This document shows, one piece after another, positions 1 through 52,045 of a stretch of DNA of 52,045 bases. The notes below the pieces were generated by a model, which saw only the letters and a program-made list of their open reading frames with translations, was not told the origin of the DNA and searched no databases. Each line of letters begins with the position of its first letter. Position 1 is the first letter of the stretch. Origin of the DNA: Methanothermococcus sp. SCGC AD-155-C09 (GTDB lineage Archaea > AGJL01 > Methanococci > Methanococcales > Methanococcaceae); contig JAHEQB010000034.1 in the NCBI GenBank assembly GCA_019561555.1, forward strand, positions 4,703-56,747. The letters are read 5' to 3'. Both the position numbers and the translations under genes were made by a program.

Positions 1-2
1 TA

Positions 3-2858
3 TCTGATGCAGATGGCTACCTATTCAATAATGTAACCCTTAATCAGGCAACAATCTATTCAGTGACAGTTAATCCATCAGTTATCTACATTCCTGATAA
101 CTACTCAACAATTCAGGAGGCCATAGATGCTGCCAATCCTGGAGATGAAATAATAGTCAAAGATGGTACATATTATGAGAACATAATTATAAATAAGAGT
201 ATAACCTTGAAATCTGAAAACGGACCGGAAAATTGTATTATTAATGGAAATAATTCTGGGAATGTGATAGTAATTGATGCAGATGGAGTTACAATTGATG
301 GATTTACAATTAGGAATTCTAGTAGTTATGGAGTAGGTATTGAAGTGAAATCCAATAATAATATTATAACAAATAATAATATATTGGACAACAACAAAGG
401 TATTGAATTAGATTATTCAAGCAATAACAATATTAACGGTAATAACATATTGAACAATGGAAGGGGTATTGAATTAGGATATTCAAACAATAACTGTATT
501 ATTGGGAACAACATATCATCGAACGACTGGAGAGGTATATCTTTACGAAATTCAGACAACAACAGCATTAGTAATAATGATATATCAAACAACTGGAGAG
601 GCATTTACTTATATTATTCAAAAAATAACAGTATTAGTGGTAATAATATTTTGGACAACAATAATGGTATTGAATTAGATAATTCAAACAATAACAGTAT
701 TAGTGGTAATAATATAACATCGAACGATTGGAGGGGTATTGAATTAGATAATTCAAACAATAACAGTATTAGTGGTAATAATATATCAGACAACGATTGG
801 AATGGTATTTATCTGAAGTATTCGAGTAGCAACAATATTAAAAATAACAACTTTATTAACGATGGTATCTTCATCAAAGGCCAGAAACTGGAAGATTGGA
901 TCCATACAATAGAAAACAATACCGTTAACGACAAGCCCCTTTACTACTTCAAGAATGTAGTAGGAAGCAATATTCCAGAAGATGCAGGTCAGGTAATTCT
1001 TGTAAATTGTAGTGATATGGCAGTTGAAAACTTGAAAATAAATAATACAGATGTTGGAATTACTATTGCTTATTCATCCAATATTACTGTGAAAAATAAT
1101 GCACTATCTAACAACACTGATGGTATCTGTTTATTGTATTCAAACAATAACAGTATTGGTAGTAATAGCATATTGAACAATAATAATAATGGTATATATT
1201 TGGAGTATTCAAGCAATAACAGTATTGGTAGTAATAACATATTGAACAATAATAATGGTATCCATTTTTCATGGGATTCAAATAATAACAGTATTAATGG
1301 TAATAATATAACATCAAACGATTGTAAGGGTATCTATTTAGAGTATTCGAATGGTAACACAATTAAAGATAACAACTTTATCAACGATGGTATTTTCATA
1401 GAAGGTTGGATGATAGAAAACTGGATTCATACAATAGAAAACAACACCGTCAACGGCAGGCCCCTTTATTACTTTAGGAATAAAGTAGGAAGCAATATCC
1501 CAGAAGATGCAGGTCAGGTGATTCTTGCAAATTGTAGTAATATGATAGTTGAAAACCTGAATATATATAATACAGATGTTGGAATTACTATTGCCTATTC
1601 ATCTAATATTACTGTAAAAAATAATGAAATTTTAAACAATAGTGAGAGTGGTATTTATTTAAGTAGTTATTCCAGTAATAACAATATTAACAGTAATTAC
1701 ATATTAAGTAATAAAATAGGTATTTACTTGAGCTCTTCAAGCAATAATAGAATCTACTTAAACAATTTCATAAACAACAGTCAAAATGCTCAATCTTCTT
1801 ACTCAAGAAACAACATCTGGAACTCACCTGAGAATATAACCTACGCCTACAACGGCACCCAACATACAAGTTATTTAGGAAACTACTGGGATGATTACAA
1901 TGGAAACGATACAAATGGAGATGGAATTGGGGATACCTCATATAAAATAGACAGAAAAAATACTGATCAATATCCTTTAATCAAAACTTTTGATTGCTAC
2001 ACAATATTAAAACCAAACCTAAAAATAGTAAATATTACCACAAACACTCCAATATACAACAATACCCTAACTGAGATAAACCTAACAATAACCAACAACG
2101 GCAATGAAAACATAAACACCACATTCCCAGTGGAGATAACAATTATAAATGCCTCAGGAGATGTAGTATATACCAACACAACTGATATTAGTAGATTGAA
2201 TGCAGGGGCAGATGAAATTATAACCTTCTATTGGACTCCTGAGAACACTGGAACTTACAACATCACAGTATATGTAGATCCAGGAAACACCATAGATGAG
2301 TCAGATGAAAGGGATAACAATATCACCTTATCAAATGTAGAAATATGTGGATTTGAAAATGAATCCCCAACATTAAACAACAATAGCGAAATTATCACCC
2401 TTAAGAAAGGATGGAACACCATATCAATACCTCACAGGGCAAATATATCCTTCAGTAATCCAGAGGCAGTAGGATCCATAATAACCTACTACAACAATGA
2501 CTGGCACAATGAATCTAACTTGGAACCACTCTATGGATACTACATATACTGTAACAATGATACCAACATGACTGTCAAATACATTACTCCAGAGGAACCT
2601 ACAGCACCACCAACAAGACCTGTATTCAAAGGTTGGAATCTCGTTGGAGTAAACCCTGGAAAAAATGATACCAACGGAGTAAAACTAATAGACTTCGTAC
2701 TCCCTGTAGAGGATTCATGGATAATGATACTTGATCCAGAAAATAATAATCTCTATACTAAGAATGATTATCTATCCAATGTAATACTTAATCCTTATGA
2801 TGTATATTGGATGTATAACAAAGAAAATGATATATTGCCAGGAAGAAATTTGAATTAA
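3..2858 (+). CDS. NosD-like right-handed parallel beta-helix surface protein with CARDB-type domain; 5' end lies outside the window
   Basis: Frame is open from base 3 (SDADGYLFNNVTLNQATIYSVTVNPSVIYIPDNYSTIQEAI...), so the listed GTG at 63 is internal. Many 'NNNSISGNNI/GIxLxxS' beta-helix coils, then a CARDB-like stretch (NLKIVNITTNTPIYNNTLTEINLTITNNGNENI) and a C-terminal 'GWNTISIP...GWNLVGVNPG' region. Confidence 0.85.
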   Translation, partial: SDADGYLFNNVTLNQATIYSVTVNPSVIYIPDNYSTIQEAIDAANPGDEIIVKDGTYYENIIINKSITLKSENGPENCIINGNNSGNVIVIDADGVTIDGFTIRNSSSYGVGIEVKSNNNIITNNNILDNNKGIELDYSSNNNINGNNILNNGRGIELGYSNNNCIIGNNISSNDWRGISLRNSDNNSISNNDISNNWRGIYLYYSKNNSISGNNILDNNNGIELDNSNNNSISGNNITSNDWRGIELDNSNNNSISGNNISDNDWNGIYLKYSSSNNIKNNNFINDGIFIKGQKLEDWIHTIENNTVNDKPLYYFKNVVGSNIPEDAGQVILVNCSDMAVENLKINNTDVGITIAYSSNITVKNNALSNNTDGICLLYSNNNSIGSNSILNNNNNGIYLEYSSNNSIGSNNILNNNNGIHFSWDSNNNSINGNNITSNDCKGIYLEYSNGNTIKDNNFINDGIFIEGWMIENWIHTIENNTVNGRPLYYFRNKVGSNIPEDAGQVILANCSNMIVENLNIYNTDVGITIAYSSNITVKNNEILNNSESGIYLSSYSSNNNINSNYILSNKIGIYLSSSSNNRIYLNNFINNSQNAQSSYSRNNIWNSPENITYAYNGTQHTSYLGNYWDDYNGNDTNGDGIGDTSYKIDRKNTDQYPLIKTFDCYTILKPNLKIVNITTNTPIYNNTLTEINLTITNNGNENINTTFPVEITIINASGDVVYTNTTDISRLNAGADEIITFYWTPENTGTYNITVYVDPGNTIDESDERDNNITLSNVEICGFENESPTLNNNSEIITLKKGWNTISIPHRANISFSNPEAVGSIITYYNNDWHNESNLEPLYGYYIYCNNDTNMTVKYITPEEPTAPPTRPVFKGWNLVGVNPGKNDTNGVKLIDFVLPVEDSWIMILDPENNNLYTKNDYLSNVILNPYDVYWMYNKENDILPGRNLN

Positions 2859-2953
2859 TTTATTGATATAAAATATTTTTTAATTTTTTTTAGATTTTTA
2901 ACTACATTTAAGTAATTCTATATTCTACCATAACTACATATTACGGTGAATTT

Positions 2954-4453
2954 ATGAAAAACACTATAAAAATATACATATTAATCTTTACCTTAGGTCT
3001 TCTATTAGTAAATTGTACTTTAGCCAGTGATGCTACTCCCCCTCAATTGCCTGCCCAATACTATGGAAAGGTTATTTCACCAAACCCCTTAAGTGGATAT
3101 ATTGAAGTAAAAATAGGGGATAAAAACTACAGTTCCATACCTTTAGTAAATAACACCTTTGGAGGCCCTTCCTATTTAGATGGAAAGTTGTTAGTAAATG
3201 CACCAGGACAGGATGGCAAAGAGGTTAAGTTTTATCTAAATGGCAGTATTTCACTTAACAATTCTGATAATATATATTATAGCAAAGGAGATGTTAGATT
3301 TATTAAATTGTACTACAACATAGATATTGAAAAATTGGAAATTCTAAAAGAAATTGTAGTGTTGGATGAGGGAAATATAACAGATATCATCGATATTAAT
3401 AATGTATCAACCAATAATATAAGTGGTTTAGAAGTATTGGAGATACCCTTAAAAAGTATTAGAGATACAGTAATCATTCCAAAAGTTGTTAATGTGACTT
3501 TAAAAAAAGAAAATATTACTAAAATTATTGAAAACATAAACAAAACCCTTGAAGTGGCAAAGGGACTTAAAAGTCAGAAAATAGAAAGTTTATCCGATGT
3601 AAATGATACAATAGAAAAAATAGTATATAATATAACCCCAATATTGGCCTCAAACTTCAGCATAGCAAACAAAAGCAAAGAAGAACCTAAGGAGGTAAAT
3701 AATAAAGTAATATCCACAATATCCTTTAAAGCAGTGAACACATCAAAGAAAGGATTTGTAATAGTTAGAATACCAATAGGTAACATGACTGTTGAAAATA
3801 TTACAATATATAATGGAACTTATACTGCAATTTTGAATGAAAATAATAATATTAGCAAAATAGGATGGTACAGAATACCTATTGATGGAGTATTGGAGAT
3901 AACAGTAATAGAGGATCCCGAAATAAATGTTACACTATCCGCAAAGTTACCTGATAAGGGTAAAAGTGCCACATCCAGAACACCATCAGGAGGTGACAGA
4001 TCCTCACCATCAAGAAATCTCTATCCAGATGTAGCCCCAGATATTAAATCAGAGAAAATAAAAGAAATAGTACATAAAGCAAAAGTAATGGTAGGTTCAG
4101 AGATAGATAAGGATCTCTCAGCAAAGGACTTAAAAACAACATTAGACCTAACAAATAAACCCCTTGAAATAAATGAGGATTGTATCCTTGTAGGAGGACC
4201 AGTGGCAAATCCAATTGTAAATAAATACCTCTGGGCATTCCCAGTCAAAGTAACTAACGACTACCCAGGAAAACATAAAGGAGTAATTCAAATACAGAAA
4301 ATTAATGGACATACGGTTATCCTCTTAGCAGGCTCCGACAGATGGGGTACCAAGGCTGCCGTGGAGTATTTCAAGACCTTAGAGGATCTTCCAGATGGAC
4401 CTATCTTTGTAGAATGGAAAGATGAAAAGGCTTTTAAAATAAATAAACCTTAA
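2954..4453 (+). CDS. Secreted S-layer-related protein
   Basis: Signal peptide (MKNTIKIYILIFTLGLLLVNCTLA). C-terminus 'ILVGGPVANPIVNKYLWAFPV...VILLAGSDRWGTKAAVEYFKTL' resembles the methanogen S-layer C-terminal domain. GGTGAATTTATG ribosome-binding site. Confidence 0.7.
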   Translation: MKNTIKIYILIFTLGLLLVNCTLASDATPPQLPAQYYGKVISPNPLSGYIEVKIGDKNYSSIPLVNNTFGGPSYLDGKLLVNAPGQDGKEVKFYLNGSISLNNSDNIYYSKGDVRFIKLYYNIDIEKLEILKEIVVLDEGNITDIIDINNVSTNNISGLEVLEIPLKSIRDTVIIPKVVNVTLKKENITKIIENINKTLEVAKGLKSQKIESLSDVNDTIEKIVYNITPILASNFSIANKSKEEPKEVNNKVISTISFKAVNTSKKGFVIVRIPIGNMTVENITIYNGTYTAILNENNNISKIGWYRIPIDGVLEITVIEDPEINVTLSAKLPDKGKSATSRTPSGGDRSSPSRNLYPDVAPDIKSEKIKEIVHKAKVMVGSEIDKDLSAKDLKTTLDLTNKPLEINEDCILVGGPVANPIVNKYLWAFPVKVTNDYPGKHKGVIQIQKINGHTVILLAGSDRWGTKAAVEYFKTLEDLPDGPIFVEWKDEKAFKINKP

Positions 4454-4486
4454 TTAATATTTTCTTTTTTTAATATGATTTAAAAA

Positions 4487-4996
4487 TTATAGTTACACAT
4501 AAACCTCTTAAATCTATAATCTATAAAATAAACAATATAATAAAAATAATAGAAAAAAATAAGATATTTAAGATTATGAACCTCCATAATGCCAATCCTC
4601 TAAGGATTACCTTTTTTTTATGCTTAGGAATATCTAAGGAAAAATAAGATAAGATTTTTACTTATTATATGATCTATTTTCTTAGACACTTTCAAAGTCT
4701 CAGATTCTTTTATTTTTATTATTTTTTAACAATATATTTTTTATTGGATTCTAATGAGAATTAGAATTGTTTATTTTTAGTATAAATAATTTTATTTAGG
4801 ATTATAATATTTTTTATTATTTTATAGTATGTTGCAAATCTAAAAATATAAAAAAAATAAAAATTTAATAAAATAGAAAATTAAAAGATAATTAAAACAA
4901 AATTAGATAATTTAAGGTTTTAAAATATATCTTTAAAATCTATCAAATGTTCTAAGTTTCTTAGAATACATAAGTTAATGTTATACTTTAACCATA
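4487..4996 (-). repeat. MITE-like intergenic element, subfamily B
   Basis: TATAGTTACACATAAACCTCTTAAATCTATAATCTATAAA ... TATGCTTAGGAATATCTAAGG ... AATGAGAATTAGAATTGTTTATTTTTAGTATAAATAATTTTATTTAGGA ... CTTTAACCATA. Confidence 0.55.
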
Positions 4997-5184
4997 ATAT
5001 TATAGTAAAACACATAACTTTAAACTTATTATAAATACAGTAATTTCTAATGATTAATTTAATTATTTTTTTAGATTATTTTATTTTTTTTATTTTTAAT
5101 TTTTTTATAAGCCTATAAAATTTTATAAAATATTTATATGCTACAATTATAATTATCATAATCATAAAAAAATAAAGTGATAAC

Positions 5185-5769
5185 ATGGATGAAGATCTTA
5201 AAAAAATAATAGATTTCCATGGGCACTTTTGTCCTGGGATAGCCATGGGTTATAGGGTAGCAAAGTATGTTATGAAAAATTATAAAAAATCCTCAGATGA
5301 AGAGTTAGTTGCAATTGTGTATAATGACTCCTGTAGTGTAGATGCCATACAGTGTCTTCTCAGTTGTACCTTTGGAAAGGGGAATTTGATATTTAAAGAC
5401 TATGGAAAACATGTTTATATCTTTTACCATAGGGAGAATAAAAAAGGTATAAGAATATCCTTTAAAGAGGAGATTAGTGAAAAAATAGGAGATATAAGAA
5501 ATAAAATATTAAATGCCAAAGGGGAAAATAGGAATATGGAACATATAAATAAATTAAAGAAGGAGTACTCTGATGAAATATTAAGACTATCTGAGGAGGA
5601 ACTTTTTGATATAATGGATATTGATATTCCAGAACCTAAGAGGGCTAAAATATACCCGTCAATTAAATGTGAAGAATGTGGAGAGTACTTTATGGAGATT
5701 AGAGGAAGAATTATAAATGGAAAAATAGTTTGTATGGAATGTTTTGGAAAATTAATTGATGAGGATTAA
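5185..5769 (+). CDS. FmdE family protein (formylmethanofuran dehydrogenase subunit E-like) with C-terminal zinc ribbon
   Basis: 'IIDFHGHFCPGIAMGYRVAKYVM' motif plus 'CEECGEYF...CMECFG'. Confidence 0.85.
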   Translation: MDEDLKKIIDFHGHFCPGIAMGYRVAKYVMKNYKKSSDEELVAIVYNDSCSVDAIQCLLSCTFGKGNLIFKDYGKHVYIFYHRENKKGIRISFKEEISEKIGDIRNKILNAKGENRNMEHINKLKKEYSDEILRLSEEELFDIMDIDIPEPKRAKIYPSIKCEECGEYFMEIRGRIINGKIVCMECFGKLIDED

Positions 5770-6152
5770 GTATTATGGTAAAACACAGAAAATATTACAT
5801 ATAAATTTTACTGTAAATATATCTTTACCCTATCTTAAACTAAGGTTTATAATGTCAATACTAAAGAGTACCCTTTCCATGGTACTTGGGAGCATTAAGA
5901 AGATAATGAAGAGATTTCTATTTTTTTATGTATTTACTCCTTATTGAATATTTATAAAATCTTATTATTTTTTTATTTTTATTAATATTTATTAATTTTT
6001 TTAATTATTTTTTTAAATTAAGGTTATTTATTTATTGTAATCTATGTTTAAGATTATATTTATTAAGAAATTATCCCTTAATTATTAGTTAAAATAAAAA
6101 ATATAAAAACGAAGCCCTTAGATTAATTTTCCTTTATGATATATTATATATC

Positions 6153-7208
6153 CTAATCACTATAATCATTATAATCAGTATGTTTCTTTATAATTTCAAC
6201 AATTCTTTTTTTCAGAGAATCCAAATTAATATCTCCTTTAGTGGATATCCTCAATACCTCCACTATGTTTTTATCCTTTAAACTATCTATTTTATTAAAA
6301 ACCTCTTCATTATATCCTTCTTCATCTATATCAATTTTATTTATGGCAACTATTATAGGTACTTTAAATGTTTTTTTTATCTCATCCAGTAAATTCAACT
6401 GTTCATCAACTGAATAACCACAATACTCTGTTGGGTCTATTACATAGATTATGGCATCAGCGAGATAATTCAAAGCCACAACTGCATGAAGTTCTATGTC
6501 GTTTCTCTCATATATTGATCTATCCAATACCCCAGGGGTATCTATAAATTGAATACCCTGGTCAGAATACCCAACATTTAATCCCTTTGTTGTAAAGGGG
6601 TAGGAATTTATCTCTGGCTCAGCATTGGTTAATTTTTTTAAGAGCGTAGATTTTCCAACATTTGGATATCCTGCTATTACAACAGTTGGAATATCTTTAA
6701 CTGTTGGAATATTTTTTAATTTTTCCCTTGCCACAGCAATACATGCCAGATTGGGATATATTTGTTTTAATATGGAGGAAACTCTCCCTAAGAATTCCTT
6801 TCTAATAATGGAAGTTTCCTGGGCCCGTCTTGCCCGTCTTATTTTTCGTGCATAGGTATTTCCAAGTTTTCTAATTAGATCAGAGCCCCATTGTATGGCT
6901 CCAAGGGATTTTTTAAACTCATCAGTATCTATTAGAATTTCCAATATTTCCCTATAAAAGGGATTTAGATTATCTATTGAGGGGGTTTTTTCTATAATAT
7001 TTGATAGATAATCCGATATAACAGATGTTGTGGTTCTTATTTTATGTTCCTCTATTATTCTGGATTTATATAAACTTTCCCCCCTTGTAGTTTTTCTAAG
7101 TTCTCCTGCAACCTTTTCAGATCTATTGTGGGCCTTATCCATAAGTTCATCAGGAAATAATATTGTAGGGATTTTTCTAAAGGGATTTGCTTCCTTTCTT
7201 TTTTTCAT
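6153..7208 (-). CDS. NOG1-family GTPase
   Basis: P-loop GYPNVGKSTLL, DTPG, NKID, and NOG1 N-terminal sequence; GGTGAAAACATG start. Confidence 0.9.
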   Translation of the reverse strand: MKKRKEANPFRKIPTILFPDELMDKAHNRSEKVAGELRKTTRGESLYKSRIIEEHKIRTTTSVISDYLSNIIEKTPSIDNLNPFYREILEILIDTDEFKKSLGAIQWGSDLIRKLGNTYARKIRRARRAQETSIIRKEFLGRVSSILKQIYPNLACIAVAREKLKNIPTVKDIPTVVIAGYPNVGKSTLLKKLTNAEPEINSYPFTTKGLNVGYSDQGIQFIDTPGVLDRSIYERNDIELHAVVALNYLADAIIYVIDPTEYCGYSVDEQLNLLDEIKKTFKVPIIVAINKIDIDEEGYNEEVFNKIDSLKDKNIVEVLRISTKGDINLDSLKKRIVEIIKKHTDYNDYSD

Positions 7209-7410
7209 GTTTTCACCAAAAAAATATAAAATAATTTATAAATTTTAAAATAATAATTTAAAAGAATTTAATACATTAAAATATATAAATACCAATAGGG
7301 TAGGAATTAAATAAAATAAAATATTAATAACCTTTAATAATACTTTTAATTAAAAAAGGAAAATTTTAATAAAATATTAATATATAAAAAATTATAGTAA
7401 AATATTAATA

Positions 7411-8403
7411 CTAATATATAAAATCATCTAAAAATACTTCATCAAATACATAATTAAAGTTATTATTTATATACATTTCAAACTCCTTTGGGGTTAATAG
7501 CACTTTTTTATAGTTTATATGGTCATCAAGCACTATTCTTGGGCAGGCACATAAAATATAGGCATCAACATCATATATTAAACTCTCAGGAGAGATATTA
7601 TTTAAAACTATGGGAACATAATTAATATTTTTTTTCCTTAGGGTTTTTATAATATTGTTAAATACATTTATTCTACATTGGCCCCTTTTGGTGGATAGTA
7701 CTACTCCAATTTTCTTTGGAGGATGTATGTGTAGTTTATATATTGCCCCCAATCTTCTTTTAATAAATTTATCAACATCCTTCTTTTCTATCTTAGAATA
7801 ATTCCTTGTTATTGGGTTGTATAATGTTATTTCCCTTTTAAATTTATATGCCAACATTAGTGGATGGAATCTTCCACTTCCTATGTATATTATATCCTTA
7901 TCTTTTACCATCTCCTCATTAATATTTGTCCTACATCCAAGTATCACAGTGGGATTGTATTCCCTTAGAATTTTTTTAAATTGTATTGTGGTGGCAATAA
8001 TGGGAAGATTTTCCTGCTTTTTTAAAATTTTATTTATATCATTAATAATTCCCATTAAATGCTCCCTATCTGGACTATAATAAACGGGAATATAAATTAT
8101 GGGCATTTCAGATTTTGAATATGGAAGTTCCTCATGGCCATAGTGTAGGATTAAATCAATATTAAGATGTTTTACCTCTATATCACATATATCACAGGCC
8201 CCAAAGGAACTTCCCCCCCATAGTATAAGTTCCACATCCCTACCTTTGCCCCTAAAATATTTTACAATATCTTCTATTTCCCTTTCCATATTTCTTTTTA
8301 ACCCCTCTGGTCCTTGGAAAAGTACTCTTTTAGCATTATATTTTATAATTTCATTAATTACTCTATTTCTCTCTAAATCCCACATTATATCCTCTATTTT
8401 CAT
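7411..8403 (-). CDS. dph2: Diphthamide biosynthesis enzyme Dph2 (2-(3-amino-3-carboxypropyl)histidine synthase)
   Basis: RVLFQGPEGLKR, GACDICDIEVKHLNIDLILHYGHEELPY and CPRIVLDD-type motifs. Confidence 0.88.
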   Translation of the reverse strand: MKIEDIMWDLERNRVINEIIKYNAKRVLFQGPEGLKRNMEREIEDIVKYFRGKGRDVELILWGGSSFGACDICDIEVKHLNIDLILHYGHEELPYSKSEMPIIYIPVYYSPDREHLMGIINDINKILKKQENLPIIATTIQFKKILREYNPTVILGCRTNINEEMVKDKDIIYIGSGRFHPLMLAYKFKREITLYNPITRNYSKIEKKDVDKFIKRRLGAIYKLHIHPPKKIGVVLSTKRGQCRINVFNNIIKTLRKKNINYVPIVLNNISPESLIYDVDAYILCACPRIVLDDHINYKKVLLTPKEFEMYINNNFNYVFDEVFLDDFIY

Positions 8404-8491
8404 TTAAAATTAAATTATATTAAAATTATTATTATTTTTTTATAGACTTAGTATAAATGGTTTTTTTGGCATATAATTTTATAATATAACC

Positions 8492-8962
8492 TTAAGATTC
8501 CTTTATCTTACTTAAAACCTTTATGCCATATATTTCAGTATGAGGATATTGTCCATTTTTATCCTTTTCAATGGCCTTTACCATATCCCATATAGTAAGA
8601 AGTGCAGTAGAAACTCCTGTAAGTGCCTCCATTTCTATTCCTGTTTTATAGGTTGTTTTTACTATTATTTGGGCCTCTATACTTTCTCTATGTAATTTAA
8701 ACTCCACATTAACTGAGGATATTGGTAAAGGATGACACATGGGTATTATGTTGGAGGTGTTTTTTACAGCCATTATAGCAGCAACTTGGGCCGTAGTTAG
8801 TACATCTCCTTTTATTATTTCTTTTTTTGATATTGCCTCTATTGTGGAGGGTTTTAATTTTATATATCCCTTTGCAATACAGGTTCTTCCTATATCCCTT
8901 TTGTTGGATATATCTACCATTTTTACTCCCTTTTCATCAACATGGGTTAGCATGGTTTTCAC
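8492..8962 (-). CDS. moaC: MoaC, cyclic pyranopterin monophosphate synthase
   Basis: [49 protein letters not shown]. Confidence 0.95.
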
Positions 8963-9175
8963 TTTTTTTATACTTTTTCTATTTTATTTTTATTTTTTTA
9001 TCATTTTATATAAAAATTTAATTTTAATAATTAATAAAATAATTATTTGATAATAATGTTTTATAACAAACTATAATAATTGATCATAAAAAATATAAAA
9101 AATAATATAAATATTTAAAAAATAAAATAATATAAAATACATAATTAAGACTTTATTATAGGAATTTGGGAAAAA

Positions 9176-9610
9176 ATGAAACTTGAAGGGACCACTAAAA
9201 AAATAATGGAATTACTATCTAAGTACAATACCACTAAGGAAATTTCAAAGGATTTAAACCTCCATCCAAAAAATGTGGATAGATACATCAGGGTACTAAG
9301 GGACTTGGGACTTGTGATTACAAAAAAGGGAAAAAATGGGGGAGTTTATATAACCGAAGAGGGAAAGTATTTACTTGAAAAGGGACAGATAAGTTTAATG
9401 ATGGCCAAAGTTCGAATAGTGGCAGAGGATAGAATAGGCCTTTTAGCAGATATATCCTTAAAAATATCTGAGATAGGGGGAAATATACTATCTACTACCC
9501 TTGAAAGAGAAAATAACAAGGTAGTTATTTGGTTATCCTTAGAAAATGTAGATTTTAAAAAATTAAAAGCCACATTAAAACCCTATGTTAAAAATTTAGT
9601 GATAATATGA
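9176..9610 (+). CDS. HTH + ACT domain putative transcriptional regulator
   Basis: N-terminal winged-helix-like sequence; C-terminal ACT pattern 'VRIVAEDRIGLLADISLKISEIGGNIL'. Confidence 0.75.
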   Translation: MKLEGTTKKIMELLSKYNTTKEISKDLNLHPKNVDRYIRVLRDLGLVITKKGKNGGVYITEEGKYLLEKGQISLMMAKVRIVAEDRIGLLADISLKISEIGGNILSTTLERENNKVVIWLSLENVDFKKLKATLKPYVKNLVII

Positions 9611-10173
9611 TAGAAGTGGAATTAAAGGCAAGATTGGAAAGGGATGAAATATTAGATTTTGTTAATAAATTGAAGAGTTTAGGATTTACAAGATATAATA
9701 AGGTAGAGGAAATAGATATATATTTTAATGGAATAGATAGGGATTTTAGAGAGACTGACGAGGCCCTTAGAATTAGAAAATCAATAGATATTGATAAAAA
9801 GGATATTAACTATTACTTAGTATATAAGGGCCCAAAAATGGATAACATATCAAAAACAAGGGAGGAATATGAGGTCACTGTAAGTGATGGAGAGACTACA
9901 AAGATAATTTTGGAAAACCTTGGATTTAAATCCCTACCTCCAATTAAAAAAATAAGGGAAATCTATAAAAATAATGAAATTACTATATCCTTGGATAATG
10001 TGGAGGGAGTAGGTTATTTCGTTGAATTTGAAAAAATGATAAAATCAGAATCTGAAAAAAAAGAGGCCCTAAATGATCTTATGGGTTTAATAAAAAGTTT
10101 AAATATTGATGAAGATAGATTAATAAAATTATCATACCTTGAATTGAGGGATAGGCATGAAGAAAAAAAATAA
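9607..10173 (+). CDS. CYTH domain / class IV adenylate cyclase-like (CyaB) protein
   Basis: MIEVELKARL, EEIDIYFNG, DEALRIRKS, YLVYKGPK. Overlaps the upstream stop by 4 nt. Confidence 0.85.
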   Translation: MIEVELKARLERDEILDFVNKLKSLGFTRYNKVEEIDIYFNGIDRDFRETDEALRIRKSIDIDKKDINYYLVYKGPKMDNISKTREEYEVTVSDGETTKIILENLGFKSLPPIKKIREIYKNNEITISLDNVEGVGYFVEFEKMIKSESEKKEALNDLMGLIKSLNIDEDRLIKLSYLELRDRHEEKK

Positions 10174-10267
10174 ATTTAAAGGCATGGAATTAAAAAAACT
10201 TATAGCAATATTTATTGGAATAATAATGCTACTTTCAGTTATTCCATTCTTTTTAATGAATCTGTAA
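10157..10267 (+). CDS. Small hydrophobic single-TM protein (36 aa), overlaps the 3' end of the CYTH gene
   Basis: Translated by hand: MKKKNKFKGMELKKLIAIFIGIIMLLSVIPFFLMNL*. Basic N-terminus then a hydrophobic helix. Below the ORF-track length cutoff. Confidence 0.5.
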   Translation: MKKKNKFKGMELKKLIAIFIGIIMLLSVIPFFLMNL

Positions 10268-10593
10268 TTTTTCCTAAGTTAGGGGAGTAATGGCGAGATT
10301 TCTACTTTTTTATTTATTTGCTCCTTTCTTAGGTATTTCAAACTCTCAGATTTTTTTATTTTATTTTAATTATTCTTATTATTTTTTTAATAATTTTTAT
10401 AATATTTTTTTATTAGTTTTTTTGAAATTAAGGATTTTTTACTATAAATGATTTTATTTAGAGCCATAATTATTTTTTTATATTATTGTTCCTATTTTAT
10501 GAATTATACTTCAAAAATAAAAAAGTTTATATAGTATTGTATGAATACAATATTATGTAGATTTAGAATCTAATCACAATTAAAGGTGATAAA

Positions 10594-12117
10594 TTGAATA
10601 AAAAAATAGGTATATTGGGTGTGCTATTTACAGTATTTATCCTAATTGCATTCCAGGCAAGTGTGGCAAAAAACTATGCCATGGAGGATATAACTATTAG
10701 ATCCAATAGTGGAGTAAAGAATGTAATTATATTGGTCGGAGATGGTATGGGACTTGCTCACACAGAGGTAACAAAGATATGTCATGGACCATTAAATATG
10801 GAGGATATGCCCTATATGGGATATGAACTTACAGATTCATTAAGTGGTCCAGTAACAGATTCTGCAGCGGCAGGAACTGCCATAGCCACAGGATTTAAAA
10901 CCCACAATAGGATGATATCTACTATAAAAGTTAATGATAAATTAGTAAATGTAACTTCCCTTTTAGAATTGGCTAAATGCAGTGGTAAAGCAACTGGATT
11001 GGTATCCACTACAAGGATAACCCATGCCACTCCAGCAGTATTTGCTTCCCATGTGAAACATAGGGATATGGAGGAAGAAATAGCAAATCAATTAATAGAA
11101 GAGAAAGTAAATGTATTATTTGGGGGAGGTAAAAAGATATTTAGTGATGACAAAATAAAATTAGCCAAGAAAAATGGATACAAAGTAGTATATACCAGAG
11201 AAGAATTAGAAAATGTCGATGGAAAGTATGCTTTAGGATTATTCTCTGATAGCCATATACCCTATGTATTGGATAGAGATGATAAAACTGTAGGATTATT
11301 GGAGATGACAAAGAAGGCCATAGAGTTATTGGAAAAGGATTCAGATAAGGGTTTCTTCTTAATGATAGAGAGTGGAAGAATAGATCATGCAGCCCATGCC
11401 AATGATATTGCCTCTGTTGTAGCAGAAACTAAGGAATTTGATGAAGTTGTAGGCTACTGTCTCGATTACGCAAGAAAAAATAAAAATACCTTAGTAATAG
11501 TCCTTTCAGATCATGAAACTGGAGGATTAGGGGTTGGAATAGATTATGGAGATCCAGTAGATGAGAAGAAAATACTCAATATCAAGGCCTCCACTGGAAC
11601 AATGGCAAAAGAAATAAAGAATGGAGGAGATCCAAAGGAAGTTATTAAAAAATACACTGGATTGGACTTAACAAATGAGGAAGTCAAGAAAATTAAAGAT
11701 GCCATGGGATCTGATAACAAATATGCCCTTGGAAATGCCATAGGGGAGATCCTCAGTGAAAAGGTAGGAGTAAGATTTATGTCCCACAAACATACTGGAG
11801 TTCCAGTTCCAATAATGGCTTATGGTCCTGGAGCAGAGCACTTTAGAGGATTTAGGCACCATATAGATACAAGTAAAGAAACTGCCAATGTAATGTTATT
11901 TGGTGGAGATAGAGTTGTAGTTGCAAATGGAGTTGGCGTTATAAAGGGAGATGCTAATGGAAACTATAGAATCGACTCAGATGATGCCTACATAACATTA
12001 AACCAGCATGTTGGTAAGATAACAACAAACGATAATGAAAAAAGGCTTGATATGGATAACAACGGAATAATAGATTATATGGATGTTGCCATAATAATGG
12101 AGATGGCAGAGTCTTAA
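10594..12117 (+). CDS. Secreted alkaline phosphatase with C-terminal dockerin-like domain
   Basis: VILVGDGMGLAHT, DSAAAGTAIATG, VLSDHETGG, SHKHTGVPVPIMAYGPGAEHF; C-terminal 'GDANGNYRIDSDDAYITL...LDMDNNGIIDYMDVAIIMEM' carries two dockerin-type calcium loops. TTG start after GGTGATAAA. Confidence 0.9.
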   Translation: MNKKIGILGVLFTVFILIAFQASVAKNYAMEDITIRSNSGVKNVIILVGDGMGLAHTEVTKICHGPLNMEDMPYMGYELTDSLSGPVTDSAAAGTAIATGFKTHNRMISTIKVNDKLVNVTSLLELAKCSGKATGLVSTTRITHATPAVFASHVKHRDMEEEIANQLIEEKVNVLFGGGKKIFSDDKIKLAKKNGYKVVYTREELENVDGKYALGLFSDSHIPYVLDRDDKTVGLLEMTKKAIELLEKDSDKGFFLMIESGRIDHAAHANDIASVVAETKEFDEVVGYCLDYARKNKNTLVIVLSDHETGGLGVGIDYGDPVDEKKILNIKASTGTMAKEIKNGGDPKEVIKKYTGLDLTNEEVKKIKDAMGSDNKYALGNAIGEILSEKVGVRFMSHKHTGVPVPIMAYGPGAEHFRGFRHHIDTSKETANVMLFGGDRVVVANGVGVIKGDANGNYRIDSDDAYITLNQHVGKITTNDNEKRLDMDNNGIIDYMDVAIIMEMAES

Positions 12118-12222
12118 AAGAAATAAATAATTAACAATAATAACTATAAAACCCAAAATAACTATTAAATTCTTTTTTTAAATTTTTTATAAAATTTATA
12201 AGATATAATATTTTTTACTTTT

Positions 12223-12954
12223 TTAAAGCATTTTTAAATATTTATGTATTTGAGGAGTACATATTAAATTATTTCCAAGATAGGAACCACATAATTTCAT
12301 AATATCCAACAATTTCCTTTGGGAAGGGGGTTTAATATTAAATAGGGAAGTTACTGGTTGAATACATAATGTAATATCTCCAATATCTGATAAATCCCTT
12401 GCAATATTCTCAATATCCTTTATATTTGTATTTTCCATTATCACTACCTTGGCATATACCTGGGAGTTCATGTTGTATAATTTCTCTATGGATTTTAATT
12501 CTAAATTGTATATTTTTTCATATTTCTCATTATCTAAATTAAAAAAATGTTCCGGCAATTTTATATCTATTGAGGCATAGTCAAAATAAAATAATCTCTC
12601 AGGATAAATACCATTGCTCTCCAAGTGGATTTTATATCCCAATTCCCTAAGTTCCATGGAGTATGCCTTTATTTTTTTATGATGCAATAGGGGCTCTCCT
12701 CCAGTAAAGGATATTGCAAATAAGTCAGGGGTTTTTAAATTATCTATTATTTCCATTAACCTATCTTCTATGTTTTGATACTCTTGGAATATCCCACTTC
12801 CTGGAATTTCCTCAACCCTTGGAGAAATACCCTCCTTTACATATTCATCACAGTATATGCATTTAAGGGGACATCCCTTAAATCTAATAAAAATATATCT
12901 TCGTCCTATATATTTTCCCTCTCCCATAATAGAGGAAAATACTTCAACAATCAA
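12223..12954 (-). CDS. queE: QueE, 7-carboxy-7-deazaguanine synthase (radical SAM)
   Basis: EVFSSIMGEGKYIGRRYIFIRFKGCPLKCIYCD; FTGGEPLLHHK. Confidence 0.85.
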   Translation of the reverse strand: MIVEVFSSIMGEGKYIGRRYIFIRFKGCPLKCIYCDEYVKEGISPRVEEIPGSGIFQEYQNIEDRLMEIIDNLKTPDLFAISFTGGEPLLHHKKIKAYSMELRELGYKIHLESNGIYPERLFYFDYASIDIKLPEHFFNLDNEKYEKIYNLELKSIEKLYNMNSQVYAKVVIMENTNIKDIENIARDLSDIGDITLCIQPVTSLFNIKPPSQRKLLDIMKLCGSYLGNNLICTPQIHKYLKML

Positions 12955-12966
12955 AAAACCACCTAC

Positions 12967-13386
12967 CTATATATCGACAATATATTTTATAATATTTTTT
13001 CCATTTTCTTTCTTTATCTCCATTTTATGATAGGTTATTGCCTTTATCTCCATCTTAGGACTGTGTTTTTCTTTGTCTAATTTCTCGCCATAGGCCATAC
13101 ATTCCAATATATATTCTCCATTGTTGTTGTATATTTTAATATTATAATCTGAAAATATTATTCCTTCACTATCAAGTATTATTAAAAGGTTAGTTAAAAA
13201 ATCATAGAGTAATCCATAAAGATCCTCTGAATGTATAATTATTTTTCTCTTAACCTTTTTATCAATGGAGTGAATATCAACCATTAAATTAGATAGTGCC
13301 TTTGCAGATTCTTCAAATGCCTTTTCAAGACTATCTTCTTCAACAATAATCCCAATATCTGCCGTAGTTTCAAAGTATTTATACAT
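12967..13386 (-). CDS. Archease
   Basis: YKYFETTADIGI...EKAFEESAKAL; LLYDFLTNLLIILDSEG. Confidence 0.88.
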   Translation of the reverse strand: MYKYFETTADIGIIVEEDSLEKAFEESAKALSNLMVDIHSIDKKVKRKIIIHSEDLYGLLYDFLTNLLIILDSEGIIFSDYNIKIYNNNGEYILECMAYGEKLDKEKHSPKMEIKAITYHKMEIKKENGKNIIKYIVDI

Positions 13387-13444
13387 TTATTCACCAATAG
13401 TTATTTTTTTATTTTTTTGTTCATTATTTTTATTTTTTTAAATT

Positions 13445-13732
13445 TATAGTAAAACATAGCATTTTAAATTTATATGAATATACTAATCCCATAATTAGGA
13501 TTTTCTGTATCTCCAGTGCTTAGGGGAGTAAGGGGAGGAGAGATAGGGATATGGAATTTCTACTTTTTTATTTTTCTTTATGTCCCTAAGTATTATTTTT
13601 TTCCTTTTATCTTAAAATTTAGATTATTCTATTATTTTTTATTATTTTATTTTTTTAATTTTTAATTTTTTTAAATTATTTTTTATTTTTTAAAATTATA
13701 GATATTGGGTTTAAGAAATTATGTTCTTAATA
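13445..13732 (-). repeat. MITE-like intergenic element, subfamily A
   Basis: TATAGTAAAACATAGCATTTTAAATTTATA...CTCCAGTGCTTAGGGGAGTA...GGAATTTCTACTTTTTTATTTTTC...GGGTTTAAGAAATTATGTTCTTAATAT. Confidence 0.7.
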
Positions 13733-13734
13733 TT

Positions 13735-14358
13735 TTATTTTTTATATTTTTTAATTAACTCCAATAACTCCATTTTAAAGTTTTTGTTGTTAAATACCTC
13801 CTCTAAGATTTTCTTTCTGTCCTTTTGGGAGGGAATATCTTCCTTTAAAAAAGATCTTAGGTTATTTTGAATATCTATTTCATAATCATAATTTTTTATA
13901 TAATTTTCCACAAGTTTTCTGATATTTTTTGCTATTAAGGGACTCTTTCCCTGAGTATATACTACGAAATATATCCCATCCCTACAACAGTATGCAGGAA
14001 TTATTAAGTTAATATCCCTTTCAAAGGTAGAGGAATTTACAAATTTTTTAAGTCCCTTGGATATACTTACAATTCTTTTATTGTTTTCTTTATCTATGGT
14101 AGTGATTATAAAGTCATGCTGTTTTACAATTTCTTTAATCTCTTCATTGGTCATATCCTCTATATTGCAGGTTATAAATTCAATGTTGCAGAGATTTTTG
14201 TAATAATTTAGGGTTTTTTCATCTATCTCTTCCTTGGTATATAGGGTTATCTTATATGGTTTTGCAGATATTATTTTATTTAATCTCCTCTTTCCAACCT
14301 CTCCAAATCCAAAGATACATACCTTAAATTCCTTTAAATTAACAAATATGGGTATCAT
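13735..14358 (-). CDS. Siroheme synthase-like precorrin-2 dehydrogenase (CysG N-terminal type)
   Basis: MIPIFVNLKEFKVCIFGFGEVGKRRLNKI...; FIITTIDKENNKRI; INLIIPAYCCRDGIYFVVYTQGKSPLIAKNIR. Confidence 0.82.
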   Translation of the reverse strand: MIPIFVNLKEFKVCIFGFGEVGKRRLNKIISAKPYKITLYTKEEIDEKTLNYYKNLCNIEFITCNIEDMTNEEIKEIVKQHDFIITTIDKENNKRIVSISKGLKKFVNSSTFERDINLIIPAYCCRDGIYFVVYTQGKSPLIAKNIRKLVENYIKNYDYEIDIQNNLRSFLKEDIPSQKDRKKILEEVFNNKNFKMELLELIKKYKK

Positions 14359-14524
14359 AGTATCAATTAATTTATTTTTATTATTATGGTCAATGTTTAT
14401 ATTAAAATATAATCAATAATAAAAAATTACAATTAAATAAAAATAATAAAATAAAAATAATATTAAACTAATATAGAAAAATCTCAAGGTTTTGAAATAT
14501 ATCTTTAAAAACCTATCAAATGTT

Positions 14525-14704
14525 TTAAGATTCATAGGGGGGCAAATTTAAAATATTATTGTTTGACATTCTTTTCATCCCCTTAGGTATAAATGGCCTT
14601 ATCCTACAATTCCCATTAACTCTTTTAATTTTTAACACTCCTTCTCTTATGGGAGGTTCCATAAGTAAAGCCTTTAAGGGTTCTTTCTTTTTATAGATTT
14701 CCAT
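14525..14704 (-). CDS. Possible small protein (59 aa), function unknown
   Basis: Translated by hand: MEIYKKKEPLKALLMEPPIREGVLKIKRVNGNCRIRPFIPKGMKRMSNNNILNLPPYES*. Non-low-complexity composition in a very AT-rich gap; no clear GGTG ribosome-binding site. Confidence 0.35.
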   Translation of the reverse strand: MEIYKKKEPLKALLMEPPIREGVLKIKRVNGNCRIRPFIPKGMKRMSNNNILNLPPYES

Positions 14705-15007
14705 ATTTTTATTTATTTTTTTTAGATTTTATTATTTTATTATTTTTCAGATGCTTTTTTCTGTTTTTTTCTTTTATTCTTAGTATAATAATTTTTTAAG
14801 GAAGAGCGTATCTAACATTATATAACCATGCACATATATTTTAAAATCTTTTTTATGAGGTATTTTATTTTTTGTATAATTTTTAAATTTTTATTATATT
14901 TTATTTTTTTAATTTTTATTATTTTTTAATAATTATTATTTTATAGATTCCCAATGGAGTTAGGGTTTTTTTATTACTATAAATAATTCTTATAAACCTC
15001 CTATAAT

Positions 15008-16069
15008 TTACTTTAGTTCCCTGTACAAGGCATCTATTTTTTTAACAATGGCCTCCCATGAAAAGTTCTTTGAAAATTCCACTCCATTTTTACCTAATTT
15101 TATTCTTAAATCCCTATCATTTACTAAGATCTCTATTCTCTCCCTTAGCATCCTTGAATTATTTACCTCAAATAAAAAGCCGTTATAGTTGTCTATGATT
15201 AATTCAGGAATACCTCCTACATTGGAACCTATAACACATTTTCCCGAGGCCATGGCCTCCAATAATGTCATGCCAAGCCCTTCAGAGATGGATGGAAGTA
15301 CTAAGAAACTACACCTTTTAATGTATTCTGAAACCTCTAAGTGATCCCTTCTGCCAAGGAGTTCAATGTTTTTAATATTCTTTCTCGTTATATAGTTCCT
15401 AATATCATTAAATAGGGGACCATCTCCTATAATCTTAAAATTAAAATCTATATCCTTAATTGCATTTATTAGGGTAGGTAATCCCTTTTGGAGTACAAGG
15501 GATCCTACAAAAAGACCATAATCCTCATCAACGCCTATGTCCTGGAATATATTAAAATCCACTCCGTTGTATATTACTTCAGTTTTACTTCTATAATCCT
15601 TAGGAAGTTGTTCCTTTAAATAATTACTTACACAGATTATTCTATCACAGTGTTTAATGGCATAATTAAAGAATATTCTACCTATAGGGTTCTTGGAGAG
15701 TAATAGTACATCACTACCATGGAGAGTTAATACATGGGGCAGTTTGTATCTTCTACTTAGAAGGGCTCCTAAAAAACCCTGAGGAAATGCATAATGGCTG
15801 TGGATTACCTCTATCCCATATTTTTTTATTATCTCCTTCCCAAGGAAATACCCATTATGGGCATAACTTAAACCCCTTATTCCTCTTATGTAGGGTACTC
15901 TATGGATCTTAGTATTCAAAGGTATCTCCTTTAATTTACCCTGGAAGTTATAGTTTAAAATGTGAAAATTATAATTATTTATATTATTTAGATGTTTTAT
16001 TATACTTTCAACATGGTTACTTATTCCCCCTGTATAGGGATGGAAAATAGTGGGCATGAGTATATTCAT
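15008..16069 (-). CDS. Glycosyltransferase family 4 (GT-B)
   Basis: TIFHPYTGGISNHVESI; VIHSHYAFPQGFLGALLSRRYKLPHVLTLHGSDV; PSISEGLGMTLLEAMASGKCVIGSNVGGIPELI. Confidence 0.9.
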   Translation of the reverse strand: MNILMPTIFHPYTGGISNHVESIIKHLNNINNYNFHILNYNFQGKLKEIPLNTKIHRVPYIRGIRGLSYAHNGYFLGKEIIKKYGIEVIHSHYAFPQGFLGALLSRRYKLPHVLTLHGSDVLLLSKNPIGRIFFNYAIKHCDRIICVSNYLKEQLPKDYRSKTEVIYNGVDFNIFQDIGVDEDYGLFVGSLVLQKGLPTLINAIKDIDFNFKIIGDGPLFNDIRNYITRKNIKNIELLGRRDHLEVSEYIKRCSFLVLPSISEGLGMTLLEAMASGKCVIGSNVGGIPELIIDNYNGFLFEVNNSRMLRERIEILVNDRDLRIKLGKNGVEFSKNFSWEAIVKKIDALYRELK

Positions 16070-16095
16070 ATTATCCCGGTATTAAAACAAAATCA

Positions 16096-16400
16096 TCAAC
16101 CCATATTATTATAAATACAGTAATCTTAATGCTTAAATGATTTCCGCTACACTTCCAGTGCTTAGGAAAGTAGGGAGAGGGGGGGCGGTAGGGAATTTCT
16201 ACTTTTTAAGTATTTACTTTTCTTTATCTTTTTAAGTAGTAGGGAATTCCTACTTTTTTATTTTTCCTTATATCTTTAAGTATTTAATTTTTTTCTTTTA
16301 TTTTTATTTTTAATTTTTTTTAAATTATTTATTTTATTTATTTTATTTATTTTATTTTTTATATTGTTTTTAATACTCTTAAAAATATTATCTTAATAAA
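16096..16400 (-). repeat. Subfamily A element, TIRs degenerate
   Basis: CACTTCCAGTGCTTAGGAAAGTAGGGAGAGGG...GGAATTTCTACTTTTTAAGTATTTACTTTTC; the GGAATTTCTACTTTTT(A) block is repeated. Confidence 0.55.
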
Positions 16401-16405
16401 AGTCC

Positions 16406-17260
16406 TTACTTAAACCTTTTAATTAGATAATCTCTAGCAAAACAATAACTACATTTAACCTTAAATAGTTTTATATTGTCGTCCATATTGTTGATGTTTC
16501 CACCATAGAAGTATCCCTCTAAGGTTGGACAGGGATAGATGTTTCCAACCTCATTGACAAAGAGAAGATCTCCACTGTTTAGATAACAGTATTTATCCTT
16601 AGGTCTTCCCACCAAATTTTTTATATAAATGGGAAAATCCTTCATCTTTTCCAATAAACTCTTGAATTCATCCTCATCTGGCATTAAGGATAAGTGTTCC
16701 CTCCTTTTAGGTTTCAAGATGTCAAAACTTATACTCCTTATACCAAGGGAGATAAGATAATTTAAAAGATCTAAGAGGTAAGGTAGGTTTTTATTGGTAA
16801 CCACAGTTGTAATACCAAAGGGTAAGTTATTATTTCTCAAAAGATATATTCCCCTTATAGTATCCAAGGTAGAGGATCTTCCATCCATATAGGGTCTTAA
16901 GGCACTGTCCTTGGGATCTATACTATCCACACTTACCCCAACATTTAATTTTAACTCTTTAATCCTTTTAATAATATTCTCCTCCAGTAGAGTTCCGTTG
17001 GTCTGGATAGCGTAGGAAATATTCCTATCAGGATAGTGGTCCATGCAGTAATTTATCACCTTCTCAATTAATTTAAAATTTAATAGAGGCTCTCCTCCAG
17101 TAAATTGGATCTTTAAATTATTCTCATCCTTTAAAATGTAATCTATAGCATTTTTAGCAGTTTTAAAATCCATATCCATTTTACCCTTATTATCTTCCCT
17201 ATAGCAGTAGATGCATCTTAAGTTACAGTTATTGGTTATTTTTAATATTAGAAACTTCAT
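16406..17260 (-). CDS. Radical SAM protein with SPASM/twitch-like C-terminal cysteines
   Basis: KITNNCNLRCIYCYRED; FTGGEPLLNF; C-terminal cysteines in YPCPTLEG...VKCSYCFARDY. Confidence 0.8.
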   Translation of the reverse strand: MKFLILKITNNCNLRCIYCYREDNKGKMDMDFKTAKNAIDYILKDENNLKIQFTGGEPLLNFKLIEKVINYCMDHYPDRNISYAIQTNGTLLEENIIKRIKELKLNVGVSVDSIDPKDSALRPYMDGRSSTLDTIRGIYLLRNNNLPFGITTVVTNKNLPYLLDLLNYLISLGIRSISFDILKPKRREHLSLMPDEDEFKSLLEKMKDFPIYIKNLVGRPKDKYCYLNSGDLLFVNEVGNIYPCPTLEGYFYGGNINNMDDNIKLFKVKCSYCFARDYLIKRFK

Positions 17261-17280
17261 TTTATCACAGATAAATTATT

Positions 17281-17628
17281 TTAAGTATGGTCTTAAAAAA
17301 ATAAAAATTAAAAAATAATTAAAATAATTAAAAAACCTTATAAAAAATTAAATTAATAATAAAAAATAATTAAAATAAAATAGAATAATTTAAGATTTTA
17401 AAATACCTAAGAAAGGAGTAAAACATAAAAAGTAAAAATCTTTCATTGTTTTCCCTAAGATATTCTAGCACTGGGAGAGCAGGGAGAATCCTTTGACAGA
17501 ATAAGTTATTAACTTCATCAGGCCAAGATAGAGACTTAAATTATTCCATTTATTAATATTTTATCCCTTTATTATTTTTATTATCATGTTATACATTATA
17601 AGTTTAAGATACTATGTGTTTGATTATA
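17281..17628 (+). repeat. MITE-like intergenic element, subfamily B
   Basis: AAATACCTAAGAAAGGAGTAAAACATAAAAAGTAAAAATC ... TCTAGCACTGGGAGAGCAGGGAGAATCCTTTGACAG ... AAGATAGAGACTTAAATTATTCC ... TAAGTTTAAGATACTATGTGTTTGATTATA. Confidence 0.55.
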
Positions 17629-17644
17629 TAAAAATGTGATCACT

Positions 17645-18367
17645 ATGGAATTAGGTATAGCCACAAAACTAAGTAAATTGAATGGATACCTTAACAATCT
17701 CAAGGATATTCCAGATAACACTGTCAATGAGTTGATAGAACTTAATAAGATCATTACTTCAAATTTCCATTATCATGTTATAGATATGGAAAATATCCCA
17801 TTAACCAATGAAGAAATACTAAATAATCTAAAAAAATGTGTCCTAACAATACAAAGTAAAAGGAAGGATGCCTTAGAACTTCTTGATTTGTATTCCTCCT
17901 ATGACTTTACAATCTCTATAGTCCTTGGAAACAATCACTACCTATCTAAGGAGGAATCTAAATTACCAAAGAATGTGATTTTAAGGTTGATTAATAAGGC
18001 ATTGGAGGTAAGGGATGATATTTGGGTTGGCATAGAGGGTGTTGAGGATACTGTACTTAACATTATTCAGGAGATGGATCTAACTGCCTACTATATCTAC
18101 GGAGGCACATGCCCCTCAATTATTCAAAAAAAAGTTATTTATGTGCCATATACCAAATGTATCAATAATGAGGTATTGAAAATAATGGAGGACTACCTAA
18201 GGAGAAGAAAAAATTATAAGGGAAACTATTGGGACTTTATATTGGAGTTGGACAACAGTAAAAAAGTAGAGGAGTTAAAGAATAGAAATGAGATTATAAT
18301 AGGTTATCCAGTATGTAATGGGAATCCCCTTTTGGAGATGAATAATTTTAAAGAGATATTTAGATAA
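17645..18367 (+). CDS. Conserved hypothetical protein
   Basis: Long ORF with normal codon texture. ATG at 17645 follows GTGATC; the track start is GTG 17636. Confidence 0.6.
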   Translation: MELGIATKLSKLNGYLNNLKDIPDNTVNELIELNKIITSNFHYHVIDMENIPLTNEEILNNLKKCVLTIQSKRKDALELLDLYSSYDFTISIVLGNNHYLSKEESKLPKNVILRLINKALEVRDDIWVGIEGVEDTVLNIIQEMDLTAYYIYGGTCPSIIQKKVIYVPYTKCINNEVLKIMEDYLRRRKNYKGNYWDFILELDNSKKVEELKNRNEIIIGYPVCNGNPLLEMNNFKEIFR

Positions 18368-19001
18368 TTATTATTTCATCTTTCATGCTTTTATTAATTT
18401 TATTATTTTTATTATTATTTTTATTATTATTTTTATTATTATTTTTATGGTATTTAATACTCTCTATAAACCTGAATTTTATACACATAGGATGTAGAGG
18501 AATATTCTCAACCTTCTCATTATAGGGCTCTACCTTAACTACTATTATCTTAGTTCTATTCCCATTGAGGGATTCCTTTATTACTCTTCTTAATTCTTCC
18601 TTCTGGGATACTTCTATGGCATCAATTCCACAGGCCCTTGCTATATCCTTTAAACTCGTAGTTTCAGTCTGAGTTTTTTGATTGCCTGTGGATCCATAGG
18701 CGGAATTATCTATTATGTAGAGTATAAAATTATCTGGTTTGGTATGGCCTATAGTGGATAAAGTGCCTAAGTTCATGAGTACTGATCCATCTCCATCTAT
18801 GGCTATTACCCTCTTATCTAAGGACAGGGCTAAACCTAAACCAATGGAGGAGCACAATCCCATAGAACCTAACATATAGAAATTTTCAGGTCTATCCTTG
18901 ATATGATAAAGTTCCCTACTTGGAAACCCTATATTACAAACTATTAATTCATCAGTTATATACTCCATAAGTATTCTTATTGCATCTATTCTTCTTAGCA
19001 A
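18360..19001 (-). CDS. comE: Sulfopyruvate decarboxylase beta subunit (ComE), TPP-binding, with low-complexity C-terminal extension
   Basis: MLGSMGLCSSIGLGLALSLDKRVIAIDGDGSVLMNLGTLSTIG; NSAYGSTGNQ. Tail YHKNNNKNNNKNNNKNNKINKS. Confidence 0.85.
   Translation of the reverse strand: MLRRIDAIRILMEYITDELIVCNIGFPSRELYHIKDRPENFYMLGSMGLCSSIGLGLALSLDKRVIAIDGDGSVLMNLGTLSTIGHTKPDNFILYIIDNSAYGSTGNQKTQTETTSLKDIARACGIDAIEVSQKEELRRVIKESLNGNRTKIIVVKVEPYNEKVENIPLHPMCIKFRFIESIKYHKNNNKNNNKNNNKNNKINKSMKDEIIII
18400..18448 (-). repeat. 12-bp tandem repeat (AAAAATAATAAT unit, about 3-4 copies) inside the comE 3' end
   Basis: Plus-strand TTATTATTTTTATTATTATTTTTATTATTATTTTTATTATTATTTTTATGG, encoding (KNNN)n. Confidence 0.85.
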
Positions 19002-19019
19002 TATATCACCACTTCCTTA

Positions 19020-19700
19020 CTACCTATATCTTTCAATTATCTCTCTGAGGTTTAAAATGCCCTTATGTATTACAGTACCCAGTAGTACTCCTTGGATTCC
19101 TAAGTTATAACATTCCCTTAGATCTCCCTCATCCCTTACTCCTCCACCAACATATATTGGATTATCTGTTTTATTTATTATTTCCCTTATAATCTTCCAA
19201 TCTATGCCCCTCTGAGTGCCTACAGAGGATATATCCAATACTATCAAAGGGATAGTTTTATCTAATCTATTTAAGATCTCTTCTAAGTTATAATTCATGG
19301 GACTTAATAATTTACCCTCCTTGAAGTCTAAACTAAGTACTATATCCCCTCTATTTAATAGATTTAGATCTCTTAGAGTTTCTGTCCCTAAGATGATTCT
19401 ATTGCATATATTTAGGGATTTAAGGTTTTCTAATTCTAATTTGGTAGTAATGCCACTATCCAAGATTTTGTATCCATTTATTTTCTTTACTATATGGAAG
19501 TTGTTGCCCTTCTTCATTATGGCATCTAAATCTGCAATATATATCTTCTCTGCTCCTTCTTCCCTGTATTTCTTTGCTACATCCATAGGGTTTGAGGAAT
19601 TACATAGTACTGTCTTTAGGGGTTTATAGTTTCCCCTATCTCCTCCTTTACCATGAACTGCCATACCATTTAATATATCAATTACAGGTATAATTTCCAT
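19020..19700 (-). CDS. HisA/HisF-like TIM-barrel family protein
   Basis: MEIIPVIDILNGMAVHGKGGDR; IYIADLDAI; IYVGGGVRDEGDL. Confidence 0.8.
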   Translation of the reverse strand: MEIIPVIDILNGMAVHGKGGDRGNYKPLKTVLCNSSNPMDVAKKYREEGAEKIYIADLDAIMKKGNNFHIVKKINGYKILDSGITTKLELENLKSLNICNRIILGTETLRDLNLLNRGDIVLSLDFKEGKLLSPMNYNLEEILNRLDKTIPLIVLDISSVGTQRGIDWKIIREIINKTDNPIYVGGGVRDEGDLRECYNLGIQGVLLGTVIHKGILNLREIIERYR

Positions 19701-19724
19701 AGGTTTTCACGTAATTATTTTTTA

Positions 19725-20060
19725 ATTACAATTAAACACGTAAAATAAACATGTAATCCTATAAGAATTAAGGGATAAAACATTAATAAAGGAATATTTT
19801 AAGTTCCTACTAACCTAATTATGAACTTTTTAATCTTGTCAAAGGATTCTACCTACTCTCTTAGTGCTTAGGAATATTTAGGCGTAATGAAAGGATTTTT
19901 ACTTTGTATGTTTTACTCCTTTAGATATTTTAAAATCTTAGATTAATTATATTTTTATTACTTTATTTTTTATGGTTTTTTATTTATTATAGATTTTTTA
20001 AGATTATAATTTTTATTTCAGAATAAGCAATTTTTTAGGAAATTTTAAATTATTTTTTAA
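19725..20060 (-). repeat. MITE-like intergenic element, subfamily B
   Basis: AATTAAACACGTAAAATAAACATG ... GGGATAAAACATTAATAAAGGAATATTTTAAGTTCC ... TTAGTGCTTAGGAATATTTAGG ... TTTTACTCCTTTAGATATTTTAAAATCTTAGATTA. Confidence 0.5.
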
Positions 20061-20162
20061 TCTTTTTATTTTTTTTAATAGTTTTTATAATTATAAATTT
20101 TTTATTATTTTATAAATTTTATTAATATTTTATTATTTTATTTTTTTAATTAAATTTATTTT

Positions 20163-20969
<807 letters not shown>

Positions 20970-21197
20970 TTACCTTATTTATCTTTTCTTAAGTTATTAT
21001 TTTTAAAAATTTATTAAATATTTATTAAATTAAAAATTATTATTAAATTATAAAAAAATAAAATTATTAAAAATTATTTTATATAAAAACAAAAATAATT
21101 AAAATAAAATGAAATAGATTTAAAAAGTAATAATAAATAAATTTTAAAATACCTAAGATGAGGGAATTAATTATATTATAATTAAAGGAAACCTGTC

Positions 21198-21467
21198 CAC
21201 TTTAACATAAACACCACATCAGTTATTATAGTACAGAAAAAAACTTACAAAAGAAATTCCAGTTTCTACAGAATTCTTAGCAGTAATAGAGCAGAGAAAG
21301 ATCCTTACCTCTCTTCAGGGAAGAAAACACTGATTCAATTAATCTTCTCTGCCCAAAGGTTTGATACTCAAACCCCAAGTTAAGACTTTTTAGAACACTG
21401 ATTCTAAAAATGATTCTAGCAGTTCTCTATATTGAGGGTGTTTGAATGTAGTTGCTATGGTAAAGTG
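21198..21467 (-). mobile_element. Internally deleted IS / MITE-like relic with fused transposase N- and C-terminal fragments
   Basis: Minus-strand frames give 'KHFTIATTFKHPQYRELLESFLESVF*' (21470..21390), then in another frame '...SVLKSLNLGFEYQTFGQRRLIESVFSSLKRGKDLSLLYYC*' (stop at 21277). Imperfect TIRs: CACTTTAACATAAACACCACAT (21198) versus CACTTTACCATAGCAACTACAT (reverse complement at 21467), 17/22 identical. Confidence 0.55.
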
Positions 21468-21789
21468 TTTTAATTTCTATAGGTATTTTGTTCCTTTTAA
21501 AGATTTTTAATCTCTTCACAATAATTCTTTATTCTTAACATAATAATATTTTATGTAATTGTTATATATATGTTTATTTTATGTGGATAGGATAAAAAAA
21601 TATAAAATAAAAATTAAATAAAATGATAAAATAATTAAAGAAATATAAAAAATTAATAAAAATAAAAAGTTAAGTAAAATCTATAAAAAAATATATAAAA
21701 ATTTATTAAAAAAATAAAAATAAAGAAATAATAAAAAATAATAATTAAAGATAAAAGATGAATAATAAAAGTAAAAAATATAAAATAAA

Positions 21790-21975
21790 TTAGATAATTA
21801 GGTTTTAAAATAATTAAGAAGGAAGTAAAATATAATTAGTATAAATTCTATAATACCCTTCATATTCTGAGCACGGAGGGCAGGAGAATCCTTTAAAAAT
21901 ATATAATGTTATAAAAGTTATAACTCGTAAAGTAGGACTTAAAGTATTTCCATATATTTTAAATCTAAGAATTAA
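21790..21975 (+). repeat. Subfamily B element, partial
   Basis: GGTTTTAAAATAATTAAGAAGGAAGTAAAATAT ... TCTGAGCACGGAGGGCAGGAGAATCCTTTAAA ... AGTAGGACTTAAAGTATTTCC. Confidence 0.5.
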
Positions 21976-21994
21976 AAATCTTTGGTGTATCCTT

Positions 21995-22852
21995 ATGAAT
22001 AAAATGAAATCCTCAGTAGTTTCTCCTGCATCAGGAACTATTATAAATGGAATAGCCACAGGTAAGGGATCTGCATTTGGTATTGATTTAAAGATAAAGG
22101 CCACTGTTGAATTTATAGATGATGGCAAAAGAGAAATAAAGGGCATTATAAAGGATCATCCAAATATAAGTACCAATCTTATAGAAATATGTTTAAAAAA
22201 TGTATTAGATTATTTTAATTTGGATTATTCAGGAAGGGTTATCACAGAAAGTAAAATACCCATAAGATCTGGGTTAAGTAGTAGTAGTGCCACTTCAAAC
22301 TCTGTGGTTTTGGCGGCCTTTGAGGCCTTGGGCGAAAAAATAGAGGATAAATTAATATTGGATTTAGCAATAAAATCCTCCTTTGAGGCAGGTCTAACAG
22401 TTACAGGGGCCTATGATGATGCCACAGCATCCTACTATGGAGGTATTACAATTACTGATAACTTAAAAAGGGAAATAATTAAAAGGGATAGATTTAAGGA
22501 GGATATTACTGTCTTAGTACTAATGCCCAATTTAAATAAAAATGTAGATGTAAATAGAATGAAACTTTTAAAGGATTATGTTAATGTGGCATTTAATCAA
22601 TGCTTAATGGGAAAGTACTATAGGGCATTATTTTTAAATGGCTTGATATATTCCTCGGCCTTAAAATTTCCAGTGGAGATATCAATAGAGGCCATTGAAA
22701 AAGGGGCCATAACAGCAGGCCTATCTGGAACAGGGCCCTCCTATGTAGTTCTCTGCAACGAGGAAAATGTTAAAAATGTTAAAAATACTCTTGAAAAATA
22801 TGGTAAGGTAATTATTACAAAATTAAATAACGATGGTGCTAAGATATTATAA
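21995..22852 (+). CDS. aroK: Archaeal shikimate kinase (GHMP family)
   Basis: [67 protein letters not shown]. Confidence 0.92.
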
Positions 22853-22885
22853 AAAACCATAAATATAATAAAAATTGGTGGAAAT

Positions 22886-23578
22886 GTGGTAGATAAAGTA
22901 TATGGCATTGGGGTAGGCCCAGGAGATGAAGAACTTCTAACATTAAAGGCCATTAAAATACTAAAGGAAGTGGATACAATTTTTGTACCTATATCTAAGG
23001 AAGGAAAGTCCTCCTTTGCATACAATATTATAAAAAATATTGCAGATGGGAAAAATATAGTGGAATTACTTTTCCCAATGAGTAAGGATAGAGAATACTT
23101 AAGGAAGTATTGGCATAATGCATACAAAACCATAAAAAATAGTAATGGAAATGTGGCCATTATTACAATTGGAGATCCCACATTATATAGTACCTTTTCC
23201 TATGTTTGGAATCTATTAAAGGAAGACAATATTCCTGTTGAAGTGATAAATGGGATTGCCTCTCCCTTTGCATGTGCCTCAAGATTAAATATTCCCCTTG
23301 TTGAAGGCGAAGAAAACTTAGTAGTGCTTCCTCAAGGTAAAGATTTGGAAAAATACTTAGGATTATTTGATACAATAGTGGTTATGAAAACCAAAAAACT
23401 GGGAGAAAAGTTAAAAAGTATTTTAGATAATGAACAAAGGGATAAATACCTAATAGGAGTTGTAAGTAAAGGTTTTTGTAGGGATGAAAAAATACAGATG
23501 GGAAAAATAGATGAAATTAATTTTGATGAGGTTAATGAATACCTATCTCTTGCCATAATTAAGAGGATAAAGGAATAA
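22886..23578 (+). CDS. cbiL: Precorrin-2/cobalt-factor-II C20-methyltransferase
   Basis: KVYGIGVGPGDEELLTLKAIKIL; VAIITIGDPTLYSTFSYV. Confidence 0.92.
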   Translation: MVDKVYGIGVGPGDEELLTLKAIKILKEVDTIFVPISKEGKSSFAYNIIKNIADGKNIVELLFPMSKDREYLRKYWHNAYKTIKNSNGNVAIITIGDPTLYSTFSYVWNLLKEDNIPVEVINGIASPFACASRLNIPLVEGEENLVVLPQGKDLEKYLGLFDTIVVMKTKKLGEKLKSILDNEQRDKYLIGVVSKGFCRDEKIQMGKIDEINFDEVNEYLSLAIIKRIKE

Positions 23579-23759
23579 AAGAGTATAAAAAAATTAAAAA
23601 TTATGGATAAAAGATAAAAAATAAATAAAAAGAATAAAATATAATCCTAAAAAAATTATTTATAGTAAAAAAATTTTGATTCTCAATAATAGTTTATAAA
23701 AATAATAGTTTATAAAAATAATAATTTTAAAAATAAAAAAATAAATAATAATCAAAATG

Positions 23760-24195
23760 TAATAGAATAACCTAAGATCTAAAAATACCTAAGAAAGGTA
23801 GAACTCTCTTTACCTATATTTCCTCCTTGATGCACCTAAGAACTGGGAGAAAAAGGTAGAATCATAAGAATATATTATGAAGGCTATATTAATCTAAGGT
23901 AGAGGGACTGACAGTAATCCTCTTTTTTAAAATTTTATTTCTTATATTATATTTATTATTAATTATTTTTAGTATATCTTTTAGGTAAAAATTGTAGGTT
24001 AGGTTAAAGTTAAGGTTATATGGCTATGATATATAAAAAAAGTTTATAAAAATAATAAAGTAATTATATATAGAAGTAAGACCTATAACAGAGATTGCCA
24101 CATAAGGTTATAGTAAGATTGGATTCTACTTTCCTTTTATGTTTTAAAGTTCTTAGGAATAGATCATGTATTATATACTTAACAACAATTAAAGT
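23760..24195 (+). repeat. Subfamily B element, composite
   Basis: CCTAAGATCTAAAAATACCTAAGAAAGGTAG ... GCACCTAAGAACTGGGAGAAAAAGG; TTTTAAAGTTCTTAGGAATAG near 24150 matches the tail of the 26797 copy. Confidence 0.45.
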
Positions 24196-24209
24196 TAATA
24201 AGGGATTTT

Positions 24210-25190
24210 ATGATAATAAAAACTGCAAGACTATCTCATAATAACAAGGTTTCAGAAGGATTAAAAAACTTCTCCAATATATCTATATCAGGGTATAAAT
24301 TTGTAGAAAATAATAAAGAAATATGTAATCCTAAGGAATATGATACCTTTATATGGACAAAGGAGATATTAACCCCATCGGAGGTTAAATTATGGGAAAA
24401 ATCCATAATAGATGAAATTGAAAGGGGAAAAAACATATACAACATGGCAAGATTGTATATGGTATCCCATAATAAAAAATTATCCTCCCTGGCTGATAGA
24501 TATGGTATTGAATACTTTGATTGTTCAGATCCCAATGCCTTTGATAAATATAGAGAATATGCTAAGTTAGGGTTAAAGGGGATAGAGGCTAAGATAATAA
24601 CAATAATGGGTACTGGAAGGAAATGTGGAAAATTTACCACCTCCCTATTCTTAAGGAATGAACTTAGTAAATATCTTAAGGTTGGCACTGTGGGCACTGA
24701 ACCCCATTCAAAATTATGTGGTATTGATGAAATGGTAATCCCTCAAGTTATACCCATCTGTCATGTGGCCTCTACCCTATATGGAGCCATTAAAAAGGTT
24801 GATTTAAATAATAAAGACTTAATAATAGTATCCAGTCAAACAGGAGTATTCTCTGATCCATTGGAGGTTGGGACAGGAAGAGGAGGAGGGGTTGTTAGTT
24901 TGTCCATTCTCCAAGGTTCAAAACCAGATTATATAATACTTGCATCCAATACATTGAATACTATGGAGATAGAGAGGAATATAAGGGCAATAGAGATATT
25001 AAGTAATAAAAGGGTAATTGGTATTACCATAAATGGAAAGTATGCTGGAGAGGCCTACAGTAATGAGGATTATAGAGATATATTAAATAATATTTCTGAA
25101 GAGTTTAATATGCCAGTGGCTGATGTTATTAGAGGCATTTATTCAAAGGATTTTGTTAAAAGTATTATGGAACAGTGCAGTGAAAAATAA
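24210..25190 (+). CDS. DUF1611-like P-loop protein
   Basis: ITIMGTGRKCGKFTTSLFLRNEL; VGTEPHSKLCGID; SSQTGVFSDPLEVGTGRGGGVVSLSILQGSKPDYIILA. Confidence 0.65.
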   Translation: MIIKTARLSHNNKVSEGLKNFSNISISGYKFVENNKEICNPKEYDTFIWTKEILTPSEVKLWEKSIIDEIERGKNIYNMARLYMVSHNKKLSSLADRYGIEYFDCSDPNAFDKYREYAKLGLKGIEAKIITIMGTGRKCGKFTTSLFLRNELSKYLKVGTVGTEPHSKLCGIDEMVIPQVIPICHVASTLYGAIKKVDLNNKDLIIVSSQTGVFSDPLEVGTGRGGGVVSLSILQGSKPDYIILASNTLNTMEIERNIRAIEILSNKRVIGITINGKYAGEAYSNEDYRDILNNISEEFNMPVADVIRGIYSKDFVKSIMEQCSEK

Positions 25191-25768
25191 AATTATGAAA
25201 TTATTAATATAGATTTTATTTTTAAAAAATTATTATACTAAAAATAGAAAAATAAAGAAAAGAAATTTAAAAAGGAAGTTGCAAAATAATAAGATATCTA
25301 ATAGGAAGAACCCTATAAAAAGATGAAATCCATAAAAATAGGGCCCTTAAAAGACTTTACTTCATATACCTCCCCCTATAGAGGAATAGTTTTAAAAAGT
25401 AGCAGAAAAATAGGAATATAAAACCAAAACTATTCATAATTAAAAAAGATGAAAAAAGATTTATGAAAATTTATTAAATTAAAATAAAAAATAAAATAAT
25501 TTAAAAAATTAATAAAAATATAAAAAAATAAAATTAAATTATAAAATAATATAAAATTTATTTTTTAAATAATTACAGGGGAAAACTCTAATTACAAAGA
25601 TCATTGCTACTATATTATAGTAAAATACAGGGTTTCACTCCCTTTTTAAATGTAAATGGTTAAAATTAACTTTAAAAGATAATAAAATCTATAATATATT
25701 TTTAAAGTTTTTAAGAATATATTAATAATTTAATATTACCATAAAAAATATAAAAAAATAGTGAAATT

Positions 25769-26644
25769 ATGAAATTAGGTATATTAACTGAGGAAAAGGA
25801 CTGGGTTACTTGTGAATTGGAAAGAACTATGAAGGAATTTAATATAAACCCAGTATATATCCTGCCTTCCAGAATATCATCATATATTGGTATGGATACA
25901 AAGTTTGAATATGATAAAGAGGATATTTTAGATTTAGATGGCATATTTGTCAGAAATCTTGGAGATCCTACTCACTATTATAGATTTGATGTTTTAAAGT
26001 ATATTGGAGAATATATTCCCATAATAAATCCTGCAGAGGCCCTTGAAAATGCAGGCAATAAATATAAAACCTCTTCTTTAATGGATATACACAGAATACC
26101 CCATCCAAAGACCCTTATAACTGAGGATATTGATAAGGCAGTTATGTGGTCAGAAAAATTTAAAGACTGTGTTTTAAAACCTATATTTGGAAACCGTGGA
26201 AAAAACATAAGTAGATTAAAAAATAAATCCCTTATTAGTAAATTAAATATATTGAATGAATTTAAAAGGAAGTATGGGGTAATATATATGCAGGAGTTCA
26301 TAGATACCCCTGGGGAGGAATATAGGGATATTAGAGCCTTTGTTATAGGGGATGAGGTTGTAAGTGCCATGTATCGTATATCTGATGATTGGATAACAAA
26401 TATCCATCAAAAGGGAAGATCTAAAGAATGCGAAATCACTGAGGAAATAAGGGAATTGGCCATAAAGGCAAAAAATGCAGTGGGTTTGCTCTATGGTGGG
26501 GTGGATATTATGGAATGTAAAGAGGGGGGTTTAAAGGTAATTGAGGTTAATGGGGCTCCTTCCTGGGAGGCACTTTCAAGGGTCTCTAATGTGGATATAT
26601 CCAAATTGTTGGTTGAATATATATTGGAGAACTTTTTGAAATAA
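25769..26644 (+). CDS. ATP-grasp ligase, tetrahydromethanopterin:alpha-L-glutamate ligase (MptN)-like / RimK family
   Basis: RimK-type ATP-grasp: CVLKPIFGNRGKNISRL, YMQEFIDTPGEEYRDIRAFVIGDEVVSAMYR, DIMECKEGGLKVIEVNGAPSWEALSRV. Confidence 0.8.
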   Translation: MKLGILTEEKDWVTCELERTMKEFNINPVYILPSRISSYIGMDTKFEYDKEDILDLDGIFVRNLGDPTHYYRFDVLKYIGEYIPIINPAEALENAGNKYKTSSLMDIHRIPHPKTLITEDIDKAVMWSEKFKDCVLKPIFGNRGKNISRLKNKSLISKLNILNEFKRKYGVIYMQEFIDTPGEEYRDIRAFVIGDEVVSAMYRISDDWITNIHQKGRSKECEITEEIRELAIKAKNAVGLLYGGVDIMECKEGGLKVIEVNGAPSWEALSRVSNVDISKLLVEYILENFLK

Positions 26645-26796
26645 GTTATTATGAATATAAAAATAAAAATAATATAAAAAATAAAATATGGAATTAATAT
26701 AAAATTTATTTCTTAAAAAATTTATAAAGAAGGACCTAAGTAATAGAAGAGCATTGCCACTCTTCCTTTGAATGTAAAAGGTTAATAAAGCCTATA

Positions 26797-27244
26797 TTGT
26801 AGTTAAACACATAATATCTTAAACGTATAATCTATAAATAGAATATAGTACTAAAAATAATATAAGGGATAAAATATTAGTAAAGAGAAATACTTTAACT
26901 CCATCTACCTTGGCATAACTACGAACCTTCATAAACGCAATCCTTAGGGAGAATTATCCTTTCTCTACAGTGCTTAGGATCATAAATAGAATAATGAAGA
27001 GGCTCTACTTTTTACGTATTTACTTCTTTTTAAGTATTTTAAAATCTTATATTTTTATTTTTTTATCTTAATTATTTTTTATTTTCATGTTAATAATTTT
27101 TATAATTATAATAATAATTTTTTATGAGGTCCTTAATGAAAATTAAGATACTGTTTATTTAAGTATAAATAATTTTGTTTAGGACCATATTTTGTTTTAA
27201 AGTTCTTGGAAATAGGTTTAAGGTGTTTTATGCATTTAACTATA
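26797..27244 (-). repeat. MITE-like intergenic element, subfamily B, both ends visible
   Basis: TTGTAGTTAAACACATAATATCTTAAACGTATAATCTATAAATAG ... ACAGTGCTTAGGATCATAAATAG ... AATGAAAATTAAGATACTGTTTATTTAAGTATAAATAATTTTGTTTAGGACCATA ... GGTTTAAGGTGTTTTATGCATTTAACTATA. Confidence 0.65.
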
Positions 27245-27275
27245 ATTTATACTTGGATAGTACTCCATAAACCAA

Positions 27276-28310
27276 TCAACCCTCCAAAAGTTCCCTCATT
27301 TTTAAAATAATCTCTGAAGAATTTAAATTTAAATCCTGAATATCTAAAAATTTTTTATCAATTTTACCTAATTTTACTTTTTTTGTAGGATAGTATTTTC
27401 CCATCTTTAATAAATTTTCCTTCATTTTAATTCTTTCTAAATATCTATTTTTCACTATTTCTTCATGGGTTAGGTTTAAATTAGCATCCCTATAGGGAAT
27501 ACCCACTGTTGATAGGGCAATTAATCTCTCGTCAGTGAGGGATATTCTTTTTAATACTTTATCTGGGGATGGGTTTTTATATCCAATTGTTATTCCCCTT
27601 TTTCTACCTATGGATTCTCCCTCGGAAATTACAAACCTTGCACTAACCAATGCACTTCTAAATGGAATAGAGGAGGAGTAGGAAATTAAAATAGAATTAT
27701 CCTCCATTTTTTCATATAGTTTTTTTAAAAAATCCAAGGTATATAGTACAGAGTCCCTCTGTGGCGAAAATGCATCATGAAATACTACATTATATTTATT
27801 ATTTAAATTTTTAATAACTTTTCTTGCATCATTGGCATATATGTTTATTTTATCCTCTCCTCCACAGTTCCTCCTAAAAAAGTTTTTTAATTTTTCTTTT
27901 ATTAGGTCATGTTCCCTATGAGGCACATCAATACACATGGATAGAAAAAGTACCTCCTTACAACATTCCATCATATCTATACTACAATTTTTATTAAAGT
28001 GAAGGGCTGCTATGGAGTTATAGGTCATTCCACTACATAGATCCAATATTTTTGGATTCTTCATTTTTTCTAAATCTGAGGGCATAACAAACTTTTCAAC
28101 GCTCTCCCTTAATGCCCCTATCTTAGAATGCATAAGTTCTTCCCCATTTTCAGATACTAAGGTATAGGTACCATCCTCTGTTTTAACAAGGAGATTGTAA
28201 TCTAAGAGGCATTTAATAAGTTCTTCTTTAAATTTATCTAAATCCTCTCCCTTTTTAAATTTTGTTATATATTTTTTTATTATTTCAAGTGCAGTTTTAT
28301 TGGGAAGCAT
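27276..28310 (-). CDS. MnmC-like SAM-dependent methyltransferase
   Basis: KNPKILDLCSGMTYNSIAALHF; NVVFHDAFSPQRDSVLYTLDFLKKLYEKMEDNSILISYSSSIPFRSAL. Start placed at ATG 28310 behind GGTGGAATA; the track ORF to 28478 adds an implausible AT-rich tail. Confidence 0.75.
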   Translation of the reverse strand: MLPNKTALEIIKKYITKFKKGEDLDKFKEELIKCLLDYNLLVKTEDGTYTLVSENGEELMHSKIGALRESVEKFVMPSDLEKMKNPKILDLCSGMTYNSIAALHFNKNCSIDMMECCKEVLFLSMCIDVPHREHDLIKEKLKNFFRRNCGGEDKINIYANDARKVIKNLNNKYNVVFHDAFSPQRDSVLYTLDFLKKLYEKMEDNSILISYSSSIPFRSALVSARFVISEGESIGRKRGITIGYKNPSPDKVLKRISLTDERLIALSTVGIPYRDANLNLTHEEIVKNRYLERIKMKENLLKMGKYYPTKKVKLGKIDKKFLDIQDLNLNSSEIILKMRELLEG

Positions 28311-28589
28311 TATTCCACCATAAAATTCCATAAAAATCCAAATTATGGTAGTGGTAATATAATATGGCATATAATCTATGGGATAATAATATAATGCAAT
28401 ATCGCAATAATGATAACTATAGCAGAGGATTAATAAAATAAATATTATAAATAAAAAATTAAAATAAAAAAATTCCATAAAAAAAATAAAATGATAAAAA
28501 AATAAAAAAATAATTTAAATTAATTAAAAAAATAAAAAATAAAGAATTATTAAAATAAAAATGAAAGGTTTTTAAAATACCTATAAAAA

Positions 28590-28880
28590 TATAGTAAAAC
28601 ATATACATGTTAAACAACTTATTATAATATAATAATCCTATACCCAAGGGTTTTTCCTTGCACTTCCAGTGCTTAGAAGTGTAGGGGGAAATAGGACAGT
28701 GGTTTGGAACTTCTACTTTTTAATTATTTACTTTTCTTTATATCTTAAGTATTTACTTTCATTTTATCTTAAAATTTAAATTATTCTTATCTTATATTTT
28801 AATTTTTAATTTTTTTTAAATTATTTTTTATTTTTTTTATATTGTGTATATGAGTTTAAGAAATTATGTTCTTGATTATA
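28590..28880 (-). repeat. MITE-like intergenic element, subfamily A
   Basis: TIR TATAGTAAAACATATACATGTTAAACAACTTATTATA ... GCACTTCCAGTGCTTAG ... TTTAAGAAATTATGTTCTTGATTATA. Confidence 0.75.
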
Positions 28881-29029
28881 AATAATAATATTAAAATTTT
28901 TTTATTATGGCCCTAAACAAAACCATTTATATTAAAAAATTAAAAAAATTATTAAAAAAATAACAAAAATAAAAAAATAAAATCATAATTAAAGAATTAT
29001 TAAAAGTATAAAAAAATAATATAAAATAT

Positions 29030-29255
29030 TTACTCTAAGATTTAAAATACCTAAAAAAGAATAAAAAACATAAAAAAGTAAAAACCCTATCATTAACTTT
29101 AGTGCTCCTAAGAACTGGAAAACAGGGTGGAATCCTTTACAGAATATATATTATAAAACCATACTCGGCTAAGATAGGGAACTAAGGTATTTCTCCTTAT
29201 TATTTTATACTTTTTATTTTATTTATATTACAAGTTAAGATATTATCTGGCATAA
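29030..29255 (+). repeat. Subfamily B element
   Basis: TAAGATTTAAAATACCTAAAAAAGAATAAAAAACATAAAAAAGTAAAAACCC ... CTCCTAAGAACTGGAAAACAGGGTGGAATCCTTTACAG ... GCTAAGATAGGGAACTAAGGTATTTCTCC. Confidence 0.5.
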
Positions 29256-29348
29256 ATTATTTATTAAATTATTATTGAAATAATATATTATCCATTAAAT
29301 ATTATTATATTATATTAAATCTTCCTTAAATTAGCATTGGTGGTAATT

Positions 29349-30203
29349 ATGACAGTGAGAAATCCCTCTGTTGCAGGTATGTTTTACCCTGCAGACCCCA
29401 GTGAATTAATTGAAATGATAGAATACTGCTATTTACATAAATTAGGGCCTAAGGTTCTTCCATCAAAGGGTATTTTTAAAAAGCCCATAGGATTAATATG
29501 TCCCCATGCAGGATACATTTATTCAGGGCCTATTGCAGCCCATTCCTATAGTGCCCTCTCCAATAGTATAGATGGAGATATAACATTTATAATCCTTGGT
29601 CCCAATCACACTGGCTTAGGTTCAGGGGTTTCCACTATGAAGGGAATATGGAAAACCCCCTTGGGATATGTATCAACAGATGATGAATTCGTAGAGGAAC
29701 TTTGGAGGGAATGTGATATACTTGATTTAGATGAAAGTGCCCATCTTAGGGAGCACTCTATAGAGGTCCAACTTCCATTCTTACAGCATTTAAGTATTTT
29801 AAATTCCATAAACTTTAAGATTGTACCTATTTCCATGATGATGCAGGATTATGAAACTGCCATGGATCTTGGATATATGATAGGTAGGGTATCTATGGAA
29901 CTTGGGAGAAAGGTAGTGATAATAGCCTCCACAGACTTTTCCCATTATGAACCCCAAGAAATGGCCTCAAAAAAGGATGCCTTAGCAATAAAGGCCATAC
30001 TTGATATGGATGAAAGGGAACTTTACACAACTGTAATAAATAATAACATTACCATGTGTGGCTATGGTCCCACTATTGCCATGATAAGGGCCATGAAGGA
30101 ACTTGGAGCCAAGGATTCAAGATTACTGGCCTATGCCACATCTGGGGATATTACTGGAGATTATTCCTCTGTTGTAGGATATGGTTCATTAGTAATTGAA
30201 TAA
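29349..30203 (+). CDS. MEMO1 family protein
   Basis: [51 protein letters not shown] 29349 follows GGTGGTAATT. Confidence 0.92.
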
Positions 30204-30235
30204 ATTAAATAATAATAGATAGTAAATCAATATAT

Positions 30236-30534
30236 TATATCCAAGAACATAATTTAAACTATAAGTCTAAAGTATAAAAAAATAAAAATAATAAAAAAAC
30301 AATTAAAAATAAATTAAAAATTAAAAAAAATAAAATAATAAATTAATCTAAATCCTAAGATATAGAAAAAATTAAATTTTTAAAGAAATAAAGAAAAGTA
30401 AATACCTAAAAAGCAGAAATCCCATAACTACCCTCTTCCCCCCACACCCCTAAGCACTGGAAGTGCAGGGGAAACCCTTAAAGTATGTGATCCTATATCT
30501 ACAATAAGTTTAAATTATTACGCCCTTGACTATA
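30236..30534 (+). repeat. MITE-like intergenic element, subfamily A
   Basis: TATATCCAAGAACATAATTTAAACTATAA ... CACCCCTAAGCACTGGAAGTGCAGGGGAAA ... ATAAGTTTAAATTATTACGCCCTTGACTATA. Confidence 0.75.
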
Positions 30535-30601
30535 AATATAAATATTTAAATAAACCAATAACCAGAATAGATAGTATATAAAATTCTTATAATGGGAAAT
30601 T

Positions 30602-31579
30602 ATGATAATTAGACCAAGAAGGCTTAGAAGGAATAAAAAAATAAGGGACTTAGTAAGGGAAACCACATTAAATAAAAATGATTTTATAATGCCCCTATTT
30701 GTAGATGAAAATATGGAGGGAAAAAATAAAAGGGAAATTCCTTCAATGCCTAATCAATATAGATTTAGTGTGGAATCTGCCATTGAAGAATGCAAAGAAA
30801 TAGCAGATCTAAGCATTCCTGCTGTTATCCTCTTTGGAATACCTAAAAACAAAGATGAATATGGATCTTCGGCATACGATAAAAATGGAGTGATTCAAAG
30901 AACCATAAGGGGCATAAAAAATGAATTGGGAGATGAACTTTTGGTTATTGCAGATACCTGTCTATGTGAATATACCTCCCATGGGCACTGTGGTATTTTA
31001 AAGGACAATAAAGTCCTAAATGACGAAACCCTCAATATTCTCTTTAAGATAGCCCTGTCCTATGCTGAAAGTGGCGTGGATATTGTGGCCCCTTCTGATA
31101 TGATGGATGGAAGAGTTAGAGTTCTGAGAAATACTCTAGAGGAAAATGGTTATTATGATGTAAGTATTATGAGTTATGCTTCAAAGTATGCCTCGGCATT
31201 TTATGGACCATTTAGGGAGGCTGCAGAAAGTTCCCCTAAGTATGGTTTAAGGGATAGAAAAACCTATCAAATGGATCCTGGGAATTGGAGGGAGGCTTTA
31301 AGGGAAATTGAGTTGGATATCGAGGAGGGGGCAGATATGATACTTATAAAACCTGGATTGCCCTATTTAGATATTTTAAGATTGGCTAAGGAAAATTTTA
31401 ATGTTCCAATTGGAAGTTATTGTGTAAGTGGAGAGTATTCCATGATTGAATCTGCCTCTCAGATGGGATGGATAAATAGAGAGGATGCAATAATGGAAAC
31501 ATTATTATCCATAAAAAGAGCAGGAGCCGACTTTATAATTACCTATTGGGCAAAAGAGGTTTGCGATTGTTTATTGTAG
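30602..31579 (+). CDS. hemB: Porphobilinogen synthase (delta-aminolevulinic acid dehydratase)
   Basis: [86 protein letters not shown]. Confidence 0.97.
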
Positions 31580-31704
31580 GTTATAGTACTAAAAACTATC
31601 TTTGTTAAATTTAAAAGAAATAAAATAATAAAAAAATATTTAAAAATTAAAATAAAAAATAAAGGATAATTAGGATAAAAATAAAAAAATAAGAGATTTT
31701 AAAA

Positions 31705-31993
31705 TATAGTTAAGAACATAATTTCTTAAACTATAATCTAAATATAAAAATTAAAAATAGATAAAAAAATGATTAAAAAAAATCAAAAATAAATAAAATT
31801 AAAGTAATCTAAATCCTAAGATATTGGGAAAAATTAAGTATTTAAAGAAATAAAAGAAAGCAAATACTTAAAAAGTAGAAATCCCATAACTTACCTTCCT
31901 CCCCCTACACCCCTAAGCACTGGAAGTGCAGAGAAAATCCTTTAGTATGGATGCTATATCCATAATAAGTTTAAATTATTATGTCCTTGACTA
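31705..31993 (+). repeat. MITE-like intergenic element, subfamily A
   Basis: TATAGTTAAGAACATAATTTCTTAAACTATAATCTA ... CACCCCTAAGCACTGGAAGTGCAGAGAAAA ... ATAATAAGTTTAAATTATTATGTCCTTGACTA. Confidence 0.78.
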
Positions 31994-32160
31994 AATTGAG
32001 AAAGAGTAAATACATAAAAAGTAAAAAATCCCATATTACCCTCTTAACATTCTTAAGCACTGAGAAAGTAGGCAAGGTCTTTGACAGTATAAATTATTAA
32101 TTTCTTTAAGATAAGATGGGGACTTAAGTATTTCCCTTTATAACATTTTATCCTTTTATT
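31994..32160 (+). repeat. Subfamily B element, partial, directly abutting a subfamily A copy
   Basis: GAGTAAATACATAAAAAGTAAAAAATCCC ... TTCTTAAGCACTGAGAAAGTAGGCAAGGTCTTTGACAG ... AAGATAAGATGGGGACTTAAGTATTTCCC. Confidence 0.5.
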
Positions 32161-32284
32161 ACATTTTTTATTTTATAAATTATTAAATTAATACCACATA
32201 TTTATTAAATTTAAATAAATTTTATAATATCTTAATTTTTAATATATTTATAATAAATTTTATAATTTTTAATAAGGTGGAATT

Positions 32285-33223
32285 TTGAAAAGCATTGGAG
32301 TAGGTTTATTGGGCGATTTTAAAGATACTGGGAAAAACTTAGGAAAAAAGGGAACCTCATCAGATATTACATTGTATAACTATAAACAGGGGGAGGATAG
32401 TGTATTCTTTATAGAGCCCACTAAATACCCTGAAAAAATTCAATCATTGATATATACCATTAATATGATGGATTATCCCTTAGTATTTATTGAGGAGATA
32501 AAGGGGGAATTAGCAGAAACTTTGCTTCTTTTGGATATGATGGGCATAAAGGAGGGTTCATTTGTTGTAGGGGAGTATGTAGATACGGAACAATTAAAAG
32601 TAATCCTATCAAATACCTCCATGAAAAACTTTCAAATAAGGGAGAAGGATTATATTAAATTAAGGGAAGATATGCTATCATTACCTCAAGAGGTTGCTGG
32701 AAAAGTTAATAATGATTTTAAAAAGGTAATTATAGATCATTTTTTTACAGTGCGAAGTGTAGGCACTGTTATATTAGGCAGGGTAAAAAAGGGGACTTTA
32801 AGGATACATGATAATTTAAAATTATATCCCACAGAAAAGAAGGCAATGATTAGGAGCATACAAATAAATGATAAAAACTATCAGGAGGCCCCAACATTTT
32901 CAAGGGTAGGACTTGCATTAAAGGGATTGTCATCAGAGGATATAGAGAGGGGCATGATTTTATCAGATGGGGATTTAGAGGTATCTAAGGAGATTACTCT
33001 TAATATGGTATGGAATCCCTATTCCAATAGGGAAATCAAGGTTGGAGAAAATTACCAAGTAGCCATAGGATTGCAAATAGTAAGTTGCAATGTTGTGGAA
33101 AAAAATGGAGATGATATTAAATTAAAACTTATTAAACCTGTAGTATATGAAAAAGGAGAAAAGGCTATATTATTGGACGGTAGTGCTAAAATAAGGATAT
33201 TGGGAATATCAGAATTATTATAG
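32285..33223 (+). CDS. EF-Tu/SelB-like protein with degenerate G domain
   Basis: Domain-2-like 'DHFFTVRSVGTVILGRVKKGTLRIHDNLKLYPTEKKAMIRSIQIND'. N-terminus GLLGDFKDTGKN lacks a canonical GxxxxGK[ST]; no NKxD. Confidence 0.65.
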   Translation: MKSIGVGLLGDFKDTGKNLGKKGTSSDITLYNYKQGEDSVFFIEPTKYPEKIQSLIYTINMMDYPLVFIEEIKGELAETLLLLDMMGIKEGSFVVGEYVDTEQLKVILSNTSMKNFQIREKDYIKLREDMLSLPQEVAGKVNNDFKKVIIDHFFTVRSVGTVILGRVKKGTLRIHDNLKLYPTEKKAMIRSIQINDKNYQEAPTFSRVGLALKGLSSEDIERGMILSDGDLEVSKEITLNMVWNPYSNREIKVGENYQVAIGLQIVSCNVVEKNGDDIKLKLIKPVVYEKGEKAILLDGSAKIRILGISELL

Positions 33224-33240
33224 GATTATATAAGGCTATT

Positions 33241-34596
33241 TTATAATCCCTCATTAGTACTACTAATGATATTTTTTATTTCCTCAATTTTCTCTCTCAT
33301 AACCTCCTCACTATCTGCCTCTAAGTTTAACCTTAGAAGGGGCTCTGTATTTGAAGGTCTTATATTAAACCACCAATTTTCACAAAATATGGATATACCA
33401 TCTATTTCCTCAATTTTACAATTTTTATAGATTTCCTTTAATTTTTCCATTATGATTTTTTGATCCTTTACCTTAAAATTTATCTCTCCACTATGGTAGT
33501 ACTTATTATATTCCTTCCATATTTCTGAAAGGGGCTCTCCCCTATTCTCCATAGCAGATAGTATATAATTTAAGGCTATTAATGGCCCTTCAAAATAACC
33601 TATCTCCTTAAAATAAAAATGGTTTGAAAGTTCCCCTGCAAAATACCCATCTACCTCATGCATAAGTTTCTTTATAAAATAATGGCCTACTCTGGTTTTT
33701 ATGGGAACTCCCCCATACTCCTCAATAACCTCAGGAACAATTTTACTGCATCTTAAGTCATACACTATCTTTAACTTCTCTTTTTCAGTGGATTTTTCCA
33801 TTTTATTCTCCTTTAATATCTCCACAGCAATTAATGCCGTTAATATATCTCCCTGTAATACATTGCCCATTTCATCAATAATTCCTATTCTATCCCCATC
33901 TCCATCAAATATTATGCCTATATCACAGTTATTTTCCTTTACAGTCCTTATTATGTCTTCAAGACAGGATTTTTTTAAGGTATCTGGTTGATGAGCAGGG
34001 AATGAGCCATCAGGATAATCATTTATAAAAACATGATTAGGGAGCAATTGACTTAATATTTCCCTTTCTACAACTGCTGTACTACCGTTGGCAAAATCAA
34101 TAGCCACCTTTATATCGTAGGACTTGCATCTATTTAAAAAGAATTTTTTATATTCTGAGACTATATCCACAGTGAATTTATTTAAATCCAATGCCTCAAT
34201 TTCCTTTTTTTTCTCAGTGTCTATTTCATATTCTTTAAAAATTTTCTTTATCTCCTCTACTGGAGAGATTGGGATGGCCATTCTATTACACATTTTAAAT
34301 CCAGTATATTCTGGAGGATTGTGGGATGCCGTTAGAATTACCCCTAAATCATAGTTATTCCTTGTACCAAAATACATTAAAGGAGTTGATATCATGCCGG
34401 AATAGGATACCTTACCCCCAGATTCCATTATCCCATATATAAAAGGCTTTAAAAGTTCCTTGGATCCCTCCCTTACATCATTGCCAACAAGTATATTCTT
34501 ATATTTTTCTCCAAGAACCCTACCAAGGGAATAGGCAAAATTTTCATCAATTTCCCTTCTAAAAACTCCCCTAATATCATAGGCTTTAAATACCAA
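33241..34596 (-). CDS. Phosphomannomutase/phosphoglucomutase-family phosphohexomutase
   Basis: MVFKAYDIRGVFRREID; VILTASHNPPEYTGFKM; IGIIFDGDGDRIGIID; GELSNHFYF; RPSNTEPLLRLNLEA. Confidence 0.93.
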   Translation of the reverse strand: MVFKAYDIRGVFRREIDENFAYSLGRVLGEKYKNILVGNDVREGSKELLKPFIYGIMESGGKVSYSGMISTPLMYFGTRNNYDLGVILTASHNPPEYTGFKMCNRMAIPISPVEEIKKIFKEYEIDTEKKKEIEALDLNKFTVDIVSEYKKFFLNRCKSYDIKVAIDFANGSTAVVEREILSQLLPNHVFINDYPDGSFPAHQPDTLKKSCLEDIIRTVKENNCDIGIIFDGDGDRIGIIDEMGNVLQGDILTALIAVEILKENKMEKSTEKEKLKIVYDLRCSKIVPEVIEEYGGVPIKTRVGHYFIKKLMHEVDGYFAGELSNHFYFKEIGYFEGPLIALNYILSAMENRGEPLSEIWKEYNKYYHSGEINFKVKDQKIIMEKLKEIYKNCKIEEIDGISIFCENWWFNIRPSNTEPLLRLNLEADSEEVMREKIEEIKNIISSTNEGL

Positions 34597-34821
34597 TATA
34601 TCACCGATTGTAATTAATGGTTTTATAGGTTATTATTTTTAATTATTTTTTATATAAACATTTTTATTATTTTAATTATAGTTGAGCACATTATATTAAA
34701 CTTTGATCTACAAAAATAAATAATTATATGAAATTTTCATAATAAATTCTTAAGGGAGGATTACCTTTCTCCCAATGTTTAGGAACATAAGGAGAAATAA
34801 TAGGGTGCAATATTTATTATT

Positions 34822-35139
34822 TATGTCAAGAACATAATTTATTAAACTCATACCCAACATAAAAAATAAAAATAAATAAAAAAATAATTAAAAAAATTAA
34901 AAATTAAAAAAAATAACAAGAAATATAGAAAATAAAATAATCTAAATCTTATATATAATAAAAAAATTAAATACTTAAAAGATATTAAGGAAAAATAAAT
35001 ACTTAAAAAGTAGAAGTTCCATACCCTACTATCATCCTTCCTCCTACGCCCCTAAGCACTGAAAGTGCAGGGAAAAACCCCCTAAGTATAGGATTATTAT
35101 ATTATAATAAGTTGTTTAACATGTATATGTTTTACTATA
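34822..35139 (+). repeat. MITE-like intergenic element, subfamily A
   Basis: TATGTCAAGAACATAATTTATTAAACTCATA ... GCCCCTAAGCACTGAAAGTGCAGGGAAAA ... AATAAGTTGTTTAACATGTATATGTTTTACTATA; near reverse complement of 28590..28880. Confidence 0.75.
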
Positions 35140-35243
35140 ATCTTTATTTTTTTATTCCTTTAATTATTTTAATAAATAATTATTTTATTTTTATTATTTA
35201 TAATTTTAATTTATTGTATTATTTCTATTAAAAGGGATATACT

Positions 35244-36062
35244 ATGAGACTTAAATTAAATGTCCCACAATGGCACTACAGTATGCTCCTTGATAGGGAG
35301 AGAGTGGCCATATTTAAAAGAGCCATAGAAAAAACAGTTAAACCAGGACATATTGTTTATGATGTGGGCACAGGTAGTGGAATATTGGCAATGATTGCTG
35401 CCAAAATAGCAAAAAAAGTTTATGCCATAGAATTGGACCCAATAACCTATCAATATGCAATGGAAAATATAAAATTCAATAAATTTAACAATATAACACT
35501 AATAGAGGGAGATGCAATAGAATATAATATCCAGGATAATGTGGATGTGATTATTGCAGAGATGCTTGACACTGCACTTATTACTGAACCCCAGATTCCA
35601 GTAATAAATACCTTACTTAAAAAGGGAATTCTTAAGGAAAAGGGAAGGATTATTCCTGAAAAAGTTTATAACACTGCCCAGGTAGTAATATCAAGAATGA
35701 ACCATATTTACTATGATGAGGGAGTAATCTCAAAGCCCCTATCCAAGGAAATACTTTATAGCACAGTGGATTTCTATAGAATAAACAGGAAAGATGTATC
35801 CTATAACTTGGAGTTCAATTTATCCAGTATAGAGAATATAATGAATAAGGTATCCAATAAATGTGAATATTACAGTAATCTATTGGGCATAAGGTTAAAT
35901 ACCTATACTGTATTAACAGAGGACTCAATTGCAGGAAGTACTCCAATGTTAAATCCTCCCCTAATTATACCTATAACTAATCCAAGGATTGAAGATGATA
36001 TTTTAAAGGTTAAGTTATCCTATAGGATGGGAGGGGACTTGGAAAGTATTATAATCAAATAA
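35244..36062 (+). CDS. Class I SAM-dependent methyltransferase (PRMT-like)
   Basis: VYDVGTGSGILAMIAAKIAKKVYAIELDP; VDVIIAEMLDTALITEPQIPVIN. Confidence 0.75.
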   Translation: MRLKLNVPQWHYSMLLDRERVAIFKRAIEKTVKPGHIVYDVGTGSGILAMIAAKIAKKVYAIELDPITYQYAMENIKFNKFNNITLIEGDAIEYNIQDNVDVIIAEMLDTALITEPQIPVINTLLKKGILKEKGRIIPEKVYNTAQVVISRMNHIYYDEGVISKPLSKEILYSTVDFYRINRKDVSYNLEFNLSSIENIMNKVSNKCEYYSNLLGIRLNTYTVLTEDSIAGSTPMLNPPLIIPITNPRIEDDILKVKLSYRMGGDLESIIIK

Positions 36063-36093
36063 TAAGATTAAATAATATCTCCTGGTGGTTAAT

Positions 36094-37008
36094 ATTAAGA
36101 TTGGAATACTATGCTCTAAAAAAACTCCTGAAAATATGTTAATATATAGGTATCTAACAAAAAAATATGATACTTCCTTTCTAAATCCTAAGGGATTGGA
36201 TGTAAATAAAAATAATTTAAATGTTAATTTGATAATCTCAAGGATTGAGAGGGATTATTTACAAATGGGCTTTAAGGTATTGAGATACATTGAGAATAAT
36301 ACCAATATAAAGGTAATTAACTCCTCAAGATCTATTGAGATATGCCAAAATAAATACCTTACATACGAAGTATTAAAAGAATACATGCCAATATCCCATT
36401 TATTATCTCAGGAAAATTTCCAGAATATTGAATATCTAATTGAGAAAATGGGTTTAAAGTTTCCAATGGTTGTAAAGCCAGTTTATGGGGGATATGGCAA
36501 TGGCGTTTTAAAGTTGGAGAATATGAAGGATTTAAAAAAGGTATTTAAAAGACATATAAGGAATAATAATTATAACAAGAAAAAAATAAATAATAAAGAT
36601 AACAATAAAAATAATAATAATATAGATAATAAAAATAATAATCATTTAAATAATGATTTAATAATTCAAGAGTACATACCCTACAAACATGATTTAAGGG
36701 TGTTTGTTATAAATAATAAAATTGTAGGTGCCATGGAGAGGATACCTAAAAATGACTGGAGAGCAAACTGTTCCCTTGGAGCAGAGACTAAACTATTTCA
36801 TTTAAGGGGAGATATTGAGGATATGGTTTTAAAATCTGTGAAAAAAACCAATGCCGATATAGTGGGGGTAGATGTATTAATAGATGGGGACAACAACCCA
36901 CACATACTGGAGATGAACATAACTCCCCAATTTAGGGGTATTATGAAGTACTCCAATATTCCCTTAGAAATCTTAAAATTTTTAGAGTATAATGAATACA
37001 ATAATTAA
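36094..37008 (+). CDS. RimK-family ATP-grasp ligase (CofF-like) with internal Asn/Lys-rich insertion
   Basis: FPMVVKPVYGGYGNGVLKL; LIIQEYIPYKHDLRVFVINNKIVGAMER; GVDVLIDGDNNPHILEMNITPQF. Track start is GTG 36085, but GGTGG at 36084-36088 suggests initiation at ATT 36094. Confidence 0.7.
   Translation: MKIGILCSKKTPENMLIYRYLTKKYDTSFLNPKGLDVNKNNLNVNLIISRIERDYLQMGFKVLRYIENNTNIKVINSSRSIEICQNKYLTYEVLKEYMPISHLLSQENFQNIEYLIEKMGLKFPMVVKPVYGGYGNGVLKLENMKDLKKVFKRHIRNNNYNKKKINNKDNNKNNNNIDNKNNNHLNNDLIIQEYIPYKHDLRVFVINNKIVGAMERIPKNDWRANCSLGAETKLFHLRGDIEDMVLKSVKKTNADIVGVDVLIDGDNNPHILEMNITPQFRGIMKYSNIPLEILKFLEYNEYNN
36558..36665 (+). repeat. AAT/AAC-rich microsatellite-like insertion in the CofF-like ATP-grasp gene
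   Basis: Encodes RNNNYNKKKINNKDNNKNNNNIDNKNNNHLNND between KRHI and LIIQEYIP. Confidence 0.75.
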
Positions 37009-37028
37009 ATTATCCATAATGTGAGATT

Positions 37029-37673
37029 ATGATATTTATCACTGGAACAGATACTGGAGTTGGAAAAACCTATGTTTCCTCAATAATTGGGAGACATTTA
37101 AAATGCAGGGAGAATATAAATGTGGGATATCTAAAACCCATAGAATCTGGAGGTATTGAAGATACAACAACTTTAAAAGATACACTGGACTTGGAGGAGG
37201 ATCTAAATATATTAAACCCCATAAATCTAAAAAATCCCCTTTCCCCAAATATAGCCTTTGAAGTTGAGGAATATGATATAACCTTAGGGGAGATAAAGAG
37301 TAGAATAAAGGATTCCTTCAATGCATTGAGTAAAAAGTATGACTATTTAATTGTGGAAGGGGCTGGAGGAGTTGCAGTACCTATAAAGGACAATTTTTTA
37401 ATGTCGGATCTAATAAAATTCTTAGATATTCCCTCAATTGTTGTATCCAGGCCTAACTTAGGAACTATAAACCATACCCTTTTAACCATTGAACATCTGA
37501 GAAATAAGGGAATAGATGTTAAAGGGGTTATTATTAACTGTATCACTAAATTGGAGGATGTTTTATATTATGAAAAAACCTTTGAAACAATTGAAAAATA
37601 TGGAAATATTGAAATAATTGGAATTGTTAAAGATAAGGAAGATTATAAAATTAATTTTAAAAAAATACTTTAA
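37029..37673 (+). CDS. bioD: Dethiobiotin synthetase
   Basis: MIFITGTDTGVGKTYVSSIIGRHL; YDYLIVEGAGGVAVPI. Confidence 0.93.
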   Translation: MIFITGTDTGVGKTYVSSIIGRHLKCRENINVGYLKPIESGGIEDTTTLKDTLDLEEDLNILNPINLKNPLSPNIAFEVEEYDITLGEIKSRIKDSFNALSKKYDYLIVEGAGGVAVPIKDNFLMSDLIKFLDIPSIVVSRPNLGTINHTLLTIEHLRNKGIDVKGVIINCITKLEDVLYYEKTFETIEKYGNIEIIGIVKDKEDYKINFKKIL

Positions 37674-38353
37674 ATATTAAAAAAAATAAAAATAATATAA
37701 TTAAGTGCATAACACTTTGTAATTATGATTTATAGCCTAGTAATAAATATAAAATTAAAAAAATTATATTAAAAAATAATATTAAAATAATATAAAATTT
37801 ATTTTAAATAAAGAATAATAAAAAATAAAAATTAAATAATATAATCAAAAAATAAAATATATTATAAAATTTAGTTAAATAAAAAATAAATTATTTATTA
37901 TATAATTAATGAGATAAAAAAATAAAATTTTATTATATACAATAAAAAAGGATAAATATAAACACTAAAATTGCTATAAATCCATTTCTATTTTGCCTTA
38001 ATCTAAGTGTATAATGCTGCCCCATAAAAGATTATGCCTTATTCCAGTACTTAGAAGCATAAGGATGCAATAAAGGAATTTCTAATTTTTATGTATTTAT
38101 TCTTTTTAGTTATTTTAAATCTATTATTTTTTATAAATTTCTATTTTTATTTTTTTTATGTATTTATTTTTTTTAGATATTTTTAAATCTTTAGATTAAT
38201 TATTTTATTTTATTATTTTTTATTTTTTTAATATATTTTTTTATATTTTTATTAATTTTTTAAATAGAATTAAAGCTTTTTATTTAATACCAATATAACT
38301 TTTTAAGACTATAATTTAAGGGCAATAATTATGTATAAAATAATAAAAGAATA

Positions 38354-39289
38354 TTATTCTAATAATTTTAATATGCCCTCAGAGGACAATTTATCTATGG
38401 AGTAATAGGCAAATCCAAACTTTTCAGAAATCTTCTTTCCAATACCTATCTTTATATAGGAATTTACTTCAGTATCGATTAATATAACATTTATTTTGTC
38501 CTCGGCGAATTTTTCAGATACCTCGTATAACTCCCCAATATAATCATCTCCTATACCTACATTGGGCTTAAAATCACTTATAAATATTATTATGGGTACA
38601 ATATTTGGATCCCTTCTTATGGCGTTTTTAATTACTTCATAGGATTTTAAAAAGGCCTTTGATAGTGGGGTTTTTCCCCCGGTGGGAATATCCTTTAAAC
38701 TCCTTTCTGCCAAATCCACAGATGTTGTAAAGGGGAATATAAGTTCAGCCTCCTCTCCTCTAAAGGCAATCATGGCTACCCTGTTTCTCTTTTGATAGGC
38801 ATCCATCAGAATAGATAAAATTGCCCCTTTTACAGCCTCCATTCTTCTCATAACCCCCATGGAACCACTTGCATCCACAACAAAAAGTATATTTGTCATT
38901 GTCTTTCTTCCCCTTACCTTTTCCCTTAGATCCTCTTTTTTAATTAGCAACTTAATTCCTTCATTTTTGGAGTCCTTAAACCTACTTCTTTGATGAGGTG
39001 CACTGGCCTTTATTGTGGCATCCAAGGCTATGTCCCTTACCTTGCCCTTAGGTATCCTATGTCCTATATACCTTCCCCTATTACTTAAACTTTTAACATG
39101 TCTGCCCTCTGAGTATCTAAGGGTATTATCCCTAAGTTGAATTTTTAAAAGATTATGGGGGTTTATTCCCCCTTTGGCATTGAATACCTCAGAGGAGGAT
39201 CCGCTATTATTATTTTTGTTTTCTGTCTCCTGAGTAGGGCCCTCTTCCCTTTTCTCGCCTTCATTTTCATCTTCTTTCCTATCTTCCAA
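38354..39289 (-). CDS. ChlD/BchD-type VWA (MIDAS) chelatase region; likely C-terminal part of a frameshift-fused protein
   Basis: NILFVVDASGSMGVMRRMEAVKGAILSIL (MIDAS). Putative TTG start has no convincing ribosome-binding site; its frame is -1 relative to the upstream AAA+ ORF. Confidence 0.8.
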   Translation of the reverse strand: MEDRKEDENEGEKREEGPTQETENKNNNSGSSSEVFNAKGGINPHNLLKIQLRDNTLRYSEGRHVKSLSNRGRYIGHRIPKGKVRDIALDATIKASAPHQRSRFKDSKNEGIKLLIKKEDLREKVRGRKTMTNILFVVDASGSMGVMRRMEAVKGAILSILMDAYQKRNRVAMIAFRGEEAELIFPFTTSVDLAERSLKDIPTGGKTPLSKAFLKSYEVIKNAIRRDPNIVPIIIFISDFKPNVGIGDDYIGELYEVSEKFAEDKINVILIDTEVNSYIKIGIGKKISEKFGFAYYSIDKLSSEGILKLLE

Positions 39290-39327
39290 ATCCTTTTGAG
39301 GTTCTGGGGTGTTATTATTATTGTTCT

Positions 39328-40452
39328 CTATATCTTCACTTGGTTTTTTTTTAAGTTATCATTATTATTCTCATTATTATTTTTATCATTATTCTTATTA
39401 TTTTTATCCTCTTCACTGTCCTTTGAGTCCCTATTGTCTTTGTATTCCTCTGTTATTTCATTTATTTTTTTACGATCTAATTGAGGAGGTTCAAAGGGCT
39501 TTCTTCTTATTCTATGAGGTAGTGCTAAATCACAGGCCTCTTTAATGTCATCAAGGGTTACATAGGTTCTTCCGTTAAATGCCGATATTGTTTTTGCCGT
39601 TCTCGCCACTGTTATATCAGCCCTATTTGTAGGAATGTTTAATTCAATACAGATCCTTGAAATCAACTCCAATAGCTCCTCTTCAATTACTACGTCCTTT
39701 AAAATCTCCCGACCATTTTCTATTTTTTCCCTTAATTTATTCTGCTCCTCCTCAAATTTCTTATAAAATCCTTCAGGATCCCTATTGAACTCTTCAACTC
39801 TCTTAATTACCTCTACCCTATCTTTTACATTATTCAATCCCTCCACATCAACCATTAAACCAAATCTATCCAATATCTGGGGCCTAAGTTCCCCCTCCTC
39901 AGGGTTCATAGTCCCTACTAATATAAACTTAGAGGGATGCCTTATTTTAATACCTTCCCTCTCTATTATGTTCCAACCCATTGCTGCAACATCTAAAAGT
40001 ATATCCACTATATAATCATCCAATAGATTTACCTCATCTATATAGAGTATATTGCCGTTGGCCTCAGCAAGTATTCCTGGTTCCAATGCCTTAATTCCCT
40101 CTTTTATGGCCTTCTCTATATCCAAGGTACCTATTACCCTATCCTCTGTACTACCTATTGGTAAATCTATGACCCTCATCTTACTTTTAACAGTTTTTAA
40201 ACCCTCCTTTTTAGCATTCTCTCTACATATATCACATAGATCCCCCTCGATATTACAGTTAAATGGACAATTTTCAACAACCTCTATTTCAGGTAGGAGA
40301 TCTGCTAAGGCCCTAACTGCTGTGGATTTTGCCGTTCCCTTATCCCCTCTTATTAAAACTCCCCCAATCTTTGGATTAATTGCATTTAAAATTAGGGCCT
40401 TTTTCATTTTTTCCTGTCCAACTATTGCAGTAAATGGAAACACTCTATCCAT
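39328..40452 (-). CDS. ChlI/BchI-type AAA+ chelatase subunit
   Basis: [91 protein letters not shown]. Confidence 0.9.
39343..39349 (-). promoter_or_regulatory. Candidate -1 ribosomal frameshift slippery heptamer A_AAA_AAC inside an A9 run
   Basis: Minus strand TTA AAA AAA AAC CAA GTG AAG ATA TAG. A -1 shift gives CCA AGT GAA GAT ATA GAG AAC..., in frame with the VWA ORF. Total span 2099 nt +1 = 700 codons. Confidence 0.65.
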
Positions 40453-40662
40453 ATTATCACTTTATTTTATAATATTTAATTTTATTTTTTATTATTTCGG
40501 TATTAAATCTTTTTAAGTTTTGTTATTAAATTATTTAATTATAGTACTTGAATAAATCAGAATATTTATAGATTATTATTATATTAATATAATTTTTTAA
40601 GGTATTTATAGAATTAAAATAATAAAAATTAAATATTACTTTTTATAATATTATGTGAAACT

Positions 40663-41139
40663 ATGACAAACATTACAATAGATATAAAAAATATCTCATG
40701 GACCTGTAGAACATGTGGAAAATGTTGTGATCCTCCTACAGTGACAAAAAAGGACATTGGGAATATATGTGGATATTTAAAAATTCCCTTTAATCAGTTT
40801 GTAAATAAATATTTAAGTTATTTTAATGGAACCATTGGAGAGTTAAAGGGGATTAAAGGTAGGTGTATATTTTTAAAGGGCAATAGATGTTCCATATATT
40901 CAGTAAGGCCCTTAATTTGTAGATTACGTCCCTACTCCATACAGAGGTTAAAGGATGAATTAGTATTAACCTATGATGGATGGTTTCTAAATAATTGCTC
41001 AGGAATATTTATTGGAGATCTACCTGTTGAGGAAAAATATTTAAATTATGGATTACTTGTGGCAAAGTACTTAGGTGTTGAAGAGAGAACCCCTGATAGC
41101 ATTTTTAAACATGTAATTGATAGGTTTAAGGGAAAATAA
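40663..41139 (+). CDS. YkgJ-like CxxCxxCC cysteine-cluster protein
   Basis: WTCRTCGKCCDPPTVTKKDI; GRCIFLKGNRCSIYSVRPLICRLRPYS. Confidence 0.85.
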   Translation: MTNITIDIKNISWTCRTCGKCCDPPTVTKKDIGNICGYLKIPFNQFVNKYLSYFNGTIGELKGIKGRCIFLKGNRCSIYSVRPLICRLRPYSIQRLKDELVLTYDGWFLNNCSGIFIGDLPVEEKYLNYGLLVAKYLGVEERTPDSIFKHVIDRFKGK

Positions 41140-41186
41140 TAATATATAATAAATAATATTTAAAATAATAAATTTAAAATAAATAA

Positions 41187-41249
41187 CACACCTATGATGA
41201 AAAAGTTTTGCTGAATAATTTATGTTGATCCGTATGAGCTCTGAGGTGT
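41187..41249 (+). ncRNA. C/D-box guide sRNA
   Basis: Terminal stem ACACCT/AGGTGT; C box ATGATGA (41194-41200), D' CTGA (41211-41214), C' ATGTTGA (41222-41228), D CTGA (41241-41244). Guide spacings of 10 and 12 nt are in the typical archaeal range. Confidence 0.8.
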
Positions 41250-41399
41250 TTTATAATCTAAAAAAATTATTTATAGTATCATACAATAACCCCCCTTATC
41301 TTATTAAAAAATATAATAAAAAATTATAATAATGTAAAAATAGAGCATGTCTAATATTAACAAAATCTATTAAAAAAAAATAATAAAAAAATAAAATAA

Positions 41400-41600
41400 T
41401 CTAAATCATAAGATAACAAGAAAAAAATAAATATTTAAAGAGATAAAGAAAAATAAATACTTAGCCATACTATTTAACGAAATAAAGGAAAGTAAATGCC
41501 TAAAAAGTAGTAGTAATTCCTACCTCTATCCTCCCTCTTCCTAAATTTCTAAACACTGAAAGTGCAGAGGAAGCCCATTAAGTAACACACTCTGCAAAAA
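41400..41600 (+). repeat. Subfamily A element, partial
   Basis: TCTAAATCATAAGATAACAAG ... AAATGCCTAAAAAGTAG ... TTTCTAAACACTGAAAGTGCAGAGGAAGCCC. Confidence 0.55.
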
Positions 41601-41831
41601 TAAAAAAATAATAATTATATTAAAATAAAAATAGAATTGGGAATTAATGGATATATAAAAAATAATAAGATTTTAGAAGGAATAAATATATAAAAATTAG
41701 AGCTCTCGGGAATTATTGTATTTTTTTCTTTTATTGATATCCCATATTTAATATTGTTTTATAATGAAATTATATTTTTTATACTTTTTTCTATACTCAT
41801 TTATATTAAACAAGACTTATGGTGAAGATTT

Positions 41832-42395
41832 ATGGATATAGGTATATTGGGCATTCAAGGAGATATTGATGAGCATGAAAAAATGGTTAGGAGAATAGGC
41901 CACAATCCTATAAGAGTTAGAACTGTTGAGGATTTATCAAAGGTGGAAGCCTTAATTATACCTGGTGGCGAGAGTACAACAATGGGAAAACTTATGGAGA
42001 AGTATGGATTTATGGAAGCCCTGAGAAATTTAAATATACCTATATTGGGAACCTGCGCAGGAATGGTGTTGCTATCAAAGGGAACTGAAAAAAAGCAACC
42101 TCTTTTAAAATTAATGAATATAACCATTAAGAGAAATGCCTACGGTAGCCAGAGGGAGAGTTTTGAGAAGGAAATATATCTCGATGGAGAAAAAATTAAC
42201 GGTGTATTTATAAGAGCCCCTGTTGTTGATAGGATTTTAAGTGATAATGTAGAGATCATTGCAAAGGAGGGCAATAATATAGTGGGCGTAAAGGAAGGCA
42301 GGTATATGGCAATAGCCTTCCATCCAGAGTTATCAGATGAAGGCCATAGGGTCTATAAATATTTTATAAATAAAGTTATGGGTTGTAAATATTGA
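41832..42395 (+). CDS. pdxT: Pyridoxal 5'-phosphate synthase glutaminase subunit
   Basis: [53 protein letters not shown]. Confidence 0.95.
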
Positions 42396-42397
42396 AA

Positions 42398-42830
42398 TTA
42401 TGGCCAAACACATAATAAATCTTAGATTTATGGCTTAATATAAAATAAAATAATTATAACAAAAATAATATATGGAATAAAACATTAATAAAGAGAAATA
42501 CCTTAAATCTCTCTATCTTAGAGCAATATAACTTTTATAATGCCTTCCTGTCAAGATCTTGCCTGCTCTTCCGGTGCTTAGGAGTATAGGGAGTAATGAA
42601 GGATTTTTAATTTTCATGTTAATGATAAGATTTTGCTTTTTATACTTTTTACTCTTTTTTTAGATATTTTAAAATTTTAAGATTTTTCCATTTTTATCTC
42701 AATTTTTTATTTTTGTAGATTATAATTATTATTTTTTTTATTGAATTTTTAATAAAAATTAAGATTTTTTATTTAATATAAATAATTTTGTTAGAGGTTA
42801 ATCTATTATAATAAGATATTAAATATATTA
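42398..42830 (-). repeat. MITE-like intergenic element, subfamily B, upstream of cas8
   Basis: TTATGGCCAAACACATAATAAATCTTAGA ... GGAATAAAACATTAATAAAGAGAAATACCTTAAATC ... CTTCCGGTGCTTAGGAGTATAGGGAGTAATGAAGG ... AATAAAAATTAAGATTTTTTATTTAATATAAATAATTTTGTTAGAGG. Confidence 0.55.
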
Positions 42831-42997
42831 AAATTAAATGTATAATATATAAGATTAAATTTAAATACTAATTAACCTATATATAATATAGTTTTAATAA
42901 ATAATTTTAATAAAAAAATAAAATTTTGATACTAAGTAATAATAATGCTTATCTATGGAATGGTAAATAACCCATAATAAAAGAATCGAGGGGCTAT

Positions 42998-44491
42998 ATG
43001 GAGTTAGAATTCAAAAAATGCAATGACTTCTGGATAGATAATGGAGTGGAGAATCTATACAAAATCTTCAGGAAGATAGAAAAGTATCATCCAGACATAG
43101 AATCCAAAATAAAACCTGATAAGGTAATTTTGCAATTTGAAGATATTAATAAGTTTGTAGATAAAATGGCAGAAATAGTTGAAGAGTTGAAATACGAAAG
43201 ACTATTAATTGAAGAAAAGGATAAAAAGACAGGAGTTAAAAAAAGGGTAAAAAAGGATTACATACTGATACAATATGGTTCAAAGGATAGTAAGGGAGTA
43301 AATACATTAAAAGAAAAGATATATACCAATCCAAAAGATGAACTTAATAAAATATTTAACCTTATAACTACCAAACCAAAAAGTTCAAAATCCAATAAGG
43401 TTTGTCTATGCTGTGGTGAAGAATTTTCAAAGGAATATCAAAATATGAAACAGGCCTCTTATCCCATGACCACAAAAATAAAAAGTTTGGGGGGAATAAG
43501 GGGAAATGCTGAAAATTATAAAGAAATTTGTCCAAAATGTTATTTGGCTGGAATATTAGAATGGGCTGATGATTATTTATATAAATATCTTGGAGATAAA
43601 TCCTATATCTTTATTCCATATAATTTCAATTTAGTAAAATTGAATGAATTCAAGGATAAATATAGAATATTTTTAAATAATAGCAACAGATATTGCAATA
43701 TTGGAGAAAATAGAGAGATATATGGTAAGTATTCAGCATTGTTAAAATTTTATGAATATTTGATTGATAATGCCAAATTAAATGAAAATCCCAATATTGT
43801 ATGGCATATTATAACTGTCCCAAATAAGGATATAAAAAACATTAAAGTGGATAAATTTGAAATGATGGGGGAAATATTTAGAGTAATGAAGGTAACTATT
43901 GGGGAATTAGATGGGGACAGTTTATATGGGGATTTTTTAAATGGGATCTATATTAAAGAAGAGAGAAAAAATAAAATTGAATGGGAAGGTACAAATGAAC
44001 TTCGAGAGGGGATATCAGAGGCTTTCTTAACTAATAATTTTAGAAAGTTTGTTAAATACTTTATTCCAAAAAATAAGCATTATATTATATTACATAATGA
44101 TGCAAGGAAAATCTTAGAAAAAATTATTATAAATTGGAGGTGGATTAAATTGGGAATTCCAAAGGAACATTTAGAAACCATTAAAAAATCAGGGAATGTA
44201 ATTGCAGAGGTGTGCATACATAACAACCTAAACCTACTTTATAAATTGGACAAGGTAAGAACTTCTGAAGAATTTTGGAGTGTTATGAGGGAAATAAGTA
44301 GAAAAATGATTTCATTAGATGCTGAAAACACAAAATATATTAATCCCATGGTATTGGGTGATTTAATATCTTTAGTAAAAGAATATGAAAAGGATTGGAA
44401 AGAACTGAGGGATTTGTTGGAGATATATTCCTGTATGTATATCTCAATTAAACAATATAAACCTGAAGATAATAACAATGACAATAAATAA
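42998..44491 (+). CDS. cas8: CRISPR-associated Cas8 (Cst1/Cas8b-like large subunit)
   Basis: First gene of the cas cluster, 497 aa, zinc-finger-like CLCCGEEF...CPKC, directly upstream of a Cst2/DevR-type Cas7. Call rests mainly on context. Confidence 0.7.
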   Translation: MELEFKKCNDFWIDNGVENLYKIFRKIEKYHPDIESKIKPDKVILQFEDINKFVDKMAEIVEELKYERLLIEEKDKKTGVKKRVKKDYILIQYGSKDSKGVNTLKEKIYTNPKDELNKIFNLITTKPKSSKSNKVCLCCGEEFSKEYQNMKQASYPMTTKIKSLGGIRGNAENYKEICPKCYLAGILEWADDYLYKYLGDKSYIFIPYNFNLVKLNEFKDKYRIFLNNSNRYCNIGENREIYGKYSALLKFYEYLIDNAKLNENPNIVWHIITVPNKDIKNIKVDKFEMMGEIFRVMKVTIGELDGDSLYGDFLNGIYIKEERKNKIEWEGTNELREGISEAFLTNNFRKFVKYFIPKNKHYIILHNDARKILEKIIINWRWIKLGIPKEHLETIKKSGNVIAEVCIHNNLNLLYKLDKVRTSEEFWSVMREISRKMISLDAENTKYINPMVLGDLISLVKEYEKDWKELRDLLEIYSCMYISIKQYKPEDNNNDNK

Positions 44492-44505
44492 TTTAGGTGA
44501 TATTT

Positions 44506-45405
44506 ATGAAAAAGGGAATAAACATTGTATGGTTGACAGAAGTTGATTTAACAAATTTAAATTCTGGAGAGGGAGAGAGTAACTATATAGATGTTAAAAA
44601 ATACAAAAAAGATGGCATAGAATATCCCTATGTATCTGGCCAGGCTATGAGGCATTATTTTAGGGAGGCTATTAGGAGAATAACTGATAAATATATATGT
44701 GTTCCAGATGATAAGGGAGAAACTTGTGGGGATATTGAAAAATGTATTGGCTGTGATTTATTTGGTTTTATGCTACCAAAAAAAGGTAGTGGTTCCTCTG
44801 TAAGGGTTTCGCCACTAAAGGTATCTCCTGCCATTGGATTATTATCTTTTGAAGATAATTCAACAGTAGATTTCTTAACAAGATCAAAATATAAAGAAGT
44901 TGGTGAAAAAACAGGGGGAGATATTGTAAATATTGAAATTGGAACCAATATCTATAAATGCGGCATCTCAATTGATATTGAAAGAATTGGCGGGGAAGAG
45001 GAAATAAATGATGAAAAAAGAGAACTTTCCATCGAACCTAAGGTAGAGGATAATGAAAGAAAAGAAAGAATAAAATTAATATTAAATGCAATTAGGTATT
45101 TATCAGATTATTCAAAGCAGGCTCGATTACTAACTGATTTTACGCCGGATATATTGGTTGCATCATATCAGGATAATTATTCTCATAGATTGCAGAAAGC
45201 ATTGGAGATTGATGAAAATAGAAACTTAAATGTAAATAGGTTAAAGGAAATACTGGAGGATGTTGGGGAATATGGGGATATATATTTCGGAATGATTTCT
45301 GGAGTAATAAATAATGAAGATGAAGTTAAGAATATGTTGAAGGATTTAGAAATTGAAGTTTTAACTCCAAACAAGGCCTTAGAGAAAGTTATGGACTCAT
45401 TGTAA
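44506..45405 (+). CDS. cas7: Cas7 (Cst2/DevR family)
   Basis: [57 protein letters not shown] 44506 behind AGGTGATATTT. Confidence 0.88.
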
Positions 45406-45407
45406 AT

Positions 45408-45694
45408 TATAGTCAAGAACATAATATTTCTTAACCATATTTATTATAAAAAAAATAAAAAAATTAATAAAAATAATAATTTAAAAATTAAAATAATAAA
45501 ATAATCTAAATCTTAAGATAAAAGGGAATATATTATTTAAAAAAAAATAAAAAAATGTACTTAAAGAGTAGATATCCTCCATCACTACCTTCCCTCCTCT
45601 TACACCCCTAAGCACTGGAAGTGCAGAGGAAATTCTTCAAGCATTAGAATTATTATGCCCATAATAAGTTTAAAAAGTTATATGTTTTACTATA
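45408..45694 (+). repeat. MITE-like intergenic element, subfamily A, between cas7 and cas5
   Basis: TATAGTCAAGAACATAATATTTCTTAACCATA ... CACCCCTAAGCACTGGAAGTGCAGAGGAAA ... ATAATAAGTTTAAAAAGTTATATGTTTTACTATA. Begins 2 nt after the cas7 stop. Confidence 0.8.
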
Positions 45695-45755
45695 TTTATT
45701 CTTTTATTAATTTATTTTATTATTTATTTTTATTATTTTATTTTTTGGTGAGGAT

Positions 45756-46433
45756 ATGGCATTGCATGGATTTAAATTCAAAATTGAAGGGCTATATTTC
45801 AACACATTTAGAAAACCACTTTCAAATAGTTTGATTTTAACATTTACAATACCCTCATTTACTGTAATTCGGGGATTAATATCAAATGCACTGGGCCTTA
45901 AAAGGGATGATTTAACTGTTCAGGAATGGAATGTAAAAATAGGTATTCTTCCACTATATTTTAAAAATAAATCAAGAGAGTTGGCAAAGATATTAAAATT
46001 AAAAGGAACTGGAAAGAATTATTTAAAGGATTATAATTCATCACCAATGTTTAAGGAATTCCTTATAAATCCTTCCTATGAGATATATATAATTGGAGAG
46101 GACATGGAAAAAATAGATATAATAAATAAAGCACTTTTGAATCCACGGCGACCTCTCTATCTCGGGAGTTCAGATGAACTATGTGATTTAGAGGTTTCTG
46201 AAATTGTTAATGTGGAAACTGACTATCATAAAAATTTTAATTGTGTAATAGAGGGACTATATGAAAATTGTATTGTTGAGAGAATTCCTTATAAATTAAT
46301 AAAAAAGGATAAGGCAGGGAAAAAATGGGATAGTTTATTTAAAACAGTTTCAGTACCCTTGGAAGATATTAAATTAAAGGATAATGAATTGGAATGCTTC
46401 AAATTTGATAATAAGTATATTTTAGCATATTAA
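45756..46433 (+). CDS. cas5: Cas5
   Basis: FKIEGLYFNTFRKPLSNSLILTFTIPSFTVIRGLISNALGL matches the Cas5 N-terminal pattern; position between cas7 and cas3. Confidence 0.82.
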   Translation: MALHGFKFKIEGLYFNTFRKPLSNSLILTFTIPSFTVIRGLISNALGLKRDDLTVQEWNVKIGILPLYFKNKSRELAKILKLKGTGKNYLKDYNSSPMFKEFLINPSYEIYIIGEDMEKIDIINKALLNPRRPLYLGSSDELCDLEVSEIVNVETDYHKNFNCVIEGLYENCIVERIPYKLIKKDKAGKKWDSLFKTVSVPLEDIKLKDNELECFKFDNKYILAY

Positions 46434-46446
46434 GGGGGTGGAGTAG

Positions 46447-48879
46447 TTGGATAGAAGTATTGGAAAGTTATGTTTAAAGGAAGGGGAAAAATACTTCCAA
46501 ACATTAAATGGCCATACAATTGATGCTTTAAAGATACTTAAACAATATATTGAGACAAATAAATCTGAAATTGAGGAATTTTGTAATAGATGGGGCATGG
46601 ATAAGTCTAAACTATATAAAAATTTATTTTTAATGGTTTATTTACATGATATTGGAAAATTAACAAAAGATTTTCAAAAAAATATTAAAAACAATAAAAG
46701 ATCAAATAAATTTCCACATTCTTTTTATGCAATGGGTATATTGGACAATGTGAATGTAGATGATTTTGTAAAACTAAGTATACTGGGACATCATTCTCAA
46801 CTATATGATAGACTATACCACAATTATCAGACTATCAAAAAAACCGAATATTTGATTGAGGACATAAACAATTTTTTAACTAACTCCTACAATGTTTATA
46901 ATTATCTTAATTTTAATAAATATTTTGAATTTAATGGACTTAATACCATTAATATCAATAGGAGTGCAAAACCTAAAATAGTGAGGGATATTCCCAATAA
47001 TAAATTAAAGTCCAAATACAGTGGGGATAATTTATTAAATAATCAAAAAGAAGATATTGTAAAAATAAAAAGTATATACTCCTTCATGCTTTCAATATTA
47101 AAAACCTCCGATATATATTCCAGTTATAATTTTGAAAGATATATCTTGGAAAATGATTTAAAATGCAATTATTTAGAGGATATACTAACAAACCCGGAAC
47201 AATATATTCCCAAATTAAAAAAGGAATATAATCCTAATTTTAAGTTATACAAATATCAAGATGAGATAAAGAACAAAACTAAAAAATTTCAGATACTATT
47301 TGCGCCCTGTGGAAGGGGAAAAACTGAGGCCTCCCTTTTATGGGCCTTTGAGATAATGAGAAAATACAATAAAAATAAAATAATATTTGCACTGCCCACT
47401 CAAACAACGAGTAATTTTATGTATGATAGATTAAAAAAGGAGTTTGGTAAGGAGAATGTTGGAATATATCATGGAATGAGTTCTGTTAAATTAAAAAATG
47501 ATAGGAACAATGAAAATATTAATAATTTTGATGACATGGACTTAGATGATGAATATGAGGATTATGAAACCACATTAATAAAAGAAGTTGGCGATGAGAA
47601 TTTTAAGGGCAAAACATTCCATAAACCTATTAACATTACCACAATTGATCATTTGATTTATTCCTTTATCCATGGTTATAAGGAATCTGATTTTGCCCTG
47701 GGAAATATCCAAAATGCTTTGATAATTTTTGATGAGGTTCATTACTATGAAAAAACAACATTATCCCATCTCTTTGAATTATTCAACATATTAAGGGAAA
47801 TGGACATCCCACATCTTCTAATGTCTGGAACAATTCCAAAATTTTTAAATGAAAAGATAGGGTATGATACAATTGTTGATGTTGAAGGTTTAGAATATAG
47901 GCCCTTTAAAATGTTTTTTAAGGAACAAGATATATTTAATGAAGAGGTTTTTGATAGCATTATAGATAATTATTTTAATGGAAAAACTCAATTTATAGTA
48001 TTAAATACAGTTTCAAAATCAAAAAAATTTTACAAAACACTAATGGATAAATTGGAGGATTACGATATTAAAGATCCAAATGTGATATTATACCACTCCC
48101 AATTTACATATAACGATAGAAACAGAAAGGAAAAAGAAATTAAAGAAAAATATAATAATAAAAATAAAAAACCATTTATTTTAATTGCTACGCAAGTTAT
48201 TGAGATCTCATTGGATATTTCTGCAGACCTAATGTATAGTGAAGTTGCACCAATTGATGCCATTGGACAGAGGGCCGGAAGATTGAACAGAAAGGGAAAA
48301 ATTCCTGATGGAATATTGAATATATATTTTTCAGAGAAAAATATACCCTACGATAAAGAATTAATGAAAAATACCGAAGATATTTTAAAAAAATACAGTG
48401 GTAATGCAATATCCTATGGAGATATTAAAAAAATGTGTGATGAACTTTATACAGATTACAATTTAGAGGATAGTAATTTAAAAAGATTTTTTGATAGCAA
48501 TACATTATTTGGACACTCACATAAGGATATAAGATATAGCGAAGAGGAGGGTAAATTCTTTAAAGTAAGGGAAAATGGACATTTAAAGATTGATGTTATT
48601 CCAAATAGCATTTATAACAATGAGGAGAGTAGGCTGAACATAGAGCATATTGTAAAATATCCCTATTATAGGTATAAAAATGAGGTAGAAAATGGCGAAT
48701 TAATACATTTTGATGTGGTTTATAAAAAAGATAAATTGTATGTTATTTGTATGTATGATTATTCCTATGAATTTGGATTCCATGATAATGTTATAGATAA
48801 GGATGAGGAATTTATTGATGATGACGAATTTTTAGAGAATATAAAAAATAGCAACTCAATAGATAATGATATTTATTAG
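46447..48879 (+). CDS. cas3: Cas3 with fused HD nuclease and helicase
   Basis: HD motif YLHDIGKLTKDFQ; Walker A FAPCGRGKTEASLLWA; DEVH (IIFDEVHYYE); IGQRAGRLNRKG. TTG start behind GGGGGTGGAG. Confidence 0.93.
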   Translation: MDRSIGKLCLKEGEKYFQTLNGHTIDALKILKQYIETNKSEIEEFCNRWGMDKSKLYKNLFLMVYLHDIGKLTKDFQKNIKNNKRSNKFPHSFYAMGILDNVNVDDFVKLSILGHHSQLYDRLYHNYQTIKKTEYLIEDINNFLTNSYNVYNYLNFNKYFEFNGLNTININRSAKPKIVRDIPNNKLKSKYSGDNLLNNQKEDIVKIKSIYSFMLSILKTSDIYSSYNFERYILENDLKCNYLEDILTNPEQYIPKLKKEYNPNFKLYKYQDEIKNKTKKFQILFAPCGRGKTEASLLWAFEIMRKYNKNKIIFALPTQTTSNFMYDRLKKEFGKENVGIYHGMSSVKLKNDRNNENINNFDDMDLDDEYEDYETTLIKEVGDENFKGKTFHKPINITTIDHLIYSFIHGYKESDFALGNIQNALIIFDEVHYYEKTTLSHLFELFNILREMDIPHLLMSGTIPKFLNEKIGYDTIVDVEGLEYRPFKMFFKEQDIFNEEVFDSIIDNYFNGKTQFIVLNTVSKSKKFYKTLMDKLEDYDIKDPNVILYHSQFTYNDRNRKEKEIKEKYNNKNKKPFILIATQVIEISLDISADLMYSEVAPIDAIGQRAGRLNRKGKIPDGILNIYFSEKNIPYDKELMKNTEDILKKYSGNAISYGDIKKMCDELYTDYNLEDSNLKRFFDSNTLFGHSHKDIRYSEEEGKFFKVRENGHLKIDVIPNSIYNNEESRLNIEHIVKYPYYRYKNEVENGELIHFDVVYKKDKLYVICMYDYSYEFGFHDNVIDKDEEFIDDDEFLENIKNSNSIDNDIY

Positions 48880-48889
48880 GAGAGACATT

Positions 48890-49408
48890 ATGGATCTAAT
48901 TAACACATTTGGGGAATTAAAGATTAGAGGTACCCAAATAAATTATTATTTTATATGTAAAACAAAACTCTACCTCTTTTCAAAAAATATTAGACTGGAA
49001 AGGGATAGTGATATTGTAAATATTGGAAACTTTATCCATAAAAATACCTATAAAAAAGAAAATAAAGAACATATAATAGGAAGTATTGGTATAGATTTTA
49101 TAAAAAATAAACATGGAACTTTGGAGATTCATGAGGTAAAGAAATCTGATAGAATGGAGAGGGCCGATACCTATCAACTTCTGTATTATCTCTATTATTT
49201 AAAAAATATGGGAATAAATGCAGTAGGTATTTTAAACTATCCATTAAAAAAGAAAATAAAAAGAATAGTCCTAACTAAGAAAAATGAAATTGAATTAATA
49301 AATATAATTAAAAATATTAATAATATTATAAAAAGTAATAAACCAATAAAGCCAGAGAGAAAAGGTTATTGTAAAAAATGTGCATACTATGAATTCTGTT
49401 TTTCATAA
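48890..49408 (+). CDS. cas4: Cas4 (RecB-like exonuclease)
   Basis: Cysteine near the N-terminus (YFICKTKLYL), IHEVKKS motif, QLLYYLYYL, CKKCAYYEFC cluster. ATG 48890 behind GGAGAG. Confidence 0.88.
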   Translation: MDLINTFGELKIRGTQINYYFICKTKLYLFSKNIRLERDSDIVNIGNFIHKNTYKKENKEHIIGSIGIDFIKNKHGTLEIHEVKKSDRMERADTYQLLYYLYYLKNMGINAVGILNYPLKKKIKRIVLTKKNEIELINIIKNINNIIKSNKPIKPERKGYCKKCAYYEFCFS

Positions 49409-49455
49409 AGAACATTAAAAAAATAAAAAAATATTTTTAAATTAGAGGGAGGGGA

Positions 49456-50421
49456 ATGAAAACCAATAAGTACATAAATTCAGATGGAAAACTAATAAGA
49501 CATGAGAATACCATTTACTTCATAAGCAAAGATGGAAAAAAATTACCAATACCTGTGGAAAAAATATATTCTATTTATAGTTATGGTAGTTTGTCCTTTA
49601 CATCAAAGGTTATTAAATTACTCTCCAAATACAATGTTCCCATTCATTACTTTGGAAGATATGGCGATTACATAGGGACCTTTTATCCAAGGGGGAATAA
49701 TTATTCAGGAAAGGTTATTGTCAAACAATCAGAGTATTATTTAGATGGAAATAAGAGAATTTATTTAGCAAAGAAGTTTGTGGAGGGAAGTATAAGAAAC
49801 ATGTATAAAAATCTAAGTAGGTATAAAATAGATTTCCCAGTTGAGAAGGAATTGGAAAAATTAAAGGACTCAAAAACAATAACTGAGGTAATGTCTGTTG
49901 AGGCAACAGTGAGAAACAACTATTATGGGAACTTAGATAAAATATTTAACAATTTTAAGTTTGAAAAAAGGAGTAGAAGGCCGCCTCATAACGAAATAAA
50001 TGCACTTATTAGTTTTGGAAACTCCCTTTTATATTCTGGAGTTATCTCCGAAATATTCAACACTCATTTAAATCCATCGATTTCTTACCTTCATGAGCCA
50101 TTTGAAAGACGATTTTCCCTTGCATTGGATATTGCAGATATTTTTAAGCCACTTTTAGTAGATAGGTTAGTTTTCTACTTAGTAAATAAAAATGTACTTG
50201 ATGAAGGACACTTTGAGAGGGACCTAAAATCCTGTCTATTGAATGAGGAAGGGAGAAGGATATTTTTAACCTATTACAAAAAAAGACTGGAAAAAACTAT
50301 AAAACATAGGAAGTTGAACAGAAAAGTTTCCTACCAAAGACTTATAAGGTTGGAGTGCTATAAACTTCAAAAGCATATCTTAGAAATGGAGAATTATGAA
50401 CCCTTTGTTATCTGGTGGTAA
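49456..50421 (+). CDS. cas1: Cas1 integrase
   Basis: [109 protein letters not shown]. Confidence 0.96.
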
Positions 50422-50434
50422 AAGGAGGCATAGT

Positions 50435-50698
50435 ATGTACGTAATAATTGTTTATGACGTAGGGGTTGAACGAGTGAATAAAGTAAAAAAGTTTTTAAGG
50501 AGATGGTTAAATTGGGTACAGAATAGTGTCTTTGAGGGGGAGTTAACAGATGCAGAATTTTTGACAGTTAGAGAAGGAATTAAAAACATTATAGATAGTG
50601 AATCAGATAGTGTAATCCTCTTTAAACTTAAAGATAGGAGGTTTATAGATAGAAATGTATTGGGTATTGATAAAAACTCAAGGGAGGATATATTATGA
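50435..50698 (+). CDS. cas2: Cas2
   Basis: MYVIIVYDVGVERVNKVKKFLRRWLNWVQNSVFEGELT. ATG 50435 behind AAAGGAGG. Confidence 0.95.
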   Translation: MYVIIVYDVGVERVNKVKKFLRRWLNWVQNSVFEGELTDAEFLTVREGIKNIIDSESDSVILFKLKDRRFIDRNVLGIDKNSREDIL

Positions 50699-51405
50699 GA
50701 ATAAAATTGGAGTTTAAAACTGAAAAAAATACAGTGATTCCCTTTAATCATCAGTATTTCCTTGCCTCTGCAATATACAATGTGTTAAGTAGGGCAAATG
50801 AGGAATACAGTGAGAAACTACATACCCATCCTAAATACAAATTTTTCACATTTTCCCTGTTGAGTATTCCCAATAGGAGGGTAATAGAGAAAAGAGGCAT
50901 TGTTCCATTAGATGGACGTGTATTTTTACATGTTTCTTCGCCAAATGATGAGTTTTTGAAAAATTTTGTAGATGGAATATTTGATTGCAAGGTTATAAAC
51001 ATTAATGGCATAGAATTAATACCAATGAACATGATAATTAAAAAAATCCCTGAGGATTTTGATACCTTAAAAACAATATCTCCAATTTATTTAAAAACCA
51101 TAATTGAAAGGGATGGAGCAAAAAAAGTACATGATTTACTCCCAAACAATTCAAAATTTTATGAGAATTTTAAAAATAATTTAAAGAAAAAATATGGGGC
51201 ATTCTATAATAAGGAGTGCAATTTAGATTTTGACTTTGAGGTTTTAAAGTATAAACCCAAAAGGGTAAAAATTAAAAATACCTTTTGCAGATGTTCTGAA
51301 ATGGTTTTTAAGGTTTATGGAGATTATGATTTAATAAAATTTGGCTATGAGTGTGGTTTTGGAGAGAAAAATTCCATGGGTTTTGGGATGGTTGAGGTTG
51401 TTTAA
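50695..51405 (+). CDS. cas6: Cas6 CRISPR RNA endoribonuclease
   Basis: MRIKLEFKTEKNTVIPFNHQYFLASAIYNVLS; C-terminal glycine-rich loop CGFGEKNSMGFGMVEVV. ATGA overlap with cas2. Confidence 0.93.
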   Translation: MRIKLEFKTEKNTVIPFNHQYFLASAIYNVLSRANEEYSEKLHTHPKYKFFTFSLLSIPNRRVIEKRGIVPLDGRVFLHVSSPNDEFLKNFVDGIFDCKVININGIELIPMNMIIKKIPEDFDTLKTISPIYLKTIIERDGAKKVHDLLPNNSKFYENFKNNLKKKYGAFYNKECNLDFDFEVLKYKPKRVKIKNTFCRCSEMVFKVYGDYDLIKFGYECGFGEKNSMGFGMVEVV

Positions 51406-51778
51406 TGTTATTTTTATACCTTATTATTGTCTTTATTTTTTAATTTTTTTGGAGAATATTCTTAGTTTTAAGTTTTAAGAAGTAAATAAGTAGTCGCATA
51501 TCGATGATGGATTATGATTGTTTTATATATTTAGATTTAATAATTTATTGGGCTTTGGATTAATTAGGGAATTTTATTTGGTTTTATTGTGCTTTTCTTG
51601 TGGATTTTCTTTATTTATTTTATTTAATTTACTTTAGGGTTGTATAGGTTAAAATAAGGAAGATTATCAAGTCGCAGGTCTTTATATAGAAGTGCCCGTA
51701 TCATAGGTTCGAGATAGAAAGGTTTATATAGGAGAAGATACAACCTTCCTTATAGTAAAATAAAGAAAATTTCTAACT
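51406..51778 (+). promoter_or_regulatory. CRISPR leader
   Basis: Non-coding AT-rich stretch between cas6 and the first repeat; BRE/TATA-like GAAAGGTTTATATAGG near 51719 and a second TATA (CTTTATATAGAAG) near 51680. Confidence 0.75.
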
Positions 51779-52045
51779 GTTAAAATCAGACCATTGTGGG
51801 ATGGAAATTTTCTTTTCCACCTTTTTTAATTTCATCTAAATATATCGTTAAAATCAGACCATTGTGGGATGGAAATCGAAAAATATTCTACAGGTATTAT
51901 TTCGAGAATTTTACGTTAAAATCAGACCATTGTGGGATGGAAATCCATCATTTCTCTAAGGTTATTTACATTCCTATTTACTATACGTTAAAATCAGACC
52001 ATTGTGGGATGGAAATTTTTTTATCACCTTTTAAAGATTTTTAAG
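51779..52045 (+). CRISPR. CRISPR array (first four repeats; continues beyond window)
   Basis: 30-bp repeat GTTAAAATCAGACCATTGTGGGATGGAAAT, identical at 51779-51808, 51847-51876, 51915-51944 and 51987-52016. Spacers 38, 38 and 42 bp; fourth spacer truncated. Confidence 0.98.

Follow-up and report, generated by a model that had tools for sequence, protein, structure and literature searches.

Short mobile repeats that settle within operons are known from other prokaryotes. The MITE Chunjie of Geobacter uraniireducens, about 235 bp long, lies in a phosphate-uptake operon whose structure is, to go by the title of the original report, undisturbed by it (Chen et al. 2008, via PMC10969869), and archaeal MITEs have been listed for Sulfolobus, Halobacterium, Haloquadratum and others (PMC10969869). 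MITEs within operons and in archaea are thus already known; for the Methanothermococcus family described here, no report was found in the papers searched. We analysed a stretch of 52,045 nucleotides from Methanothermococcus sp. SCGC AD-155-C09 (referred to here as the window), in which a repeat separates cas7 from cas5. We consider it very likely that this repeat belongs to a non-coding MITE family of IS630 type that has expanded in the lineage, and that the copy was presumably moved by an IS630-family transposase and is probably tolerated with read-through of the operon.

The cas7-cas5 gap and the repeat that fills it

The cas genes lie on the plus strand of the window in the order cas8b-cas7-cas5-cas3-cas4-cas1-cas2-cas6 and, together with the accompanying array, make up a type I-B CRISPR-Cas operon. 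The operon comprises cas8b (42998-44491; PADLOC Cas8b, E = 9e-178), an intact cas7 (44506-45405; Cas7/Cst2/DevR, type I-B), an intact cas5 (45756-46433; Cas5b) and a close-packed set of cas3, cas4, cas1, cas2 and cas6 (46447-51405), all of them intact; no decay was seen in the cas genes. The CRISPR array lies 3' of these genes, from about 51779 (482-4361 in locus L060), and contains 58 near-uniform repeats (GTTAAAATCAGACCATTGTGGGATGGAAAT), of which 46 are identical and most others differ by one change. Its distal dozen repeats were seen to end in AAC in place of AAT. When the spacers were compared with the MITE and with IS630, only low-complexity matches were returned.

The original prediction drew attention to a 350-bp gap between cas7 and cas5 in an otherwise tightly spaced operon, and ascribed it to the insertion of a repeat of about 287 bp, starting 2 nt past the cas7 stop codon. 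The geometry proved to be as described: 350 nt separate the end of cas7 (45405) from the start of cas5 (45756), the remaining cas junctions overlap or span at most 47 nt, and the repeat, identified by its conserved ends, core and length, occupies 45408-45694 in the same plus-strand orientation as the cas operon, measuring 287 bp with the TA at each end included (body 45410-45692). That the repeat was inserted is likewise upheld, both by its IS630-type MITE anatomy and by a relative, G033, with a cas7-cas5 gap of 41 nt that lacks it.

The repeat opens with TATAGTCAAG at 45408 and closes with ACTATA at 45694, its ends reading TATAGTCAAGAACATAAT... and ...ATGTTTTACTATA. The left terminal inverted repeat (TATAGTCAAGAACATAATATTTCTTAAC; 45408-45435, plus strand) belongs to the same sequence family as the ends of IS630 transposons, and the right one (TTTAAAAAGTTATATGTTTTACTATA; 45669-45694, plus strand) represents a variant that we term the type 2 right end. 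In most copies of the family, the ends TATAGTCAAGAACATAAT... and ...TTATGTSYTTKACTATA are mutual inverted repeats; the type 2 end of the cas copy is weaker, with 4 mismatches over 17 positions. Between its ends the repeat has a left half rich in A, a pyrimidine tract and the conserved core CTAAGCACTGGAAGTGCAG (45609-45627, plus strand), which includes a small hairpin (GCACT/AGTGC). At 287 bp and with no internal ORF of at least 80 aa, the cas copy falls within the range of short non-coding MITEs (below about 600 bp), and well-bounded copies of the family have a median length of 301 bp. The TA at 45408-45409, the presumed target dinucleotide, has its partner at 45693-45694. In 66 well-bounded copies, TA is found almost without exception at either outer end, although in such AT-rich DNA a 2-bp duplication is indistinguishable from a site preference, and no target duplication longer than TA was detected at the ends of these 66 copies.

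The element-free cas operons of relatives, a comparison suggested with the original prediction, were found, and their layout differs from that of the window. In G033, the closest operon relative, which belongs to a sister genus in the same family (amino acid identity 90% for cas7 and 80% for cas5; about 83% nucleotide identity), the 41-nt gap occupies the orthologous site, and in four more distant relatives homology to cas5 starts about 21 nt past cas7. Since the gap in relatives is short and lacks the element, the copy at cas7-cas5 is, on this sequence comparison, a derived insertion, the exact pre-insertion sequence not being fixed at about 83% identity. In the window, the counterpart of the G033 spacer (ATATATTATTTTATTTCTTTATTTTATTTTTTGGTGATGGT) is the U-rich stretch 3' of the element (45695-45755, plus strand), a native cas5 leader with five runs of four or more T and a ribosome-binding site (GGTGAGG). 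As G033 has this leader without the element, the U-rich leader is judged to be older than the insertion. The cas5 gene of G033 (L057, reverse strand) was also seen to carry 66 extra in-frame bases after its start, flanked by two CATTG repeats; they extend the N-terminus by 22 aa that the cas5 of the window lacks.

An expanded MITE family and its candidate IS630 partners

The MITE family is expanded in this Methanothermococcus genome. The core CTAARCACTGRAAGTGCAG has 192 matches in the 1.73-Mb genome (both strands, at most 2 mismatches), spread over many contigs, against 0 for a reversed-pattern control, and by our estimate the family makes up about 3% of the genome. A slightly longer form of the core has 8 matches within the window (at most 3 mismatches) versus 0 in shuffles. 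Core matches number 12, 8 and 1 in three other Methanothermococcus genomes and 0 in the remaining 32 genomes of the order; among the genus relatives compared are Methanothermococcus okinawensis isolate SZUA-1385 and Methanothermococcus sp. SCGC AD-155-M21.

Eight further copies or relics, some of them truncated, were noted in the window, with cores at 13524(-), 16166(-), 28677(-), 30449(+), 31912(+), 35051(+), 41548(+) and 42582(-). Elsewhere, some gaps (in L018, L014, L004, L006 and others) hold two or three copies, always in one shared orientation. Often a full-length type 1 copy (..CCTTGACTATA) comes first and a type 2 copy (..TTTTACTATA) truncated at its left end comes next, an arrangement suggestive of nesting or tandem growth. 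A second AT-rich repeat (..TTTAAAATACCTAAGAAAGG..), which has parts in common with the MITE and lacks the core, occurs in the window at 4877-4938, 17355-17416 and 23737-23798. In two related genomes, elements with nearly the same ends and a different interior (..CTCCAGTACTCAGTGTAGTCCAGGGAATA..; L068, L069 and L072 in G028, L073 and L074 in G029) constitute a sister MITE family; neither genome has a detectable IS630 DDE_3 transposase.

The end sequence of the MITE also bounds IS630-family transposons of the same genome, which are candidate autonomous partners. One of these (L085 902-2015; 1114 bp) contains two overlapping ORFs, 159 and 181 aa long, with matches to NF033545 (IS630 family transposase) at 9e-28 and 1.8e-36, and to DDE_3 at 9e-28. 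MITE-type ends also flank L090 768-1882 as well as decayed copies, L065 1089-2197 among them; altogether, about seven copies of the IS630-family transposase, full or decayed, are found elsewhere in the genome, which is the only one of 12 genomes of the genus with a DDE_3 transposase. The division of the transposase into two overlapping ORFs with the HTH and DDE parts (L085 989-2010, and partly so in L088) perhaps reflects programmed frameshifting or decay.

Because its inverted-repeat ends, TA and end sequence are common to IS630 transposons, the cas-gap repeat is best read as a non-autonomous MITE of IS630 type, and from the shared ends we infer mobilisation by the IS630 transposase. An IS630-family transposase encoded elsewhere in the genome would recognise the shared terminal inverted repeats, and insertion would have taken place at a TA within the short U-rich cas7-cas5 spacer. 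The MITE interior shows no visible derivation from the IS630 transposons found. An IS6-like parent was also considered, in view of a 1.25-kb stretch on contig 76 of G028 (L070 177-1430) that has the same ends and decayed DDE_IS240 (IS6/IS240-like) fragments; the IS630 copies of the MITE's own genome fit better, and the G028 stretch is possibly a nested insertion.

The conserved core is GC-rich and has a small hairpin, amid DNA that is very AT-rich, and on this ground the repeat could be taken for a structured non-coding RNA or a riboswitch-like regulator instead of a transposon. This appears exceedingly improbable, as RNAalifold found no conserved fold across 137 aligned copies, an Rfam search of the window at the gathering score returned 0 matches, and, once copies are anchored on their ends, the core is no better kept than the neighbouring A-rich segment; moreover, the inverted-repeat ends are held in common with a transposon. 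A tRNA search likewise found none.

Strand bias, U-tracts and transcription of the cas operon

Orientation was assessed across about 410 kb of stretches around copies, in which 143 copies could be placed relative to neighbouring ORFs. The cas copy had been said to lie in the orientation seen upstream of other plus-strand genes, and this agrees with the family at large: 54 of the 73 copies between co-directional genes are sense and 19 antisense. As copies in multi-copy gaps are not all independent, a gap-level test was used that allows for shared orientation; it counted 41 gaps with sense copies only against 14 with antisense copies only and 0 mixed (p = 0.00036).

The two strands of the element differ in their content of U-tracts, with averages per copy of 1.5 tracts of four or more T in sense versus 12.4 in antisense; the cas copy has 1 U4 tract in sense versus 10 in antisense. 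In Methanococcus maripaludis, a member of the same family, termination efficiency is set by U4 tracts, which are recognised by aCPSF1 (PMC8716108). Transcription termination thus offers what would be the best explanation of the sense bias: because antisense U4 tracts are many and U4 is a Methanococcus terminator, antisense copies between co-transcribed genes would be subject to purifying selection.

A strong sense bias between co-directional genes might also be expected if the element served as a promoter, or as a 5' regulatory leader, with transcription of cas5-cas3-cas4-cas1-cas2-cas6 restarting there, uncoupled from cas8-cas7. Internal start sites occur in 53% of M. maripaludis operons (PMC10450193), some other prokaryotic MITEs, such as Correia, carry promoters (PMC10969869), and the right end of the element contains weak TATA-like matches (GTTATATG and ACTATATT; 6/8). 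We nevertheless regard this as unlikely. A search for a TATA box specific to the element gave no strong match (best 6/8 to TTTATATA), and TATA-like words of equal score are found throughout the native spacer too; the distance from core to next gene ranges from below 100 to above 700 nt, with no fixed promoter spacing; and terminator avoidance would account for the sense bias through known biology. It is very unlikely that the MITE family has taken on the role of a regulatory leader on the sense strand in this archaeon, with the cas copy setting the ratio of cas8-cas7 to the cas5-cas3-adaptation genes.

The insertion lengthens the untranslated spacer RNA from about 65 to 350 nt, raising the possibility of a polar effect in which cas5 and downstream expression is reduced and interference weakened. 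In M. maripaludis, internal terminators reduce downstream genes in 38% of operons, and the stoichiometry of an operon is disturbed when an internal terminator is inserted (PMC10450193). However, the cas copy has a single U4 tract in sense, the cas genes are undecayed, the 58-repeat array is near-uniform and native U-tracts before cas5 are already present in the element-free relative, so that a polar insertion seems rather unlikely. Because this U-rich tract exists in that relative, any internal attenuation could predate the insertion.

A tolerated MITE insertion is the reading that we prefer. Since its sense RNA is A-rich, with almost no U4-tract terminators, the insertion would be tolerated and the cas operon would probably still be read through, with a small effect on cas expression. 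The original prediction had offered either a promoter in the element or altered Cascade stoichiometry; with no conserved fold, strong TATA box or fixed spacing, neither gained support, and the alternative named alongside them, a neutral spacer, emerges as the most likely. Judged from sequence features, the cas copy seems to be a mostly harmless insertion and not a new CRISPR switch; it may have some activity as a promoter, or a modest effect on polarity or stoichiometry.

Comparison with known mobile elements

In this thermophilic methanogen, a MITE family of IS630 type has expanded, and its copies show a clear strand bias within co-directional gene pairs. The bias offers a natural way to test how U-tract termination influences the sites at which archaeal mobile DNA can settle. 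For CRISPR biology, the case mainly warns against taking every large gap in a cas operon for a regulatory one. As in this genome's IS630 transposons, and hence like IS630-family insertion sequences (IS630-Tc1-mariner group), the cas copy has terminal inverted repeats and a terminal TA; it differs in being 287 bp long, in coding for nothing and in having an interior with no visible origin in these transposons. It resembles Chunjie, as that element is summarised in the review cited above, in being a MITE inserted within an operon, whereas the host of Chunjie is bacterial and its sequence and operon are different. With the archaeal MITEs listed so far, the family shares its short, non-coding, inverted-repeat, multicopy and intergenic character, but stands apart in its unusually many copies for the size of the genome and in its strong sense bias.
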